The position numbers and the translations under genes were made by a program. 64,000 nucleotides of DNA, from positions 124,001 through 188,000 of the forward strand of contig NZ_JAILWM010000001.1 of NCBI RefSeq assembly GCF_025698945.1. Direction: 5' to 3'. Under the pieces are notes generated by a model, which did no database searches, was not told where the DNA came from, and saw nothing but the letters and a program-made list of their open reading frames with translations. The stretch's first letter is position 1. Every line of letters begins with the position of its first letter. This document shows, one piece after another, positions 1 to 64,000 of this stretch. This stretch comes from Nitrosopumilus sp. GTDB taxonomy: Archaea > Thermoproteota > Nitrososphaeria > Nitrososphaerales > Nitrosopumilaceae.

Positions 1-311
1 TCCATGTCTGTATTGTATCCTTTTAGAACTCCGTCCATATTTTTTACTGTGTTGACTGCCCCAATCAAACTACAAGACTCATCAATTTTATCTAGATATT
101 TCATCATTTCAACTTTATGTGGAATTGTAATGTTAAATCCATCTATCTTTATTTTTTTTAATCCTTCAATTCCTTCTGCAAGTTCTCCTACGGGAATTCT
201 ATATGCAATGTAGGAGCTATCCAAATTTAGTTCTCTAAATGCTGCACTGTGAATGTTAGGGGATAATGAGTGATCAATAGGATCTCCAATTACTGCAAAT
301 GATTTTCCCAT
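1..311 (-). CDS. aroE: Shikimate dehydrogenase, N-terminal part (cut by window edge)
   Basis: Reading from an ATG at 311 on the reverse strand, the product begins MGKSFAVIGDPIDHSLSPNI, the typical start of shikimate dehydrogenase. The SLSP substrate-binding serines are present, followed further on by NITIPHK with the catalytic lysine and by GAVNT. The enzyme reduces 3-dehydroshikimate to shikimate with NADPH. Only about 103 residues are inside the window; the Rossmann NADPH domain lies beyond base 1. It is the last visible gene of the reverse-strand shikimate operon, 51 bases after aroD. The family call is firm; the length cannot be judged. Confidence 0.9.
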   Translation of the reverse strand, partial: MGKSFAVIGDPIDHSLSPNIHSAAFRELNLDSSYIAYRIPVGELAEGIEGLKKIKIDGFNITIPHKVEMMKYLDKIDESCSLIGAVNTVKNMDGVLKGYNTDM

Positions 312-362
312 CTTAATTTTTAGAATATTTTGATTGATTTAAACTCTCAACTTTTGGTTTGA

Positions 363-1034
363 TTATTGTTTTAGATTTGTGATTTTTTTAATTTCGTCTA
401 CACTGAATTGTCCTGGTGCTACTGGCTTTCCAAGTGAGACATATGTATATGGACTTCCCAAATATAGGCACAAAATCCTTGATATTCTTCCAAAATCCCC
501 CATGGCAAACGAAATTAGAGTATTATTGCCTTTTTTGCTATACAATTCTAACATTCTCGTTGAATCATTTGGTGACTTTGCAGTACTTACTATTTTTACA
601 AATGATGAGAATTTACTCATTTGATTAATTTTCTTTTTTAGATTTTCTGAACTTGGTGTTTTTTTAAAATCATGCCATGATACAAGTAATTTTGTTTTAG
701 TTGATTTTAGATATTTTGCTAAAGATGGATTTTTTTGTAATGTATTAAACTCTACATCTAGTAAGAATGGATTGTATTCTGCAATTAATTTGAGAATTGC
801 AATTCTTTCAGTTTCATTTCCTGTAAACCTTCCTCCCTCATTTTTTGGACGTAATGTGCAAACAGATTTTTTAAGATCTTTTTTTATCATCTTGATTGTT
901 TCAGGAATTTTTTCAGGATTTAGAAAATCAAATCTTATTTCAGCATAATCTGATTTTTTTAAAGCAATTTTTAATGTCTGTGCTACTTTTTTTGGTGTTT
1001 TTTCTGCAATTGAAACACATGTTTTGTATTTCAT
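363..1034 (-). CDS. aroD: 3-dehydroquinate dehydratase, type I
   Basis: A 223-residue protein matching the size of archaeal type I dehydroquinases. It dehydrates 3-dehydroquinate to 3-dehydroshikimate through a Schiff base. The expected features are visible: EIRFDF near residue 32, the catalytic histidine in SWHDF (H121) and the Schiff-base lysine in FVKIVS (K147), with a GRISR segment and a C-terminal PGQ loop. It lies one base downstream of the 3-dehydroquinate synthase gene, so the two are almost certainly co-transcribed. The start ATG at 1034 fits the usual N-terminus. Confidence 0.93.
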   Translation of the reverse strand: MKYKTCVSIAEKTPKKVAQTLKIALKKSDYAEIRFDFLNPEKIPETIKMIKKDLKKSVCTLRPKNEGGRFTGNETERIAILKLIAEYNPFLLDVEFNTLQKNPSLAKYLKSTKTKLLVSWHDFKKTPSSENLKKKINQMSKFSSFVKIVSTAKSPNDSTRMLELYSKKGNNTLISFAMGDFGRISRILCLYLGSPYTYVSLGKPVAPGQFSVDEIKKITNLKQ

Positions 1035-1035
1035 C

Positions 1036-2097
1036 TTATTTTTCTAATATGTACTCGTCTGAAACTTCCATACCAAAATGTCTTCCAGTTGCAGGTTTAG
1101 AATGAACCATTACTGTATCTCCTTTTTTTAGATGTGTTATTGACACTAGTTGGCCATTTGGTTTTACAAAGCGTATTGTTTCGGCATCCTGTGCAATAAT
1201 TCCGCCAATCTCTCCTCCTGCTGATGCTTTAATCATTAGCATTGGTCTTCTTTCTATCTTTGATCTTCCTACTGTGGCCCTTCTTGCTTTTCCTTTAGAG
1301 TTTAGAATCAATACTTCTGAACCTGTCTCAACTTCTGATAGATAGTTTGTAGTTCCATCAGGTGATAGAGTGTAGCAATGTACAGCTCCTGCATTTACTC
1401 TAAATGGTCTTGGTGATGTAAAAGATGAGCCAACTGATTCATTATGGACTAAAAACAAAAAGTTTGATCTGCTACCAATTAACATTCCTTCTCCTTTGTG
1501 AAGCATTGATGCTGTATCTACACAAACTCTTTCTCCATCCCCAACTTCTTTAATTTCAATAATTTTAGCTGGCATCATTTCAAAACTCCGAGTGCCTAAA
1601 TACACCATTGCCTCCCTTACTTCGTTAATTGATGATGTGCTGAAAATTACTCCATCTACCCCTACTTCTAAAATTGAAAACATTTTTCTTACTTCCTCAG
1701 GGGTTCTTGCAATTGCAAAAATTTTGGTATGGATTTTGTGAAGTTTTGCAATAATGTTTTCAAGTGGAATAATTTTCCAATCCTTTACTTCTACTATTAC
1801 AAAGTCTAATCCTTTCTTTGCAATAGCTAGGGTATTTTCAATATCTGCATTAGATAAAACTTGAAATTTCTTTCCTATTTTTTTGCCCTTTGGTTTTGTA
1901 GACCCTTCTTTTTCTAAAACAACATAATTTGCTGAGCTTGAAGGATACACTGTTTGCATTTTTGTCTTTTTCTTGCCTAATTTCTTTGGGTCAAGATATA
2001 TTGTTTTGATTCCTTCTGCCTCCAACTGTGGTATGAATTTAGATAATTGTGCTTGTGATACTTTGGGCGATATTATTAGTTCTCTAGTTTTACTCAA
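1036..2097 (-). CDS. aroB': 3-dehydroquinate synthase II (archaeal type)
   Basis: A 353-residue protein of the archaeal AroB' family, unrelated to bacterial AroB. It performs NAD-dependent oxidative deamination and cyclisation of 2-amino-3,7-dideoxy-D-threo-hept-6-ulosonate to 3-dehydroquinate. The conserved C-terminal half is clear: VDTASMLHKGEGMLIGS, PRPFRVNAGAVH and the GRSKIERRPM segment. The start overlaps the end of the aldolase gene by 8 bases (ATG at 2097; the upstream stop ends at 2090), which suggests translational coupling. The N-terminal third is lysine-rich and less conserved, as is usual. Confidence 0.93.
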   Translation of the reverse strand: MSKTRELIISPKVSQAQLSKFIPQLEAEGIKTIYLDPKKLGKKKTKMQTVYPSSSANYVVLEKEGSTKPKGKKIGKKFQVLSNADIENTLAIAKKGLDFVIVEVKDWKIIPLENIIAKLHKIHTKIFAIARTPEEVRKMFSILEVGVDGVIFSTSSINEVREAMVYLGTRSFEMMPAKIIEIKEVGDGERVCVDTASMLHKGEGMLIGSRSNFLFLVHNESVGSSFTSPRPFRVNAGAVHCYTLSPDGTTNYLSEVETGSEVLILNSKGKARRATVGRSKIERRPMLMIKASAGGEIGGIIAQDAETIRFVKPNGQLVSITHLKKGDTVMVHSKPATGRHFGMEVSDEYILEK

Positions 2098-2872
2098 TTT
2101 TTTTCAGTGCTTCCTTTGCTGTACCTTTTCTGAAAATTATTTCAGCTAACGCTTCTACCATTTTTTCAGGCGATTTGTGAGCAAAGATGTTTCTGCCATA
2201 TGTAACCCCTTTGGCACCTGCTGTCATGGCATCTTCTGTCATTTGAAGAATGTCTAAATCTGTTTTTGCTTTAGGGCCTCCTGCAATTACAATTGGAACT
2301 GGTGTGCTCTTTACAATCTTTGCAAATGAATCAATATCGCCAGTGTAAAGTGTTTTAACAATGTCTGCACCGCATTCTGCACCAATTCTTGCAACATGAC
2401 CGACAATTTCTGGATCATGTGGGTTCTTGATGTTCTCTCCTCTAGGATACATCATTGCTAAAAGTGGCATTCCCCACTTGTGACATTGATCTGCAGTCAT
2501 TCCTAGTTGTTCTAGCATTTCTGGTTCTTCTTTTCCCCCAATGTTAATGTGCAATGAAACTCCATCTGCTCCCATTGCTACAGCTTCTTTGACTGTACCT
2601 GTGAGCATTTTTCGGTTGGGTGATAATGATAATGATGTGCTACTTGAAAAATGAACTAAAATTCCAATCTTTGTTGGTTTAGGTAATACTTTGAGAATTC
2701 CTTTGTTAATGATAACACTGGTTAATCCATGACCTTCACATTTGTAAATAATATCTGCAGGATTTTCAAGCCCTTCAATAGGACCATTTGAAATTCCATG
2801 ATCCATTGGAATACATAACATTCTTCCTTTTCTGAGAATTCGATTAAGTCTAATTTGATTGCCAGATACCAT
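2090..2872 (-). CDS. 2-amino-3,7-dideoxy-D-threo-hept-6-ulosonate synthase
   Basis: A 260-residue class I aldolase of the archaeal AroA' (ADH synthase) family. It makes the first committed precursor of the archaeal shikimate route, replacing DAHP synthase. Residues corresponding to the active site of the family can be seen: Asp24 in IPMDHG, Tyr142 in MYPRG and the Schiff-base lysine Lys173 in IVKTLYTGD, plus the phosphate-binding IAGGPK loop. It is the first gene of the reverse-strand operon that continues into DHQ synthase II, aroD and aroE. Paralogous fructose-bisphosphate aldolases look similar, but this operon settles the role. Confidence 0.92.
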   Translation of the reverse strand: MVSGNQIRLNRILRKGRMLCIPMDHGISNGPIEGLENPADIIYKCEGHGLTSVIINKGILKVLPKPTKIGILVHFSSSTSLSLSPNRKMLTGTVKEAVAMGADGVSLHINIGGKEEPEMLEQLGMTADQCHKWGMPLLAMMYPRGENIKNPHDPEIVGHVARIGAECGADIVKTLYTGDIDSFAKIVKSTPVPIVIAGGPKAKTDLDILQMTEDAMTAGAKGVTYGRNIFAHKSPEKMVEALAEIIFRKGTAKEALKKIE

Positions 2873-3028
2873 GAGATGATCTGATTTTTGTGCCCTACTT
2901 AAAAATAACGTGAATCTTTGAACCCAAACTAGTTAGTTATTGAGCCCAAACCATTCATTTGGATTAACACTTTTTTGTTTGTAATTCCTATCAAGGATTA
3001 AATAGAAATTATAAAAGATGAATAGCAA

Positions 3029-4147
3029 TTGAGTCAGACTACTGAACAAATTCAAAAAAGTGACATTAAAGATATTTTAGAAAATTCTCTTAATGGACGA
3101 CGCCCTAGTCCTGAAGACTGTATGCGATTGTTAGAATCTGATGATGTTCATTTAATGGGACTTGTTTCAGGTCATCTTGCTAGAAAACAGTTTGGAAAAA
3201 AGGCCTCTTTTGTAAATAATATAATTTTGAATTATACCAATGTCTGTATTACTGATTGTAAGTTTTGTGCATTTTATCGATCCCCTGGATCTGAAGATGC
3301 TTATACTTTAACTCTTGACCAAATTGAATCAAGAGTAAAAACATCTTGGGATATGTTTAAGATTCGTCAAGTTTTGATTCAAGGTGGACATAATCCAAAT
3401 TTGAAAATCGAATATTATGAAGATGCTTTCAAAATGATTCGAGAAAAATTCCCAAAGGTTGGAGTTCATGGATTATCTACTTCTGAAATTGATATGATAG
3501 CACGAGTTGAAAAATCCTCTACACTAGAAATTTTATCTAGATTAAAGGATGCAGGTTTGCAATCCATTCCAGGAGCTGGGGCTGAAATATTAGTTGATTC
3601 TGTAAAAGATATTATCAGTCCAAAGAAAATCTCCAGCGCTGATTGGATACGAATTATGGATGAAGCTCATTCACTTGGAATTCCAGGTTCTGCTACAATG
3701 ATGTATGGTCATGTTGAAAATAAACAAGATATTGTTGATCATTTTTTCAAAATTGTAAAACTACAAGAGAAAACTAAAGGCTTCATGGCATTTATCCCTT
3801 GGAATTTTGAACCAAATAATACACTGATGCATGAAGAAGGTATTGTTGAATATGGTACTGGAGGAATTCAACTCTTAAAGATGATTGCAATTTCTAGACT
3901 TGTTTTAGATGGATTAATTCCACATATTCAATCTTCATGGCTTACAAATGGTGTGGGTATGGCACAACTGGCACTGCAATATGGTGCTGATGATTTCGGT
4001 GGTACTCTTATTGGAGAAGAAGTTGTATCTTGTACTGGTGCACGCTCTACTGAATTAACAGACAAAATAATTATTGATGCAATACATCAAATTGGATATC
4101 AAGTTGAAGAGAGAGATAATTTCTACAATCCAGTTACTTTATCATAA
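3029..4147 (+). CDS. MqnC/CofH-like radical SAM enzyme
   Basis: A 372-residue radical SAM protein with the cluster motif at Cys73, Cys77 and Cys80 (CITDCKFC, CX3CX2C). It aligns by eye with the dehypoxanthine futalosine cyclase (MqnC) / CofH group: GVHGLSTSEI, GAGAEIL, MMYGHVE, FIPWNFEPNNT and ADDFGGTLIGE. The FEPNNT motif fits MqnC-like enzymes better than FO synthase, and true CofG and CofH genes are present near 36-38 kb. MqnC cyclises dehypoxanthine futalosine in menaquinone synthesis. The start is a TTG at 3029. The gene converges with the UbiD gene with a 6-base overlap. Confidence 0.75.
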   Translation: MSQTTEQIQKSDIKDILENSLNGRRPSPEDCMRLLESDDVHLMGLVSGHLARKQFGKKASFVNNIILNYTNVCITDCKFCAFYRSPGSEDAYTLTLDQIESRVKTSWDMFKIRQVLIQGGHNPNLKIEYYEDAFKMIREKFPKVGVHGLSTSEIDMIARVEKSSTLEILSRLKDAGLQSIPGAGAEILVDSVKDIISPKKISSADWIRIMDEAHSLGIPGSATMMYGHVENKQDIVDHFFKIVKLQEKTKGFMAFIPWNFEPNNTLMHEEGIVEYGTGGIQLLKMIAISRLVLDGLIPHIQSSWLTNGVGMAQLALQYGADDFGGTLIGEEVVSCTGARSTELTDKIIIDAIHQIGYQVEERDNFYNPVTLS

Positions 4148-5584
4148 ATTATAATCCGACCATTTAGCATTAACTAGTTCTTTTGTTTTATCATCAACTT
4201 TTACTTGTTGTTGAATTTCTCTATCATATCCTTCTTCTTTTGTTTTTTGTGTTGCATCAATTCCCATCTTTGACCCTAAATTTACCAGCGGTGATGCAGG
4301 ATCCAATGTATCTGTTGGTGTGTTATTGATGATGACTGTGTCTCTTGCAGCATCAGCTCTTGTTGTAATGGCCCATATTACATCATTAATATCATGAACA
4401 TTGATGTCTTCATCTACTACTACCAAAGTCTTTGTAAGAGAAAGTTGTCCCATCCCCCATAATCCCATCATTACTTTTTTTGCTTGACCTGGATATCTCT
4501 TTTTTATTGAAACTATTGCAAATCCTTGGAACCATCCTGCAGGTGGCATACTAAAGTCAATTACTTCTGGATGGAACATTCGAATCAATGGCAAAAATGA
4601 TCTTTCGATAACTTTACCAATATAAGCATCCTCCAAAATCGGCTTCCCTACAACTGTTGTGACATAGATTGGATCTTTTCTTCTCATAATTCCTGTTAGT
4701 GTAAATGTTGGATATGGTTCAACAGGTGTATAGTATCCTGTATGATCTCCAAATGGTCCTTCATCTCTAATGTCTGAAGGATCTACGTATCCTTCTAATA
4801 CAATCTCTGCATTTGCTGGGACATCCAAATCAATTGTTTTACATTTGACAGTCTTGATTCCTTCTTTTCTTGTGATTCCTGCAAACAAGTATTTGTCTAA
4901 TCCTTCTGGAACTGGAGCAATTGATGAAAACACAGTTGCGGGTTCTCCGCCAATAATTATTGCAGCTGGAATTTTTTCTCCTTTGTCTTTAGAAATATCT
5001 CCGTGGTGAGCTCCCCTCTTATGTTTTTGCCAATGCATTAATGCATGAGTTTTGTCTATTATCTGCATTCTGTATACTCCAAGATTTCTAACTCCTGTCT
5101 CAGGATGTCTGGTTGCAACCAATCCCAGTGTGATGAATCGTCCCGCATCATTTGGCCAAGATTTTAGAATTGGTAAATCATCAAATGATGCATTAGTTGA
5201 TGTCACTTCAGTAACTGGTCCACTTGATTCTGATTTAGGAAATGATGCTGTCATCTTTGATAGTTCTGGTAATTTTTTTATTTTATTGAGAAAGCCTGAT
5301 GGAATATCCATCTTTGTCATGTCTACTATTCTTTGACCAATTTCAGTAAAGTCTGTCATTTCAAGTCCAATCTCTAATCTTCTCATTGAACCAAATGCAT
5401 TTCCTAAAACTGGCATTTTGTATCCTTTTACATTTTCAAAAAGAATTGCAGAGCCATTTGCGTACATTTCTCTTCTTAAAATTTCTGCAATTTCTAAATC
5501 CGAATCTACTTCTATTTTTACTCGTTTTAGTTCTCCATTTTTTTCTAATTCTTTAACAAATTCATGAATATCTTCTATTGGCAC
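4142..5584 (-). CDS. UbiD-family decarboxylase
   Basis: A 480-residue UbiD-type decarboxylase, full length for the family. UbiD enzymes use prenylated FMN to decarboxylate aromatic or unsaturated acids. Visible landmarks include GNLGVYRMQ-like text at about 165 (RNLGVYRMQ), the KHKRGAHHGD cofactor region, DEGPFGDHTGYY at about 275 and the late DIxxPxDxxxxxS-like segment. Its 3' end overlaps the end of the convergent MqnC-like gene. In menaquinone pathways a UbiD homologue acts as the decarboxylase, so this one is a candidate for that step, but UbiD substrates cannot be read from sequence. Confidence 0.85.
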   Translation of the reverse strand: MPIEDIHEFVKELEKNGELKRVKIEVDSDLEIAEILRREMYANGSAILFENVKGYKMPVLGNAFGSMRRLEIGLEMTDFTEIGQRIVDMTKMDIPSGFLNKIKKLPELSKMTASFPKSESSGPVTEVTSTNASFDDLPILKSWPNDAGRFITLGLVATRHPETGVRNLGVYRMQIIDKTHALMHWQKHKRGAHHGDISKDKGEKIPAAIIIGGEPATVFSSIAPVPEGLDKYLFAGITRKEGIKTVKCKTIDLDVPANAEIVLEGYVDPSDIRDEGPFGDHTGYYTPVEPYPTFTLTGIMRRKDPIYVTTVVGKPILEDAYIGKVIERSFLPLIRMFHPEVIDFSMPPAGWFQGFAIVSIKKRYPGQAKKVMMGLWGMGQLSLTKTLVVVDEDINVHDINDVIWAITTRADAARDTVIINNTPTDTLDPASPLVNLGSKMGIDATQKTKEEGYDREIQQQVKVDDKTKELVNAKWSDYNL

Positions 5585-5697
5585 GTACCTTCTGAAGTTA
5601 AATCTAGTATAAGCTTAACTAGATTTACGTAATAGCGGATAATCTTAAAACTCTCTTGACAAATGCATTTTAATTCTCATTAATAGGACATTCAGTA

Positions 5698-5928
5698 TTG
5701 GCAGATGACAAATGTGCAGTATGTAAAGGAAATGGAACTATAGAATTATTGGGTTCAGAGTGTCCTTTTTGCAATGGCACTGGTGAGCCAAACAAACCTG
5801 CCAAAGCATATCTTGATTCTCATATTTGTCAATGTATCTTCCTTGACAGAAAAAGATGTCCATTATGTGGAAAAAGATGTCATCATGATACGCCAAACAA
5901 ACCAAAAATCTTACTTAGTCCTGAATAA
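5698..5928 (+). CDS. Small cysteine-rich zinc-finger protein
   Basis: A 76-residue protein starting from TTG at 5698. It carries two DnaJ-type CxxCxGxG-like units (CAVCKGNG and CPFCNGTG) followed by CQC and CPLCGKRCHH, giving about ten cysteines and several histidines that could bind two or more zinc ions. No catalytic domain is visible. DnaJ-like fingers often mediate protein contacts, but no partner is indicated here. It converges with the reverse-strand gene at 5930. Confidence 0.7.
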   Translation: MADDKCAVCKGNGTIELLGSECPFCNGTGEPNKPAKAYLDSHICQCIFLDRKRCPLCGKRCHHDTPNKPKILLSPE

Positions 5929-5929
5929 T

Positions 5930-6304
5930 CTACATTGGTGGAAGTTCTGTTTTTTTGTCGTGTCCACCGGAACCAAATTTACAGTAAAAACACAACTCTG
6001 ATTCCATGTACTTTAATTGTTCAACTTGAATGGCCCCAAGCTTAAGTGCAATCTTTGTTAAAATTTTGTACTTTAGAGGCATTGCAGGAATTACTTCATC
6101 CATGTAGACTCTATAATGATCGGGGCAAAATTTTAGGGTCACCTTTGATGGTTCTTTTCCTTTTTCATTTACTTGCTTTGTAAAATTGATCTGCTCTCTG
6201 ATGTATTCGTGTTTTGGACATGGACAATCTTTGCCTCCTGGATGCTTGTATGCTGGAGTATTTTTCCAATCAAATTCGGGATATTCCTTTTCAAAGTCAT
6301 CCAT
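5930..6304 (-). CDS. Conserved-looking hypothetical protein with possible metal site
   Basis: A 124-residue soluble protein that I do not recognise. It has CPCPKH near residue 27, CPDHY near 80 and CFYC near 105, so one structural zinc site is plausible. Charged residues are well distributed and there is no membrane segment or signal. It stops one base after the zinc-finger gene on the other strand and is divergent from the repeat-protein gene at 6402, whose promoter lies in the 97-base gap. Function unknown. Confidence 0.6.
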   Translation of the reverse strand: MDDFEKEYPEFDWKNTPAYKHPGGKDCPCPKHEYIREQINFTKQVNEKGKEPSKVTLKFCPDHYRVYMDEVIPAMPLKYKILTKIALKLGAIQVEQLKYMESELCFYCKFGSGGHDKKTELPPM

Positions 6305-6401
6305 GACAGCATTAGGTCTTCAGAGCATATAAAACTTGATCAAGTTTAGTTGTGGTATTCAACCCAAATGTACATAAACCCCAGATTGCTCATGCAAAAC
6401 A

Positions 6402-7076
6402 ATGGCAGCTGCTAAAAAGCAAACTAAACAAGATCTTGAAAAAAAGATTACCGAATTAGAAGCAAAACTAAATCAACTTTCTACTCAGCTAGAGTCAAAA
6501 CCAAAGGAAGCTCCTAAACCACAGGAAACACCAAAACCAGCTGAAGTAAAACCAGCAGAAACTAAACCTGCACCAAAACCAGCTGAACGACCTGCTGCAA
6601 CAACAAAACCTAAAGGTACTTTGCCAAAGGGATTTGAAACTAAACCAGCAGAAGCTCCTAAACCAAAGGAAGCACCAAAACCAGCTGATAGCAAATCACA
6701 GCCTCCAACAACATTCCAAGCAGCATTAGAGGAAGCATACCAAAACGCTGCAATGACTGATTTTCATCAGTACCGAGCAAAGGTAACAGGCTATTCTCCA
6801 GCTCCTAACAGATACTTTGTTAGAAGATATGCTCCAGTCGGAAAAGTTCCTACAACAAATTGGAATGATCAAAAAGTAAAGGTAACTGGTTATACACAAC
6901 CATCAAACCAATACTTTGCAACAAGAGCAAGACTTGCATATCATCCAGCTGATAAGACATTTGGAAGTTTTAGTGGAACTAACATGAGTGTTGACGGACT
7001 CGCTTTAGAAACAAAACAAGCTCCAACACCAGAACCACCAAAACCAAAAAGAGGCACTCTTCCAAAAGGTTTCTAA
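6402..7076 (+). CDS. Pro/Ala/Lys-rich repeat protein, paralogue A
   Basis: A 224-residue protein. Residues 1-30 form a charged coiled coil (KKITELEAKLNQLSTQLES). Residues 31-105 are low-complexity KPAE/PKPAE spacer holding one GTLPKGF motif. Residues about 105-195 are a compact region with two copies of K-V-T-G-Y-x-x-P-x-N-x-Y-F. The extreme C-terminus is again GTLPKGF. No signal peptide or membrane segment. A 265-base stretch is identical to the paralogue at 7477. The architecture suggests a structural or scaffold protein with a coiled-coil oligomeriser, flexible linker and folded module. I do not recognise a family. Confidence 0.75.
   Translation: MAAAKKQTKQDLEKKITELEAKLNQLSTQLESKPKEAPKPQETPKPAEVKPAETKPAPKPAERPAATTKPKGTLPKGFETKPAEAPKPKEAPKPADSKSQPPTTFQAALEEAYQNAAMTDFHQYRAKVTGYSPAPNRYFVRRYAPVGKVPTTNWNDQKVKVTGYTQPSNQYFATRARLAYHPADKTFGSFSGTNMSVDGLALETKQAPTPEPPKPKRGTLPKGF
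6723..6987 (+). repeat. 265-bp perfect duplicate, copy 1 (within paralogue A)
   Basis: Every base from 6723 to 6987 is identical to 7774-8038, a fixed offset of 1051 bases. It begins at GCATTAGAGG and ends inside the codon after AACATG. It covers the folded module with the two KVTGY units. The flanking sequence diverges at once. Confidence 0.97.
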
Positions 7077-7143
7077 TTCAATAACATCTTTTATTTTCTA
7101 TTTTTAAAAGTAATATTCTTGTTTGTTCATATCTGTTTTGTAA

Positions 7144-7335
7144 ATGTCTCCAAAAATAAAATGCCCCAATTGCCAACAAAATGAATGGCTTGAAAATTCT
7201 GAATTGAATTATTTACCACAAGTTCATAAATTAAAAGATGGAAAATATGTGGCAGATACTGATAATGGGATTCATGTAAAATTATGGAGATGCAATAATT
7301 GTATGTATGTTATGCAATTTTGGGAACCTGATTGA
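7144..7335 (+). CDS. Small zinc-ribbon-like protein
   Basis: A 63-residue protein with CPNC near residue 8 and CNNC near residue 50, the spacing of a simple zinc ribbon with a long central insert. The acidic C-terminus ends WEPD. It starts at an ATG at 7144 and sits between the two repeat-protein paralogues on the same strand, with 67 bases upstream and 141 downstream. No enzymatic motif is visible, so the function is unknown. Confidence 0.65.
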   Translation: MSPKIKCPNCQQNEWLENSELNYLPQVHKLKDGKYVADTDNGIHVKLWRCNNCMYVMQFWEPD

Positions 7336-7476
7336 GTTGTTAACCTCATTCAGATCTGATTAATTTTTAAAAATTGTGAATTTTTTTCAATTTATTCCTA
7401 TTTTTTTATTATTTTATTAGCAAAAAATACGGACTGATCAAAATGTAAATAAACAATGCATTATTTACTTTAAGAA

Positions 7477-8406
7477 ATGGCAGCAAAGCGAAAAGCAAGT
7501 ACAAAAAAAGATCTTGAAGAAAAAATCGCTGAACTTGAGGCAAAACTAACTAAATTATCAACACAACTTGAAGCAAAGCCAGCTCCAAAACCAGCAGAAA
7601 CAAAACCTGCTGAACCAAAGCCAGCTCCAAAACCAGCAGAAACAAAACCTGCTGAACCAAAGCCAGCTCCAAAACCAGCAGAAACAAAACCAGCAGAAAC
7701 AAAACCTGCTGAACCAAAGCCAGCTCCAAAACCAGCAGAAACTGCTCCACCAGCTCCAGTAAGTTTTCAGGATGCATTAGAGGAAGCATACCAAAACGCT
7801 GCAATGACTGATTTTCATCAGTACCGAGCAAAGGTAACAGGCTATTCTCCAGCTCCTAACAGATACTTTGTTAGAAGATATGCTCCAGTCGGAAAAGTTC
7901 CTACAACAAATTGGAATGATCAAAAAGTAAAGGTAACTGGTTATACACAACCATCAAACCAATACTTTGCAACAAGAGCAAGACTTGCATATCATCCAGC
8001 TGATAAGACATTTGGAAGTTTTAGTGGAACTAACATGAATGTTGATGGTGTAGTTTTACAATCACAAAAAGCAACACCACCAGAACCACCAAAACCTGCA
8101 AAGGGCACACTTCCAAAGGGTATGGGACAAACACAAACACAACAAGCTCCACCACCACAACAATCATCTTCTAGTGGAAGTGAAGGAAAGTCAAGAAAAG
8201 AACAACTTGAAGAATATGAAAAAGATTACTTGCAAAGAATAGAACAAGATAGAATAGAACAAGAAAAGGCTTATCAAAAAGCTGTTGAATCTGAAGCAAA
8301 AACTAGATCTTCTCAAACACGTGGTACTTTACCAAAAGGTTTTGAACCAAAACCAGAACCTGAAGCACCCAAGGCTTCTAGAGGAACTCTTCCAAAAGGC
8401 TTCTAA
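7477..8406 (+). CDS. Pro/Ala/Lys-rich repeat protein, paralogue B
   Basis: A 309-residue paralogue of the protein at 6402, in the same order: coiled coil (residues 10-30), PKPAE linker encoded by near-perfect 42-base tandem repeats, the folded module with two KVTGY units (identical DNA to paralogue A), then an added C-terminal part. That part has a Gln/Ser/Pro patch, a highly charged helix (about 245-275) and three GTLPKG motifs, the last forming the C-terminus. It is soluble, with no signal peptide. Function unknown; oligomeric scaffold is a guess. Confidence 0.75.
   Translation: MAAKRKASTKKDLEEKIAELEAKLTKLSTQLEAKPAPKPAETKPAEPKPAPKPAETKPAEPKPAPKPAETKPAETKPAEPKPAPKPAETAPPAPVSFQDALEEAYQNAAMTDFHQYRAKVTGYSPAPNRYFVRRYAPVGKVPTTNWNDQKVKVTGYTQPSNQYFATRARLAYHPADKTFGSFSGTNMNVDGVVLQSQKATPPEPPKPAKGTLPKGMGQTQTQQAPPPQQSSSSGSEGKSRKEQLEEYEKDYLQRIEQDRIEQEKAYQKAVESEAKTRSSQTRGTLPKGFEPKPEPEAPKASRGTLPKGF
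7579..7719 (+). repeat. 42-bp in-frame tandem repeat in paralogue B
   Basis: Units at 7579-7620 and 7621-7662 are identical 42-mers encoding PAPKPAETKPAEPK. A third unit at 7663-7719 has a 15-base internal insertion (one extra PAETK), and a partial fourth follows. Such perfect repeats point to recent slippage or unequal crossing-over and to length polymorphism between strains. Confidence 0.95.
7774..8038 (+). repeat. 265-bp perfect duplicate, copy 2 (within paralogue B)
   Basis: Second copy of the block at 6723-6987, with no mismatch by base-by-base reading, including synonymous third positions. The surrounding linkers of the two genes differ, so the identity is confined to the module. Confidence 0.97.
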
Positions 8407-8434
8407 GTTCTACAACTCTTCTTTTTACTTTATT

Positions 8435-8899
8435 TTAATTTGAACTTAGAAAATCATTCATTACTTCTTTAGAATGCCCTGCAGGTTTTACTTTGGGGTA
8501 AATTTTGAAAATTTTTCCTTTCTCATTTACAAGAAAAGTACTTCGATTCACACCCATGTATTCCCTGCCCATGAATTTCTTTAATCCCCAAACTCCAAAT
8601 AGTTTTGATACTTTTTTATCCACATCTGCTAAAAGTGGATATTTTATTCCCATCTTGTCACAGAATTTTTTATGAGAATCAACATCATCTGGACTGATGC
8701 CAATTATCTCGATTCCTTCTTTTTGAAATTTTTTATAGTCTTTTGAAAATTCGTCTGCCTCTGTAGTGCATCCTGGTGTAAAGTCCTTTGGATAAAAATA
8801 GATGGCATGCTTTTTGCCTTTAAAATCAGATGATTTTACTGTATTTCCGTTTGAATCATTTAACTCAAATTTTGGAACTGAGTCCCCTTCTGAAATCAT
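8435..8899 (-). CDS. bcp: Thioredoxin-dependent peroxiredoxin (PrxQ/Bcp type)
   Basis: A 154-residue thioredoxin-fold peroxidase, normal length for PrxQ. It reduces hydrogen peroxide and organic hydroperoxides in the cytoplasm. The peroxidatic cysteine is Cys44 in FTPGCTTEA. The usual resolving cysteine five residues later is absent (Asp49), but Cys81 in KKFCDKM could serve, as in PrxQ enzymes whose resolving cysteine is in helix alpha-3. It is convergent with paralogue B and divergent from the aquaporin gene. Detoxification of peroxide would be important for an aerobic ammonia oxidiser. Confidence 0.92.
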   Translation of the reverse strand: MISEGDSVPKFELNDSNGNTVKSSDFKGKKHAIYFYPKDFTPGCTTEADEFSKDYKKFQKEGIEIIGISPDDVDSHKKFCDKMGIKYPLLADVDKKVSKLFGVWGLKKFMGREYMGVNRSTFLVNEKGKIFKIYPKVKPAGHSKEVMNDFLSSN

Positions 8900-9002
8900 A
8901 TATTTTCAAATACATTGGTCTGTAATTAATTACTTTTTGATACTAATTGATCAAAAATTTGGTCCGAATCTTTTATATGGAAATTCTAGTGGGATTAGCT
9001 TA

Positions 9003-9707
9003 ATGGTAAATCCAAGAGCATATCTTGCTGAAGCAATTGCAACTTATGGTTTGGTCTTCTTTGGTCCACTTTCAGTTATCTTGGCTATAGCATCATTTGG
9101 CGAAACACTGACTACTCAATCTGTATTGTTTATCTCACTTGGACATGGTGGCGCAATTGCTCTGATGGTTTATGCATTTGGACATGTCTCTGGAGCTCAC
9201 ATTAATCCTGCAGTCACTATTCCTATGATGATTACAAAAAAGATAGGAATTGCAGATGGCATTGGATATATTATTTCACAATTAATTGGTGCAGTTGCAG
9301 CAGCTGCTACTCTCAAGGCAATATTGCCAGAACTTGGTGCTGCAGTTAACTTTGGAACTCAAGGTGGTCCAAGCGAATTAATCAATAACAGTATTGCTTC
9401 TGGATTTGCAGTTGAAGCAGTTCTTACCTTCTTCTTAGTTACTGTAATTTTTATGACCGCAGTTCACAAAAAGGCATCTCCAGGATGGCATGGATTTACA
9501 ATTGGTGGAATGGTTTTCCTAATTCACTTAATTGCTGTACCTCTAACTGGTGCATCAGTAAATCCTGCAAGAACATTTGGTCCTGCATTAATATCTGGAT
9601 TTTGGGAATTCCACTGGTTATATTGGGCAGCACCAGTTCTAGGTGGTATTATTGCAGGATTGATTATGAACTATGTTTTTGTCAAACCTGCAGAAAAAGA
9701 AGCATAA
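9003..9707 (+). CDS. Aquaporin / glycerol facilitator family channel
   Basis: From the ATG at 9003 this is a 234-residue membrane protein with six hydrophobic helices and the two diagnostic NPA loops, SGAHINPAVT and GASVNPARTFG. MIP-family channels pass water, and some pass small neutral solutes. The reading frame extends upstream to 8802 but that part is antisense to the peroxiredoxin gene and lacks MIP similarity, so 9003 is preferred. Water versus solute or ammonia selectivity cannot be decided with confidence from the sequence. Confidence 0.9.
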   Translation: MVNPRAYLAEAIATYGLVFFGPLSVILAIASFGETLTTQSVLFISLGHGGAIALMVYAFGHVSGAHINPAVTIPMMITKKIGIADGIGYIISQLIGAVAAAATLKAILPELGAAVNFGTQGGPSELINNSIASGFAVEAVLTFFLVTVIFMTAVHKKASPGWHGFTIGGMVFLIHLIAVPLTGASVNPARTFGPALISGFWEFHWLYWAAPVLGGIIAGLIMNYVFVKPAEKEA

Positions 9708-9745
9708 CCCCAACATTTTTAAAAATTTAATTTTCTTTTGTTCCC

Positions 9746-10168
9746 ATGAGTTCAAATGATATTTCTGATATGTTTCATGAAGAATCTCAAAAACTAGAAA
9801 ATCTAATTAATAATGCTGAAAGTAACTCAGAACTATCCATTCATGAAATTGTTGAGATGTATTATCAAGTCATGAATGTATCAACAATGGTCACAATGCT
9901 CAAACAAACAAATGAAAACCCTTCATTACTTGATCAAATTTCATCCGTTGAAAAAATCATTTCTAAAAAATTTAATTCCAATATCCATCCCAAAATCACA
10001 GAACAACTTTTTGATTCTATTGAAAACCTTACAAAAAAATTACAATCAAAAACTCTTCAAAATAAATCTAAAGAAGACATTGAAAGCGAAGCAAAACAAT
10101 ATGAGTATCTTAGAGAAATTATGAGCACAAAAGAATTTGTAAAACAATACGAAGATGGGCTCTCATGA
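9746..10168 (+). CDS. Hypothetical helical protein
   Basis: A 140-residue acidic, almost entirely helical protein rich in Glu, Lys, Asn and Ser, with no signal, membrane segment or metal motif. It begins at an ATG 38 bases after the aquaporin gene and overlaps the following methyltransferase-like gene by four bases (ATGA), so the two are probably translated together. I do not recognise the family; a regulatory or partner role for the next gene product is a guess. Confidence 0.6.
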   Translation: MSSNDISDMFHEESQKLENLINNAESNSELSIHEIVEMYYQVMNVSTMVTMLKQTNENPSLLDQISSVEKIISKKFNSNIHPKITEQLFDSIENLTKKLQSKTLQNKSKEDIESEAKQYEYLREIMSTKEFVKQYEDGLS

Positions 10169-10980
10169 TTGAATCCCTTGCAAAAAATCTAGTCAGTCTA
10201 AAAAAAGAATTTGTCACTGTATATGATGGAGCTAGTCATATTCAAGAAGTAATCCCAGCTTCAAAATCTGAATTATTTCCAATACAAGAACGTGACTTGG
10301 AATTGTTACATCAGTTTGCAACAAAAAATCCAATCTATTACAATTCATATGAAAAAATTATTGGAGATACTTTGTGCATTGTTTACGAGGGTGACATTAA
10401 CAAATTTTGGCTAAACAGTATCCAACATGGCTCAAGTCATGCACCATTTTCTCCCACTTGGATAATGTCTGCATATGTCTTAAGTTTAATTGCAAAAGAG
10501 AATAGATATCAAGAAATTATTGATATTGGCTCAGGTGATGGAAGAATTGCTTTTTGTGCAAAAGTTCTGGGTTTGGAATCATACAGTATTGAGATTGATA
10601 ACATGTTGGTAGACGTTCAAAAAACTCTCAGTAGTACTGTAGACTTTCATCCTAGTTGTGCTAATGCTATCCAATTTGATTATTCTTCACTGAATCTTTC
10701 AAATCCTGTTTTTTTTATTGGTGGTCTAGCACAGATGGGGGGAATTGAGTTGGCTAGTGGTGTTTTAGAGAAAATAACTCCATCACATTTTACTAAACTT
10801 GGATGGGTTTTTGCAGGAACATATTCTAAAAAATACAAAACTGATCCGAAAAATGAAGCTGGGTGGGGTACATTAATTGAGCAGAATCATCTAAAATCTA
10901 TCAATACAATTTCGCTGCCAACTGCATGGACATTTCATGAAACCGATGAAACACCATACATTTTTGCTGAAACTGCATAA
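10165..10980 (+). CDS. Class I SAM-dependent methyltransferase-like protein
   Basis: A 271-residue protein with a probable SAM-binding motif I, DIGSGDGRIAF, at residues 120-130, followed by an acidic residue at the end of strand 2 (SIEID, about 145). The N-terminal 110 residues and the C-terminal part show no family I can name. The start codon overlaps the previous gene's stop (ATGA). The substrate is unknown. The end lies 38 bases before tRNA-Arg. Confidence 0.6.
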   Translation: MIESLAKNLVSLKKEFVTVYDGASHIQEVIPASKSELFPIQERDLELLHQFATKNPIYYNSYEKIIGDTLCIVYEGDINKFWLNSIQHGSSHAPFSPTWIMSAYVLSLIAKENRYQEIIDIGSGDGRIAFCAKVLGLESYSIEIDNMLVDVQKTLSSTVDFHPSCANAIQFDYSSLNLSNPVFFIGGLAQMGGIELASGVLEKITPSHFTKLGWVFAGTYSKKYKTDPKNEAGWGTLIEQNHLKSINTISLPTAWTFHETDETPYIFAETA

Positions 10981-10988
10981 TCGCAATC

Positions 10989-10997
10989 CAAATTAAG
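10989..10997 (+). promoter_or_regulatory. Probable TATA box of tRNA-Arg
   Basis: The A/T tract AAATTAAG, preceded by a purine-poor CC, lies 22-30 bases before the first base of the tRNA, the distance expected for an archaeal TBP site. A similar CTTAAATT tract lies at the same distance before tRNA-Pro. Confidence 0.4.
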
Positions 10998-11018
10998 CGT
11001 GATTGGCCCAAAACTTTC

Positions 11019-11093
11019 GGACTCGTTGCATAGCTTGGATAGTGCGAACGCTTGCGGAGCGTTAGGTCGCCGGTTCGAATCCGGTCGGGTCCG
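11019..11093 (+). tRNA. tRNA-Arg (anticodon GCG)
   Basis: Folds as a complete cloverleaf: acceptor GGACTCG/CGGGTCC with one G-T pair, D stem GCAT/GTGC, anticodon stem AACGC/GCGTT with loop TTGCGGA (anticodon GCG, reading CGC and CGU), T arm GCCGG-TTCGAAT-CCGGT, and discriminator G at 11093. No intron. CCA is not encoded. There is one base-pair mismatch type (G-T) at the T-stem edge. Confidence 0.93.
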
Positions 11094-11122
11094 TTAACAT
11101 CTTAATCCAAACTAAATAAGCA

Positions 11123-11165
11123 CTTCAAGCCTGCAAAAAATTTTATCTTTGCAGGTTTCTTGAAG
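11123..11165. repeat. Inverted repeat / hairpin after tRNA-Arg
   Basis: CTTCAAG-CCTGCAAA is followed after a 10-base A/T loop by TTTGCAGG-TTT-CTTGAAG. The arms form a 15-base-pair stem with a three-base bulge. It lies 30 bases after the tRNA and 82 before the next gene. It could be a structured RNA element, a processing signal or a protein site; no family is recognised. Confidence 0.7.
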
Positions 11166-11246
11166 GATATTACTTTGTTGCATTTTCTGATATTTATCAA
11201 TTAAGAAATTTGTTTAGATTTTATACCAACAAGAAAATCATAACTA

Positions 11247-12305
11247 GTGCAAAAAAATCAAAATTTTTCTGAAATCAAACCCTCTGAATGGTTACTGATA
11301 AACCGATTTCTGCATGAATTAAAACAAGTTGACACTCAATGCGTATCGGTTTATTATCCATATGGAAAGGGAATGGAAACAATATCTTTGCTACAAGAAA
11401 CAAAGAGAAATGAGTTACTTGAAAAAATTGAATCTAAAATTGAAAAACGTATATTCGAACTCAAAGAAAAACCGCCGTCTGCAGGAAAGTTTGCAAAAAC
11501 TCTTTGTATTTTTGGCTGGATAAAAAATGATAAAGTAATTATCAAAGAAATTGGGATTTCAAAAAAATTACCATATGTCTACATGGTAAGTAAGAAACCT
11601 TTTGTTAAACCATTTCGTGACATTCTTAAAATTAATCGTGATGTTTTGTTGGTAACAATAGATCAAAAAACTGCAAGAATACAAAGATTTCATGGGGATC
11701 AGATTACTCAAGAATCTACATTACGAATAGATCTACAGGGAAGACACCGAAAAGGAGGACAAAGTCAAGGAAGATTCCTTAGAGCAAGACAGACAAAAAT
11801 TCATGTTTTCTTTAAAAAAGTTGCAAACAAAGTGAGGATGATGAATTCAAATTCAGAGTTAATATTGTTGGGTGGATCTGGACATGCAAAAACAGAATTC
11901 TATGGTGAACTTGATTCGGAATTAACAAAAAAATGTAAGTTTGTAGAAAATTTGTCTTTTTCCACTCCTCTAAAAGACATTGAAAAGAAAATAATTCATC
12001 ATCTGTATCAATATCGAAAAAAATATGTTGCAGAAATTATTGATAAATATGAAAAATTAGTCAAAGACGGATTGACAGCTAAAAAAAATGATGAAATTTA
12101 CAAGGCATTAAAAATTGGTGCAGTAGACACACTAATTGTTTCAACTGATTATTATTCTGATCCTAAATTTAGAAATATAATGAAAATGCTGGAGATTGCA
12201 AAAAGTACATCATCTAAAATTGAATTTGCAACATCCCAAAAAATAATTAAAAAACTGGAACTTGATGACTCTGTTTTAGCAATACTTCGATATCGGATTA
12301 AGTAA
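11247..12305 (+). CDS. aRF1/eRF1-superfamily protein with GGQ motif
   Basis: A 352-residue protein whose middle domain carries the peptidyl-tRNA hydrolysis motif GGQ at 170-172 within GRHRKGGQSQGRF, which matches the catalytic loop of archaeal/eukaryotic release factor 1. The C-terminal domain (about 265-352) resembles the eRF1 domain 3 fold. The N-terminal 120 residues lack the NIKS stop-codon-recognition motif, and the protein is about 50 residues shorter than canonical aRF1. It therefore fits Vms1-like release factors of ribosome rescue better than the standard termination factor. The start is GTG at 11247. Confidence 0.7.
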   Translation: MQKNQNFSEIKPSEWLLINRFLHELKQVDTQCVSVYYPYGKGMETISLLQETKRNELLEKIESKIEKRIFELKEKPPSAGKFAKTLCIFGWIKNDKVIIKEIGISKKLPYVYMVSKKPFVKPFRDILKINRDVLLVTIDQKTARIQRFHGDQITQESTLRIDLQGRHRKGGQSQGRFLRARQTKIHVFFKKVANKVRMMNSNSELILLGGSGHAKTEFYGELDSELTKKCKFVENLSFSTPLKDIEKKIIHHLYQYRKKYVAEIIDKYEKLVKDGLTAKKNDEIYKALKIGAVDTLIVSTDYYSDPKFRNIMKMLEIAKSTSSKIEFATSQKIIKKLELDDSVLAILRYRIK

Positions 12306-12345
12306 TCATCGACATTATTTTCTATAACTGCCTTTACTAGAATTT

Positions 12346-12555
12346 GTGCATTGTAATGGTGCTTGTAAAAAATACATTGCCAAAAGCAACAGCCTAGAGG
12401 GCGGCAGATATGAACAAGGTCAAAAACGATGCCCACAATGTGAGATTTTCGTAAAATGGGAGGGGTTATGGTGTCCTTGCTGTGGGCGATTACTACGAAC
12501 AAAACCTAGAGCAAAAAAATTAAAAAATAAATTAAAATCAATTTATATTAAATAG
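12346..12555 (+). CDS. Small zinc-ribbon protein
   Basis: A 69-residue protein from a GTG at 12346. It has cysteines at 3 and 7, then CPQC near residue 29 and CPCC near 43, sufficient for one treble-clef or ribbon zinc site. The last 20 residues are very basic (many Lys), suggesting nucleic acid contact. It follows the GGQ protein by 40 bases on the same strand, so co-transcription is possible. The function is unknown. Confidence 0.6.
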   Translation: MHCNGACKKYIAKSNSLEGGRYEQGQKRCPQCEIFVKWEGLWCPCCGRLLRTKPRAKKLKNKLKSIYIK

Positions 12556-12603
12556 AATTGAAAAATTAAAAAATATTAAATCTAATTTTAAAGTAATAAT
12601 GTC

Positions 12604-12705
12604 ATGAAGCCTCAATCCTGTAGAAATTGTGGAAAGGAATTATGGCAAAATCAAAGAGTTTGTCCTCAATGTGGAAAAGATAGTGGATATGACGATTCTG
12701 AATAA
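12604..12705 (+). CDS. 33-residue zinc-ribbon microprotein
   Basis: A complete short gene, ATG at 12604 and TAA at 12703. The product has CRNCGKEL and, 14 residues on, CPQCGKDSG, a classic two-knuckle zinc ribbon and essentially nothing else. The four cysteines with the CxxCG spacing make chance unlikely despite the length. Such minimal ribbons occur in archaeal genomes without assigned function. Confidence 0.6.
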   Translation: MKPQSCRNCGKELWQNQRVCPQCGKDSGYDDSE

Positions 12706-12788
12706 ATTTCAATGTTCTCTACGCTTCTGATATTATCATAATTGATTTTAGCCTATACGCTTAATTTTGCATCTATTATACGATTTTT

Positions 12789-13208
12789 GTGATACACCCT
12801 GAATTAATGAAGTTACTTGAGGCTAATGATGTGGTGGAAATACTACATGATTCAGTCCAATATCAACTACAGAAAATTAACAATGTTCAAAAAACTGATG
12901 ATGGGAGAGATTGGTATCAGGATCTACCTTTGATTGTAAAAGAAAAATTTGATAATTATAAAGTTGATTATGAAACACTTTCTAGAATTTTAAAATTAGA
13001 ACATGATGAAATTAAAAATGAGATGAGTAAGGGTTACTATTATTGGCGACTTCTTCGATCTGCATGCAATACATACAGAAATGATTTGATAGAATATGAT
13101 CAACAATTAAATCAAGAATTCAATTTACAAGAAACAGAAGCAATATCTGATAATTCCGTATTAAATGAATGCATTGTAGTTTTAAATCAACATGAAATTG
13201 AAAAATAA
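12789..13208 (+). CDS. Hypothetical protein
   Basis: A 139-residue charged, helical protein with aromatic clusters (GRDWYQDLP, GYYYWRLL). The frame opens with GTG at 12789; an ATG at 12807 (MKLLEANDVV) is also possible. No metal, membrane or nucleotide motif can be seen. It is convergent with the CBS-domain gene, ending three bases from it. I do not recognise a family. Confidence 0.55.
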   Translation: MIHPELMKLLEANDVVEILHDSVQYQLQKINNVQKTDDGRDWYQDLPLIVKEKFDNYKVDYETLSRILKLEHDEIKNEMSKGYYYWRLLRSACNTYRNDLIEYDQQLNQEFNLQETEAISDNSVLNECIVVLNQHEIEK

Positions 13209-13210
13209 AA

Positions 13211-14059
13211 TTATTTCAAAAATGCCATAGCTTTTACAATATCTGATTTACTGATTATTCCAATAATGCTTCCATGACCAGATAGCACTCCAGCTCCGTT
13301 GATGTTTTTCTCTAATAGAATTGTTCCTGCTTTTGCTAAATCCTCATCATAATCTACAGAAACAATGTTTTTACTCATAACATCGCTAGCCTTTACACTC
13401 CCACCAAATCCTGATTCCGAAATGAATCCTTTTCTAGGAAATATTACTGAAATTACTGGATCTGTGTTATCTAGAACATCCTCATATTTTCCTTGTTTTA
13501 ATGCTAATTCAAACAAATCTCTAAAAGTAACTATTCCTACTGGCATTTCGTCATGATCACGTAGAATTACTCTGGAAATCTTCTCATCAATCATTTTTGT
13601 AACTACTTTGTATAGTGGGGTGTCCAAGTATTGCCAGGCATAGTATGGCGACATGTACTCTCCTACTATTTTCTCACCTGCATGTGTTTTGGTAAAATAT
13701 CTCACAAGATCTGTCTTTGTTAAAATGCCTACAACTTCATCGTTTGATTTTACAACCAAAGAACCAATTGCTTTTTTTAGCATTATTTCTGCACATTCAT
13801 CAAGGCTGGTATTTTCGTCTACTGAAATGATTTTTTTAACAATTTTTGATAATGGAATTTCATCTAGCTTTTGTTCTGTTTCATCTGTTAATAGGAACAA
13901 TCCTAAATCTTTCTCAGATACTATTCCTGTAATTTTATTATTTTCTGTAACAAGTATTCTGCTCTTTTTTTCATCAATGATTTTTTTTAAGACATCAGCT
14001 AGATTTGAATCATGTTTAATTGTTCTAGGAGTATTTTTGTAATCCTTGGCGTATTTCAT
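13211..14059 (-). CDS. Four-CBS-domain protein
   Basis: A 282-residue protein made of four consecutive CBS modules. Each has the pattern of a helix, the G-I-V-(S/T) strand and a D-(L/V) turn: GIVSEKDLG, GILTKTDLV, GIVTFRDLF and GIISKSDIV. CBS pairs bind adenosine nucleotides such as AMP, ATP or SAM and act as energy or ligand sensors. No catalytic or transport domain is attached, so it probably works by protein contact. It is divergent from the universal stress protein gene, a recurrent pairing of nucleotide-sensing proteins. Confidence 0.9.
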   Translation of the reverse strand: MKYAKDYKNTPRTIKHDSNLADVLKKIIDEKKSRILVTENNKITGIVSEKDLGLFLLTDETEQKLDEIPLSKIVKKIISVDENTSLDECAEIMLKKAIGSLVVKSNDEVVGILTKTDLVRYFTKTHAGEKIVGEYMSPYYAWQYLDTPLYKVVTKMIDEKISRVILRDHDEMPVGIVTFRDLFELALKQGKYEDVLDNTDPVISVIFPRKGFISESGFGGSVKASDVMSKNIVSVDYDEDLAKAGTILLEKNINGAGVLSGHGSIIGIISKSDIVKAMAFLK

Positions 14060-14187
14060 AATTTTACCAGTTCATTGTATAATAAATAAGACCAGACAAT
14101 TACCATTGATGAAAATCAATCCTTCAGATAATATCATCTATGAAAATAACTTTCTCACTTAATATTGAAGATAAATTTGATTTTTTT

Positions 14188-14604
14188 ATGGATTTAAACC
14201 GAATTTTAGTACCAATTGATGGCTCGAAAAAATCATTTGAAGCCTTGGATAGGGCAATAACTCTTGCAGGATTTACTCATGGACAAGTAACTGCAATTCA
14301 TGTGATTCCGCATGTTTTGGAGGGTGGCACAAGAACAAAAGCTTTTGATAAACAACTTCAAGATGAAGGAAAGATTCTTTTACAAAAAGCAGCAAAACGA
14401 GCTGGAAATAAGAACGTCAAATTTACAACCAAATTACTAAGAGGTTCACCAAGCCATGTTACATTACATACTGCAAAATCTGGAAAGTTTGATCATATTG
14501 TTATGAGTACTACCGGTGCTGGTTCTGCATCAAATGATATGATAGGAAGTGTTTCAAATTATATTTTGCACAAATCAAAAATCCCTGTTTACCTAATAAA
14601 ATAA
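14188..14604 (+). CDS. Universal stress protein (UspA family)
   Basis: From the ATG at 14188 the product is 138 residues and begins MDLNRILVPIDGSKKS, the standard UspA start. An in-frame ATG at 14140 would add 16 residues that do not resemble the family. Later motifs include TAIHVIP and the ATP-binding-type MSTTGAGSASNDMIGSVSNYIL (GS-rich loop). UspA proteins are cytoplasmic, often ATP-binding, and linked to stress tolerance. It lies divergent to the four-CBS gene. Confidence 0.88.
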   Translation: MDLNRILVPIDGSKKSFEALDRAITLAGFTHGQVTAIHVIPHVLEGGTRTKAFDKQLQDEGKILLQKAAKRAGNKNVKFTTKLLRGSPSHVTLHTAKSGKFDHIVMSTTGAGSASNDMIGSVSNYILHKSKIPVYLIK

Positions 14605-14633
14605 TTGGCACTAGTAAGAAAACTTACCCCTAG

Positions 14634-14641
14634 ATTATATA
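14634..14641 (+). promoter_or_regulatory. Probable TATA box before the 14671 gene
   Basis: The TTATATA tract lies about 30 bases before the ATG at 14671, and GGTGAGG at 14660-14666, just upstream of the ATG, matches a Shine-Dalgarno sequence. Such a clear ribosome-binding site is not obvious before most genes here. Confidence 0.45.
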
Positions 14642-14670
14642 CCTAAAAAGCATAATTATGGTGAGGAGAA

Positions 14671-14985
14671 ATGCAACAAACAACAAACAAACAAGCACCA
14701 CGGCTAAAGTTCCTAGCAATTTTGGCTGCTGCAACTTCAGTAATACTAGTACTAACACTCACTCCTTGGAATATCGTTCCAACTCTAGTAACTGAGGATG
14801 TAACCGTCATTGCTGTAACTGATTACGGCTGTGTTGCAGAATCTATTTTGGGACACTCCGTTGTAGTTCCTAACTGTGGCGCAAGTGTTGGAGATGTAAT
14901 ATCTGCTTCATTTAACGTTCCAGCAATGGAAGTAAACGGATACTATGATAGAATTCAGGATAAACTGGCAACAGTGAATCCTTAA
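14671..14985 (+). CDS. Small membrane-anchored extracytoplasmic protein
   Basis: A 104-residue protein with a basic N-terminus and one hydrophobic helix at about 15-37, then an outward-facing domain with two cysteines (YGCVAES and PNCGAS, about 19 residues apart) that could form a disulfide or hold a metal. The start is supported by a strong Shine-Dalgarno site and TATA box. I do not recognise a family. It lies upstream of the secreted dienelactone hydrolase with a 56-base gap. Confidence 0.65.
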   Translation: MQQTTNKQAPRLKFLAILAAATSVILVLTLTPWNIVPTLVTEDVTVIAVTDYGCVAESILGHSVVVPNCGASVGDVISASFNVPAMEVNGYYDRIQDKLATVNP

Positions 14986-15041
14986 TCTCTATTTTTTTGC
15001 TCAAACAATACTTTAAATTTTAATTAAGATATTTACAAACA

Positions 15042-16127
15042 ATGCAAAATCAATTCCATTTACTTTCTTTGATTCTTTTACTCTCTCTAGGATTTGTTTC
15101 GTTTTCAATGATTAATGCTGAGCAATCCTCTGGAAAATCTGAATGGGATATCATGTCTTATGATGACTGTGATGATGTGTTATGTTCTGAAACAATATCT
15201 GCCCTATATGAAATTCCATCCATTGCTTATTTTCCACCTCCACTAAAGCAAATCTCCCAAGGTACTGATCCAAATAATGTCACATGTACGGAAGGCAAGG
15301 AATTAGTTTTGAAAAAATCCAATGGTTTACCAGCTTGCATTAATCCTGCAAGTGTTGAAAAATTAATTTCACGTGGCTGGGCAATTCATATTCTTCCTGA
15401 TTATACTAATAAAAATAATAATTCTGAAATTTTTACAATGGGTAACTATAACACTACTTCTGAAACAGTAGATTACTTTGGTGATACAAGTGGCTATTTG
15501 GCAAAACCAACTACTGATGGAAATTATCCCGGTATTGTAATGATTCACGAATGGTGGGGATTAAATGATAATATCAAAGAGATGGCTGACAAACTTGCAT
15601 CTCACGGCTATGTTGTATTGGCAATTGATCTTTATAATGGTAAAATCGGAACAACTTCTGAGCAAGCAAGGGAATTAGTTAGCAGTTATAATTTAGATGA
15701 TGGGCTTGAGAACATGAATTCTGCAGTTTTATTTTTGACTGATAATTATTCTGTAGATAAGATTGGTTCAATTGGTTGGTGTTTTGGTGGAGGGCAGTCT
15801 CTAAACCTTGCTTTGAATAATAATGCAATGGATGCAACTGTAATTTATTATGGCAGTCTAATTACTGACTATGAAAAATTATCTTCAATTAATTGGCCTG
15901 TACTAGGAATATTTGCAGAACTTGATCAAGGGATTACTGTTGATACTGTAAATAAATTTGAAAAAACACTCAATGACTTAGAAATTCCAAATGAAATTAA
16001 AATTTATTCTGGAGTAAATCACGCTTTTGCAAATCCATCAGGTGACCGATATGCTCCTGAAGAATCAAAAGATGCATGGACTAAAACCATTTCATTTCTT
16101 GATTCTGCCTTAAAGAAAAATCTGTAA
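15042..16127 (+). CDS. Secreted dienelactone hydrolase family protein
   Basis: A 361-residue protein. Residues 1-26 are a signal peptide. Residues 80-113 hold a cysteine-bracketed segment (TCTEGKELVL...GLPACI...LISRGW) of a kind I recall from secreted thaumarchaeal proteins. Residues 140-360 are an alpha/beta-hydrolase of the DLH family with nucleophile Cys247 in GWCFGG, Asp295 in ELDQG and His327 in GVNHAF. DLH enzymes cleave lactones or esters; the substrate is unknown. The location should be extracytoplasmic. Confidence 0.88.
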   Translation: MQNQFHLLSLILLLSLGFVSFSMINAEQSSGKSEWDIMSYDDCDDVLCSETISALYEIPSIAYFPPPLKQISQGTDPNNVTCTEGKELVLKKSNGLPACINPASVEKLISRGWAIHILPDYTNKNNNSEIFTMGNYNTTSETVDYFGDTSGYLAKPTTDGNYPGIVMIHEWWGLNDNIKEMADKLASHGYVVLAIDLYNGKIGTTSEQARELVSSYNLDDGLENMNSAVLFLTDNYSVDKIGSIGWCFGGGQSLNLALNNNAMDATVIYYGSLITDYEKLSSINWPVLGIFAELDQGITVDTVNKFEKTLNDLEIPNEIKIYSGVNHAFANPSGDRYAPEESKDAWTKTISFLDSALKKNL

Positions 16128-16175
16128 TTTTTCTGCATGGTAAGATCTTAAATATCCCTTTCACAAAAGTTAGTA

Positions 16176-16577
16176 ATGAGCCGTGAAGATCTCACTTTAT
16201 CTGATATTCTTGTAGGAGATATTATGGCAAAAACCTTAATCAGTGTCAATACTTCTACTACCCTACTACAAATTGCAAAAATGATGGAACAAGGTAGAAT
16301 TGGTGCAATTATTGTCAAAAAAGATGATAATCCATTTGGAATTGTAACTGATAGAGATTTTGCAACCAAGGTTGCTGCAAACAAATTATCATTAGATTCC
16401 CCAGTTGAAAAAATAATGTCCACCCCACTTATTACAATTAATCACGATGAACCCATTTCTACAGCTGCTAAAAGAATGACTGATAAAAAAATCAGAAAAC
16501 TTGCAGTAACTAATAATGGGAACATTGTAGGAATTATTACATCTACTGATCTTGTAACACAACTAGCAAAAAACTAA
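16176..16577 (+). CDS. Two-CBS-domain protein
   Basis: A 133-residue protein composed of one CBS pair (Bateman module): GIVTDRDFATKV and GIITSTDLVTQL mark the two turns. It resembles stand-alone archaeal CBS proteins that bind adenine nucleotides. No other domain is fused. The 3' end overlaps that of the reverse-strand membrane protein gene by four bases. Confidence 0.88.
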   Translation: MSREDLTLSDILVGDIMAKTLISVNTSTTLLQIAKMMEQGRIGAIIVKKDDNPFGIVTDRDFATKVAANKLSLDSPVEKIMSTPLITINHDEPISTAAKRMTDKKIRKLAVTNNGNIVGIITSTDLVTQLAKN

Positions 16578-16999
16578 AACGTTTTAGTTTTTCTTAGAAA
16601 AAATGTCACTGATGCCATATAGCATACAGTAGAAATAATTTCAGAGACTAATGATGCAATATATGGTTCAATACCTATCTCCAAAAAATAATATAATGAC
16701 GGCCATCTTATTCCAAGATAAATTATTTCACCAATACCAAACGATGAAATCAAAGCAATTATCTCCCTTTTGATAATCTCTCTTTTCATGGACTTGTATC
16801 GTGATTTATTATCGTAATAGAATAGACATGAAAAAATTCCAAAATAAATTACATATCCAATAATTATTGTGATTGTTGTATTGAGATAATTTTCTTGATC
16901 TGATAGTAGCTGGGCTGCAACTGCAGAAAGTGATGCCGATATTATAAAGCATATTAGAAAATTCCTATTTATCTGAAGTAATTGCTGGTTTAGTTTCAT
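16574..16999 (-). CDS. Four-helix membrane protein of unknown function
   Basis: A 141-residue protein with four probable membrane helices (about 15-33, 40-62, 82-100 and 110-134) and short charged loops (DNKSRYKSMKREIIKRE). No catalytic or transport signature was seen. It ends convergent with the CBS gene and is divergent from tag, sharing a very short upstream region with it. Unknown function. Confidence 0.6.
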   Translation of the reverse strand: MKLNQQLLQINRNFLICFIISASLSAVAAQLLSDQENYLNTTITIIIGYVIYFGIFSCLFYYDNKSRYKSMKREIIKREIIALISSFGIGEIIYLGIRWPSLYYFLEIGIEPYIASLVSEIISTVCYMASVTFFLRKTKTF

Positions 17000-17047
17000 A
17001 CTTTATCTTTGGTAACTAATATTTTGTATTACTTGATAAACCAAACT

Positions 17048-17602
17048 ATGAAGAATAGATGTGATTGGGCTAAAGAAGAACCAAATATCTCTTATCATGA
17101 TAATGAATGGGGGAAACCTGTTCATGACGATCAAAAATTATTTGAATTTTTAATCTTAGAGGGCGCCCAAGCTGGTCTTTCATGGACTACGATTCTAAAG
17201 CGAAGGGATGGATATCGTAATGCCTTTTCAAATTTTAATCCTGAATTAGTTTCAAAATTTACTCAAAAAGATATAAAAAAACTAGTTAATGATGAATCTA
17301 TTATTAGAAATAAACTAAAAATCACTTCGGCAATAAACAATGCAATCAAGTTTTTACAAATTCAAAAAGAGTTTGGTTCTTTTGATTCTTACTTGTGGGG
17401 GTTTGTAAATAATAAACCAATTAAAAACACTTTCAAAAAATTATCAGAACTTCCAGCATCAACTGAAATCTCAACTAAATTAAGTAAGGATCTTAAACAG
17501 AGAGGCTTTACATTTGTTGGACCGACCATCTGTTATGCCTTTATGCAGGCAGTTGGCATGGTAAATGATCATACATCTGACTGTTATTTGTTCAAAAAAT
17601 GA
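17048..17602 (+). CDS. tag: DNA-3-methyladenine glycosylase I
   Basis: From the ATG at 17048 the product is 184 residues, the usual Tag length. This start places the zinc ligands at Cys5, His17, His175 and Cys179, the same numbers as in the E. coli enzyme, which argues against the longer in-frame start at 17009. Other Tag landmarks are YHDNEWGKPVHDD, EGAQAGLSW and FVGPTICYAFMQAVGMVNDH. The enzyme excises 3-methyladenine in base-excision repair. Confidence 0.93.
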   Translation: MKNRCDWAKEEPNISYHDNEWGKPVHDDQKLFEFLILEGAQAGLSWTTILKRRDGYRNAFSNFNPELVSKFTQKDIKKLVNDESIIRNKLKITSAINNAIKFLQIQKEFGSFDSYLWGFVNNKPIKNTFKKLSELPASTEISTKLSKDLKQRGFTFVGPTICYAFMQAVGMVNDHTSDCYLFKK

Positions 17603-17908
17603 TTAACTGGACTGGAATTTTTTCAGTGTATCACTATACAAGTTCATCGGCACAATTTTTACTGTACTTATTGCCGAAATCCCAACATCTATGCAAAGCT
17701 TCTCAATATCATGTGCATTAACTGCGTCTATAATGATAGTCCATTCATGTTCTAAAACAGACATGTAGAATTCTTTTACTTTGACATTTTCATATTTTTG
17801 ACTTTCTGATTCTAATTTTTCTCCTAACTTCATGAATATTTTTCTACTTTCTTCATTGTTAATTGGACATGATTCTGGGCTGTGAATTGCAGAAACTCCA
17901 AAAAGCAT
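17603..17908 (-). CDS. Hypothetical small protein
   Basis: About 101 residues from the ATG at 17908 (MLFGVSAIHSPESCPINN); an earlier in-frame ATG at 17926 is possible. The sequence looks like a ferredoxin-like alpha-beta fold with two cysteines and no membrane segment. It abuts the end of tag (convergent, zero gap). The family is not recognised. The pattern suggests a stand-alone small-molecule-binding or stress protein, but this is a guess. Confidence 0.6.
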   Translation of the reverse strand: MLFGVSAIHSPESCPINNEESRKIFMKLGEKLESESQKYENVKVKEFYMSVLEHEWTIIIDAVNAHDIEKLCIDVGISAISTVKIVPMNLYSDTLKKFQSS

Positions 17909-18013
17909 AAGGAAATTATTTCTCACCGATATTTAAATCTGAATTTATTTCCTAATGATTATTTTTTTTTCAAATCTAGGTTATAAACAAGATTTTTGAA
18001 TGTCAATATTGTA

Positions 18014-19279
18014 ATGAATGAAAAATTTTCAAGGTTTTCAAAAACTGCGGGACCTGGAATATTATTTGCAAGTACTGCAATTGGGGTGTCTCATTTAATT
18101 CAATCCACCAGAGCAGGTGCTGATTTTGGTTTGTTGATCCTTGGGTTTGTGATACTAGTTACTTTACTAAAATATCCTTTCTTTGAATATGGTTCTCGTT
18201 ATGCAAACTCTACACAAACAAGTATAATTGATGGATACAAAAAACTTGGAAAACCTGCACTGTGGTTATATTTTCTTTTAACAATATCTTCAATGTTTTT
18301 TGTTACTGGGGCAGTAGGGTTTGTTACTGCTGGATTTTTTGAGAATCTTTTTGGAATTAATATTCTAGGTGATTGGACTGTTGTTATTTTATTTGCCATG
18401 TGTGTTGCAATTTTAGCGATTGGAAGATACAATGCTTTGGATAGTTTGATTAAGATTATTGCTATTGTGCTATTGATTTCAACAGTCTCGGCATTCCTAC
18501 TGACTTTATGGAATGGACCCGTTGAGTCCGTAGATGATTTTACTCCTAAAGAATTATTTGATATGGCTGGAATTTTTTTCCTGTTGGCCTTGATGGGATG
18601 GATGCCAACAGCTCTTGATCTTTCTAGTTGGAACAGCTTGTGGACTTTGGAAAGAATTAAACAGACAAACTACAAGCCAAAATTACAAGAGACATTATTT
18701 GAATTTAGATTAGCATATCTTGTTACTGGAATTCTTGCAATAATGTTTGTCATCTTAGGCACCTTCATTTTCTTTGGGTCTGGAGTTGAATTACCGAACG
18801 ATAATTCACAATTTGCACACCATGTTGTAACACTATATACTCATACTATTGGCAATTGGAGCTACATCGTAATTGCAGCTTCTGCATTTACAGTGATGTT
18901 TGGTACTATTATTGCTGTTTTTGATGGATACTCTAGATCCATGCAAAGAACAGTAGAATTAATTTTTTCTACAAATGAATTTACAAAATATCCAAAATTC
19001 CGGATTTTTTATACTGTTTTTCTGTTTGTTTTGGCAATTGGTGCACTTTTGGTGATTTTTCAATTCCAAAATAATTTCAAAGAGTTAGTTGATTTTGCAA
19101 CGGTATTATCTTTTGTAATAGCGCCTATTATTGCAATTTTTAATTTTAGACTAGTCACAGGTAAATTTCTTGCAAAAGAACATCATCCGTCATTATTACT
19201 TAAAATTCTAAGCTATTCTGGAATAGTTTTCCTAAGTGGATTTGCAGTTTTCTTTTTAATAACTAAATTCATACTATGA
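18014..19279 (+). CDS. Nramp-related transporter lacking the DPGN motif
   Basis: A 421-residue membrane protein with about eleven helices. The first helix, GPGILFASTAIGVSHLIQST, aligns with Nramp helix 1, where metal transporters have DPGN; here the text is AIGVS. In helix 6 the usual MPH is replaced by MGWMPTALD. The ion specificity therefore probably differs from canonical Mn/Fe transport. An in-frame TTG at 17996 exists, but the ATG at 18014 gives the standard start. It lies upstream of ferritin on the same strand, 64 bases away. Confidence 0.8.
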   Translation: MNEKFSRFSKTAGPGILFASTAIGVSHLIQSTRAGADFGLLILGFVILVTLLKYPFFEYGSRYANSTQTSIIDGYKKLGKPALWLYFLLTISSMFFVTGAVGFVTAGFFENLFGINILGDWTVVILFAMCVAILAIGRYNALDSLIKIIAIVLLISTVSAFLLTLWNGPVESVDDFTPKELFDMAGIFFLLALMGWMPTALDLSSWNSLWTLERIKQTNYKPKLQETLFEFRLAYLVTGILAIMFVILGTFIFFGSGVELPNDNSQFAHHVVTLYTHTIGNWSYIVIAASAFTVMFGTIIAVFDGYSRSMQRTVELIFSTNEFTKYPKFRIFYTVFLFVLAIGALLVIFQFQNNFKELVDFATVLSFVIAPIIAIFNFRLVTGKFLAKEHHPSLLLKILSYSGIVFLSGFAVFFLITKFIL

Positions 19280-19343
19280 AGGATTTATTGCGTTTAATCT
19301 AACTAATTTAGCAAGTTTTTTTAATAGAAAAGAACCAGTAACA

Positions 19344-19868
19344 ATGAAAACAATGAAACTCTCTCCAAAAATAAAAAAGGCACTCAATGATCAAATACTT
19401 CTTGAAGCTTCTGCCTCAAATAGCTATCTTGCAATGGCTACATGGTGTGAAGTAACAGGATATCAAGGCGCTGCAAACTATTTTTACGCACAATCTGATG
19501 AAGAAAGAACTCATATGCTCAAAATAGTTCATTTTCTAAATGATCTTGGAGCTACTGCCACAATCCCTGCAATTAAAGCACCAGTTAGTTCTTACAAATC
19601 TCTTGAAACCTTAATCAAGACTGCATTAAAAAACGAACAAGCAGTTACAAAGGCAATTCACAAAATTGTTGAGATGACCCAAAAAGAAAAAGATCATTCT
19701 ACATATGCATTTCTAGAATGGTTTGTTAACGAGCAAGTACAAGAAGAAACAAAATTTGAAACCATATTACAAAAGTTTGATCTTCTTGGTAGAGACAAAC
19801 TTGGAATCAATGAGATTGACAAGTATCTTGCATCAGAAGCTACAACCACTAATGAACCTGCAGCATAG
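19344..19868 (+). CDS. ftn: Ferritin (non-haem, Ftn type)
   Basis: A 174-residue four-helix-bundle ferritin. Ferroxidase-type residues are seen in LEASASNSYLAM (Glu near 21), SDEERTHMLK (Glu/His near 54-57) and EKDHSTYAFLEWFVNEQVQEE. It oxidises Fe(II) and stores iron as a mineral in a 24-mer shell, limiting Fenton chemistry. The length and the last helix match bacterial FtnA-like proteins. It follows the Nramp-like transporter gene, a suggestive pairing for metal handling. Confidence 0.93.
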   Translation: MKTMKLSPKIKKALNDQILLEASASNSYLAMATWCEVTGYQGAANYFYAQSDEERTHMLKIVHFLNDLGATATIPAIKAPVSSYKSLETLIKTALKNEQAVTKAIHKIVEMTQKEKDHSTYAFLEWFVNEQVQEETKFETILQKFDLLGRDKLGINEIDKYLASEATTTNEPAA

Positions 19869-19909
19869 ATTTCTAAAATAATTAATACCTCCTGATTTTC
19901 TATTTCTTC

Positions 19910-20242
19910 ATGACTGTTACAGTTACACGAAAACCAGGTGGTGTAACACAACTATTCAATACTGAAACCGGTAGAGTTTCTTACAAATGCAAAGCAGACT
20001 CTGCCTATATGCTAATTGAGGCCTTTGGTGGAATTGTAAAGTTTAACAAAAAAGGTGCAATGGCTACAGTAACTGGCCACATCACATCACTTGATTCCTG
20101 TGATGTGCTCAAAAAAGGACATCCAGAGTATAAAGACGCGTTATCTTCAATAATATCTTCACATAAAGAATTTGCAAAACAAGTCTCTGAATTTTACCAA
20201 AATGAAATTAATGACCTTGAAAATAAATTGTCTGGACTTTAA
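19910..20242 (+). CDS. Hypothetical protein
   Basis: A 110-residue protein with a beta-rich first half (MTVTVTRKPGGVTQLFNTETG) and a helical C-terminal half. Two cysteines (KCKAD near 28 and SCDVL near 66) are present but make no metal motif. There is no signal or membrane segment. It starts at an ATG 42 bases after ferritin on the same strand. I do not recognise it. Confidence 0.6.
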   Translation: MTVTVTRKPGGVTQLFNTETGRVSYKCKADSAYMLIEAFGGIVKFNKKGAMATVTGHITSLDSCDVLKKGHPEYKDALSSIISSHKEFAKQVSEFYQNEINDLENKLSGL

Positions 20243-20366
20243 CTCTGAAATTTTTCACATTTACATCCTTTAACAACACATTTGTCTTTTCCATTCAAGT
20301 GAATGGAATTATCATGATAGCAACCAATTTTTTATTATTGCATTTCATTTTTTAAGAAATTATTTT

Positions 20367-20483
20367 TTATTCTGTGCCTCTAGGCATATCATGAACTTTG
20401 CCAATATGGAGAGCCAATTCTACAACATCTGAACCAAAATCTTCCCCACAAAATCTACAATGAAATGTATACTGATTTGACAT
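20367..20483 (-). CDS. 38-residue C2H2 zinc-finger-like microprotein
   Basis: A short complete gene, ATG at 20483 and TAA at 20367. The product reads CRFCGEDF, then twelve to sixteen residues on LHIGKVHD, giving the CxxC...HxxxH pattern of a single C2H2 zinc finger. Hardly any sequence lies outside the finger. Single-finger microproteins are common in archaea; the partner is unknown. It is read in the opposite direction to the gene before it. Confidence 0.6.
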   Translation of the reverse strand: MSNQYTFHCRFCGEDFGSDVVELALHIGKVHDMPRGTE

Positions 20484-20535
20484 GATCAACTACTAATTTC
20501 ATATTGTATTAAAAAGTAATGATCTATGTTTTTAT

Positions 20536-20709
20536 TCAACCATAAATCATGCAGTGCTCGCACTCGCATACTTCTTGCTGTTTTGCTTTCTTCAAACATT
20601 TTCTGTGTTGACCAGCTTGACACTGTACACAAATCTCATCTAGATTATCAACACTTGTATATTTTTTAGATTGATCAAATCCAAATCCCCCATCTCTTGG
20701 CCCTACCAT
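20536..20709 (-). CDS. 57-residue cysteine-rich microprotein
   Basis: A complete gene, ATG at 20709 and TGA at 20536. The product has CVQCQAGQHRKC then CECEHCMI, six or seven cysteines plus one histidine, sufficient for a zinc site. There is no signal peptide. It sits in a tandem run of reverse-strand microproteins (20367-21222). Unknown function. Confidence 0.6.
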   Translation of the reverse strand: MVGPRDGGFGFDQSKKYTSVDNLDEICVQCQAGQHRKCLKKAKQQEVCECEHCMIYG

Positions 20710-20743
20710 GTATTTACAATACTGATGTAGTATTTTTACTTCT

Positions 20744-21052
20744 CTAATTGATTGCTGATCTAATTGAATCTACTAATTCGTTTTTGTGTGTCTCTATGAT
20801 TCCTCTAATTTCAAAAGTATCTACATAACCACCAGCTGATGCACGAGTAGCTTTCAGCAAATAATGTAATGATCCTTCTTCAATTTTTCCAACATAATAT
20901 CCATAAAGAAAATCTAATTCGTTATTACACTTCCAAATTTTTTTAATGTTTGGAAAAGTTTGTTTTATTTCTGTTGGAATTTCTTGTATTCTTCGTTTAA
21001 TGTATTGGTCTAATGATTTTCTAATTGAAGAATCTTGAAGCATTATGATCAT
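20744..21052 (-). CDS. Hypothetical protein
   Basis: A 102-residue soluble protein, basic in the first third (SLDQYIKRRIQEIP) and mixed alpha-beta afterwards (FLYGYYVGKIEEGSLHYLL). The true start may be the fourth codon (ATG at 21043, MLQDSSIRK). It is on the same strand as the neighbouring microproteins. No family is recognised. Confidence 0.55.
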   Translation of the reverse strand: MIIMLQDSSIRKSLDQYIKRRIQEIPTEIKQTFPNIKKIWKCNNELDFLYGYYVGKIEEGSLHYLLKATRASAGGYVDTFEIRGIIETHKNELVDSIRSAIN

Positions 21053-21072
21053 GATAATTCAAAACTTGCTTT

Positions 21073-21222
21073 TTAGTTCTTATCTTTTTTATCCTTTTTT
21101 TCATCATCTGGATTATCCCACATATGCATTGTTCCTCGAATCATAAAAGAACCGACAATTATTGCAACTAATCCTCCAACAATAAATACAAAAAATTTAC
21201 CAATATCTTTGATGCCTGCCAC
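21073..21222 (-). CDS. 49-residue single-span membrane microprotein
   Basis: Reads from a GTG at 21222 to TAA at 21073. One hydrophobic helix at about 9-28 (FFVFIVGGLVAIIVGSFM) is followed by a charged tail ending in several Lys and Asp residues. A frame on the other strand overlaps its first bases, but the coding signal of a membrane helix plus a charged tail favours this one. Function unknown; there is no ATG start. Confidence 0.45.
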   Translation of the reverse strand: MAGIKDIGKFFVFIVGGLVAIIVGSFMIRGTMHMWDNPDDEKKDKKDKN

Positions 21223-21307
21223 TAATACTAGATCTACTGTCAGTCTAATTATAATTGTCTGGGAAATTCAATTAGATTCAATAGTGAGACTGGCTTTTTC
21301 CCATCAA

Positions 21308-21406
21308 ATGTCTAAAATTAAACAGATAGCAGCTTGGATTGCAATAATTGGTGGCGGAATTGCATTCTTCTTCTTTTCAATTGAGATGGCAGAAATCATG
21401 AGATAA
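21308..21406 (+). CDS. 32-residue single-span membrane microprotein
   Basis: An ATG at 21308 starts MSKIKQIAAWIAIIGGGIAF, a compact basic N-terminus and one membrane helix with a glycine patch, then SIEMAEIMR. The frame extends upstream to 21209, but that part is antisense to the reverse-strand microprotein and is unlikely to be coding. Unknown function. Confidence 0.45.
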   Translation: MSKIKQIAAWIAIIGGGIAFFFFSIEMAEIMR

Positions 21407-21451
21407 TTCTAAAAAGTAAATACATTGTAGTGATTTGTAGTAACATTAGAT

Positions 21452-21892
21452 ATGATCTCTGAAGAAATTAAAGAATTTTTAAGTCAACAACGACTTGGAT
21501 ATGTTGCTACGGTAACTCCTAATGGCAAACCAAACTTGTCTCCAAAAGGAACAATCATTGGTTGGAATAATACAAGTTTAGCTTTTGCAGACATTAGGTC
21601 TCCTGATACCATTACTAATTTAAAAAATAATTCTAATGTTGAAATTAATGTGATTGACCCTCTTTTACGCAAGGGGTATCTCTTCAAGGGTGAGGCTAGA
21701 ATCATTACTGACTCAAATCTTTATGCTGACATTCTTGCATATTATAGAAGTATAGGGGTGAAAAGTCCAATCAATTCAATTGTGATGGTAAGCGTTTCTC
21801 ATGTATCCGAGGTTACTTCCCCCCTATATGATTTGGGGATATCTGAGCAAGAAATAAAATCAAAGTGGAAAAAACATTTTGCAAATCTATGA
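21452..21892 (+). CDS. Pyridoxamine 5'-phosphate oxidase-like flavin-binding protein
   Basis: A 146-residue split-barrel protein of the PNPOx-like family: the start EEIKEFLSQQRLGYVATVTPNG and PNLSPKGT, then a DIRSPDTITNLKNNSNVEINV core. Such proteins bind FMN or F420. With cofC, cofD, cofG and cofH elsewhere in the window, F420 use is conceivable, but FMN is equally possible. The reaction is unknown. It is convergent with the coiled-coil gene, overlapping by six bases. Confidence 0.8.
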   Translation: MISEEIKEFLSQQRLGYVATVTPNGKPNLSPKGTIIGWNNTSLAFADIRSPDTITNLKNNSNVEINVIDPLLRKGYLFKGEARIITDSNLYADILAYYRSIGVKSPINSIVMVSVSHVSEVTSPLYDLGISEQEIKSKWKKHFANL

Positions 21893-22657
21893 TGCTAATT
21901 TTTTTAGTTTTTCAAGTTCTTGTTTAGTTATTTCGTGTTCTTCTCTCTCTCTTTCTAGTAATCCTTGAATAGTTTCTAATTCTTTTTGTGTCATGTTGAG
22001 TTTTGATTTTAAAGAACCAACTACTGCACCTGCAGCTTCAATAATTCCTGCTGAACTTTTTTGATTTGTATCATGTCCCTGAATGAATTCTTTTTCTTTA
22101 GGTGTAAGTATACTTGTGTCTTCAAATTGATCTTTTTTATTTAATTCTTCTTTAGCATTGTATAGTCTAGCGTTTGCTTCGTCAAGTTCTTTTTGAGATT
22201 CTGCTTGTTGTTTTCTAATACTGCTTAGTGTTGATTGTTCGTTAGATATTTCTTCTTTTAATTCTTCATGTTTTTTAGTAACTTCCTCTAATTCTTCTTT
22301 CATTTTTGAAAGAGTTTCTTTAGTCTTGTTAAAATCACTAATTGATTTTGAATCATTAATTTTTTGTGAATTTTTAATTTTTTCTAGGAGTCCTTTATGT
22401 TCACGTTGGATTACGTCTAACTCCATCTTTTTCTGATTTAATTCTTTTTTGACTAACATTAAATTACTAACTGTGGCCGAATATTCTTCTTTTACAGTCT
22501 GAATCTTTTGTGTAACATTTGAGATTTCTTCTTGTTTTTCTCTAAATTCTTTTTGCAGGTTCTCTACTTCTGATTCCAATTGTTCTTTGAGTATGTACTC
22601 TTCACTGTTTTCAGAAATTTTTTCCTCTTCGATTTTCTTTTTACCAAAAAACCCCAT
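21887..22657 (-). CDS. Long coiled-coil protein
   Basis: A 256-residue protein that is coiled coil almost throughout (heptad-like Leu/Ile/Val spacing with many Glu and Lys) from about residue 20 to the end, with a short break near 190-215 (QGHDTNQKSSAGIIEAAGAVVGSL) that may be a hinge or membrane-contact segment. The N-terminus MGFFGKKKIEEEK is basic-acidic with no signal. Structural or segregation-type roles are typical of such proteins, but none is shown. Confidence 0.65.
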   Translation of the reverse strand: MGFFGKKKIEEEKISENSEEYILKEQLESEVENLQKEFREKQEEISNVTQKIQTVKEEYSATVSNLMLVKKELNQKKMELDVIQREHKGLLEKIKNSQKINDSKSISDFNKTKETLSKMKEELEEVTKKHEELKEEISNEQSTLSSIRKQQAESQKELDEANARLYNAKEELNKKDQFEDTSILTPKEKEFIQGHDTNQKSSAGIIEAAGAVVGSLKSKLNMTQKELETIQGLLEREREEHEITKQELEKLKKLAS

Positions 22658-22696
22658 GTCTCTAAACGTTATTCTCCAAAAGATGAACCTTTCTTA

Positions 22697-22894
22697 TTAT
22701 TGCTTTTCTCGATTCCTAAAAAATTTTAGGTAGAATCCTATTGAGCCAATTATTAGCCCTCCAACCAAGGAAATTGTGCCTAATTCAGGCATATTTGGAT
22801 AGATATTTGGAGCAAGAAATAGTAACAGAGCTCCAAAAATTATTAATGCAAATCCTCCATTGTTCTTTGTTTTATTGTGATCTCCGTGAACCAT
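22697..22894 (-). CDS. Two-span small membrane protein
   Basis: A 65-residue protein with two membrane helices (about 12-28 and 35-56), a short basic N-terminus (MVHGDHNKTKNNG) and a basic C-tail (FFRNREKQ). It starts three bases after the end of lysS on the same strand, so it is likely co-transcribed. Unknown function. Confidence 0.6.
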   Translation of the reverse strand: MVHGDHNKTKNNGGFALIIFGALLLFLAPNIYPNMPELGTISLVGGLIIGSIGFYLKFFRNREKQ

Positions 22895-22896
22895 AC

Positions 22897-24483
22897 TTAC
22901 ACATACTCTGAAAGTGTTTTTGCTACTTGTTTTCTTCCAATATCTGAAATGAATGGACCAATTTTTGGTCCTCTTGATGTGCCAAGAATTATTTGATATA
23001 ATACTTTAAAGAAATCTTTTGGTTGTACATCATTTGATTTTGCAATTTGGTAAATTGTATTTTGAATATCTTCAGGTTCTTCTTCTGCACCAAGTGCACC
23101 CACTAGAATTTTTAGTGCTTTTTTTGTTGCATCATCAATTTCTACTTGAATTTTTTCTTGCTGATCAAACTCATCTGCATAATTACCTGCAATCTTGATA
23201 AGGTTTTCAATTTCTGGTTCTGGATTTTTAATTACTCCGTAATCTAACAGCTTTTTCATTACTCTTTCATCTCTATTTTCTTTGAAGATTTTTGCTAATT
23301 CAATTAAAAGTCTGTAATTAACATGAATGCTAGATTGTTTTGGTGGATTTAGTAAATTTACATATTCATAAAGACCTTTCATCTTGGTAAGTTTTGCTGG
23401 ATTGTCTACTTTGATTTTTCCAAAATAGATATCTTCTAACTCGTTGTATTCATTCATTAATGATGGTATGTCATCTAAACCAAGCTCTCTGGCACCTGTA
23501 ATTCTTTTGTACAGTAATAATAGAATTGATTTTGGACTTCCAAATTCTAACCATCTTTGTGCAGTTAATACATTTCCTAATGACTTTGAAATCTTTTTTC
23601 CTCCTTTATCTAAAAACATCTCATATTTTACATGGTGAGGATGTGGAAAATCTAAAATCTCATCAGATACCCAATCATTTACTTTAACTGAATCCATGAT
23701 GTCTTTTCCATATGCTTCAAATCTGATATCAAATGCTGACCATCTTGCTGCAAATTCTACTTTCCAGGCTAATTTTCCAAGATCTTTTGTAATGTCTGCT
23801 TCTCCCTCATGATTGCATCCTTTGACATTCTTTCCACCAATTTCTGCATCATGGCATCGATACTTTACTTTCTTCTCTTCTGCAATGTATTCTGTAGCTT
23901 CTGCGGTATACAATCGATTACAATTTGCACATACTGGAAAATATGGTAAATATTTCTGATATTTTTCTTGCCCGACTAATTCTGAAATCTTTTCACCGAT
24001 TTTAGAACTGTTTTGCAATATTGTGTGAATTTGTTCTTTTAGTAATCCTTGGTTGTAAGTGTCTTTAGCTCTCCTAAATTCATATTTTATCCCAACACTA
24101 TCTAATCCGTCAAGAAGAATACTGCTCATGTGCATTCCGTATGAATCATGGCATCCAAAAGGATCAGGAATCAATGATACTGGTTTTGCCAGATGCTCTT
24201 CAAGTGAATCAGGAAACCCTGCTGGAATCTTCCTTAATCCATCAAGATCATCTGAATAAGCAATTAATTCTGATTTGTATCCTAAATTCTCTAATGCTAA
24301 TTTAACACCATAAGCTCTTACTGCATCTCCTAAACTTCCAATATGTGGAACTCCAGATGCTCCAAGTCCACTTTCAACTCTTAAAATATCTAAATTTCTT
24401 CCAAGAGATTTCTCTCTTTCAAGTAATTCTGAAGCTAATTTATCAATCCAAGTACCTTTACCAATAATTTCTTGCTCTGACAT
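22897..24483 (-). CDS. lysS: Lysyl-tRNA synthetase, class I
   Basis: A 528-residue class I LysRS, which replaces the class II enzyme in many archaea. Signature motifs: PHIGSLGD near 46-53 (HIGH equivalent), a cysteine knuckle CANCNRLY with a further zinc-like site, and KKISKSLGN near 300 (KMSKS equivalent). The C-terminal helical tRNA-binding domain is complete. It lies six bases after elp3 in the same direction, followed at once by a two-span membrane protein. Confidence 0.95.
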   Translation of the reverse strand: MSEQEIIGKGTWIDKLASELLEREKSLGRNLDILRVESGLGASGVPHIGSLGDAVRAYGVKLALENLGYKSELIAYSDDLDGLRKIPAGFPDSLEEHLAKPVSLIPDPFGCHDSYGMHMSSILLDGLDSVGIKYEFRRAKDTYNQGLLKEQIHTILQNSSKIGEKISELVGQEKYQKYLPYFPVCANCNRLYTAEATEYIAEEKKVKYRCHDAEIGGKNVKGCNHEGEADITKDLGKLAWKVEFAARWSAFDIRFEAYGKDIMDSVKVNDWVSDEILDFPHPHHVKYEMFLDKGGKKISKSLGNVLTAQRWLEFGSPKSILLLLYKRITGARELGLDDIPSLMNEYNELEDIYFGKIKVDNPAKLTKMKGLYEYVNLLNPPKQSSIHVNYRLLIELAKIFKENRDERVMKKLLDYGVIKNPEPEIENLIKIAGNYADEFDQQEKIQVEIDDATKKALKILVGALGAEEEPEDIQNTIYQIAKSNDVQPKDFFKVLYQIILGTSRGPKIGPFISDIGRKQVAKTLSEYV

Positions 24484-24489
24484 TGTTTA

Positions 24490-26076
24490 CTAGCTCAATT
24501 GTTTGGACATGTATGGCCCATATAACGAATACCCCAGCTTTTGATAATATTCTCTAGTTCCAACTGCACTAATTACAAGTATTTTCTTTGAATCAAATTC
24601 TTCTTTAGCAATCTTTTCTGCCTCTCTCATCAAATTCTTTCCTAGTCCTGAATGCTGAATCTCGTTATCTTCTTTCTCCCCCAGTTTTAATGATTTTCCA
24701 TAAACGTGAATTTCTCTAACAATACAAGAATCATTTCCTACTTCGTCTCTATGAGCATCAACACTAGGTTTTCTTAATCTTAAAAATCCATAAATTGATT
24801 CATTTTTGTCTTCATATGACAAAAACACCTCTTTACCAGCTGAAGAGCCATAATCAATTCTGTTCATTTTGATGTCCATACTATTTGATTTTCTTTGAGA
24901 TAACCCTGCCTCTCTACATCTGATGCATTTGCATGATAATCCTTGTTTTGCTAAATTTTGGTGAACTATTTGTCTTAGATTTCCTGATTTTGGACCTGCT
25001 ATGATATCATTAGGTGAAATCTCTCTTTGTATTCTCATAATTCTTACCCATTTTGGAATGTTCTTTTTTACTTCAGTTAGAACTTTGATCATGTCCTCAT
25101 CTGAATATGGTTTGTATTTTCCTTGCTGGAATTCCTCATAGAGTGGGGTATTTTCTATTACTAATGATGGGTAAATCTTCAACATGTCTGGACGTAAAGC
25201 AGAATCTGAAAATAATTTTTTAAAATCTGCAATGTCTCCCTCTGGAGTCATTGTTGGCAAACCTGGCATCATATGAGCAACTATTTTGTAACCTGCATCC
25301 TTTGAAATTTGGAAAGATTCTGTGACGTCATTATAATCATGACCTCTGTTAACAATTTGGTACACTCTTTCTTGTAATGATTGAACTCCGATCTCAATTC
25401 TTGTAATTCCATAGTTTAACATTAGATCCACATGTTCTTTTTTACAATAGTCCGGTTTTGTTTCAATTGTAAATCCTACATTTCTAATGGATGCATGTTC
25501 GTTGTTTGATTTTGCTTCCTGTAGATTTTTTGATTCTGTTCCATTTAGTGCATCATAACATGATTTGATAAAATTTTCTTGATAGTCTTTTGGCATAAAT
25601 AGAAAAGTTCCTCCGACAATCACAATCTCCATTTTTGACGGATCATGTCCAAATGCTATTAGCTTATCAATTTTTGATATGATTTGTAATTTTGGGTCAT
25701 ATTCATTTTCAATTGCATTTAGTGTAGATGGTTCTTTTCCTGTGTAACTGTTTGGTGAATTTGATTCAATACCTCCTGGACAATAGGTGCATCTACCATG
25801 CGGGCATGCATATGGTTTAGGCATTAATGCTACAACCGATACTCCTGATGCAGTTTTTGCAGGTTTTTTTAACAAAACTTTTCTCAATTTTTTAAAATCT
25901 GACTCATTTGCCATGGATAGAATTTCATAATTTCTAGGAATTCTGTCTAGAGAATACTTTAAGCAAATTTTTTTTATTTCTTCTTTGACTTGACTTTTGT
26001 TAGGCTCAGAAATTGTAAGGAGATTCTGTGTAATTTCACTACATGCTTTAGAAAAATCTGAACTCATTTTATTCAT
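24490..26076 (-). CDS. elp3: Elp3-type tRNA wobble-uridine modification enzyme
   Basis: A 528-residue protein joining a radical SAM domain with a C-terminal GNAT acetyltransferase. The cluster cysteines are Cys91, Cys96 and Cys99 in CPHGRCTYCPGG (CX4CX2C). The GNAT part has the acetyl-CoA loop-type GLGKNLMREAE and ends with RKYYQKLGYSLYGPYM-like text (REYYQKLGYS). Elp3 attaches a carboxymethyl group to U34 of certain tRNAs. The start ATG at 26076 is followed by a second in-frame ATG at 26067. It precedes lysS. Confidence 0.94.
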   Translation of the reverse strand: MNKMSSDFSKACSEITQNLLTISEPNKSQVKEEIKKICLKYSLDRIPRNYEILSMANESDFKKLRKVLLKKPAKTASGVSVVALMPKPYACPHGRCTYCPGGIESNSPNSYTGKEPSTLNAIENEYDPKLQIISKIDKLIAFGHDPSKMEIVIVGGTFLFMPKDYQENFIKSCYDALNGTESKNLQEAKSNNEHASIRNVGFTIETKPDYCKKEHVDLMLNYGITRIEIGVQSLQERVYQIVNRGHDYNDVTESFQISKDAGYKIVAHMMPGLPTMTPEGDIADFKKLFSDSALRPDMLKIYPSLVIENTPLYEEFQQGKYKPYSDEDMIKVLTEVKKNIPKWVRIMRIQREISPNDIIAGPKSGNLRQIVHQNLAKQGLSCKCIRCREAGLSQRKSNSMDIKMNRIDYGSSAGKEVFLSYEDKNESIYGFLRLRKPSVDAHRDEVGNDSCIVREIHVYGKSLKLGEKEDNEIQHSGLGKNLMREAEKIAKEEFDSKKILVISAVGTREYYQKLGYSLYGPYMSKQLS

Positions 26077-26132
26077 GTTTATTCAAATTCTTATTGACAT
26101 AAATTCGTTAAATAATTTAATTTTCTCAAATT

Positions 26133-26708
26133 TTATCTTTGTTTGCTTATTTTTCTTTTTGAACTCTTTTTTCTCTTGACTGTCTTTTTCTTGGTTGCAC
26201 TCTTTCTAGCTGGTTTTCTCTTGACTGTCTTTTTCTTGGTTGCACTCTTTCTAGCTGGTTTTCTCTTGACTGTCTTTTTCTTAATTTGTTTAAGATTTTT
26301 TAATTTGGCAATTTCCTCTTGAATTGACTTAATTTCTTCACGAATGTGATTTTTGGAGTCTATCTTTGAGTACACAAAATTAACAATTTTCTGATAATCT
26401 ACTCCTATCTCTGTTCTGATTAAAAATAACTCATTAGAATTTAATGGGATGCTAACTAATGCTGCTTTTTCAAATTCTGTAATGGCTGATCTTTCTTTTC
26501 CTATTTTATATGCTAAATTAGTATAGAGTTCTCTTTTCTGTATTGCATAATGCATTGACATTTTTGATTCGTCTTTAGTGAGTATTTGCTCAACGTTATT
26601 TTTTGGTCCTCCTGCAACCAATTCTCCCTTGGTATTTACTATTCCTGCAAATTTTACTTGAGGATAAAGATTGAGAACTTGCTTTGATAGTTCACTATAA
26701 TCTATCAA
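26133..26708 (-). CDS. Sensor-like domain protein with a Lys-rich histone-like tail
   Basis: A 191-residue protein. Residues 1-120 match the Amt-coupled protein at 33137 (about 60 percent identical by eye over 115 residues): VKFAGIVNTKGELVAGGPK, MSMHYAIQKRELYTNLAYKIGKERS, NELFLI. Residues 140-191 are a lysine/arginine/alanine tail with a 15-residue repeat KKKTVKRKPARKSAT. The fold of the first part is roadblock-like by pattern. The tail resembles linker-histone C-termini and should bind nucleic acid or acidic partners. I do not know the function. Confidence 0.7.
   Translation of the reverse strand: MIDYSELSKQVLNLYPQVKFAGIVNTKGELVAGGPKNNVEQILTKDESKMSMHYAIQKRELYTNLAYKIGKERSAITEFEKAALVSIPLNSNELFLIRTEIGVDYQKIVNFVYSKIDSKNHIREEIKSIQEEIAKLKNLKQIKKKTVKRKPARKSATKKKTVKRKPARKSATKKKTVKRKKSSKRKISKQR
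26176..26265 (-). repeat. 45-bp perfect tandem repeat coding the basic tail
   Basis: Two identical 45-base units, 26176-26220 and 26221-26265, lie directly in tandem and a truncated third follows. They encode KRKPARKSATKKKTV. The DNA identity implies a recent duplication, and the repeat number may vary between strains. Confidence 0.95.
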
Positions 26709-26790
26709 TTCCTTTCTCCAGTTAATTTAATCTCTAATAACATGATTTATCATTTGAAATTTTCTATATAATTTAAGACTATTTGCTGAT

Positions 26791-28041
26791 TTATTCTGGT
26801 TTTTGCTCAAGGCTTTGTTCAGTTGAACTAGTATTATTTTTTTGTTCTTTTCTGTATTCCATTTTCAACCATATTGGCGTGATTATCGTTGTTACTGCAA
26901 CCATGATGACAATTGTAGAATATACTTCTGATGTTAGAATTCCTGCTGTTACTCCTACTCCTGCAACAATTAATCCAACTTCTCCTCTTGATATCATTCC
27001 AATTCCTACCCTCATTCCTTGGGCTCTGTTTTTCAAAAATAACATTGCTGGCAATCCACATCCCAATAATTTTGTTACAACTGCAACGATAATCACTACT
27101 GAACTAATAATCAAAATATTCAAATCCACTGCTCTCAAATCCACTTGCGCTCCAATAATTGCAAAGAATAGTGGGGCAAAAATTAAACCAATTTTACCAA
27201 TGTAGTTTTCAACTTTTTCAAATACCTTGGTAGTTGATAATGCCATTCCAACTGCAAACGCTCCTACAATCGGGGATAACCCTATGGATCCTGCAAGTGC
27301 AGCTGCTCCAAAAAATGATGCTGTTGCAATTCCTTCTACACTTCCTTTGGCCTTCCATAATCTTGGAGTGATGATTCTTGGAATTACTACTACTGCAACA
27401 ATTAACATTATTGCAAAGAATCCTAAAACTTGTAAAATTGTAATTACCACTTCTGTGATATCTATATTGTCTACCCCGCCATCCGCACCTGCAATAGATG
27501 ATACGACTGACAATACAGCAATAGCTAAAATATCATCTACCACTGCGGCCCCGATAATTAATCTAGCTTCAGGCGTTTTTATTTTACCAAATTCACTTAA
27601 GACTTGAATCGAAATAGCAATACTTGTTGCCGTAAGTGCAGTAGCAATTAACATTGATTGTAATGCATCAAAACCAAACATTTGAAAAACTACTAGACCT
27701 GCAAAAAATGGAACAACTACACCTAGTGTTCCTACTGTAAATGACGCTTTACCTCCTTTGAGAAATTCCTTGGGTGTCATCTCAAGTCCTGCCATAAACA
27801 ATATGACGATAGCCCCCATCTCTCCTAAAATTTTTATTTCATCATTAATTTGCAACAATTGTTTTCCATCAACTACAAAAAACCCTCCCAATGCAAATGG
27901 TCCTACTATCATTCCTGCCAAAAGTTCTCCAAGAACAATTGGAAGTTTTAATCTGAGGAAAAGTTCTGCCATTAATTTGGCTGCAAACAACAGTATTCCT
28001 ACACCGATAATTGTTTGAATAAAATGTGCCTCTGCTGCCAT
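26791..28041 (-). CDS. Cation:proton antiporter (CPA2/KefB-type)
   Basis: A 416-residue membrane protein with about twelve helices, matching the size of CPA2 monovalent cation/proton antiporters. Recognisable segments: LPIVLGELLAGMIVGP near 28, the DDILAIAVLS helix with two aspartates (about 165-175), and SPIVGAFAVGMALS. It exchanges Na or K for protons to keep ion and pH homeostasis. There is no C-terminal RCK domain. It is followed at 65 bases downstream by a short region and then, on the same strand, the basic-tailed protein gene. Confidence 0.9.
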   Translation of the reverse strand: MAAEAHFIQTIIGVGILLFAAKLMAELFLRLKLPIVLGELLAGMIVGPFALGGFFVVDGKQLLQINDEIKILGEMGAIVILFMAGLEMTPKEFLKGGKASFTVGTLGVVVPFFAGLVVFQMFGFDALQSMLIATALTATSIAISIQVLSEFGKIKTPEARLIIGAAVVDDILAIAVLSVVSSIAGADGGVDNIDITEVVITILQVLGFFAIMLIVAVVVIPRIITPRLWKAKGSVEGIATASFFGAAALAGSIGLSPIVGAFAVGMALSTTKVFEKVENYIGKIGLIFAPLFFAIIGAQVDLRAVDLNILIISSVVIIVAVVTKLLGCGLPAMLFLKNRAQGMRVGIGMISRGEVGLIVAGVGVTAGILTSEVYSTIVIMVAVTTIITPIWLKMEYRKEQKNNTSSTEQSLEQKPE

Positions 28042-28105
28042 CTCTGTAATTACTTTAGAAATGTGTCATATAAGGTGATACTCTGAAAAATTATTTTTTA
28101 CTTCA

Positions 28106-29128
28106 TTATGCAATTTTTTTAGAGTTTACAAAAACACCTTTCTTCGAAATGATCTCTCCAATTTCCTGACTTGAGATCTTGTATTTTTTGAAAATTGATC
28201 TAATTATTGAAGAATTTTCTTTTGGTGCAATCACACAGAATCCTACGCCCATGTTGAAAGTCTTGTACATTTCATCTGGTTTTACTCCTTGTTCCTCTAC
28301 TAATCCCATTATTGGTGGTATTTTTGGAAGTGAGTCTATCTGATAACCGATCTTTTTTAGGCGTAATAATTTGGTAAATGCTCCTCCTGTAATATGAGCA
28401 AGTCCACTGACTTTGGTTTTTTGAATTATCTCCAAAACTGGTTTTGTGTATATCTCAGTTGGCTTTAGTAATTCCTCTCCTATCTTACCGACTCCTTTGA
28501 TTTTGTCATTTATTGAATATTTTTTTAGTAATGCTTTTCTTGCAAGTGAATAACCATTTGAATGAATTCCACTACTGTTTGCCCCTATTATTACATCTCC
28601 TGTTTTTATTTTATTTCCTAGAACAATTTCTTTTTTTTCTACTAGCCCTACAACCATTCCTGCTAAATCAAATGCAAATCCTTTTCCATCAATAACATCT
28701 GGCATTATTGCAGTTTCTCCCCCAACTATTGGCATTGCAGATTTTTTTGCACCAGTAACTAACCCTTCGACAATTTTTTTGAATATTTGTTGATCATTTT
28801 TGTTTGCTGCAATATAATCTACAAATGAAATTGGTGTTGCACCTATGCAAATTATGTCATTTACATTCATTGCAACACAATCAATACCTATTGTGTTGTA
28901 TTTTTTCATCATATTTGCAATTACTACTTTGGTTCCTACGCCGTCTGTATGTGTTGCCAAAAGCTTTCCTCCTGGAATTTCAACAATTCCTGCATAATGA
29001 CCAAATCCATGTGTTATCTTTGCTTTTTTCTGAAGTTTGTGAGTTGATGAAATTAATTTTCCAATTGCTAATTGACTCTGCTTTATTTTAGAAATATCTA
29101 CACCTGCTTTCTTGTAGGTCAGAGTCAT
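28106..29128 (-). CDS. purM: Phosphoribosylformylglycinamidine cyclo-ligase (AIR synthetase)
   Basis: A 340-residue PurM that closes the imidazole ring of AIR in purine biosynthesis with ATP. Landmarks: MTLTYKKAGVDI at the start, TDGVGTKVVIA, the GGETAIMPD loop near 138-146, and SSGIHSNGYSLAR near 185. The C-terminal domain begins near SGLAHITGGAF. Full length. It lies upstream of the cation/proton antiporter gene in the same direction with a 64-base gap. Confidence 0.95.
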   Translation of the reverse strand: MTLTYKKAGVDISKIKQSQLAIGKLISSTHKLQKKAKITHGFGHYAGIVEIPGGKLLATHTDGVGTKVVIANMMKKYNTIGIDCVAMNVNDIICIGATPISFVDYIAANKNDQQIFKKIVEGLVTGAKKSAMPIVGGETAIMPDVIDGKGFAFDLAGMVVGLVEKKEIVLGNKIKTGDVIIGANSSGIHSNGYSLARKALLKKYSINDKIKGVGKIGEELLKPTEIYTKPVLEIIQKTKVSGLAHITGGAFTKLLRLKKIGYQIDSLPKIPPIMGLVEEQGVKPDEMYKTFNMGVGFCVIAPKENSSIIRSIFKKYKISSQEIGEIISKKGVFVNSKKIA

Positions 29129-29177
29129 AGTTTGTTGCGCATCTGCTGTGAATAAAAGAATTTGCCTATTGTCTCGA

Positions 29178-29903
29178 TCACATATACATTCCAGATATCT
29201 CTTCTCTATGCTTTACATATTTTTGAGACAATTCACTGAATTCTGAGTTTATTTTATCTCTGTTTTCTTGAAGTTCTTTTGTGTCTATGTTCATTTCATA
29301 GAATCTGTTTAATGCCTCAATTAACGTTGCAGCAGCCGCAGAATCTGGTGCGGTGTTGTTTGCCTTTACTAATAATGTCACTCCTTGAATCTCCCTCATG
29401 AGGCATTCATTTAGTATCCCTCCTGGAATTCCTGTTATGAATCCCTGTGGAATCATATTGATATCCTTATCTGCCATTGTTCTAACTAGATCTTCTTCAG
29501 CTGCACAATATGCCTTTTTGTCATGTTCTGCACTTGCAACTCCATCTAGAATGACGATCTCTTTTGATCCCTTCATTGCTGCCCAATCTAAAATTGATGA
29601 TACTAGAGAATAGATTCCATCCATTCGCAATGTTATCTCACAAATTATTGCACAAACTGTTCCTTTCTGATTTGCATAGAATCTAAATGGATGACGTAAT
29701 CTCCCTCTCATGAATACTGTTGATGGTGGAAGATATTTTGATCTCATTAATCCAATTTCAGTCATTTCCAATTTTTCTATAATGTGATTGATTGCAACTG
29801 GTCCTACTAATCCTGCTCCTACAAACCCTGCAAATATTATGGGGCTGTTTAGTTCTACTTTCTTAGTTTCATATACTTCTGCTTCTGGAAATTCACTTTT
29901 CAC
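29178..29903 (-). CDS. PAC2-family protein (proteasome assembly chaperone-like)
   Basis: A 241-residue protein of the PAC2/DUF75-type family: FAGFVGAGLVGPVAINHIIE near 25, GSKEIVILDG near 112, and GITGIPGGILNE-like text (GFITGIPGGILNECLMRE) near 157. Archaeal PAC2 homologues are thought to act as chaperones for 20S proteasome assembly, but the family includes ATP-grasp relatives of other roles. The C-terminal helix is coiled. No proteasome gene is adjacent. Confidence 0.8.
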   Translation of the reverse strand: MKSEFPEAEVYETKKVELNSPIIFAGFVGAGLVGPVAINHIIEKLEMTEIGLMRSKYLPPSTVFMRGRLRHPFRFYANQKGTVCAIICEITLRMDGIYSLVSSILDWAAMKGSKEIVILDGVASAEHDKKAYCAAEEDLVRTMADKDINMIPQGFITGIPGGILNECLMREIQGVTLLVKANNTAPDSAAAATLIEALNRFYEMNIDTKELQENRDKINSEFSELSQKYVKHREEISGMYM

Positions 29904-30009
29904 GGTTTACGTCGATTTCTTCTATCTAATTACTTTGCTGAGCAAGTCTTTTGCACTCTTTTGGTTAGGTTGTTTTCAGTACTTTTTTCTGTCATGGTAT
30001 TTGCATGTT

Positions 30010-30372
30010 TTATTTTTCTTCATACTGGTTGTCTTTTTGCATGAATAAACTCAACATGACTCTTCCCTTGTCTGTGATTGTGTAAATTACGTTTGCTCCT
30101 ACTGCCTCTTTTTTTATGAAGTTGTAATCTACACATAGATGTAGATAATTCAAAAATGATTTTTTCATTCTGATCTTTGATTTTGAATATAGATCTGAGA
30201 ATGTCATTGGATTTCCTCTGAGTTGATATAGTAATTTCAAGAGTGATAGAGTGCTGTAATCTCTTGTTCTTGCTTTTACTGCATCGAGAATCTGCTCATC
30301 TCTTTTTATGATAAAATCCCCAAATTGGTCTGCCACTTCTAGTGGCACATATGTTAGTCTTGCTCGCATCAT
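30010..30372 (-). CDS. Winged-helix-like DNA-binding protein
   Basis: A 120-residue protein. The C-terminal 80 residues look like a winged helix: helix LLKLLYQLRGN, turn PMTFSDLYSKSKIRMKKSFLNYL as the recognition part, and a beta-wing ANVIYTITDKGRVML. The first 30 residues are an extension. An unusual perfect palindrome lies over its start codon (30372-30388). A local autoregulator is an inference. The start may be ATG 30372 or 30369. Confidence 0.6.
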   Translation of the reverse strand: MMRARLTYVPLEVADQFGDFIIKRDEQILDAVKARTRDYSTLSLLKLLYQLRGNPMTFSDLYSKSKIRMKKSFLNYLHLCVDYNFIKKEAVGANVIYTITDKGRVMLSLFMQKDNQYEEK

Positions 30373-30388
30373 ACCGTATGGTACGGTA
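30372..30388. promoter_or_regulatory. Perfect palindrome overlapping the start of the winged-helix gene
   Basis: TACCGTA-TGG-TACGGTA: two 7-base arms, exact reverse complements, with a 3-base spacer. Its edge base is the first base of the ATG at 30372 of the reverse-strand regulator. Many archaeal promoters are leaderless, so this position would coincide with the transcription start. It looks like an operator. Confidence 0.65.
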
Positions 30389-30554
30389 CATTACCTTATT
30401 AGTCTTTAACTTGAGTTTTCTTGATCATTCTAGCTGATTTTTTTACACCTACATTATGTTTTTAGTATGAATAAAGCGATCAAAATAGTGATTTTTGATT
30501 TAATATCTGACAATAAACAATTCTCATAAATACCCCTCCAATGTGAAATTTTTC

Positions 30555-31136
30555 ATGAAAAAAATTGAGGCTGTAATTAAAAGAAAAAATTTTCCATCTA
30601 TTAAGACCCTCTTGAGTACTGTTGGGACTTACATTATTGATAAAAGAAATTTAGATGATAACCAAATTTATGATGAATCAAAAGGTTCTCGCATTGGTTC
30701 TAGTGGACTTCAGTCAATACCCTTAGCAAAAATCGAGATGGTTGTATCAGATAAGGATGCAAGAAAAGTTGTTGAGATGATTTCCAAAAATTCTGGTCTG
30801 TCATCAAATCATGGAGGAAAAATCTTTGTTTCTGAAATGGAAGAAGTTGTGGACATGGATACTCTTGATGGAAATCAAGATCTTGAAATTCTTGAATTAC
30901 CAAAAACTAAATCTCGTTCATTACCTAAACGTAGTAGGTTTGTTCCATTACAAAAATTTACTTTGCATAAACTACAAGTAGTTTATGAGGAAAACAAAGA
31001 AAAACTTAGAGATGATTATAGAATAAAATCATTTAGTGATTTCACAAACTATTGTATCATGAAATCTCTTCCTGCATTAGAAAAACAATTGAAAAACCCT
31101 ACAATGCTTTACGAAAATAATTTTGGTGATTTTTAA
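30555..31136 (+). CDS. PII-like (GlnB/GlnK) protein with a C-terminal extension
   Basis: From the ATG at 30555 the protein is 193 residues and begins MKKIEAVIKRKNFPSIKTLL, matching PII proteins (about 110 residues). The PII core ends with GGKIFVSEMEEVVDMDTL near 100. The T-loop is diverged and short, with no uridylylated tyrosine in the usual RGxxxxY context. The final 90 residues (FTLHKLQVVYEENKEKL, DFTNYCIMKSLPALEKQL) form a helical domain I cannot name. PII proteins sense ATP, ADP and 2-oxoglutarate. A GTG at 30543 is in-frame but less likely. Confidence 0.75.
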   Translation: MKKIEAVIKRKNFPSIKTLLSTVGTYIIDKRNLDDNQIYDESKGSRIGSSGLQSIPLAKIEMVVSDKDARKVVEMISKNSGLSSNHGGKIFVSEMEEVVDMDTLDGNQDLEILELPKTKSRSLPKRSRFVPLQKFTLHKLQVVYEENKEKLRDDYRIKSFSDFTNYCIMKSLPALEKQLKNPTMLYENNFGDF

Positions 31137-31139
31137 CAA

Positions 31140-31232
31140 TTACATTACTGGCAAAAACAAATACAATCCAATTAATGTCATACCTACTACTGCAAGTGAT
31201 AATTTTGCTATGAAAATTTTTGATACTATCAT
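31140..31232 (-). CDS. 30-residue membrane microprotein
   Basis: ATG at 31232, TAA at 31140. The product is one hydrophobic helix flanked by few residues: MIVSKIFIAKLSLAVVGMTL then IGLYLFLPVM. The start overlaps the stop of the preceding microprotein by four bases (ATGA). Translational coupling in a PII operon makes chance unlikely. Its role is unknown; a membrane-anchor or Amt/PII accessory role is a guess. Confidence 0.5.
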   Translation of the reverse strand: MIVSKIFIAKLSLAVVGMTLIGLYLFLPVM

Positions 31233-31366
31233 ACTGCTAGACCCATAAGTAAGGGTACAACTATGATTCCAATTATTGCTGCAACTTTAACATAGTCTCT
31301 AGCATTAAGTGGTTTTATCTCTTCTCTGTGAAACAATTTACTTTTACGTAAAAAATCAATTTTCAT
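31229..31366 (-). CDS. 45-residue single-span membrane microprotein
   Basis: ATG at 31366 directly after the stop of the PII gene (zero gap), TGA at 31229. The product has a basic 25-residue N-terminus (MKIDFLRKSKLFHREEIKPL) and one C-terminal membrane helix (VAAIIGIIVVPLLMGLAV). Its stop overlaps the next start by four bases. The string PII gene, this gene and the 30-residue gene reads as one operon. Confidence 0.55.
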   Translation of the reverse strand: MKIDFLRKSKLFHREEIKPLNARDYVKVAAIIGIIVVPLLMGLAV

Positions 31367-31696
31367 CTAAATTGTCACTTCCCCTTCATCATCTGTAATG
31401 ATGTCTACTGCTCTGAGAATTTGTGATATGAAAATTTTACCTACTCTTGCATTTTTTTTAATAATGCTGACAACTTCGTCTTCTTTGGAATCTGGAATGA
31501 TTACCTCCAACTTGTATTTATCGCTAAATTGGGGAACAAAAATTTCACTTCCTTTTGAGGCATGAATTTCAGGACCTGGATTCTTTCCCCTTCCTCTAAC
31601 TTTGGAGACTGTTAGGCCTCCAACCTTGATCTCTTTGAGACCTTCGCTAATGTTCATGACATCATTATTTCCTAAAATAACTTCTACTTTGAGCAT
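31367..31696 (-). CDS. glnK: PII nitrogen regulatory protein (GlnK type)
   Basis: A 109-residue PII. The core matches: KVEVILGNNDVMNISEGLK at the start, GGLTVSKVRGRGKNPG leading into the T-loop, then LEVIIPD and the B-loop and C-loop text VGKIFISQILRAVDIITDDEGE. The usual modification-site tyrosine of the T-loop is absent. PII trimers bind ATP/ADP and 2-oxoglutarate and block Amt. It is divergent from amt by 115 bases, the classic glnK-amtB neighbourhood in split arrangement. Thaumarchaeal PII proteins usually lack the Tyr. Confidence 0.88.
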   Translation of the reverse strand: MLKVEVILGNNDVMNISEGLKEIKVGGLTVSKVRGRGKNPGPEIHASKGSEIFVPQFSDKYKLEVIIPDSKEDEVVSIIKKNARVGKIFISQILRAVDIITDDEGEVTI

Positions 31697-31811
31697 TTAG
31701 TAATCGATATGATAATTACACAAATATAATTTCTGATTTTGATGTCCAAATGATAATCAATTGAGCATCAATTTTAGACATTGTTATTAATTTTAAGATA
31801 ATTTTTTCATT

Positions 31812-33140
31812 ATGGTTTTGGACTCTGGGGATACAGCATGGATGCTTGTCGCTGGAAGTCTTGTTCTGTTGATGATTCCTGCATTAGGTCTTTTTGAGTC
31901 TGGTTTACTTCGAAAAAAGAACGCTGCTTCAATCTTCATGCAGATTTTCTTTGGTTTGGCATTGTTGAGTGTGATGTGGTTTGTATTTGGATTTAGTTTA
32001 TCATTTGGCCCTTCATCTCAAGGATTAGTTGGAAATATGGATTGGGTATTTTTGAAAGGCGTTCCGTCTGATGCTCCATTAGAACAATATGCTCCAACAA
32101 TTCCAGGGGTACTCTTTGTTAAATTCCAATTAATGTTTGCAGCAATTACTCCTCTATTGCTTACTGGAACTATTGCAGAGAGAATGAAGTTTAGTTCATT
32201 TATCATATTTATTGCTGCATGGTCAATGTTGATCTATTATCCATTAGTTCATTGGGTTTGGGGTGGCGGTTGGTTAGCTCAACTTGGTGTAGTTGATTTT
32301 GCAGGTGGTATAGTGATTCATACTAGTGTTGGAATGGCAGCCTTAGCTGCTGCATTGGTACTTGGAAAGAGAAGACACTATGGCCCTGCTATAATGATTC
32401 CACACAGCATCCCTCTTGCAGTTCTTGGCTCATCATTGTTATGGCTTGGTTGGTTTGGTTTCAATGCAGGCAGTGCATTGTCTGCTTCGGGCGGAGTTGC
32501 TGGAAACACTGTAATTGTAACTCATATGGCATCCTCAGTTTCTGCTTTAATTTGGGCTGGACTTTCTTGGGTTAGAACAGGAAAACCTTCTGTTGTGGCA
32601 ACAATTAATGGTGCGATTGCAGGACTTGCTGGAATTACCCCTGCTTCAGGATTTGTTAGTGCTGAACATGCATTTGTAATTGGAATTGCAATTGGTGTTA
32701 TCTCTTATTCTGGTGTGGTGTTGTTTAAAGAAAAATTAAAAATTGATGATGCCCTTGATGTTAGCTCTGTTCACGGAGTTGCAGGAATAGTTGGTGCACT
32801 AGCAATTGGAATCTTTGCAAGTACTGCAATAAATCCTGGTGGTGTTGATGGATTACTATTTGGAAATCCAGATCAATTATGGATTCAAGCAGTTGGTGTA
32901 GGTGTTGCAGCTGCCATGGGATTTGGTGGAACCTGGGTTATATTACAAGTACTTAAACATCTAATCGGAATTAGAGTTTCACCTGAAGTAGAAGATATTG
33001 GATTGGATATAAGTGAACATGCAGAATCTGCATATTCTGAGGAAGAAGAATTTATGCTTGATATGGATGATTACACTGAAAATTTGAAAGACAAAGATGA
33101 AATATTTAGAAAGAAAAAAACATCTGGGACAAAAAATTGA
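31812..33140 (+). CDS. amt: Ammonium transporter (Amt family)
   Basis: A 442-residue membrane protein with eleven helices. Recognisable: AWMLVAGSLVLLMIPALGLF, GTIAERMKF, LVHWVWGGGWLA, VHTSVG-type segment (VIHTSVGMAAL) and the twin-histidine regions HSIPLAVLG and VHGVAGIVGALAIG. The cytoplasmic tail of about 55 residues is acidic. It takes up ammonium, the energy substrate of these organisms, or serves sensing. The stop overlaps a TTG start of the next gene by four bases (TTGA), so the two are coupled. Confidence 0.95.
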   Translation: MVLDSGDTAWMLVAGSLVLLMIPALGLFESGLLRKKNAASIFMQIFFGLALLSVMWFVFGFSLSFGPSSQGLVGNMDWVFLKGVPSDAPLEQYAPTIPGVLFVKFQLMFAAITPLLLTGTIAERMKFSSFIIFIAAWSMLIYYPLVHWVWGGGWLAQLGVVDFAGGIVIHTSVGMAALAAALVLGKRRHYGPAIMIPHSIPLAVLGSSLLWLGWFGFNAGSALSASGGVAGNTVIVTHMASSVSALIWAGLSWVRTGKPSVVATINGAIAGLAGITPASGFVSAEHAFVIGIAIGVISYSGVVLFKEKLKIDDALDVSSVHGVAGIVGALAIGIFASTAINPGGVDGLLFGNPDQLWIQAVGVGVAAAMGFGGTWVILQVLKHLIGIRVSPEVEDIGLDISEHAESAYSEEEEFMLDMDDYTENLKDKDEIFRKKKTSGTKN

Positions 33141-33505
33141 CAATCCATTATGACGAGTTAACTAAACATGTTCTGGATTTAGATCCTCATGTGAGGTTTG
33201 CTGGGATAGCAAATATCAAAGGAGAGATAGTAGCAGGAGGTCCCAAAGAAAATGTTGAACAGATGTTGTCTGGAGATCAAGTTAGCATGTCAATACACTA
33301 TGCAATCCAAAAAAGAGAACTTTATACTAATTTAGCATACAAAATAGGAAAAGAAAGATCTTCAATTACTGAATATGAAAAAGTAACAATGATTACCGTT
33401 CCAATAAATTCAAACGAATTATTTCTGATTAGTACTGAACCACGTTCAGATTATTTTAAAATAATTGATTATGTGCACTCAAAATTAGATTTTGAGACAA
33501 ATTGA
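33137..33505 (+). CDS. Sensor-like domain protein coupled to Amt
   Basis: A 122-residue paralogue of the domain at 26133, without the basic tail. The shared text runs through VRFAGIANIKGEIVAGGPK, MSIHYAIQKRELYTNLAYKIG and NELFLI. It starts at TTG 33137 inside the amt stop. The pattern of strands and a central helix suggests a roadblock or GAF/PAS-like small domain, but I do not recognise the family with certainty. Coupling to amt suggests a role in ammonium uptake or sensing. Confidence 0.7.
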   Translation: MTIHYDELTKHVLDLDPHVRFAGIANIKGEIVAGGPKENVEQMLSGDQVSMSIHYAIQKRELYTNLAYKIGKERSSITEYEKVTMITVPINSNELFLISTEPRSDYFKIIDYVHSKLDFETN

Positions 33506-33634
33506 ATAAATAAATTTTTACGAGTTTACCTGAAATTTGTGCCTAAATCTACTCTCATCATTAATTGGAATTGTTATAATTGTGAATTTTTAGTAAATCA
33601 TCTCATTTAAACAATCATTATCTGAAATGATATT

Positions 33635-34570
33635 GTGGAAATTATTCTTAGTGCTATTCTGACAATTGTTGGATTAGTAATGTTGTGTTTTGGAGGTAAT
33701 TGGTTAGTAAATGGTGGTGTTGTAATTGCCAAAAAATTTAGAATTAGCAATCTGGTAATTGGAATGACTATTGTAGCTTATGGAACATCTACTCCAGAAC
33801 TTGCAGCCAGTGTTGCAGCAGCAGGTGAGCATAGTGCAATAATTTTAGGAAACATTGTTGGAAGCAATATTGCAAATATTGGAATGGTAATTGGCGTTGC
33901 AGCAATGATTGTTCCTGTAGTGGTGAACAAATCTCTTTTGCGAAAAGAAATTCCAATAATGTTAGCTGTTTCATTTCTACTTGTTTTGATTTCCATTGAT
34001 GGTGAACTTTCACAATATGATGGTGTTTTGCTATTGTTTGGATTGGGGGTTTTTTCATATTATACAATTAAGGATGCACTAAAACATAGAGAGAAAAAGG
34101 ATGAAAATTCAATTAAGGAAAAAAATAATGTCTATCTCAAAGCAATTGGTCTAATTGGAATTGGAATTGTTTTATTGTATGTTGGTGCTATTATCACCGT
34201 AGACAATGCGGTTATTTTAGCAAAAGAATTTGGTTTATCTGAAAAAATAATAGGATTGACAGTTATTGCTATTGGAACTTCTCTTCCAGAATTAATTACA
34301 TCATTGTTAGCAATTAAGAAAGGCCATTCTGATATTGGTATTGGAAATATCATTGGAAGTAATATTTACAATATTTTGATGATCATGGGAGTTGGTGCTG
34401 CTCTAGGAGGTGTCATTATTAGTTCTGACGTCTATGTGGATTATGCGGTGATGATAATTTTTAGTGTGTCATTACTTATTGCTTTAAAGACAGGGGTTGT
34501 CAATAGGATTATGGGAGTTGGTCTTGCTATGGGGTATGTCGCCTATCTGATAATCACTTTTTTTAAATAA
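33635..34570 (+). CDS. Sodium/calcium exchanger (CaCA family)
   Basis: A 311-residue membrane protein with ten helices. Both alpha repeats are evident: VIGMTIVAYGTSTPELAAS and LTVIAIGTSLPELITS, each with the GTS-x-PE core that binds Ca. The intervening region is cytoplasmic and short (residues 145-170), typical of prokaryotic YrbG-like exchangers. It exports Ca in exchange for Na or protons. The start is GTG at 33635. Confidence 0.92.
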   Translation: MEIILSAILTIVGLVMLCFGGNWLVNGGVVIAKKFRISNLVIGMTIVAYGTSTPELAASVAAAGEHSAIILGNIVGSNIANIGMVIGVAAMIVPVVVNKSLLRKEIPIMLAVSFLLVLISIDGELSQYDGVLLLFGLGVFSYYTIKDALKHREKKDENSIKEKNNVYLKAIGLIGIGIVLLYVGAIITVDNAVILAKEFGLSEKIIGLTVIAIGTSLPELITSLLAIKKGHSDIGIGNIIGSNIYNILMIMGVGAALGGVIISSDVYVDYAVMIIFSVSLLIALKTGVVNRIMGVGLAMGYVAYLIITFFK

Positions 34571-34587
34571 TCTGTGCCTAACTTGTC

Positions 34588-35946
34588 TTAAATTGAATTA
34601 ACTGCTATCTTTTGAACTCGAATTGATGGGGTTATTGATGGAAGAGATGCCCATTGTATCACGTTGATTTGATTATTTCCAATTCCTGAAATATTTTTTA
34701 GCATTTTGGGCAGATTGTGAATAATTCTAACTGATTTTCCAGCACTTTTAATTTCTCCATTTTCAATTACTCTAATTCCGCTTCTTGCCGTACAAGAAAA
34801 GTCTCCTTTAATTGGATTTACTGCATATGTATACCATAATCTCCCAATCAATAATCCGTGTTTAGTATCTTTGATTAATTCATTTTGAGAATAATCTCCA
34901 TTAGGTATTGTGAGATTATGTGGTGCTGATATTGTAATTGGATCTGAACTTCTTCCCATAGGTGATCCTATTCTACATGCATTTCCTGATGATTTTTTTC
35001 CTTCTTTGTAACTGTCAAATAAATTAGAAAAAGTATTTTTGAAAACTCCTTTTTCAATAAAATTTCTTTTTTCTGTCATCACTCCTTCATCGTCCACATG
35101 TTTTGTTCCAATCCCTTCTGGAATGTGTGGCTCATCACTTAATGTTAATTCGCTTATTGCTATTTTTTCATAATAATTATTTGAAAAACAACTTTTTTTT
35201 TCTGAAAATATTTTTAAATTAAAATTTGTTGCTATGACAAAAGCCAATAATTCCCCTACTGAATATGGCTCAAAAATAATATCATATTTCCCTGTATCTA
35301 TTTTTTTAGGGTTAATTGATTCAATGCACATTGTTTTTGAATCTTCTCCAATTTTTTCAGGCAAAAAATTTGATAATGTTCTACAACATGCATGTCCAAT
35401 TCCGGATACTGGGGCTGTGCCTGCTTCTGATTCTGTATTGATAATTCCAGAGACATATGTTGCTTTATCTTTAAAATTCAACCCATTAGAATTTTCCAAT
35501 TCAAAATCTTCATAAACAATATTCAGTGATCCGGTTATCGCTTTTATTTTACTGTTACATGTAGAATTTATCATATTTTGTGCGATATCACTTGCTGTTT
35601 TACCTGATAGATCTTCAAGTTTTTTATCAAAGGTACCCTTAATTTTCTTTGAATTTGTTTTGTAAGGCAATCCCTTCCAAAAAATTCTTGGTTTTAAACT
35701 TGAAATTGATAAAAATGCCTCATCAATTGATTTTCCGATTTTTTCTTGATTTGTTGTTTGAAGAGAAATTATTTTTTTATTGTGAATTAACCTTATTCCG
35801 TAATTCTTATCGAAATTCTGTTTTATTTCTACAATTTCAGAATCTGTAATTCTAACAGTGGTGATCTTTTTTTTAACCACTACTATTTCTGTTTCATCAA
35901 TTCCTATTTTTTTTGAATGACTTATTGCCTTTTCTAAGGCAGACAA
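34588..35946 (-). CDS. pmbA: TldE/PmbA-family metallopeptidase subunit
   Basis: A 452-residue protein of the TldD/TldE family. The TldE subunit lacks the zinc motif HExxxH of TldD; none is visible here, which supports TldE/PmbA. Recognisable text: VRITDSEIVEIKQNFDKNYGIRLIH near the start, VISGIINTESEAG-like part and the C-terminal IGRLWYTYAVNPIKGDFSCTARSGIRV. TldD/E cleaves small peptides. It directly adjoins cofH (zero gap). A TldD partner is not in the window. Confidence 0.85.
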   Translation of the reverse strand: MSALEKAISHSKKIGIDETEIVVVKKKITTVRITDSEIVEIKQNFDKNYGIRLIHNKKIISLQTTNQEKIGKSIDEAFLSISSLKPRIFWKGLPYKTNSKKIKGTFDKKLEDLSGKTASDIAQNMINSTCNSKIKAITGSLNIVYEDFELENSNGLNFKDKATYVSGIINTESEAGTAPVSGIGHACCRTLSNFLPEKIGEDSKTMCIESINPKKIDTGKYDIIFEPYSVGELLAFVIATNFNLKIFSEKKSCFSNNYYEKIAISELTLSDEPHIPEGIGTKHVDDEGVMTEKRNFIEKGVFKNTFSNLFDSYKEGKKSSGNACRIGSPMGRSSDPITISAPHNLTIPNGDYSQNELIKDTKHGLLIGRLWYTYAVNPIKGDFSCTARSGIRVIENGEIKSAGKSVRIIHNLPKMLKNISGIGNNQINVIQWASLPSITPSIRVQKIAVNSI

Positions 35947-37209
35947 CTACTCTCTCCTTGGATTTGAATACTTGAATTTATTAATTTTGATTAATTCAAC
36001 ATATGATCCAAACTGTGATGTGTCTGTAACTTTGTCCAGTTCTTCTTCTAATTCGTTATCATTATCAAATTTTCGCAATATGTCATATTGAGTATTTCTT
36101 TCCGCAGGGATTCTTCCAATTTCTTTAACCATTCTTCTAATTTCTTTTGGTCTTAGTAGTTGCCCATATTCAGAACCAGCTGATGTGGAAATACTTTCGT
36201 TGATCAGTGTGCCTCCAAAATCATTTGCTCCCCACATTAGTAATAGCTGAGACATTTTTTGACCTTCTTTTACCCATGACATTTGTATGTTATTGATAAA
36301 ATTGTTTAACATTATTCTAGCAATGGCATGTGTTAACAATACATCATTACCACTACCTCCTTTTCTAATTCCTTCATGCAATTGATGTTTGTACATTGGA
36401 GCTTCAGTGTGAATGAAATTTAAAGGCACAAATTCTGTAAAACCTTTTGTTTCTTTTTGAATATCTCTTAATTTTTCAATATGTTTGACTCTTTCTTCAA
36501 GAGTTTCTAAATGTCCAAACATCATTGTCGATGTAGTATTTATTCCTAAATTGTGGGCAGATTTGATGATTTTCTCCCATTCTTTAACAGTGATTCTTCC
36601 TGGAGATATTTTGTCTCTTAATTTTTGATCAAGGATTTCCGCTGATGTTCCTGGTAGTGTATTTACACCTGCTTCTTTCATTCTTTTTAGAAATTCCTCG
36701 ATTGACACACCAGATCTTTTTGAACCATATAGTATTTCTTCAGGTGAAAATCCATGAATATGAATATTTGGTATCTCTTTTTTAATTTCTTTACAGATGT
36801 TTTCATACAAATCCCCTTCCATATCTGGAGGTAAACCCGCTTGAATGCAAACTTCTGTTGCTCCTAATTGATGTGCTTCTTTTGCCCTTCTTACAATTTC
36901 CTCTGTTGGAAGAAAATATCCTTCCTCCTCTCTAAAATCTCTACTAAATGCACAAAAACCACATTGTTTAATACAGACATTTGTAAAATTGATATTTCTG
37001 TTAACTACATATGATACAATCTCTCCTACTCTTCTCCTTCGTAATTCATCAGCTACAAATCCAACTAAATGAAAATCCACTCCTTGTGTTTTGTAAAGTT
37101 CTAATCCATCATTAGCGGATATTTCTTTTTCTGACAATGCATTGTTTAGAATATCTACCACAATTGGGTCGGCGTTTTTAAAAAGTGAGTCTATGTTTGT
37201 CATTTCCAA
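35947..37209 (-). CDS. cofH: FO synthase subunit 2 (CofH)
   Basis: A 420-residue radical SAM enzyme with Cys79, Cys83 and Cys86 (CIKQCGFC). Together with CofG it makes the deazaflavin FO, using tyrosine; CofH adds the 4-hydroxybenzyl radical to 5-amino-6-ribitylamino-uracil. Text typical of CofH: INFTNVCIKQCGFCAF, CIQAGLPPDMEGDLYENI, HGFSPEEI, GVNTLPGTSAEIL and TSTMMFGHLE. The gene overlaps cofG by ten bases and adjoins pmbA. Confidence 0.93.
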   Translation of the reverse strand: MEMTNIDSLFKNADPIVVDILNNALSEKEISANDGLELYKTQGVDFHLVGFVADELRRRRVGEIVSYVVNRNINFTNVCIKQCGFCAFSRDFREEEGYFLPTEEIVRRAKEAHQLGATEVCIQAGLPPDMEGDLYENICKEIKKEIPNIHIHGFSPEEILYGSKRSGVSIEEFLKRMKEAGVNTLPGTSAEILDQKLRDKISPGRITVKEWEKIIKSAHNLGINTTSTMMFGHLETLEERVKHIEKLRDIQKETKGFTEFVPLNFIHTEAPMYKHQLHEGIRKGGSGNDVLLTHAIARIMLNNFINNIQMSWVKEGQKMSQLLLMWGANDFGGTLINESISTSAGSEYGQLLRPKEIRRMVKEIGRIPAERNTQYDILRKFDNDNELEEELDKVTDTSQFGSYVELIKINKFKYSNPRRE

Positions 37210-38369
37210 TAATCCTCTCTTACCAAACCTTCCTCATCCTCAATTAATGATATCTTATCTCTTAACTCTTTGCCAATAAAAGAAAAGAATTCTGGATATA
37301 CTGGAAACCTACACTTTAGTTCAAATCCTGATTTCTTTGAATTTTCATCTACTTTGTTGATTTCTGGCCACGAGAATTCTGGATTTACAAAATCTGGTGT
37401 TAAAGGAGATATTCCGCCCCAATCATTTATTCCAACTGAAAGAAAACTTTGATAAGATTTGGGTGATAGATTTGGTGGAATTTGTATGTTCATTTTAGGC
37501 ATTAAGATTCTTGTGAGTGCAACCACTATTTTGAAATATTTTTCATCAGCAGATGGCATATTACTCATGATTGTATCTGACTTTGGTTGAAAGTTTTGTA
37601 AAATAACTTCTTGAATATTTTCATATTTTTGGTGCAGTTCTTTAATTGCGATTATTGAATCAATTATTTCTTCAATAGTTTCACCAATACCTACAAGAAT
37701 CCCTGTTGTCATTGGAATGCCTAGTCTTCCGGAATTCTCTAAAACTTCCAATCTCTCTTTTGGTTTTTTACTTGATGCCAAGTAATGAGGCATTCCTTTT
37801 TTTGTCAGTCTGTCACTAACATTTTCAAGCATAACCCCCATCGATACATTTGTTTTCTTCAATTCTTTCATTTCTTGAAAAGTCAGATTTCCTGCATTTG
37901 TATGTGGAAATAATCCTGCTTCTAATGCCTGTTCTGATGAATGAATCAGATATTCGCTTGTTGATTTGAACCCGTTTTCTCGTAACCAATCTCGTGCTTC
38001 TTGATATTTTAGTTCAGGTTTTTCTCCAGTAACAAAGAGTGCCTCAACACATCTGTATTTTTTTGCTAGCTGTAAAAGATCAAAAATTTGTTGTTTTGAC
38101 ATTAATGATAATTTTCTCTCTCCTGGTTCAGATTTGTATGTACAATATGAACAGGTGTCTTTGCACAAATTCACAATATTGAAAAAAGCTTTTTTGGAGA
38201 ATGTAACTGTGTTTTTTTTATATTTTGTTCTTAGTCTTTGTGCAGTGAAAAACAATTCATCAGATTCTGTTTTTGCTTTTTCAAAAATATTCAGGATGTC
38301 TTGACGATCGATTGTCTTGTTCTCTAATACGTTGTTTAAACTCTCAGAGTTTAAGACAATATTATTCAA
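37200..38369 (-). CDS. cofG: FO synthase subunit 1 (CofG)
   Basis: A 389-residue radical SAM enzyme with Cys69, Cys73 and Cys76 in CKDTCSYC (CX3CX2C). CofG closes the deazaflavin ring in FO synthesis. Family text: FFNIVNLCKDTCSYCTY, ALFVTGEKPE, GMPHYLASSKKP, GIPMTTGILVGIGET and INDWGGISPLTPDFVNPE. It overlaps cofH. The gene is preceded by 42 bases before the htrA stop, so an operon with htrA is not clear. Confidence 0.94.
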   Translation of the reverse strand: MNNIVLNSESLNNVLENKTIDRQDILNIFEKAKTESDELFFTAQRLRTKYKKNTVTFSKKAFFNIVNLCKDTCSYCTYKSEPGERKLSLMSKQQIFDLLQLAKKYRCVEALFVTGEKPELKYQEARDWLRENGFKSTSEYLIHSSEQALEAGLFPHTNAGNLTFQEMKELKKTNVSMGVMLENVSDRLTKKGMPHYLASSKKPKERLEVLENSGRLGIPMTTGILVGIGETIEEIIDSIIAIKELHQKYENIQEVILQNFQPKSDTIMSNMPSADEKYFKIVVALTRILMPKMNIQIPPNLSPKSYQSFLSVGINDWGGISPLTPDFVNPEFSWPEINKVDENSKKSGFELKCRFPVYPEFFSFIGKELRDKISLIEDEEGLVREDYWK

Positions 38370-38411
38370 CAGAAAGAATTCTTGTCTAGCTGTATTTATG
38401 CTTGTATTGGA

Positions 38412-39554
38412 TTAATTCCCATTTGGTCTTTCTTGAAGTGTAATGGTGACATTGGTTGTTCTTCCATCTCTGAGTATTTCTAAAACCATTTCATCTCCTA
38501 CTGATTTTGCTCTTTGAAGATGTATCAAAATATCGTCAATTTTTCTTACTTCAATTCCGTCAACTGATAAAATAATGTCTCCTCCAACTGGAAATTTAAC
38601 TCCATCTACTTCAATTGATTTATCTGAACCGATTAATCCTGCTTTTTCAGCAGGACTGTCTTTTACTACTGTGATTACCAAAAATCCCACTGCCTCAGTT
38701 AATTCTAAAACGTTTGCTAAATCTGGATCAATGTCTCGTCCAGCAATACCGATCCAAGGATGTTTGTATTCTCCTTTTTCAATTAATGTTGGGACTATTT
38801 TTGCAACTGTTTGTGACGGAATGGCAAATCCTACACCTGTAAACTCTCCAGTGGTTGATTGAATTGCGGTGTTGATTCCTACAACTCCTCCTCTCATATT
38901 GATTAATGGACCTCCTGAATTTCCTGGATTAATAGCTGCATCTGTTTGAATTACATCTGGTATTGAATAACCTGCACCTGATGGAAGCAACCTTCCTAAT
39001 TGACTGACTATTCCCGATGTCATTGATCCTGATAATCCAAATGGGTTTCCAATAGCAGCAATCTGTTCACCCACTTTGAGATTTGATGAATCTCCTAGAG
39101 CCAGAGGATGTAATAACACTAAATCTGAATTTACTTTGATTACGGCAATATCTGTAAATTTATCTACTCCGATCATATCTGCATTGTAAGAGCGACCATC
39201 AAGAAAAGTCACAATGACTTTTTTTGCATTATTTACTACATGTGCATTAGTGATGATGTGTCCTTTTTTATCAAAAACAAAACCTGAGCCAACTCCGCCT
39301 CCTCCTTCAGATTCTTCTCCTCTTTGAACATTAACTCTGACCACTCCTGGCTCTGATTTTTCAAAAATTTCCACTAAAGACAAATTTTTTGAAAAGACAT
39401 CTGTAGATTCTCCAATTGCATTTGGAATGTGATTCTCGTCTACAATTGTTTGTGGATCTATTGATTCCGGTACTGTTACAAAAATTGCTAGAAAAATTCC
39501 AATTACGACTGCAGCTCCTATTCCACCACCTACAAACAAACCTGACTTGTCCAT
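38412..39554 (-). CDS. HtrA/DegP-type serine protease
   Basis: A 380-residue protein. Residues about 8-27 are a membrane anchor. The trypsin-like domain has the triad His105 (ITNAHVV), Asp135 (FTDIAVIK) and Ser213 (GNSGGPL). A single PDZ domain follows from about 275. HtrA proteases remove damaged proteins outside or at the membrane. Full length for the DegQ/DegS-like subtype (anchored, one PDZ). It is the only gene between the cof cluster and the glycosyltransferase on this strand. Confidence 0.93.
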   Translation of the reverse strand: MDKSGLFVGGGIGAAVVIGIFLAIFVTVPESIDPQTIVDENHIPNAIGESTDVFSKNLSLVEIFEKSEPGVVRVNVQRGEESEGGGGVGSGFVFDKKGHIITNAHVVNNAKKVIVTFLDGRSYNADMIGVDKFTDIAVIKVNSDLVLLHPLALGDSSNLKVGEQIAAIGNPFGLSGSMTSGIVSQLGRLLPSGAGYSIPDVIQTDAAINPGNSGGPLINMRGGVVGINTAIQSTTGEFTGVGFAIPSQTVAKIVPTLIEKGEYKHPWIGIAGRDIDPDLANVLELTEAVGFLVITVVKDSPAEKAGLIGSDKSIEVDGVKFPVGGDIILSVDGIEVRKIDDILIHLQRAKSVGDEMVLEILRDGRTTNVTITLQERPNGN

Positions 39555-39591
39555 GAGTTTTCTATTCTTTGTTTTCTATCTAAAAGGCTTG

Positions 39592-40800
39592 CTATACACT
39601 TAGGGAACTTTGTGTATGGTCTTTCATTGAATAATTCCTTCCTCTCCAGGATACTGAGGATGAACTTTTTGCTTGAAGTAAACCACTCAAAAATCCTAAC
39701 GCCACAACTAAACTACCAAGTGGTGCAAAAAATACATATTTTAATTTCAACTTTAGGCCAATTTTAATTTCCATTATTGCCCCTGTGTAAATTAATAGCG
39801 ATGCTATTGCAGATACCCCCAATAATATTTTTGATGATCCTGATTCTATTGGGGATAACACTGCTATTGACAATATTGGGAATGGGACAAATAACAAAAA
39901 TACAATTGCAATAAAAATTCCTATTGCTATTTTTCCACTTTGAAGATATAGAGGAATCATGAGTCTTTTCAAGGCATTCCATAATGTTCCTTTGTCTCTT
40001 GCCCAGACTGCTTGAATTAGGTGTTCTCCTCTAACTAGTTTTATCTTATGTCCTGATTCTTTTACTTTTTTTCCTAGTGCTCCATCTTCTATGATTTCGT
40101 GTTTTACTCCTTCATGCATGCCCACTTGTTCATATGTTGTTTTTTTTATGATGAAAAAACTTCCAAAAAAATAACCTGTTTTTTTTGCAGGATTGTTAAC
40201 ATTCAATGCTGAGAATCTTGAATGAAGAAATGTAGATATCATTGGTAGTGTGACGTTTGTCCAAAAATCAAATGTGAGCATTTTTGGAATTGCAGACAAT
40301 GCATCTAAATTAAATGATATTAGATGTGATACTGCAAGATGCATTACATTTTTTGCATGTATGGTATCTGCATCTGTAAATAACAAAAGTTCCCCTGTTG
40401 ATTTTTTATAGCCTTCCATACATGCCCAATTTTTTCCCATCCATCCATTAGGTTTGGGTCTTGCAATGACAGGAATTATTTTTGAATATTTTTTTGCATA
40501 CTCTGAAATTATTTTACCTGTATTGTCATCTGATGAATCATCTATCACAATAATTTCATAATTTGGATATTCTTGATTTGCTAATGAGTCCAAACACTTT
40601 CCAACAAATCTCTCTTCATTTCTTGCTGGCAAAATTACAGAAACTTTTGGCAATGATTTTGAAATATTTTCAAATCTGTCTAAATATGGTGTATGGCTAA
40701 ATGAATTTGCCATTGATTTAATTAGAAAAACCCATGCTACACAAATGCCTATTAATATTGCAGTTAGTGAATAATTGAAAACATCAAATATTATTTCCAT
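39592..40800 (-). CDS. Membrane-bound family 2 glycosyltransferase
   Basis: From the ATG at 40800 the protein is 402 residues. One N-terminal helix (about 8-27) precedes a GT-A catalytic domain: PKVSVILPARNEERFVGKCL, IVIDDSSDDNTG, LLFTDADTIH (DxD-like). Two to three membrane helices follow near the C-terminus (about 300-380). It resembles CrtQ/HpnI-type transferases that glycosylate lipids or carotenoids; the acceptor is unknown. The open frame extends to 40920 but overlaps the upstream SRPBCC gene. The two genes are five bases apart. Confidence 0.88.
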   Translation of the reverse strand: MEIIFDVFNYSLTAILIGICVAWVFLIKSMANSFSHTPYLDRFENISKSLPKVSVILPARNEERFVGKCLDSLANQEYPNYEIIVIDDSSDDNTGKIISEYAKKYSKIIPVIARPKPNGWMGKNWACMEGYKKSTGELLLFTDADTIHAKNVMHLAVSHLISFNLDALSAIPKMLTFDFWTNVTLPMISTFLHSRFSALNVNNPAKKTGYFFGSFFIIKKTTYEQVGMHEGVKHEIIEDGALGKKVKESGHKIKLVRGEHLIQAVWARDKGTLWNALKRLMIPLYLQSGKIAIGIFIAIVFLLFVPFPILSIAVLSPIESGSSKILLGVSAIASLLIYTGAIMEIKIGLKLKLKYVFFAPLGSLVVALGFLSGLLQAKSSSSVSWRGRNYSMKDHTQSSLSV

Positions 40801-40805
40801 GAAGT

Positions 40806-41222
40806 TTATCTCTCGATTTCTAATTTGATACTCTGCATTGCTTGCTCTGTACCACTTTTGATATGCTTCTTTATCATCCCAGTAAACATTCCCATCATCC
40901 CTGTTAATTTTATATCCCAAAATGTTTTGAGAATTGTTTTGTCTTCTTTGGAACTTAATGAAATTATTTTCACACCATCGATTATCCCCTTGGTAAATTT
41001 TGCCTCTATTTTCTCTTTAGGATAAAGATGTACTTCTTGAAGACATTTTTGATCTCTGAATGCTATTATGATTTCTCTAATAACCTTGTTTTCCTTTTTT
41101 GAGATGTTTTTGATCTCTTTTGTACCCTTCCAAAATTTTGGTTCATTATCAATATCAGATATGATATCCCAAACTTTGTCAATTGTAGAATTAATTTCAA
41201 GTTCTACTTCAATTGTAGCCAT
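40806..41222 (-). CDS. SRPBCC/START-like lipid-binding-fold protein
   Basis: A 138-residue protein with the START-like pattern: MATIEVELEINSTIDKVWDIISDIDNEPKFW, then a beta sheet and a C-terminal long helix GTEQAMQSIKLEIER. Such proteins bind hydrophobic ligands or act as cyclases and ligand carriers. It is upstream of, and five bases from, the glycosyltransferase, so it may bind or deliver its lipid substrate. Specific ligand unknown. Confidence 0.8.
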   Translation of the reverse strand: MATIEVELEINSTIDKVWDIISDIDNEPKFWKGTKEIKNISKKENKVIREIIIAFRDQKCLQEVHLYPKEKIEAKFTKGIIDGVKIISLSSKEDKTILKTFWDIKLTGMMGMFTGMIKKHIKSGTEQAMQSIKLEIER

Positions 41223-41375
41223 ATTCTATACTTGCCATTCCGCATTAAATATATTAGAATCCTCTCACATGACAAATAGACTGTGATGGGCAACATGCCT
41301 AAAATCCAGAACAGTAACTCCAGTTCTAATGGCATTTGCCATTCTTCCGTCACAGTCAACTTAAATTTGAAAAAA

Positions 41376-41591
41376 ATGAAACCCTCAAAATACATGCCAA
41401 AAATTGGAACACTTGATGGATCTGCCTTTTGGAAAAATGCTTATGCACATCAACGTGGAAAATTGTTAAAAAAAGTTAATGTTCCCGAAGATCAAATTAT
41501 CATCTTGGTTAACAAAAAATACATGGAATTACCAGCTGCTCTTCGATATGAGATTGAAACTAGTGGAATTGATAAAAAGGAATTAGTATAA
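41376..41591 (+). CDS. Small hypothetical protein
   Basis: About 71 residues from ATG 41376 (MKPSKYMPKIGTLDGS); an ATG at 41394 would give 65. The upstream in-frame segment back to 41283 is Ser/Asn-rich, unlikely to be coding. Basic N-terminus, then VPEDQIIILVNKKYMELPAALRYEIETSG, a compact alpha/beta motif. No known family. It precedes the tRNA-binding-domain gene by 38 bases on the same strand. Confidence 0.55.
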   Translation: MKPSKYMPKIGTLDGSAFWKNAYAHQRGKLLKKVNVPEDQIIILVNKKYMELPAALRYEIETSGIDKKELV

Positions 41592-41629
41592 TTCGAAATT
41601 CATTTTAACGGGATTAATTATGATTTGAT

Positions 41630-41959
41630 ATGTCCAATGTATCATATGATGATTTTGCAAAATTAGACATTAGAGTTGCAAAGATTATTGCAACAGAGCC
41701 TATTGAGGGAAAATCCAGAATTATTAAAGGTAGGATAGATTTAGGAAATGATGATCAGCGTGATGTGATTATTGGTGGTGCTCAATATTATAATCCTGAA
41801 GACATTGTTGGTAAAACTGTAATTGTTATTGCAAATCTTGAACCAAAAAAAATGGCAGGTATTGAATCAAATGCAATGTTATTGGCAGCAGATGTTGATG
41901 ATAAACCCTATTGGTTAACAGTAAATGAAGAAATTCCTTTGGGCAGTCCTATAAAATAG
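41630..41959 (+). CDS. tRNA-binding (EMAP/CsaA-like) domain protein
   Basis: A 109-residue OB-fold protein of the EMAP II/Trbp111/MetG C-terminal family: SYDDFAKLDIRVAKIIATEPIEGKSR, NLEPKKMAGIESNAMLLAA. Stand-alone members bind the outside corner of tRNA and in archaea may assist the methionyl-tRNA synthetase or act as chaperone-like CsaA. It occurs here as a separate protein. The catalytic MetRS is not in the window. Confidence 0.88.
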   Translation: MSNVSYDDFAKLDIRVAKIIATEPIEGKSRIIKGRIDLGNDDQRDVIIGGAQYYNPEDIVGKTVIVIANLEPKKMAGIESNAMLLAADVDDKPYWLTVNEEIPLGSPIK

Positions 41960-42133
41960 ATATTTTGAAAGGGAGTCCAAGTTATCCCCCTCTCATCCAA
42001 AATTTTTAATGTAGGTTCTTTGGGAACCATATTTTCTGAATTGGATGTTTTCTATTGCAAAATTTGTATAAAAATTTGATTGTCTTTATAAGTAAAAATT
42101 AAAGAAATTAATGAAAATAAGTTTGATCTATGA

Positions 42134-42694
42134 CTAGTCATAAATCATAAGATCTTTTTCTTCTAGTAATGCGTGCAAGTTGTTAACAGACCTGTAAACA
42201 TCTGGTTCTTGCTTAGCACCCGTACAGACAAGTTTTCCTGAGGAAAATAACAATATGACTGTTTTAGGGTCTAACATTCTATGGATAAGTCCTGGAAATT
42301 GTTCTGGCTCATACATGCTTCTTGGAAGAGTTCTCGCTGCTTGTTCTAAATGGATTTTTCCACCCAAGTTAATTGAAGCAACAATATTTTGAATCGTAAC
42401 TGTTGCATCTTTTTTTACTTTGATTCCTCCTTTACGAAGTTTTTGTACAACAGTCTTAACGGCTTTTCTTGCCATCTCTTCGGATTTAGAACCTGTACAT
42501 ACCATTTTACCTGAAGTGAAAATCAATGTTGCAGTTTTTGGAACCTTTAATCTAAATACCAATCCTGGAAATTGATCTGGATGATATTCTACGTCTGGAA
42601 ATGTTCTAGTGATTTCATTCAAGTCCATTTTTTGCCCAACATCTGCTGAGGCTACAACGTTTTCCACACTTACGATAGGTTTTGTTTGTGGCAT
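42134..42694 (-). CDS. tbp: TATA-box-binding protein
   Basis: A 186-residue TBP with two direct repeats. Each repeat shows the pattern IVSVENVVASADVGQKMDLN / VTIQNIVASINLGGKIHLEQ, and later FPGLVFRLKVPKTATLIFTSGK / FPGLIHRMLDPKTVILLFSSGK with CTGSKSEEMA / CTGAKQEPDV. It binds the archaeal TATA box and nucleates transcription with TFB, whose gene lies at 56581. An intergenic space of 145 bases separates it from the divergent DUF1512 gene. Confidence 0.97.
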   Translation of the reverse strand: MPQTKPIVSVENVVASADVGQKMDLNEITRTFPDVEYHPDQFPGLVFRLKVPKTATLIFTSGKMVCTGSKSEEMARKAVKTVVQKLRKGGIKVKKDATVTIQNIVASINLGGKIHLEQAARTLPRSMYEPEQFPGLIHRMLDPKTVILLFSSGKLVCTGAKQEPDVYRSVNNLHALLEEKDLMIYD

Positions 42695-42839
42695 ATTCAG
42701 ATTTTTTTGTATTTTAACTATAATAAAAGGACTCGCCAGATTTTTGGGCTTCTATGCATGGATTTTACAATTTTTGGAGTAAAATTGGCTATGGAATAAT
42801 ACGAATGATTTAATTTAGATCCGACGATCGCAGAGTCTA

Positions 42840-43961
42840 GTGAATTTTACAAATTTTGATTTTGATCAATTATTCTCAATGGGTGATGATACTAATCCAT
42901 TAATGATGCTAATTTGGATTATCCCTATCATTCTCTTTGTATTTTATGGTCAAAGAATTCAACTATACGTAACTTCTGGAGAAATAAAAAAAGGAATTGG
43001 TAAACTTGATGAATATAGAACGGAATCTAAAAAAGAGTTAATAGACTACATTAAAAAAAATCTAAATCCAAAAGAAGAACCTGGCAAAAAAATTGATAAA
43101 TTTCTGGATTACTTTACAATAATGCCTGTTGATATGGACCCTAATGGAATTGTGGATAAAGTTCAACACATGGTAAGACTGCGCGAAGATTATACTAGAA
43201 ATCATATTCAATCTCTTTCTCCTGAAATTTCTGAATTGGAATTAAACAAGGTACAAACTTTGCTTGAAATTGCTTCCTCATTGCAGATGATTTACAAAAT
43301 AATCAATCACATGTTTTTGACTGCTAAAAAACAAAACAATTATCCATTGATTTTGCCTCTTCAAATGGTTCTTCCATTTATAATGGAACAAGCTGAGGCA
43401 ATGAAAGATGCAATTCCTGCATTTAAGGCAGGTCAACCTGTTGGAGATGGTATTGGACCTATGATTGTAGGAAAAATGATGCTTCCTTGTGAAAAAGAGA
43501 TAGTTGCATTTCAAACAATTCTTGCAAAAACAGAATATAAAGAGCGAAATCTATTTCTATTAAAAGCTGAAGGACCTGGTTCTACTGTTGGAAGACCGGC
43601 CGATGCTTTGAAGGAAATTATTTCTAAAAATAAAATTGATGCAATAATTATGATTGATGCTGCGTTAAAGATGGAGGGCGAAGATTCTGCTACGATTGCA
43701 CAAGGTTTTGGTGCAGCAATAGGTGGAATTGGAACAGAAAAATTCCATATCGAAGAAATTGCAACCACCAACAACATTCCGGTATTTTCTATAGTCATTA
43801 AACAATCAGTTAAAGAGGCAATCACTTTGATGACAAAAGAAATTGCGGATCAAGCAGATAATGTTTTATCTCAAGTTTATGAGATGATTGATGAAAATAC
43901 CAACTCAGGTGATTCTGTATTGATAATAGGTGTTGGCAATACATCTGGGGTGCCTCAATAA
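42840..43961 (+). CDS. DUF1512 family membrane-anchored protein
   Basis: A 373-residue protein. One membrane helix near residues 20-38 (MMLIWIIPIILFVFYGQRI) follows a short N-terminus, then a soluble helical region and a C-terminal alpha/beta domain (GPGSTVGRPADALKEIISKN, MIDAALKMEGEDSATIAQGFGAAIGG). I recognise it as the archaeal DUF1512 family, of unknown function. It starts at GTG 42840. The stop overlaps the following small zinc gene by one base. Confidence 0.8.
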   Translation: MNFTNFDFDQLFSMGDDTNPLMMLIWIIPIILFVFYGQRIQLYVTSGEIKKGIGKLDEYRTESKKELIDYIKKNLNPKEEPGKKIDKFLDYFTIMPVDMDPNGIVDKVQHMVRLREDYTRNHIQSLSPEISELELNKVQTLLEIASSLQMIYKIINHMFLTAKKQNNYPLILPLQMVLPFIMEQAEAMKDAIPAFKAGQPVGDGIGPMIVGKMMLPCEKEIVAFQTILAKTEYKERNLFLLKAEGPGSTVGRPADALKEIISKNKIDAIIMIDAALKMEGEDSATIAQGFGAAIGGIGTEKFHIEEIATTNNIPVFSIVIKQSVKEAITLMTKEIADQADNVLSQVYEMIDENTNSGDSVLIIGVGNTSGVPQ

Positions 43962-44140
43962 TGTTCTCAAAGAAAAAAATCACTATTGCTTATTCTGTTG
44001 AAAAATGTCAAAAATGCGGTATGTTAAGAAAAAGAAAATTTTCTGAAGGTGATGTTTTATTTGATATTTCTTCTAAATGTTCATCTTGTAATGGAACAAC
44101 TAGAATAGAAAAAATATTTGCTGAAACCCTAGAACAATAA
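43961..44140 (+). CDS. 59-residue zinc-ribbon protein
   Basis: A small gene with its ATG at 43961 overlapping the previous stop (TAATG), ending TAA 44138-44140. It has CQKCG near residue 16 and CSSCNG near 40, making a zinc ribbon with a basic patch (KKKITIAYSV, MLRKRKF). Translation is coupled to DUF1512, so the two may act together. Function unknown. Confidence 0.65.
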   Translation: MFSKKKITIAYSVEKCQKCGMLRKRKFSEGDVLFDISSKCSSCNGTTRIEKIFAETLEQ

Positions 44141-44144
44141 ATTT

Positions 44145-44258
44145 TTAATTTGTCCTGAATTTTACATTACACTTTGGGCAAAACCATGACGTGTCTTCTC
44201 CTTGCTCTTTAAACATAAAACCTGCACATTTTGGACAAGGGCTTATCTCATCACTCAT
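44145..44258 (-). CDS. 37-residue zinc-ribbon microprotein
   Basis: ATG at 44258, TAA at 44145. The product has CPKCAGFM and CPKCNVKF, giving a complete four-cysteine ribbon in 37 residues, similar to the small Zn-ribbon tails of archaeal RNA polymerase subunits but without other domains. It lies just downstream of map on the same strand (14 bases from its end). Confidence 0.6.
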   Translation of the reverse strand: MSDEISPCPKCAGFMFKEQGEDTSWFCPKCNVKFRTN

Positions 44259-44272
44259 CTTTATTCTTTTTT

Positions 44273-45169
44273 TTAAATTGCCTTTGTTGTAATGGTTACT
44301 CCGTTCTCATTTGGAATGAATGTGTGTTCTGCTTGGGCAACTCTTTGCTCATTTACTTCAATTAAAACAGGATAGGCCTGAACAGCTTTTTTCTTTATTA
44401 AAAATCCTAATAACTCTCTAGCTTTTTTCTCATCCCATTCTTTTGTTAACCATCTTAATGCAAATGGTAGCATGTTGAAGTTATTCCAAATGAAATCTAG
44501 TAATTTATCTGCCTCATCATTTTTTGTTTTCTTTCGTGAGTTTAACGCAAAAATGTTTTTAATTTGTCCATTTCTAACAAATCCTCCACCTTGTTCAGTT
44601 GTAACAAAAGGCTCACAAGCATATGCTGAATTTGATGATAACGTAAATCCTCCAATTGACCAAATATTTGGAATTGATTTTCCCGCATGTATTGTATATT
44701 GCTCTAAGGAATGTCCGCTAAGATTTGCAATTGGTTTGTATCCCATTTGTTTTATTGTAGTTTCAATGGTTCGTCCAACATCGCTTGCTTTTACCCCTTC
44801 TTTAATCATCGACATTGCATTTCCCAATGCTTCTTCTGCAGCTTGCACTAATCCATCATACTGCGCATCATAACAAACAGTAACCGCTGTATCTGCAATG
44901 TATCCGTTAATTTGTGCACCAAGATCAATTTTTACTAAATCTGTATCTTTTATTGTAATTGGGTCGTTTGGTTCTGCAGTATAGTGCGCTGCAATTTCAT
45001 TAATGCTTGCATTTACTGGAAATGCACATTTGGCACCTCTTTTTTTAATTTCACTTTCTACTTCTTCACAAATGTCAAAGACTGATTTTCCAATCCAGTC
45101 TTTGACTCTGACATTTTCTCTAACCTCTGCTGCAATTTTTCCTGCTTTGATATAGTCTTCAGATTGCAC
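44273..45169 (-). CDS. map: Methionine aminopeptidase, type II
   Basis: A 298-residue type II MetAP. Metal ligands are visible: Asp82 (IDLGAQING), Asp93 (YIADTAVTV), His153 (SGHSLEQY), Glu186 (ACEPFVT) and the glutamate in QAEHTFIP near 280. His62 (AHYTAEP) is the substrate-binding histidine. It removes N-terminal methionine from new proteins. The archaeal length (about 300) and the C-terminal insertion are normal. It is divergent from tRNA-Pro. Confidence 0.95.
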   Translation of the reverse strand: MQSEDYIKAGKIAAEVRENVRVKDWIGKSVFDICEEVESEIKKRGAKCAFPVNASINEIAAHYTAEPNDPITIKDTDLVKIDLGAQINGYIADTAVTVCYDAQYDGLVQAAEEALGNAMSMIKEGVKASDVGRTIETTIKQMGYKPIANLSGHSLEQYTIHAGKSIPNIWSIGGFTLSSNSAYACEPFVTTEQGGGFVRNGQIKNIFALNSRKKTKNDEADKLLDFIWNNFNMLPFALRWLTKEWDEKKARELLGFLIKKKAVQAYPVLIEVNEQRVAQAEHTFIPNENGVTITTKAI

Positions 45170-45212
45170 GTTTTTGATCCTTTGACTGCCTTTAAAATGA
45201 TTATCTGTGAAG

Positions 45213-45220
45213 CTTAAATT
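45213..45220 (+). promoter_or_regulatory. Probable TATA box of tRNA-Pro
   Basis: CTTAAATT lies 22-29 bases before the first base of the tRNA, a distance fitting an archaeal TBP site. A similar A/T tract at matching distance precedes tRNA-Arg. Confidence 0.4.
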
Positions 45221-45241
45221 GGGCGAGTTTCTGGGCTTACT

Positions 45242-45315
45242 GGGATTGTGGTCTAGCTTGGTATGATTCTGCGTTTGGGACGCAGAGATCGAGTGTTCAA
45301 ATCACTCCAATCCCA
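45242..45315 (+). tRNA. tRNA-Pro (anticodon TGG)
   Basis: Complete cloverleaf: acceptor GGGATTG/CAATCCC, D stem GGTC/GATT with two G-T pairs, anticodon stem CTGCG/CGCAG with loop TTTGGGA (anticodon TGG), T arm GAGTG-TTCAAAT-CACTC, discriminator A. The genomic CCA follows at 45316-45318, so the 3' end is DNA-encoded. No intron is seen. Confidence 0.94.
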
Positions 45316-45356
45316 CCACTTAATTATTTTATAACCAAAAGCAATCTAATCTAATT

Positions 45357-45425
45357 GCCGAGCAATGAAGATGAGTTAGAGAATTGACTTTGATATGAAG
45401 TAAACTAATGGCACTGAGCTCCGGC
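45357..45425 (+). ncRNA. Candidate C/D-box guide sRNA
   Basis: A 69-base segment with terminal stem GCCG-AGC/GCT-CCGGC (one-base bulge). Directly inside the stem lie AAGATGA (45368-45374, six of seven bases of the C-box RUGAUGA) and CTGA (45414-45417, D box). A weaker TTGA (D'-like) and TGATATGA (C'-like) are in the middle, leaving about 9 and 12-15 bases as guides. A T-run, CTTTTT, follows within eight bases as a possible terminator. The size fits archaeal C/D sRNAs. Targets were not identified. Confidence 0.45.
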
Positions 45426-45450
45426 ATCTTTTTATCAATTCTTCAATTTC

Positions 45451-45705
45451 TTGATTCTATTGAAATTTGAAAAACGCGATATTGTTTTGATAGTTGGATT
45501 ATTTCTTTTCATGATTGGGTTGATGCCCTTTATGGCTCCAATTTATGCTGCCATTATTGTAACTTTGATGTATTTTGGCATCAAATTCTATGTGGGCAAG
45601 AGAAAACAATCAATAACTCGTGAAATTGGTGAAGGCATTTGTTTAGAGTGTGGCGCTAAAATCGTAGAAACAAAATGCCCAAATTGTGACTATGCTAAGG
45701 AATAA
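45451..45705 (+). CDS. Small membrane protein with C-terminal zinc ribbon
   Basis: An 84-residue protein from TTG 45451 (or TTG 45460). Two membrane helices (about 10-27 and 30-47) and then a C-terminal ribbon with CLECGAKIVETKCPNC. The ribbon is predicted to face the cytoplasm. Function unknown; similar ribbon-tailed membrane proteins are widespread but unassigned. Confidence 0.6.
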   Translation: MILLKFEKRDIVLIVGLFLFMIGLMPFMAPIYAAIIVTLMYFGIKFYVGKRKQSITREIGEGICLECGAKIVETKCPNCDYAKE

Positions 45706-45842
45706 CTCCTACGTATGCCTTAATACTGAAAAAATAGATATTTTTTCATGGTTTTAAGATATATCACTTTAACAACTAGCTCAACTTTTCCTCAATTTCA
45801 TTCTAAAATGAGTCCAATAGTCAACCAAATTAGGAAAATCAT

Positions 45843-48800
45843 ATGAAAAGCACTCTGTTAATTCTATTTTCAATAGTCTTACTTGCTGGAGTTCTAATTC
45901 CGGTATATGCTCAAACAAATCCTGATCATATTGTGATAAATGAGGTTGAGATTAATCCTCCTGGAGATGATGCGTTATCTGTCTCAGAATGGGTAGAGCT
46001 TTACAATCCTACAGACTCTGCTGTTGATTTGAGTGGTTGGAAGATTGCATCTACTACAGTTCTTAAAAAAACTATGACAATTCCATCTGGGACAATAATC
46101 AAACCAGGACAATTCTTGACATATTCGTATCAAAGTTTGTGGTTTACTGATTCAAATGAATCAGTAGAACTTCGGGATGTAAGTGGCACTGTAGTTGATA
46201 AAACTCCTATACAATCTGATATCTTTAACGATTTTAAATCCTGGCAGAGGATCTATGATGGATATGATTTAGATAGTTCTGCTGATTGGAAATTTGCAAC
46301 TTCTACTGCTGGTTCTTCTAATGGTAAACTTGTAGTAAATCAAGATACAAACGAAGTAACAATAACTGTTTCATCTGATAAACAATCATATCTTTTTGGT
46401 GAGACCGCTATCATAAAGGGAACTGTTTCTAAAGAAGTCTTTATTGTAAAACCCACATTTCAACCTGAACCAATTTTAGTTAAAATTTCTGGTCCTAATT
46501 ATGATAAAACTGTGAGTTTGTATCCTGATCTTAATCGAAATTATAAAACAACACTTAGTCTACATCAAGTTCTTGGAATTAATGAAGGTGTTTACAATGT
46601 ATCCGTTAGTTATGCTGGTGCGATAGCAAAAACAAATTTTTCAGTTGGACATAAAATAATTGAACAGACTTTAAAGACTGATGCAGAACTTAGTATTTTT
46701 TCCGATAAATCACAATACATGCCAGGCCAACTAGTATCAATAACTGGATTCACATCAAAAGTAATTCCATTTGAAGGAATGAAATTAACTGTAAAAGATT
46801 CTGAAGGAAATTTAGTATCTGAAGGAAATCTATATCCTACTAAAGACAAATTTGCAACTAGTGTTTATCTAACTACTGTTAAACCTGTATATGGAACCTA
46901 CCAAATCACTGCTGAATATTCTGGCAAATCGGTTGTTTCAACTTTTGATGTTGTAAAGGACATCAAGGAGGATGTCCCAATTTCATTATCGACTGATAAA
47001 AAAGCATATGGTTTAGGTGAGCAAGTTAAAATTTCTGGTAGAGTAAACCAAGTCTGGATTAGCACATTGGATTTGGAAATAATTCAAACTAAACAATCTA
47101 TTGTTACCTCTGGAAGTGATTCAGGATTCAAAATTTTAGATAGTGTTCGAATAATGGGTGATGGTTCTTTTACGTATGCTTTTACAATTCCTGATAATAA
47201 AATCCGATTAGGTGATTACAAGATCACAGTTTCAAAAGAAATTGGTTCAGCAACCACCGTGGTTCATTCAGTTACAAACCCTGCTGAATTTATTGCAACA
47301 AATGAGCCTCTTACTGTAAATTCTGACAAGGAAGTATATGCATTTGGAGAAAGTATCAAACTAAATGGTTTCATTCAAGATCCTTCTGCTAATTCAAGTT
47401 ATATTGCAGGTACCCCTATAAAAATTTCTATTTCGCACCAAGACGGTTCTCCTCTTGAAATAGTTGGACTTCCATCTACAGCAAAAACTAGAACCAGTGG
47501 AGGTGTTGTTGTAGCATATGATTTTACGGCAATTCCTTCCCTTTCTGGTAGCTATTCTCTTGATATTGCTGTATCAAAAAATATTTTCACTGTTGGAAAC
47601 TATGTAATTAAATCTCAATATGCAGGACACACTGCAACTAAGACTTTTTCAATTATAGATCCTCTTGCAATTAAGGATGGTCCTCAAATATCTCTGGATA
47701 AAGAAGTTTATGGCTTATCTCAAACCGTCACCCTAAATGGATTGTTTCCTCCAACTGGAGACACTGCTGTTAAAATTACTTTGACCAAACCTGATGGTAC
47801 AAAAGTACTCTCTGGTGCAACAATTAATGCTCAAAAATTCTCATGGACTTGGAAAACACCAATTGCTGACAAAGTTCAAAGTATTAAAACTGAAGATGCT
47901 AAAAATTCATTGAGCACCAATTTTGGTGTATATAAAATTAAAGTGGCTACTAGTAGTTACAGCAAAGATCTTTTCTTCAAAGTTTCTATAGATCCTCAAA
48001 ATGATTCATTATCTGATACTCCTCTTTTTGTAACTACTGAAAAATCTCTCTACAAAGCAGGCGAAAAACTCAAAGTTCTTGGAAATGTGATTAAACGAGT
48101 ACAAGGTGATGAAGGATTAGTGGTTCCAGATAGAGTTACTATTAAAATCCTTGATGGTGTTTTTCCATACAAGCAAATTCTAGAGTCTGCAGTTTATCCT
48201 AATCAAGGTGGAGAATTTAGTAGTTTCTTTGATTTACCAATAACTGTATTTAACGAAGGAACATATTCGGTAAAGGCTGTTTACAATAATGCAAAAGCTG
48301 AGTCTACATTTAGTGTAGCTAATGACTTTTCCTTTGGAAGTGATGCATCATTGACTTTATTATTAACACAAGATAAACCAGAATATTATCCAGGTGACAC
48401 TGTAGTAATTAATGGCAAACCCAACAAATTGATCTATCTTGAAAAATATGATGTGAGTATGATTAAAAAATCAACAACAGAGATTACATGTGGGGCATTT
48501 TATTGTGGCAAACATACAGGTCCAATAACTACAATTCGTCCAAGTCCATCTGGTTCATTTACTTATGAATATACAATACCTAACAAAGAATCATCACTTG
48601 GTTCCTATGAGGTTACAGTTGATGCTGATTTTGAAACTAAATCCATCAAGTTCAATGTAGTAGAAAAACCACTTGCGCCAAAATTAGACACTATAGTTGA
48701 AAAAGAAAACCGAATAGCTGAAAAAATGATATCTGTTGTCACTGCCACAAAAACTATTGATAATCAAATTTTATCACCTAGAGTCATTTCTGGTTCTCTA

Positions 48801-49121
48801 CTTACTACATCTATTGGAGATGAATCAAGTGTTAATCTGCAAGTAATGTATTCAGATAGGACGTGTGTAATTGGACAATCGGAGGAATGTCTAGTAAAAG
48901 AATCAACTAGAAAACAAGGCCAAATTTATGATGTTGTTGAAATTGGTGGTATAAATTACAACGTCAGATATAGCGGTCCTGATGTTAGACTAGAAAAATT
49001 TTCCATATTGCCTGAATCCTCAGATGGATTCTTACCTGACACTAATTGGAATGTCGAGATTCTCAAAGATGATCAAGTATCACGATTTTACTACAAAATT
49101 ACATACAAATCTGTAGAGTAA
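45843..49121 (+). CDS. Large secreted protein: lamin-tail domain plus seven Ig-like repeats
   Basis: A 1092-residue protein. Residues 1-23 are a signal peptide. Residues 30-150 match a lamin-tail domain: INEVEINPPGDD, EWVELYNPTDSAVDLSGW. At least seven modules follow, each opening with the pattern (S/D)-D-K-x-x-Y-x-x-G-x-x-V-x-I-x-G, for example STDKKAYGLGEQVKISGRV and NSDKEVYAFGESIKLNGFI. No membrane anchor ends the protein. It probably lies at the cell surface; adhesion or cell-envelope function is a guess. Confidence 0.8.
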   Translation: MKSTLLILFSIVLLAGVLIPVYAQTNPDHIVINEVEINPPGDDALSVSEWVELYNPTDSAVDLSGWKIASTTVLKKTMTIPSGTIIKPGQFLTYSYQSLWFTDSNESVELRDVSGTVVDKTPIQSDIFNDFKSWQRIYDGYDLDSSADWKFATSTAGSSNGKLVVNQDTNEVTITVSSDKQSYLFGETAIIKGTVSKEVFIVKPTFQPEPILVKISGPNYDKTVSLYPDLNRNYKTTLSLHQVLGINEGVYNVSVSYAGAIAKTNFSVGHKIIEQTLKTDAELSIFSDKSQYMPGQLVSITGFTSKVIPFEGMKLTVKDSEGNLVSEGNLYPTKDKFATSVYLTTVKPVYGTYQITAEYSGKSVVSTFDVVKDIKEDVPISLSTDKKAYGLGEQVKISGRVNQVWISTLDLEIIQTKQSIVTSGSDSGFKILDSVRIMGDGSFTYAFTIPDNKIRLGDYKITVSKEIGSATTVVHSVTNPAEFIATNEPLTVNSDKEVYAFGESIKLNGFIQDPSANSSYIAGTPIKISISHQDGSPLEIVGLPSTAKTRTSGGVVVAYDFTAIPSLSGSYSLDIAVSKNIFTVGNYVIKSQYAGHTATKTFSIIDPLAIKDGPQISLDKEVYGLSQTVTLNGLFPPTGDTAVKITLTKPDGTKVLSGATINAQKFSWTWKTPIADKVQSIKTEDAKNSLSTNFGVYKIKVATSSYSKDLFFKVSIDPQNDSLSDTPLFVTTEKSLYKAGEKLKVLGNVIKRVQGDEGLVVPDRVTIKILDGVFPYKQILESAVYPNQGGEFSSFFDLPITVFNEGTYSVKAVYNNAKAESTFSVANDFSFGSDASLTLLLTQDKPEYYPGDTVVINGKPNKLIYLEKYDVSMIKKSTTEITCGAFYCGKHTGPITTIRPSPSGSFTYEYTIPNKESSLGSYEVTVDADFETKSIKFNVVEKPLAPKLDTIVEKENRIAEKMISVVTATKTIDNQILSPRVISGSLLTTSIGDESSVNLQVMYSDRTCVIGQSEECLVKESTRKQGQIYDVVEIGGINYNVRYSGPDVRLEKFSILPESSDGFLPDTNWNVEILKDDQVSRFYYKITYKSVE

Positions 49122-49155
49122 ATACAAAATACCCTTCTTCATAATACCAATTAAA

Positions 49156-49647
49156 ATGAAATTACAGGTTTTGATGTTTTATCAGGATGATCCAAAAAAA
49201 TGTACCGCAGCTAAGATGGTCAAATTTGGTCTTGCTCAAAGTATCAAAAAAATTGGTAATAAGGGAATGGTGTTAGATCCTTTTTCAGAAAAATTTCTTT
49301 TACCTAAAGATAAGACTACAATTAATTCTATAGTTGGAATTGACTGTTCATGGAATTTAGCAGATAAGGCCTTTTCTAAAAATTTTAATGGTATTAAAAG
49401 AAAACTTCCTCCACTATTTGCTGGAAATCCATTAAATTATTCTAAACTTAGTAAACTAACTACTGTTGAAGCCCTTTCTGCTTCATTATTTATTATGGGA
49501 TTTCATGATCAATCTATGGAGTTACTTGATAAATTCAAATGGGGTCATACATTCTATGATCTAAATCAGAATCTTTTGGAGGATTACTCAAAATTAGAAT
49601 CAGAGGATCAAATAGAACGAATTCTAAAAGATTATCGTTTGATATAA
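49156..49647 (+). CDS. tsr3: Tsr3-type 18S/16S rRNA aminocarboxypropyltransferase
   Basis: A 163-residue protein of the Tsr3 (DUF367) family: DDPKKCTAAKMVKFGLAQ near the start, LDPFSEKFLLPKDK, IVGIDCSWNLADKAF, RKLPPLFAGNPLNYSKLSKL and TTVEALSASLFIMGF. In eukaryotes and archaea Tsr3 transfers the aminocarboxypropyl group from SAM to an rRNA pseudouridine near the decoding site. The length fits. Its 3' end overlaps the convergent binding-protein gene by 16 bases. Confidence 0.92.
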   Translation: MKLQVLMFYQDDPKKCTAAKMVKFGLAQSIKKIGNKGMVLDPFSEKFLLPKDKTTINSIVGIDCSWNLADKAFSKNFNGIKRKLPPLFAGNPLNYSKLSKLTTVEALSASLFIMGFHDQSMELLDKFKWGHTFYDLNQNLLEDYSKLESEDQIERILKDYRLI

Positions 49648-52103
49648 TTTCTTTTTTTGCGAATAATGATAATTACAAAAATAATGATGATTGGAATTAT
49701 TAAAAATTCTAACCATGTTTTATTTTCTTCAAACTTCACATCATCTAATTCACTTGATGGTAATTCTTGACTGCTTTTAGTTGCAAAAAAACTTGATTCA
49801 AAAAAATCAGGCTGTAAAATTGAATTTGAAATTGCAAATATTTTGATATTGTTTGCCCCAAGTCCTAATTTTTCAGAGTCTTCTGGAATAATCGTAATCA
49901 AAGTATTTCCATCATCTGCTTTGATATTTTTTGATAAAATCATGTTTCCTTCATTGTTAGTTAAGAAGAATAGGATTGAATCTGTATTTTCTGTTTGTAT
50001 TTTTATTTGAAATTCATTTCCATGTTGTATTGTATTTTTTATATCTATTTTTTTGATAGTTGGAAATTCTACATTTTCAAATTCTGACCACTTTCCAATT
50101 TTGAATGGATATGATTCATCTACAAATGATTTTACTGTAATGGTTCTAGATTCAGGTGCATATGATTCTAAATAGAATGGCCCATTGCTAATCACTGCAT
50201 GATTTCTATTCTCAATCCAATTAATTGATGATTCATATCTTTGATTGGAATTTACATTGGACTGGTTTAATCCTATTAGGGAAATTGGAATAAAGTTAGA
50301 TTCTCTAAAATTAATTAGATACTCTTTGATCATTATTGCATCATTTGGAATAATTAGTGATAACCAGCTGATATTTTTGCTTGTTGCCCCTGATCTTGAA
50401 AACGATGCTTTTCCATCTAACACTGCTTGTTCCATTGCAGCAGTGATCTCCCATGGCATAGTATTCCACAAAATTGCCCAATCTGCAATTTCTCCTTCAT
50501 CAAAATGCCAATAATCTACATACACTTCAATTGAATCTTGATCTACTTGTTTTACTCCTTTAATTGATTGAATACTTTGAGCAGCTCTTGGTGTAAATTC
50601 TGTATCAAAAGTTTTATCATTCTCGCCTGTTTTTGTTCCCCACTCTATGATAAAGTAAAGAGAATGTAAAATATCACTCATATCCATTGGTTGGCCATTA
50701 TGCCAATTGCTGAACTCAAAATCAAATGTGACCTTGCTTATTGCAGATGCATTTAATCCAATATTCTCCCATTTCTGTAAATATGGATTCCAAAGAATTG
50801 CTTCTTGTGGAATTTCTATTTTGTTATCTGGTCCTGCTGATTCTACTTTCCATGAAGCTCTGACGGGAAATGTTTCTCCGGTAAATGGGTGCTTGAAGGA
50901 TCCTGGATCTGAAATTATGCCCCAAATTTGTCTGCTATAACTATCAGTTAACCCCATAATGGGATTCCATGCTCCTTGGTAGATTTGTTTAACCCCGACA
51001 ACTAATTCATTATTTTCCCCTCTTGCATTAATTGGAGTAAATCTACTTGGCACACCTGCTCCAAAATCATTTACCACTCCGCTGATCTTCTCATTTGTTA
51101 CATATTGATCAATTTTACTAGCTAGAAAAATTCTGACAGACTCATTAACTCCTTCTATTGTTGCATCTTGAATTAGTTTTGATCTTTCTTCATATGATTC
51201 AAAACCTCCAGTGTATATTTTCTGAGTTAAACCATCTATCTTTTCATTTTTGTAATTCCAATATGAAGGGTCATTGAATCCTGGCATGTTTGAAAACCAC
51301 GGAGAATACATTTGTCCTAATCCAACAGAGTCATATTTTACAAATGCTGAACGATTCCACCCCTCAGTGTATAAACTCCATTTCAAATCAGATGGGTTTG
51401 AACCATAAACAACTACAAACGCTTTATTCAAATCCCCAAAATCTTTTTTGACCGTAAACCCTATTCTTTGCAATTCTGCTGCCAAAATTTCCCCAATTGA
51501 TTTTCTTACAGGATCGTCACTTCTGATGAATATTGTAATTTCAATTGGTTTTCCACCTATCTCCCATTTTCCTCCGTTCTTTATTGCTCCTTGATTTACT
51601 AGTTCTTCAGAAATGATTTGCTTGGCAAGTGTTGGATTGTATTTGAAATTAAATCCTTCAAGCTGCTCAATTACTGTTAGGTACTCTGGGTCTGTTGGAC
51701 TATAGTATGAAATAATTGGGGCACCATAACCCCCCATTAACTCATTTACAATTAATTTTCTATCCACTAAATAATTTAGTGCAAATCTGACTTCTTTAAT
51801 TGAAAATGGGTTGAATTCATCTGATTCAGCTGGATTTACGAGGATGCTATAAGAACCTCCTGTGGAATCGAAAACTCTTAAACCTTCCCTGTCTTGAGTA
51901 TTTTCTAGTCTGTCTGATGAAATTCTAAAATAATAAAGATCAAGATTTCCATTTCTTATTTCTTCTAAAGCTGTATTCTCATCAAGATACTGGATGAATT
52001 TTACTGAATCAAAAAATGTATTTTTCTCAGCAAATGATTCATTATACATCAGCGATACAATTGAAAGCGCTAGCATGAAAACTAGCAATTTTTTCATAAT
52101 CAT
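49632..52103 (-). CDS. Membrane-anchored extracellular solute-binding protein, family 5
   Basis: An 823-residue protein, larger than usual family 5 binding proteins (500-600). Signal peptide at 1-25; binding-domain text: NPFSIKEVRFALNYLVDRK near 100, LAAELQRIGFTVKKDFGD near 215 and TFDFEFSNWHNGQPMDMSDI near 470. A Ser/Glu-rich linker and one C-terminal membrane helix (about 800-817) fix it to the membrane. Family 5 proteins deliver peptides or metals to ABC importers. No permease or ATPase gene lies in the window next to it. Confidence 0.88.
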   Translation of the reverse strand: MIMKKLLVFMLALSIVSLMYNESFAEKNTFFDSVKFIQYLDENTALEEIRNGNLDLYYFRISSDRLENTQDREGLRVFDSTGGSYSILVNPAESDEFNPFSIKEVRFALNYLVDRKLIVNELMGGYGAPIISYYSPTDPEYLTVIEQLEGFNFKYNPTLAKQIISEELVNQGAIKNGGKWEIGGKPIEITIFIRSDDPVRKSIGEILAAELQRIGFTVKKDFGDLNKAFVVVYGSNPSDLKWSLYTEGWNRSAFVKYDSVGLGQMYSPWFSNMPGFNDPSYWNYKNEKIDGLTQKIYTGGFESYEERSKLIQDATIEGVNESVRIFLASKIDQYVTNEKISGVVNDFGAGVPSRFTPINARGENNELVVGVKQIYQGAWNPIMGLTDSYSRQIWGIISDPGSFKHPFTGETFPVRASWKVESAGPDNKIEIPQEAILWNPYLQKWENIGLNASAISKVTFDFEFSNWHNGQPMDMSDILHSLYFIIEWGTKTGENDKTFDTEFTPRAAQSIQSIKGVKQVDQDSIEVYVDYWHFDEGEIADWAILWNTMPWEITAAMEQAVLDGKASFSRSGATSKNISWLSLIIPNDAIMIKEYLINFRESNFIPISLIGLNQSNVNSNQRYESSINWIENRNHAVISNGPFYLESYAPESRTITVKSFVDESYPFKIGKWSEFENVEFPTIKKIDIKNTIQHGNEFQIKIQTENTDSILFFLTNNEGNMILSKNIKADDGNTLITIIPEDSEKLGLGANNIKIFAISNSILQPDFFESSFFATKSSQELPSSELDDVKFEENKTWLEFLIIPIIIIFVIIIIRKKRNYIKR

Positions 52104-52145
52104 AATTTTCGATGGTTGTAATAAAACCTATATCATAATACCCTG

Positions 52146-52832
52146 ATGTTATTAGTTCTTAAAACCTATATCGATACGATGATTCAAGAAATTCATATGA
52201 AAATTCATCCTGGTATGATTAATGGACTACAAGGAATTATCCAAGGTGGAGTCTCAGTTGAGGATTTTTCTGCTGTCACTAAAATAACTGAATCAGAATC
52301 TGAAATAATTTTAGATGAATTTGTTAAAAACAATATTGGGACAAAACAAGAAAATTATTATTATTTTGAAGATGGTGATAAATTAAAAATCGCAATTTCT
52401 TTGATTGAGAAAGGATTTCCAATAGATGAAATCTCTATTGCTTTAGATTGGAGAGATTTTGAGGGATTAACTGCAGAGATTCTAACTTCAAAAAATTTTG
52501 CTGTAATGAAAAATATGATGTTAACAAAGCCAAGAATGGAAATAGATGTTGTTGGTATTCGTTTAGGAATCGCAATGCTAATTGACTGCAAACACTGGAA
52601 ACGCTACAGCAGATCCTCTCTAACTAGTGCTGTAAGTAAACAGATTGAGAGAACAAAACAATATGTTGCAAAAACTCCTGGCGCAATATCTGTGCCTGTA
52701 ATTGTAACGCTATATAATGATAAAATTGATTTTATTGATAATGTTCCCATTGTGCCTATCTTTCAATTTTCTTCTTTTGTTGATGAATTTTATGGTAACA
52801 TTGAACAGATGAAAACTATAGAAACAGACTAG
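52146..52832 (+). CDS. Restriction endonuclease-like (PD-(D/E)xK) protein
   Basis: A 228-residue protein. The first 95 residues look like a helix-turn-helix domain. The rest has the nuclease core LTAEILTSKNFAVMKNM with a glutamate, EIDVVGIRL (Asp134), then LIDCKHWKR (Asp147-x-Lys149): the D...(D/E)xK pattern of Mrr/Holliday-junction-resolvase relatives. Possible starts are ATG 52146, 52179 or 52197. It is a single gene without a methyltransferase neighbour, so repair or quality control is more likely than restriction. It converges with DUF2070 (overlap 17). Confidence 0.65.
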   Translation: MLLVLKTYIDTMIQEIHMKIHPGMINGLQGIIQGGVSVEDFSAVTKITESESEIILDEFVKNNIGTKQENYYYFEDGDKLKIAISLIEKGFPIDEISIALDWRDFEGLTAEILTSKNFAVMKNMMLTKPRMEIDVVGIRLGIAMLIDCKHWKRYSRSSLTSAVSKQIERTKQYVAKTPGAISVPVIVTLYNDKIDFIDNVPIVPIFQFSSFVDEFYGNIEQMKTIETD

Positions 52833-54564
52833 TGCTGAAAAATACCACTCCTCCAATTACAAATCCTTTTGTAATTTTTAGGGAATTATCTAGAGCTTTG
52901 GAATAATCTTCATAAATTCCTGTCCCCATTACTTTTACTTTAGTTTCATTTTCTAATATCTCAAATTTTGCTGAAGAAATATCTGATTCAGATTTTTTGG
53001 CAATATCCAAAAACCAAGACGATAACTTGTCTGCACTTGTAATCAATCCTAATTGATAATACCCATTTCTGTTTCTAGCCTTAACAGGAGCAAAATGTGT
53101 ATCTGAGGTACATATCTCAAGTAACTGATAATCTCTTTTTAAAAAATTATCGATTATTTTCTCTCTTACTCCATTTTCCATATTGTTAGCATCTGCCCAT
53201 CCTAGAAAATATTTTTTATCGTTGATTTTCAAACAAACAATTCCTAGTCCGCCCATTCCAAGATCTTCTGTCCATACATCCATATCATCAGAGTTTGCAT
53301 AACCAAATTCTATTGAGTGACTCTCTTTTGTTATTAGAGTATCCAAACATGATTTTGCTGCCTTTAGCATATCTTCTCCATCTTCTTTAGAAATTTCTTC
53401 ACCCATTGCATTATGGCAATCAACGATCATTGTTCTTGCATAATTTCGATTTTTTGCATACTGCTCAATTTCTGTTTTCATGTAACTTGGAATATCCTCC
53501 ATTCCATGTGGTGAGAGTGATAAAAACAAAAGTGGATTATTTCCAAATAGTAAACCGATAACTCTTGCTTTGTTAATTTGAACCGTTACAGGTTCTGTAC
53601 AGTGAATACCTTCTTCTTTTACCTCGCTATTTTCTAAATTTTTTAAATAATTTTCAACTTCGTTCCTTGATGGCAAATTTAGCGCATGATCTGAAATACT
53701 ATGCATTACCATTGCTGACGATGACAAGTTTTTGTAAATAAGATATGGGATGTTGCTTCCTCCTACTGGATGATATGGTCCTGGATGAATTTCAGGCAAA
53801 ACCATTCTGAACTCTTTTTGTCCATTTGATGATGACAATCTAATTTGTGATGTCGATACTTTAGTTTCATTTGAGCGCTGTTCCATGATCTCTTCAGCAT
53901 CTGTGAAATCATTTCCTTGTGATGCAAGATATGCTTGAATTGTTTTATGTGTACTCTCCATTCCTGGTCTTCCTGCCCTATCTGTAAGATATGACCATAC
54001 GCTTGCAATAATCATAAAGGATATTCCATAACCTAATGATAATGGATCAGAAAGCATTGGAATCCATAAATCTTGAGGAATTAAAACAAAAAACATTGCT
54101 AATGGCTGAACAAAACAGATTGCCCAAGCTTTTCTAAGACTTACTCCAAGCGTTGTAGTGTAAATTCCTATTCTAAAACTTGCAAAGAGAAACATTCCAA
54201 ATGTGATAAAAAACAATGAAGTTTCTTTTGATAATACAATACTTGCTAGTAATCCCATTAGAAGTGTTACAACCCATAACATTATTCCAAAAAGTGATGA
54301 ATGAAGAGACTTTGAGTATTCTTTCTTCTTTGAAAATCTTGTATCTAGTAATTGAGTGATTGCAAGTACTCCGATAATTATTGGAAGTCTATACCATACA
54401 TCTTTTGAGAAAATATTATCTAGATATCCAAAATATGTTGCAAGAAAAATCACTGCTGAAATTGATAATGATCCAACTAGGGAAAAGTAATGTGAAGATG
54501 GATTGATTAGAGTAAGGGAGAACCTGTTATGTATGTTTGAAACATCATCTGAGGCTTTTTCCAT
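52816..54564 (-). CDS. DUF2070 family membrane protein
   Basis: A 582-residue protein. Seven or more N-terminal membrane helices (residues 30-205) precede a large soluble part (about 215-570) with HPGPYHPVGGSNIPY, DCHNAMGEEISKEDG and DTHFAPVKARNRNGYYQLG that may bind metal through histidines. I recognise the archaeal DUF2070 family; function unknown, though a metal-dependent hydrolase activity is plausible. It is followed upstream by sec61beta at seven bases, so both may be in one operon. Confidence 0.82.
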   Translation of the reverse strand: MEKASDDVSNIHNRFSLTLINPSSHYFSLVGSLSISAVIFLATYFGYLDNIFSKDVWYRLPIIIGVLAITQLLDTRFSKKKEYSKSLHSSLFGIMLWVVTLLMGLLASIVLSKETSLFFITFGMFLFASFRIGIYTTTLGVSLRKAWAICFVQPLAMFFVLIPQDLWIPMLSDPLSLGYGISFMIIASVWSYLTDRAGRPGMESTHKTIQAYLASQGNDFTDAEEIMEQRSNETKVSTSQIRLSSSNGQKEFRMVLPEIHPGPYHPVGGSNIPYLIYKNLSSSAMVMHSISDHALNLPSRNEVENYLKNLENSEVKEEGIHCTEPVTVQINKARVIGLLFGNNPLLFLSLSPHGMEDIPSYMKTEIEQYAKNRNYARTMIVDCHNAMGEEISKEDGEDMLKAAKSCLDTLITKESHSIEFGYANSDDMDVWTEDLGMGGLGIVCLKINDKKYFLGWADANNMENGVREKIIDNFLKRDYQLLEICTSDTHFAPVKARNRNGYYQLGLITSADKLSSWFLDIAKKSESDISSAKFEILENETKVKVMGTGIYEDYSKALDNSLKITKGFVIGGVVFFSTSLFL

Positions 54565-54571
54565 TATTTTC

Positions 54572-54739
54572 TCACGTAGCTAGGAATATGTCTATTGCCC
54601 AAGATACTGCAATTAAACCAATAGGGATTGAAATGACTATTCTAGGATCCATCTTGAATCCTTTTGTCTCGTCTTCGAAAAATCTCATGAGACCCCCACT
54701 TGATGCTGGAAGTGGAGCTGATTTCTTTTTACTACTCAT
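54572..54739 (-). CDS. secG: Preprotein translocase subunit Sec61beta (SecG-type, archaeal)
   Basis: A 55-residue protein: MSSKKKSAPLPASSGGLMRF then the family signature near FEDETKGFKMDPRIVISIP and one C-terminal membrane helix IGLIAVSWAIDIFLAT. This is the typical archaeal Sec61beta, the small third subunit of the SecYE translocon. It sits immediately upstream of DUF2070 on the reverse strand. The length and the GLMRFF motif are conclusive enough for the family. Confidence 0.88.
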   Translation of the reverse strand: MSSKKKSAPLPASSGGLMRFFEDETKGFKMDPRIVISIPIGLIAVSWAIDIFLAT

Positions 54740-54860
54740 TACAACTCGACATCAAGGATTTTAACATAAAAACTTTATTCATCTAGAAAAAACAATAAAA
54801 TCTGAATTTTTATGCCTAAGGAATGGATTTCAAACGATCATATGGGATTTTACTTGAAGT

Positions 54861-55187
54861 TTATGTTTTGATTTTTTCTAGAGCCTCTAAAATTGAATTA
54901 ATTGATTTTAGAATTTTTTGTTGTTTTTCATGGTTTTTCTCATTTTCTAATTCTTTAGAAAGAGTCTCTAATTTATTATCCAAAGTTTGCTTTAATGATG
55001 ATTTGAACGATTTTGGTGTTTTTTCAATTGGGATATCTTTTCTCTCGGGTTTTCTACCACAATTAATACATAAAGCAAATCCATCTTTCATTACTCTCAC
55101 TCCTGCACAATATGGGCAAGGTGCACTTAACAAAGTAGCCCCGTTTAGTAGCATTTCAGCTGCCTTTTTGGTTAAATCCTCTGTCAT
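54861..55187 (-). CDS. SSSCA1/p27-type zinc protein
   Basis: A 108-residue protein with the start MTEDLTKKAAEMLLNGATLLSAPCPYCAGV, CINCGRKPE, giving a zinc ribbon matching the Sjogren syndrome/scleroderma autoantigen 1 (p27) family in archaea. A charged coiled coil follows (residues 60-108). The archaeal role is unknown. It is divergent from aif1 by about 100 bases. Confidence 0.8.
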   Translation of the reverse strand: MTEDLTKKAAEMLLNGATLLSAPCPYCAGVRVMKDGFALCINCGRKPERKDIPIEKTPKSFKSSLKQTLDNKLETLSKELENEKNHEKQQKILKSINSILEALEKIKT

Positions 55188-55288
55188 AGTTTTTCATTAG
55201 TTTTCTATTTAAAAAATCCAATTATTTTGAAAATTTTATAATTCAAACAAGGCTTAATAGTGCGAATAATTGAAATTACTTAGAACGA

Positions 55289-55597
55289 ATGGCAGTAATT
55301 TGTAATACTTGTGGTCTTCCAGAAGATTTATGCGCATGTGGTGAACTGGCCAAAGATAGTACCAAAATTATCATTCGATTAGAAACTCGCCGTTTTAAGA
55401 AAAAGGGCACTATGATTGAAGGACTAGATCCCAAATTAAACAATTTAGAAACTGTTGCAAAAGAACTCAAAAACAAGTATGCTTGCGGCGGTACTGCAAA
55501 AGAAGGCTATATCTTTCTACAAGGAGATCATAGGGATACAATTAAAGACACTTTGATTCATTTGGGTTTTCCTGAAGAAAGTATTGAATTACATTAG
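55289..55597 (+). CDS. Translation initiation factor aIF1 (SUI1 family)
   Basis: A 102-residue SUI1 protein: an N-terminal ribbon CNTCGLPEDLCACGE, then KIIIRLETRRFKKKGTMIEGLD and the fold core KNKYACGGTAKEGYIFLQGDH. The factor helps start-codon selection at the 30S P site, together with TBP/TFB-type archaeal systems. The N-terminal cysteine motif and length are typical of the archaeal form. Confidence 0.93.
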   Translation: MAVICNTCGLPEDLCACGELAKDSTKIIIRLETRRFKKKGTMIEGLDPKLNNLETVAKELKNKYACGGTAKEGYIFLQGDHRDTIKDTLIHLGFPEESIELH

Positions 55598-55602
55598 ACA
55601 AA

Positions 55603-56592
55603 TTGCCAAGATCAAATAAACTTCTCCAAGCTTTTGGAATTCCCTATACTGCTTTACTATCTGTGATTTTTGGATTATTATTAGTTTCATTTCCTGTTGG
55701 TATCTTTGTTGTTTTTGAAAGCAACATTGGCGGTGATATCAATTATGAATTTCCTGTAACGCATTTAGCATTATTTGAAAACACTTCTTTGTATGAGGCT
55801 CCTGTTGATCTTAGTCTTGGTGATGCCTTTGTTGTATTGTGGTCCTTTTATGCAATAATTTTCACTATAGCTATACTTGGTCCAAAACAGGGATTTTTCA
55901 AATCTATCTCTCCACTAATCTCTTTTGGAAAATATGATCCTAAATCAAATTATATGATTGGTGTTACAAAATGGATTTCAATTTTAATTCTAATTTCAGC
56001 TTTGATAACTTTCACACAAGAAAAATTTGGAATAGTTACAGTTCCCCCTCTTGGTGAAAATGATCTTGTTCAATTTTTTTATGTCACTCTGGCTCCTTTA
56101 ATTGAAGAAGTTGGATTTCGTTTAATATTGCTTGGAATTCCGTTATTTGCACTTTATTCCAGAAAATCATCTCTAAAATATTTCATCAAATGTTTATGGA
56201 CTCCAAATTCATTGGATATATTTGATTCTAAAAAAGCAATTTTTCTAATTGTATTTGTTGGTATGTTATTTGGATTTTCTCATATTGCATTTGGAGATTC
56301 TTGGAGTGAAGGTAAATTTGCACAAGCAACAGTTGGAGGAATTATTCTGGGTTGGGTATATCTGAAATATGGTTTTGTTGCATCTCTTCTAATACATTGG
56401 GCAACAAATTATTTTGTATTCTCGTATGGGAATTTTCTATCTCAAATTAATTATGTATCCCTTGAAGAAGCATTTTCTCATTCTCTAATGTCCACTTTAG
56501 AAATTTTATTTTTAGCTGCAGGATTATTGTCGATTTCTGTTTTAGTTTTGGCTAGATTTTATTCAAAAAAAGAATCTGCATTAAAGATTTAG
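55603..56592 (+). CDS. CPBP (CAAX/Abi) intramembrane metalloprotease
   Basis: A 329-residue membrane protein from TTG 55603. The family motifs are visible: EExxxR at Glu168, Glu169 and Arg173 in APLIEEVGFR, FGFSHIAFG with a metal-binding histidine near 226, and LLIHWATNYF with another near 266. Eight or so helices. CPBP proteases act on membrane substrates; the substrate is unknown. It is only five bases behind aif1, and its end overlaps that of tfb by twelve bases. Confidence 0.87.
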   Translation: MPRSNKLLQAFGIPYTALLSVIFGLLLVSFPVGIFVVFESNIGGDINYEFPVTHLALFENTSLYEAPVDLSLGDAFVVLWSFYAIIFTIAILGPKQGFFKSISPLISFGKYDPKSNYMIGVTKWISILILISALITFTQEKFGIVTVPPLGENDLVQFFYVTLAPLIEEVGFRLILLGIPLFALYSRKSSLKYFIKCLWTPNSLDIFDSKKAIFLIVFVGMLFGFSHIAFGDSWSEGKFAQATVGGIILGWVYLKYGFVASLLIHWATNYFVFSYGNFLSQINYVSLEEAFSHSLMSTLEILFLAAGLLSISVLVLARFYSKKESALKI

Positions 56593-57504
56593 GGCTACCT
56601 TCAATCCTTTGTATCTATTTCTTATTGTTACCTCAGTTACGCCTGCAGCTTCTGCTACATCTCTTTGTGTTTTATTTTCTCCATTTGTTACACATGCAAC
56701 ATAAAGTGCAGCAGCTGCTAACCCCATTGGATCTTTTCCTGCCGAAATTTTATTTTCTTCAGCAGTTTGTAATATCTGACTTGCTTTACGTTTAGTTTTT
56801 TCTGAAAGGCCTGCTTTACTTGCAATTCTTGAGATACACTTGATTGGGTCAACTACTGGCATCTTCAAATTTAATTCTCTTAATAACAATCTATAACACC
56901 TTGCAATGTCTTTTCGTTTGATATTACTTGCTTGTCCGATATCTTTTAGAGTTCTTGGTGTTTCGGTATCCCGGCATGCAGCATAAAGTGCAGATGCAAT
57001 TAATGCTGAAATGGAACGTCCTCTTACTAGTCCTTTCTCTAGTGCTTTTCTGTAAATGTATGCTGCTTTTTCAATGACTGCATCTCCTACTGCAAGTTTG
57101 TCTTTTAATCTATCGAGCTCACTGAATGCTTGTCTGAAATTTCTATCTACTGGTTCATGAACTTGGCTTCTACTATCCCAAGTTCTTAGTCTCTCAATAG
57201 TACTTTTCATGGATGCAGTTAATGGCTTTCCTGTGGCATCTCTATTTTGAGGATTGATTACAGTTGCTAATCCCATATCATGCATTGCAAGGGATGTTGG
57301 AACTCCTGCTCTACTTTTATTTTCTCCCTCATTTGAAAATGATCTCCATTCAGGACCTGACTCTTCTACCTTATCTGTAATGACAAATCCACATTTGCCA
57401 CAAAAATTCTCTCCTGTATTGGCATCTGTTACTAAAGTTCCTTGTCCACATCTTGGACATTTGTCCTTTGGATTTCCTGTTTTAACCATTTTAATATCTC
57501 CCAA
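56581..57504 (-). CDS. tfb: Transcription initiation factor IIB (TFB)
   Basis: A 307-residue TFB. The N-terminal zinc ribbon is Cys16, Cys19, Cys35, Cys38 (CPRCGQG, CGKCGF). The B-reader/linker follows, RAGVPTSLAMHDMGLAT, then two cyclin repeats: GRSISALIASALYAACRDTETPRTLKDI and AGKDPMGLAAAALYVACVTNGENKTQRDVAEAAGVTEVTIRNRYK. It recruits RNA polymerase to TBP-bound promoters. The ATG at 57504 or 57489 are both possible. Nothing is unusual about the length. Confidence 0.96.
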   Translation of the reverse strand: MGDIKMVKTGNPKDKCPRCGQGTLVTDANTGENFCGKCGFVITDKVEESGPEWRSFSNEGENKSRAGVPTSLAMHDMGLATVINPQNRDATGKPLTASMKSTIERLRTWDSRSQVHEPVDRNFRQAFSELDRLKDKLAVGDAVIEKAAYIYRKALEKGLVRGRSISALIASALYAACRDTETPRTLKDIGQASNIKRKDIARCYRLLLRELNLKMPVVDPIKCISRIASKAGLSEKTKRKASQILQTAEENKISAGKDPMGLAAAALYVACVTNGENKTQRDVAEAAGVTEVTIRNRYKGLKVALNL

Positions 57505-57650
57505 AACCTTTTATGATGATATTTAACATTTTCTAATTCATCATTTATAAGTCTGTTGCTGATCGAAACTGCCAATTTTATGAGAAATCATTTTTTGTCA
57601 AATTTTAAGATGTATTTTTTGTTTATATGATGATATGATGTTAAGTGATT

Positions 57651-57854
57651 ATGGCTGATCAAACCATTATACGTGGTGGGATTAGTTTGATCTTTTTTGC
57701 TGGGATTCTGATGATTTTAAAAGATGCATCTCAGATTATTTCTGATTATCTTCATGTCAATCTTGACTCATTTTACATCATGTTGTGGGTAGCTGTTTTT
57801 TGCGGTGTTGTATTGATCCTTATTGGCACAAGATCTAGAGAAAAATTCAGATAA
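57651..57854 (+). CDS. Two-span small membrane protein
   Basis: A 67-residue protein from the ATG at 57651 (a GTG at 57645 is in frame). Helices at about 10-26 and 38-58, a glycine-aspartate rich loop and a short basic end (GTRSREKFR). No family recognised. It is divergent from tfb with about 146 bases between. Confidence 0.55.
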   Translation: MADQTIIRGGISLIFFAGILMILKDASQIISDYLHVNLDSFYIMLWVAVFCGVVLILIGTRSREKFR

Positions 57855-57932
57855 CTCCTGTCAAACATTCTTGAATCTGTTAATCTTTAAGAAATAAAAT
57901 CAAAAATTTGATTATTTAAAATATATCTATTT

Positions 57933-58565
57933 TTACTCTAAAATTTTCTTGATTTTCTCAGCAATGTGTGGTTTTTCATTTTGTTCTAAAAGAAATTTCA
58001 AATCTTCCACATTATCTACATCCCACATAACTCTCTTGACAAAAACCATTGCAACATTTAGTGTGTGCTCTTTTGCTGTATTCATATGAATTTTGTAACT
58101 ATCTTCATCATAATGTGTTTTCATCAAATCTATTGGCATTCTTACTAATGCATTAGTTCCATCAAATCTTCTTGATGGCACAATAATTGCAAAATTTGGA
58201 TGTGTTTTGTATTGAAGCATAAAATCAATGTCTTGTGTTTTGATATATGGGATGTCTTGAGGAAACACAATTGATGCATCAAATCCATTTTTTAAAAGGT
58301 ATTTGTCTGCTAATGCAATAGCACCATTTACACTCTCTTCATTTTCATCAATTATCACTGTAGCTTTGAATTTCTCTGCAATTTGAATTACCTTCTCTTC
58401 TTTTGTCACTAGAATGATTTTATCTATTTGTGGTGATATTGACACTGTATGTAAAATCTCTTCTAACATTACTTTGCATAATTCTTCTATTTTTTGTGGA
58501 GATAAATCTAAACGTGTTTTTGCTTTAGAGAAAGTCTTTACAGGAATAATTACTGCTATTTTCAA
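57933..58565 (-). CDS. cofC: 2-phospho-L-lactate guanylyltransferase (CofC)
   Basis: A 210-residue nucleotidyltransferase: MKIAVIIPVKTFSKAKTRLD with the GTP-binding start, ILVTKEEKV, DEnEESVNGAI-type segment (DENEESVNGAIALAD) and IVFPQDIPYIKTQDID with the metal aspartate. CofC activates 2-phospholactate (or phosphoenolpyruvate in some organisms) with GTP for F420 synthesis. The gene starts one base after cofD, so they form an operon. Confidence 0.93.
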   Translation of the reverse strand: MKIAVIIPVKTFSKAKTRLDLSPQKIEELCKVMLEEILHTVSISPQIDKIILVTKEEKVIQIAEKFKATVIIDENEESVNGAIALADKYLLKNGFDASIVFPQDIPYIKTQDIDFMLQYKTHPNFAIIVPSRRFDGTNALVRMPIDLMKTHYDEDSYKIHMNTAKEHTLNVAMVFVKRVMWDVDNVEDLKFLLEQNEKPHIAEKIKKILE

Positions 58566-58566
58566 A

Positions 58567-59487
58567 TTATACGTGAACTTGTTTTAGTATAAAATTGGCT
58601 AATGCATCTTCAGCAATTTTATTTTTCATGGTAATCTTTGTCTCAAATACTTTCATATCTAAACTCTGAATTTTTTTAATCAACAATCTATCTTTTGTAT
58701 CTACGATGATATTGGAGCATACATCTGAATACATCTTTGCCAAGCCATATGCATTTGATTCTATTCCTGCAGCTTGCATGTATTTTGCAGCAGGACCGCT
58801 AATTGCATTGTCTCCAATTAATGGACTGACTGCTACAACTTTTTTCTTTATTTTAGATAATTCCTTTCTTATTCCTTTTATTTGTAACATGGGACCAATT
58901 GATGTTAATGGATTCCCAGGAGCTAAAATTATCATATCTGCATCATGTATTGCATTAACTGCTTCTGGATTTGGACGAGCTTTATCTGCACCAATATACT
59001 GAATTCCTTCCACAGGATCTTTTCCTCTGTGTTTTACCCAGTATTCTTGTAAATGTAGTTCTCCTTTGTCAGTGATGATTCTTGTTTCAATGCTGTTGTC
59101 TGTAACTGGAATAACATTTGCCCTTACAGCAAATTTCTCACACATCCATTTTGTAATGTCACTTAGATTTTTTCCATTCTTTAGCATGTTGGTTCTGATT
59201 AAATGAGTTGCTGCATCTCTATCTCCTACTCTAAACCATGTTTCTTCTCCAAATACTTCCATTTGGCGCAAAAAATTGAATGTGTCTTTTTTAATTCCCC
59301 ATCCTCTTTCTTGATCAAGCAAATCTGCTAGTCCATAAACTATGGTATCAATATCAGGACATACATAGAGTCCGTATAGCCAATAATTATCCCCTACATT
59401 GCTAATGACATTGACTTTGGATTCTTGAGAAACAAAACCTCGAACCAGCTTGACTGATCCTGTTCCACCTGCTAAGACTGTTATCAT
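58567..59487 (-). CDS. cofD: 2-phospho-L-lactate transferase (CofD)
   Basis: A 306-residue CofD: MITVLAGGTGSVKLVRGF nucleotide loop, ISNVGDNYWLYGLYVCPDIDTI with the GDN motif near 31, VTDNSIETRI and APGNPLTSIGPMLQIKGI. It transfers the phospholactyl group to FO, producing F420-0. The four F420 genes of the window lie in two pairs (cofG-cofH and cofC-cofD), 20 kb apart. The gamma-glutamyl ligase CofE is not seen here. Confidence 0.94.
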   Translation of the reverse strand: MITVLAGGTGSVKLVRGFVSQESKVNVISNVGDNYWLYGLYVCPDIDTIVYGLADLLDQERGWGIKKDTFNFLRQMEVFGEETWFRVGDRDAATHLIRTNMLKNGKNLSDITKWMCEKFAVRANVIPVTDNSIETRIITDKGELHLQEYWVKHRGKDPVEGIQYIGADKARPNPEAVNAIHDADMIILAPGNPLTSIGPMLQIKGIRKELSKIKKKVVAVSPLIGDNAISGPAAKYMQAAGIESNAYGLAKMYSDVCSNIIVDTKDRLLIKKIQSLDMKVFETKITMKNKIAEDALANFILKQVHV

Positions 59488-59603
59488 ACCATTTTCCCCT
59501 AAAACTGCAAAGTCTACATTTGATACTACATATTACTTTTTCAAAAAACACCGATCTAATTAATTGGGATAAGTTTATTACCTTAATTTCATGGATTTTA
59601 CTC

Positions 59604-60971
59604 GTGTCTAGGGCTGTAATTCTGACTGTTTTACTTGCTAGCCTCATTGTTGTAGGTACTAGTTCTCCTGCATGGGCTGCTCAATTAGATGCTAGAATTA
59701 ATCCAAATAATGACTCATCACCATTTAAGATGAGTTATCTAAAAACCGTATTTTTAGAATATTCAAATGGTGGAGAATTATTTGATGCATTACGTGACAA
59801 AGAATGGGTAGTATCTGGAACTGCTGATTCATCAGATCCTGGAGTGGTTCAACTCATCAAAAAACTCAATCAAGGTATTAAAGCCGATGGTAGCCAAGCA
59901 AGAATTTCTGATATGACTGTGACTTATAATTTTCATCTTAATGCTAGAAACATAAACACATCTATTGATTATCGAGTAATTTTAGAAGGTACACTGACTG
60001 ATTATGTGATAACTAAAGATTCTCAGAGAACTCTTGTTGATTTGGGATGGAGAGGACTTTCTGCAGATGGTGAAATTATAGTTGATGGAATTGATATTAA
60101 CTTACCCTTAAACATCTTAAGAGAGAAAGAACCAACAGCTTTTGCAATTATTGATACTCCTGAAGCTGAAGATGTATTGAAAAAACCTCTAATTAATGCA
60201 GACTTTATTTTAGCACAGCCATTGACAAACTGGCACTTTTTGTTTGACCCTACTGGAATCAATGTTGATGCTGGAACTTTTGGATTAGATAAAGAAATTT
60301 CAGGATTTGTTGTTTCTAGTTGGACAATGGGTGAGAGTAGTTTGAGAGAAGGAAGACAAGTTGAACGAGTATTTGAAGCAGAGATTAATGCTGATCAGAA
60401 ATATGTAGTACGAAGTGTTCAATCATCTGATCAGGGAAACTTGTATACTATTGGATTTGGTGCATTGGATGTTTTAGATGGTGTTGAAATTGTTGGAGTA
60501 ACTCCAAAACCTCCAGAAGGATATGCCACAACTTCAACAGGTGACTTTCCGATTATGATAGTTTATGGAATGGCTGGAATTGCAGCAATAGCTGGAATCG
60601 CATTCTTCTTTGTTAGTAGCAGATCACTCAAAAATGAAAAAGTTGGACAACAAGGAATTGATCCAAGTAGATTGGTAGGTTATCAGACTAGTGCTTCATC
60701 TGGTGGTTATCAGACAAATAGAGGAGAAGCCCAACTAAAAGATGATACTAGTTATCAGAAAACTCGAAGTGTTTATGAAAATACTGCCCCTCAGGAGACC
60801 GTTACACCCCCTCCAACTGATGCCAATAGAGAAGAAGCAGCATGTGGATGTGCAGCTTCTGCTGAAATGGGCTCTGAATGTGACTGTGCAATGCAAGGCT
60901 CTTGCTTATGTGATGCAACTTGTCAGTGTACTGCTGATCTGTGTAAAGAACAAGCTCATTCGATGAGTTAG
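59604..60971 (+). CDS. Membrane protein with extracytoplasmic domain and nine-cysteine tail
   Basis: A 455-residue protein from the GTG at 59604 (the frame runs on to 59520, but this start gives a clean signal peptide ending in PAWAAQLDA). Residues about 30-300 are an outside beta-rich domain with repeated phrases such as IDINLPLNI and GFVVSSWTMGESSL. A membrane helix follows (GMAGIAAIAGIAFFFVSSRS), then a linker with GYQT-type repeats and a C-terminal tail of about 45 residues with nine cysteines in CxC units (CGC, CDC, CLC, CQC). I do not know a family; the tail could bind copper or zinc. Confidence 0.75.
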   Translation: MSRAVILTVLLASLIVVGTSSPAWAAQLDARINPNNDSSPFKMSYLKTVFLEYSNGGELFDALRDKEWVVSGTADSSDPGVVQLIKKLNQGIKADGSQARISDMTVTYNFHLNARNINTSIDYRVILEGTLTDYVITKDSQRTLVDLGWRGLSADGEIIVDGIDINLPLNILREKEPTAFAIIDTPEAEDVLKKPLINADFILAQPLTNWHFLFDPTGINVDAGTFGLDKEISGFVVSSWTMGESSLREGRQVERVFEAEINADQKYVVRSVQSSDQGNLYTIGFGALDVLDGVEIVGVTPKPPEGYATTSTGDFPIMIVYGMAGIAAIAGIAFFFVSSRSLKNEKVGQQGIDPSRLVGYQTSASSGGYQTNRGEAQLKDDTSYQKTRSVYENTAPQETVTPPPTDANREEAACGCAASAEMGSECDCAMQGSCLCDATCQCTADLCKEQAHSMS

Positions 60972-60992
60972 AAATTTAAAAAATATTAAAAA

Positions 60993-61283
60993 ATTATGTG
61001 TGCTGGGAGTAACCCTCCTTCTGTTTTCACGATATTGCGCTTTGCAGCCTACCTGAACTTAGTACAGGATCTTTGAGTTCTGTTTGGCTTTGCTCCATGT
61101 GGGTCGGCTTTTTTCATTCCTTCAATGGAAACCTCAGGTTTTCACCATCATAGTACGCCATATTGGATTCATTTCTGCTCCGTTGCCAATCATCTCTGAT
61201 TATACATCTCCGTATCACATTTCCTGTATGGAGGGAGGAGTTTCCTCTGCCGTAGCAGCGTGTCGTGCTCCAGCTCACATAAT
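60993..61283 (-). ncRNA. rnpB: RNase P RNA (archaeal)
   Basis: Read on the reverse strand, the segment has the universal RNase P features. CR-I GAGGAAACTCCTCCC is at 61231-61250 and CR-V ACAGAAGGAGGGTTA at 61010-61024. P4 pairs CCTCC with GGAGG and covaries against the bacterial GUCCGGG/CCCGGCUUA pair. CR-IV AGCAAAGCCAAACAG and a perfect terminal P1 stem ATTATGTG/CACATAAT fix both ends. Length about 291 bases. The transcript processes the 5' ends of tRNAs. The likely TATA tract AATATTCAAA (near 61305-61314) overlaps the end of the methyltransferase gene. Confidence 0.88.
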
Positions 61284-61311
61284 TCTAGTAAATGTTAATT
61301 GAATTTGAATA

Positions 61312-61962
61312 TTACTTTGGCTTTGTGCCTATGATAAACAGTGTTCCAAACTCTCGCTTCCACTTCTTTTTACTTGTTGTATCTTTGATATGCTTTGTTT
61401 TAACATTAAAACCTGCCTTTCTAAAAAATTCCTTCCATTCTTTTTCTGAATGCAAATGCATTTGAATCTTCATTATGCCCTTCCATCTTGCAGTTGCTTT
61501 GTTGTCTGAATAAAAATCAGTACCACAATAAAATATTCCTCCCGGTGATAACAGTTTGTGGATTTTCTGCAATGACTTTTCTATAGAATCAACATAGTAT
61601 AATGACTCCATTGAGAAGATATAATCAAATTTACCTGAATACTTCCATGAATCGATGTCTGTATGAATATATCTCTCCTTGTTACTTGTGATTTTCTTTT
61701 TTGCTTGAATGATCATCTTTTTACTTTTATCAATTCCAATTGCTTTTTTACAATTTGTCTTTTCTGAAATCTTTCTTACTACCCAGCCATTACCACAACC
61801 AAAATCTAAGAATGTAAATGGTTTATCAAATGAAATTTTATCTAAAAATCTGGAGACGTTTTTTCCATGTTCAATCTCCATTATTTCTGCTCTGCCATTT
61901 TGGGCCCATTTATCAAAAGTTTTTCTAACCCCGTCAATTTTTTGTTGTTTTTTGTTTTGCAA
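61312..61962 (-). CDS. Class I SAM-dependent methyltransferase
   Basis: A 216-residue methyltransferase. Motif I FLDFGCGNGW is at 51-60, the acidic loop KKAIGIDKSK at about 75, motif II-like IHTDIDSWKYSGKFDYIFSM and LLSPGGIFYCG. The N-terminus is very basic (QNKKQQKIDGVRK). Similar proteins methylate small molecules or lipid precursors; the substrate is unknown. The end lies 28 bases before the 5' end of rnpB on the same strand. Confidence 0.85.
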   Translation of the reverse strand: MQNKKQQKIDGVRKTFDKWAQNGRAEIMEIEHGKNVSRFLDKISFDKPFTFLDFGCGNGWVVRKISEKTNCKKAIGIDKSKKMIIQAKKKITSNKERYIHTDIDSWKYSGKFDYIFSMESLYYVDSIEKSLQKIHKLLSPGGIFYCGTDFYSDNKATARWKGIMKIQMHLHSEKEWKEFFRKAGFNVKTKHIKDTTSKKKWKREFGTLFIIGTKPK

Positions 61963-62045
61963 TTTAATAACCTCACTGATCTTTTGTATGAACGACTTCT
62001 ACGTTCTGCTTATATCTATTTTTGATTTACTCTCATTGAATAAAA

Positions 62046-62261
62046 TTGCCTGATGAATCATGTCGAAAGTGTGGTGGAAAAATAAGAGAGAATACAAAAT
62101 GTTCTCATTGCATGCAACCTAACAGCATGATTTGTTTGTCTTGTGCACATTGCACAATTGAGCAATTTCATTCCATTTGCAAGTATAAATCGACCAACCA
62201 AACCAACGCTGTGCCAAAAGTCAAGTCTGGTAACTACCGCATGGTAGTTGCCATGGCTTGA
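62046..62261 (+). CDS. Small cysteine/histidine-rich zinc protein
   Basis: A 71-residue protein from TTG 62046: CRKCGGKIRENTKCSHC, then CLSCAHCTIEQFHSIC, nine cysteines and two histidines giving two zinc sites in ZPR1- or rubredoxin-like arrangement. The basic C-terminus reads KVKSGNYRMVVAMA. Its start lies 83 bases divergent from the methyltransferase gene. Function unknown. Confidence 0.6.
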   Translation: MPDESCRKCGGKIRENTKCSHCMQPNSMICLSCAHCTIEQFHSICKYKSTNQTNAVPKVKSGNYRMVVAMA

Positions 62262-62336
62262 TTTTTATAAAAAAAGAGCAGTTAGGTATCTTAGCTGCCT
62301 AAATTTTATTAAAGATGAACAGGGGCTTTGATCTTT

Positions 62337-64000
62337 ATGGGGAAAATTCCGCTAGTTTTTAGCCTGATCTTTCTCCTGTTTATGCCTGTTTATGCTTCTG
62401 CTCAAAGTTCTGATAGAATTACAATTCTTGATAATTTTGGTACTTATGATAATGGTGAACCCTTATTCCTTTTTGGAAAAGTCGCTAAAGTCTCAGATGA
62501 TGCATTTCTGATAATGCAAATAATAAATCCCCAAGGTGATATGTGTCAAATTCAACAACTTATCCCATTGCCTGATGGTGATTTTATCACTGATACAATT
62601 CCTCTAAAAGGTCGAATTTGTGGAATACCCGGAAATTATGAGATAAAATTATTCTATGGCGATAATTCTAAAACTACAAATTTTCAAGTCTCCGGTAACT
62701 CCTTTACTGAAATTTCTGAAGAACAAAAAATCATTCTAGCAAAGCAGTTGCTAGAAAAACAATCATCAATTATTAATGATGCCTTTGACTTGTCATCTCC
62801 TATAACAAACTCTACTGCAAATACTTTGCATGATTTGGAAAAAGAATATGTTGCTTTCTGGGATGAATTTTTCACAGATGAATTAATCTTCGAAATTAAT
62901 CCAATAATTAGACCAGCAGTTTCATCTTCATTGGATACAGTTGAGAAATTATTAGAACAGGGTGAAATATCCTTTGATATTGCAAAGTCTATTGATAGAA
63001 CAATCTTTGCTGCAATATTTTATTATGAAATTGATGACAAATCTAAAGCAATTGATTTACTAACTGATGCATTTGTTGATATTAGAAATGTAAATCCAGA
63101 AAAAATTACTCAAAGAACTGCAACATTTGATGAATTAGAAGATACTCTTCTAAACTTGATGACTAAATCTGACACTGTGATGAGCAGACAAGTAAAGACT
63201 GAGGTTGGTTTTATTTTTGCAAGGGGAACTGCGCCTGTTTATGCTGATGAGATTACACAATTAATTGATTTACTTTCAAAGTCTAGATATCTCGATGTAA
63301 TATCAAGAAAGCAAAGTGATCTGTATAGGTTTGTTCAAAGTGATTGGGACTCCCTGAAGAGTTCTATGATGGACAAAGAATCCATTGAGGAATTATTAGA
63401 GTCTCATTCACGTGTATCTAAACTACATTCTGCATCATTGTTATTGCGAGAACTAGATACTGTTGAACGTTTTATTTCATCTAATTCTACTGATAATAGT
63501 GAATTAGCAAACATAATCATGCCTGACTGGCAGGACTTGGAAAATAATTTAGCACTGGCAACATCAGTTGATGATATTCTAGAGGCAGAATCTGAAATCA
63601 ATGTCATGTCTCAAGTCATTGATATTTCTGATAGGATAAACAAAAGCGTAGAAATTTCACAATCTACTGGTGTTAACTCTAGTCTTGTTTCTGATTGGAA
63701 TGAATTACTTGACAGAATAAAGAATGCTAACTCTGTAGATGAGATTTTGGTTATTGTCTCTGAATTTGATAAATCCATGACCGAACTAAGAGAAAAACGT
63801 AACCCATTGATCGTTTTAGAGTATCAATATCAAGCAATGAAGGAAAAAGCTGAACTACAAGCAGATTATCAAAACTTGTATTTGATTGATAATGCACTTC
63901 AAATTCTTGACACTGCTAAACAAATGGAATCTGGCAATCCTTCTATCACTCGAATAGATAGAATTGAAGTATTACTAACGTGGGTAAGTGAGAAAGCACC
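62337..64000 (+). CDS. Secreted protein, N-terminal part (runs off window)
   Basis: From the ATG at 62337 the open frame runs to the window end (about 554 residues) without a stop. Residues 1-23 are a signal peptide (MGKIPLVFSLIFLLFMPVYA). A beta domain (RITILDNFGTYDNGEPLFLF, then CQIQQLIPLPDGDFITDT) follows near residues 26-120, after which the protein becomes helical for several hundred residues with repeated LDTVEKLLEQ/LREL-type segments. Cell-surface protein of unknown function, incomplete here; C-terminal architecture cannot be judged. Confidence 0.7.
   Translation, partial: MGKIPLVFSLIFLLFMPVYASAQSSDRITILDNFGTYDNGEPLFLFGKVAKVSDDAFLIMQIINPQGDMCQIQQLIPLPDGDFITDTIPLKGRICGIPGNYEIKLFYGDNSKTTNFQVSGNSFTEISEEQKIILAKQLLEKQSSIINDAFDLSSPITNSTANTLHDLEKEYVAFWDEFFTDELIFEINPIIRPAVSSSLDTVEKLLEQGEISFDIAKSIDRTIFAAIFYYEIDDKSKAIDLLTDAFVDIRNVNPEKITQRTATFDELEDTLLNLMTKSDTVMSRQVKTEVGFIFARGTAPVYADEITQLIDLLSKSRYLDVISRKQSDLYRFVQSDWDSLKSSMMDKESIEELLESHSRVSKLHSASLLLRELDTVERFISSNSTDNSELANIIMPDWQDLENNLALATSVDDILEAESEINVMSQVIDISDRINKSVEISQSTGVNSSLVSDWNELLDRIKNANSVDEILVIVSEFDKSMTELREKRNPLIVLEYQYQAMKEKAELQADYQNLYLIDNALQILDTAKQMESGNPSITRIDRIEVLLTWVSEKA

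Follow-up and report, generated by a model that had tools for sequence, protein, structure and literature searches.

A conserved palindrome and an extended PII protein at the Amt1 locus of Nitrosopumilus and related archaea

The genes around the ammonium transporter gene amt of Nitrosopumilus sp. very probably constitute a dedicated control module for Amt1, the low-affinity Amt of ammonia-oxidizing archaea (AOA), and a PII-type protein with an added C-terminal domain (PIIext) may switch this gene cluster on and off through a palindromic site located between its genes. The palindrome is likely to be a regulatory site; that PIIext binds it, and so acts as a locus-specific transcription regulator, is something we infer and hold tentatively. 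The sequence analysed, referred to below as the window, is a stretch of 64,000 nucleotides (assembly GCF_025698945.1, contig NZ_JAILWM010000001.1, positions 124,001 to 188,000), and the coordinates of the features are those of the window.

Organization and conservation of the cluster

Six genes (PIIext, mp2, mp1, PII, amt and the gene for a DUF6659 protein) were confirmed in position and strand, and the cluster of PII, microprotein and Amt genes described in an earlier note on this DNA is real, the P-II, Ammonium_transp and DUF6659 profiles all scoring over their cut-offs. The order PIIext (forward), mp2, mp1 and PII (reverse), amt (forward) is held in the 15 genomes of the genus which have this layout, and the same gene order is found in Nitrosopumilus sp. 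PfA (L073), G018 and G075; in g22 it is retained with mp1 flipped in place. The cluster is therefore conserved; the earlier note had made its case depend on neighbours being shared with other strains, and they are. A scan of the genome contigs retrieved mainly bacterial PII proteins, and also yielded L073, L074 and L075.

The amt gene (31812..33140, forward) specifies a 442-amino acid protein of the Amt1 type with no signal peptide (TIGR00836, 423 bits; Ammonium_transp, 387 bits, over the Pfam cut-off), and the second Amt of the genome is of a 520-amino acid, signal-peptide type. PII and amt are linked as divergent neighbours in genomes of family f1. In the distant family f2, amt adjoins PIIext and is divergent from a PIIext-PII operon, so that amt-PIIext linkage spans both families, between which Amt identity is about 45–47%. 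Four genomes of the same genus (G104, G124, G129 and G143), each 98–99% complete, are without an Amt1-type amt, the PII orthologue, PIIext, mp1 and mp2. Amt1 is dispensable, and the gene unit is tied to this low-affinity type. Its deep core consists of amt, PII, PIIext and the palindrome, the microproteins and the DUF6659 protein being clade-restricted.

The Amt-linked PII gene (31367..31696, reverse) scores 56.7 bits with the P-II profile (PF00543) and PIIext 42.2 bits, both exceeding the cut-off of 25 bits. PII does not carry the canonical GlnB/GlnK features (a TGxxGDGKIF B-loop, C-loop arginines and Y51 in the T-loop): its B-loop has a five-residue deletion relative to GlnK and reads ARVGKIF, the C-loop arginines are absent and there is no Y51 equivalent. 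Since the B-loop is truncated, PII presumably lacks canonical nucleotide/2-oxoglutarate binding. The deletion is common to its orthologues, and the T-loop region is strongly conserved.

Directly 3' of PII lies mp1 (31229..31366, reverse), encoding 45 amino acids with one C-terminal transmembrane helix, which overlaps by four bases mp2 (31140..31232, reverse), a 30-amino acid microprotein with a single transmembrane segment. The divergent PII operon carrying two tiny membrane proteins, as first noted from the letters of the sequence, is confirmed, and each microprotein was recovered in 18 genomes. Their pooled pN/pS is 0.34, the median dN/dS (18 orthologues each) is 0.21 for mp1 and 0.22 for mp2, and the majority of differences fall at codon position 3; judged by these substitution patterns both are under purifying selection and are more than chance ORFs. 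Every match to the mp2 profile with an E-value below 1e-10 is in a genome having this PII-amt locus. Relatives of mp1 (33–40 amino acids) occur in g4 and g14 at a ribosomal-protein locus, away from nitrogen genes. Identification of mp1 as Sec61beta was ruled out; a separate, true Sec61beta lies at G000:C1:178584-178703.

The start of the DUF6659 gene (33137..33505, forward; PF20364, 37.6 bits, cut-off 27) overlaps the stop codon of amt (TTGA), as the earlier note had observed. The note's label of a "sensor-like" protein needs amending: the product, translationally coupled to amt, belongs to the DUF6659 family, which has 11 copies in this genome, and adjoins amt in part of the clade only, being missing beside amt in several genera. 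The structure models used here are weak, being derived from thin alignments (four and three rows) of window and related-locus sequences; in Foldseek the low-confidence model of the DUF6659 protein (mean pLDDT 59) gave top matches that are all Roadblock/MglB (best E 5.6e-4), and the protein is predicted to be Roadblock/LC7-like. No relatives of it were found in the viral contigs searched.

The palindrome and the C-terminal domain of PIIext

Midway along the 115 bp between the start codons of PII and amt is a near-perfect 17-bp palindrome, CAAATGATAATCAATTG (31747..31763; consensus CAAATGATWATCATTTG), which is a candidate operator and had been overlooked earlier. At up to two mismatches the genome holds one site only, that of the PII/amt promoter, and each of seven relatives has a single perfect copy of the 17-mer, at the same promoter. 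Throughout f1 except g9 it is positioned 48–64 bp 5' of amt, and in these genomes it is usually improbable under a dinucleotide shuffle. In f2 it is located upstream of amt, directly before the TATA-like box of an operon comprising a small protein, PIIext and PII. Where PIIext has been relocated (G114 and G019) the same element is found upstream of PIIext. The palindrome is missing at all 16 amt-PII promoters tested in g9. The other two-mismatch sites inspected are mostly within coding sequence or beside unrelated genes, and none adjoins a recognised nitrogen gene. An RNA element was rejected, there being no Rfam match and a one-base centre that would leave no loop.

PIIext (30555..31136, forward) corresponds to the "extended PII" of the earlier note, the extension proving to be a novel domain. 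Residues 1 to about 110 form the PII domain, in which the B-loop is altered to SGLSSNHGGKIF and departs from the canonical GlnB/GlnK form, and residues 125–193 or so form a basic C-terminal domain of about 70 amino acids. The latter has a pI of 9.3 here (range 9.0–10.1) versus 5.2 for the PII part. It had no credible sequence match in Pfam, NCBIfam or PDB, no DNA-binding family was recognised (in Pfam, nothing beyond noise) and no relatives were detected in the viral contigs searched. Its own profile matches ORFs of the PIIext type only, in 46 of 398 genomes of the phylum, all in families f1 and f2; all seven g9 genomes listed in this search are without PIIext. The weak AlphaFold2 model (mean pLDDT 65) displays a PII fold followed by three helices, and resembles GlnK structures (Foldseek E about 3e-7). 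A ribbon-helix-helix, suggested by eye, was unsupported by profiles; against a small five-row profile the hhalign probability was 0.4%.

Proposed mechanism and its alternatives

We propose that trimeric PII would dock on trimeric Amt via its conserved T-loop, gating the transporter in the manner of GlnK on AmtB, and that the PII domain of PIIext would sense the nitrogen or energy state. The basic C-terminal domain would bind the palindrome and directly set transcription of amt and PII, and also of PIIext itself where the site is upstream of that gene. The microproteins might sit in the membrane beside Amt, aiding or tuning the docking of PII, and the Roadblock-like protein might be an Amt-associated scaffold; these last roles are unlikely to be right as drawn. 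An Amt1 module with PII acting on Amt and PIIext on the palindrome is the best explanation overall, and one we would call not quite probable. The fuller version, in which PIIext is itself a transcription factor (PII sensor, new DNA-binding domain and locus palindrome) and Amt, PII, the microproteins and the Roadblock-like protein form a membrane complex, is possible but rather doubtful.

Binding of CAAATGATWATCATTTG by PIIext is supported by three features, namely co-distribution, uniqueness in the genome and charge, and the helices modelled for the C-terminal domain also speak for it. The absence of the palindrome from g9, whose sampled genomes are without PIIext, is consistent with it; this absence may represent a single evolutionary event, and the co-distribution therefore has few independent points. 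A trimer of PII could occupy a site of two-fold symmetry only in some special arrangement, and there are counter-examples: L074 (AM_0615) has PIIext with no palindrome before amt, and in g17 PIIext is at another place with no palindrome close by. A different division of labour is a real possibility, with PII gating Amt as GlnK does AmtB, the C-terminus of PIIext binding a protein partner, and an unlinked regulator (e.g., of the Lrp/AsnC type) occupying the palindrome. PII-Amt linkage is classical and, according to passages of PMC4836417, already known in group 1.1a AOA; the C-terminal domain matches no DNA-binding family, and in g17 the PIIext gene converges on a different PII gene, which looks like a pairing with PII and not with the operator. 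Yet the palindrome appears 5' of PIIext where that gene has moved, and a site virtually unique in each genome argues against a broad regulator.

That the neighbours represent mere conserved synteny, with no common function beyond PII-Amt, is improbable. In its favour are the compactness of AOA genomes, the existence of mp1-like genes and of DUF6659 copies elsewhere, and the clade restriction of DUF6659 and the microproteins, but the amt-PIIext linkage persists in two families despite the divergence of Amt, the parts are jointly missing from the four near-complete genomes, and they have a common promoter element. Control by the gene at 30010–30372, which weakly resembles a winged helix and is the neighbour of PIIext both in the window and in several genomes of the genus, can be dismissed as extremely improbable: its distribution contradicts a role as palindrome binder, since it is located elsewhere in many genomes retaining a perfect palindrome, is present in palindrome-less g9 and is absent from palindrome-bearing f2.

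Comparison with known systems

No nitrogen-responsive transcription regulator or operator of AOA was described in the literature searched, and we know of no PII-family protein that is itself a transcription factor. If the preferred reading, with PIIext on the palindrome, is true, PIIext would be the first, a one-protein nitrogen-sensing switch on AOA ammonium uptake, and the PII repertoire would be widened from partner-mediated action to direct DNA contact. The locus makes the question of AOA nitrogen regulation directly testable in vitro, since it puts a name to a candidate regulator, pins the DNA site down to 17 bp nearly without competing genomic copies, and defines microprotein partners.

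Passages of PMC4836417 have already placed PII genes near the low-affinity Amt of group 1.1a AOA, and the locus meant there is most likely this one. These passages make no mention of the second PII's C-terminal domain, of either microprotein, of DUF6659 being coupled to amt or of the palindrome, and beyond PII next to a low-affinity Amt the remaining features are absent from the literature searched. As in the GlnK-AmtB systems of bacteria and euryarchaea a PII-family gene adjoins an Amt gene; those are glnK-amtB operons, whereas here the genes are divergent, with extra genes and a dedicated palindrome, and PII differs from GlnK in the B-loop, Y51 and C-loop as described. The components beyond glnK-amtB which the earlier note had suggested are borne out by their conservation. 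The sP36-GlnK1-AmtB1 system of Methanosarcina mazei likewise has an archaeal small protein working with PII on Amt, as we propose here; sP36 is cytoplasmic until an ammonium upshift and then membrane-bound (PMC10714827). Compared by description, sP36 has 61 amino acids, and mp1 (45) and mp2 (30) have one hydrophobic segment each.

In the cyanobacterial PII-PipX-NtcA system a PII signal reaches transcription, as proposed for PIIext. GlnK-AmtR and GlnK-TnrA are further cases of PII-type control of transcription via a partner. Systems of the PipX-NtcA type employ a separate DNA-binding partner, whereas in PIIext the domain proposed to contact DNA is fused to PII. NikR and Lrp/AsnC proteins combine a ferredoxin-like sensor with a small DNA-binding domain and act at palindromic sites; in PIIext the sensor is PII, and the C-terminal domain matches neither family.

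The cluster and its conservation

The six genes described in an earlier note as a compact nitrogen-control cluster (two PII-type proteins, two microproteins, Amt and a TTGA-coupled protein) are all present exactly as stated. They are PIIext, encoding a PII domain with a basic C-terminal domain (30555-31136, + strand), the microprotein genes mp2 (31140-31232, -) and mp1 (31229-31366, -), the Amt-linked PII gene (31367-31696, -), amt (31812-33140, +) and a DUF6659 gene (33137-33505, +) that begins with a TTG overlapping the stop codon of amt. In profile searches PII, PIIext, Amt and the DUF6659 protein all scored above the curated cut-offs, and mp1 and mp2 had no matches in Pfam or NCBIfam. The genome (1.75 Mb) contains two Amt genes, P-II profile matches above cut-off at five loci and 11 DUF6659 genes.

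The cluster is real and conserved. The note had proposed synteny as a check, and the order PIIext, mp2, mp1, PII, amt, with the middle three genes reversed, is kept in 15 genomes of the same genus, in G018 and G075, and in the Nitrosopumilus sp. locus L073, which also shares the flanking PurM, PAC2 and winged-helix-like (wHTH) genes, suggesting a Nitrosopumilus-like host. In genera g4 and g14 PII follows PIIext directly after a gap of 6-15 bp, the microproteins being absent between them. In family f2 and in HRbin04 (L075) amt is divergent from a PIIext-PII operon; amt and PIIext are thus associated across two families that share only 45-47% Amt identity. HRbin04 is probably a member of the Nitrosocaldaceae, judging by 80-92% PIIext identity. 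A conserved 69-aa membrane-type protein, by eye unlike mp1 and mp2, lies between amt and PIIext in L075 and L192 and heads the PIIext-PII operon. In AM_0615 (L074:5050-9288) genes resembling a class III cyclase, a response regulator and a sensor histidine kinase are located between PIIext and PII.

The window amt product has no N-terminal signal sequence; the second Amt of this genome (C4, 520 residues) has one. Since PMC4836417 assigns the signal peptide to high-affinity Amt2, and places PII homologues of group 1.1a AOA near low-affinity Amt genes, we infer that the window gene is Amt1, and PII beside Amt1 is the already known part of the cluster. Low-affinity amt genes have been reported absent from deep-ocean AOA (PMC7490402). 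Four genomes of the same genus (G104, G124, G129 and G143; 98-99% complete) keep an Amt2-like protein as their only Amt, and lack PIIext, a PII orthologue at the locus and any credible mp1 or mp2 match, the PII matches in G143 being weak (best E 2e-8). The module is absent from them as a whole.

PII proteins, microproteins and the DUF6659 protein

The Amt-linked PII differs from E. coli GlnK in a five-residue deletion of the B-loop, common to its orthologues, and in the absence of both the C-loop arginines and a tyrosine at the site of uridylylation; canonical ATP/2-oxoglutarate sensing is therefore doubtful. Its T-loop segment RGRGKxPGPEIHASKGSEIF is strongly conserved within the genus.

The N-terminal part of PIIext is PII. 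Among distant relatives the C-terminal 70 residues are better conserved than the rest; the HRbin04 protein shows 32% overall identity, yet RLVPLQKYTL...YRIKSFSDFVNFC is kept. This domain is basic (pI 9.0-10.1) and the PII part acidic (5.2). No credible matches to it were found in Pfam, NCBIfam or PDB sequences, and a comparison with a ribbon-helix-helix profile, itself weak, was negative. Its profile matched 46 of 398 genomes of the phylum, nearly always in frames of PIIext size (~170-240 residues; one G041 match is interrupted by a stop), and no stand-alone copy was seen in that search. An AF2 model (4-row alignment, mean pLDDT 65) predicts a PII fold plus three C-terminal helices. As far as the literature could be searched, this fusion of PII with a new C-terminal domain is undescribed.

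A single in-frame TGA inside the C-terminal domain at L046 (G046) may be a sequencing error or mark a pseudogene, and G041 (g4) carries a second, diverged paralogue at 36% identity (L203:4403-5020, -). Another fusion occurs in g9, the genus without PIIext in its sampled genomes. This protein of 425 aa joins a PII domain at the N-terminus (P-II, E 5e-5) to a class III adenylate/guanylate cyclase domain (PF00211, E 2.4e-9), as at L204:1486-2763 (-) and L205:2530-3807 (+), and 16 g9 genomes have a matching frame.

Both microproteins evolve as coding sequence, since median dN/dS is low (0.21 for mp1, 0.22 for mp2) and differences fall mostly at third codon positions. In g22 mp1 occupies the same place on the opposite strand (MVKIKPLEPKDYLKLIAIAGIIVGPILFGLYIQQNP), an in-place flip that argues for a genuine gene. 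The g4 and g14 genomes instead have mp1-like proteins of 33-40 aa near ribosomal-protein genes. All mp2 matches with E < 1e-10 came from genomes carrying the PII-amt locus. A basic protein of ~90 aa with repeated RGT motifs and no Pfam matches is encoded directly 3' of mp1 at L050:4029-4295 (-); similar proteins occur in L059 and in L062, there between mp1 and mp2.

The DUF6659 gene follows amt within the genus, and is missing from that position in g4, g18, g22 and most of g14. A model of its product (3-row alignment, mean pLDDT 59) best matched Roadblock/LC7 and MglB structures (best E 5.6e-4); Roadblock proteins are commonly scaffolds for small GTPases. Another DUF6659 gene lies 6.5 kb away (26346-26699, -) and shares 65% identity with the copy coupled to amt.

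A candidate operator between PII and amt

The PII/amt intergenic region (115 bp in the window) contains three conserved blocks: the PII-side promoter, a 17-bp palindrome and an amt-side block. The palindrome, with consensus CAAATGATWATCATTTG, is located ~50 bp from either start codon; the window copy (31747-31763) has one mismatch. Its core, TGATWATCA, occurs in nearly all f1 loci examined outside g9. Because the consensus was derived from these same regions, three independent tests carry more weight. A whole-genome scan found a single site within 2 mismatches, at the window locus, and seven relatives each have one perfect 17-mer, at PII/amt. Where PIIext has moved (G114 and G019), the best site genome-wide is upstream of PIIext. 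Each of the five f2 loci has the element before amt, with 2-3 mismatches (shuffle P ≤ 0.01); at L075 and L192 it directly precedes the TATA-like box of the operon encoding the 69-aa protein, PIIext and PII. A palindrome specific to this locus is likewise undescribed in the literature that could be searched.

By contrast, the palindrome is absent from 16/16 amt-PII promoters of g9, and PIIext from the seven g9 genomes that the PIIext search listed by name. Three points limit the argument tying the palindrome to PIIext. The joint absence in g9 may represent one evolutionary event. In g17 PIIext lies elsewhere, convergent with another PII gene and adjoining phosphate-transport-like genes, and no palindrome was found near it; the amt promoter keeps versions with 2-5 mismatches. 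AM_0615 has PIIext and no palindrome before amt. At the g17 loci (L196-L202) PIIext often overlaps the convergent PII, the pair being flanked by a zinc alcohol dehydrogenase gene and by PhoU-/phosphate-transporter-like genes.

The product of an unlinked gene may instead bind the palindrome. The wHTH gene adjoining PIIext is unlikely to encode the binder, since its distribution (present in g9, absent in f2) runs opposite to that of the palindrome.

A proposed mechanism

The genes, their conservation, their joint absence and the palindrome are observed; each molecular interaction proposed here is inferred. Amt1 and PII would form a gating pair, and PIIext would sense the nitrogen or energy state of the cell and, by binding the palindrome, set how strongly amt and PII are transcribed. 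Together, the new domain fused to PII and the palindrome confined to this locus give a sharp, testable hypothesis. The microproteins may tune docking of PII at the membrane, loosely like sP36 of M. mazei with GlnK1 and AmtB1, although sP36 is soluble and larger (PMC10714827).
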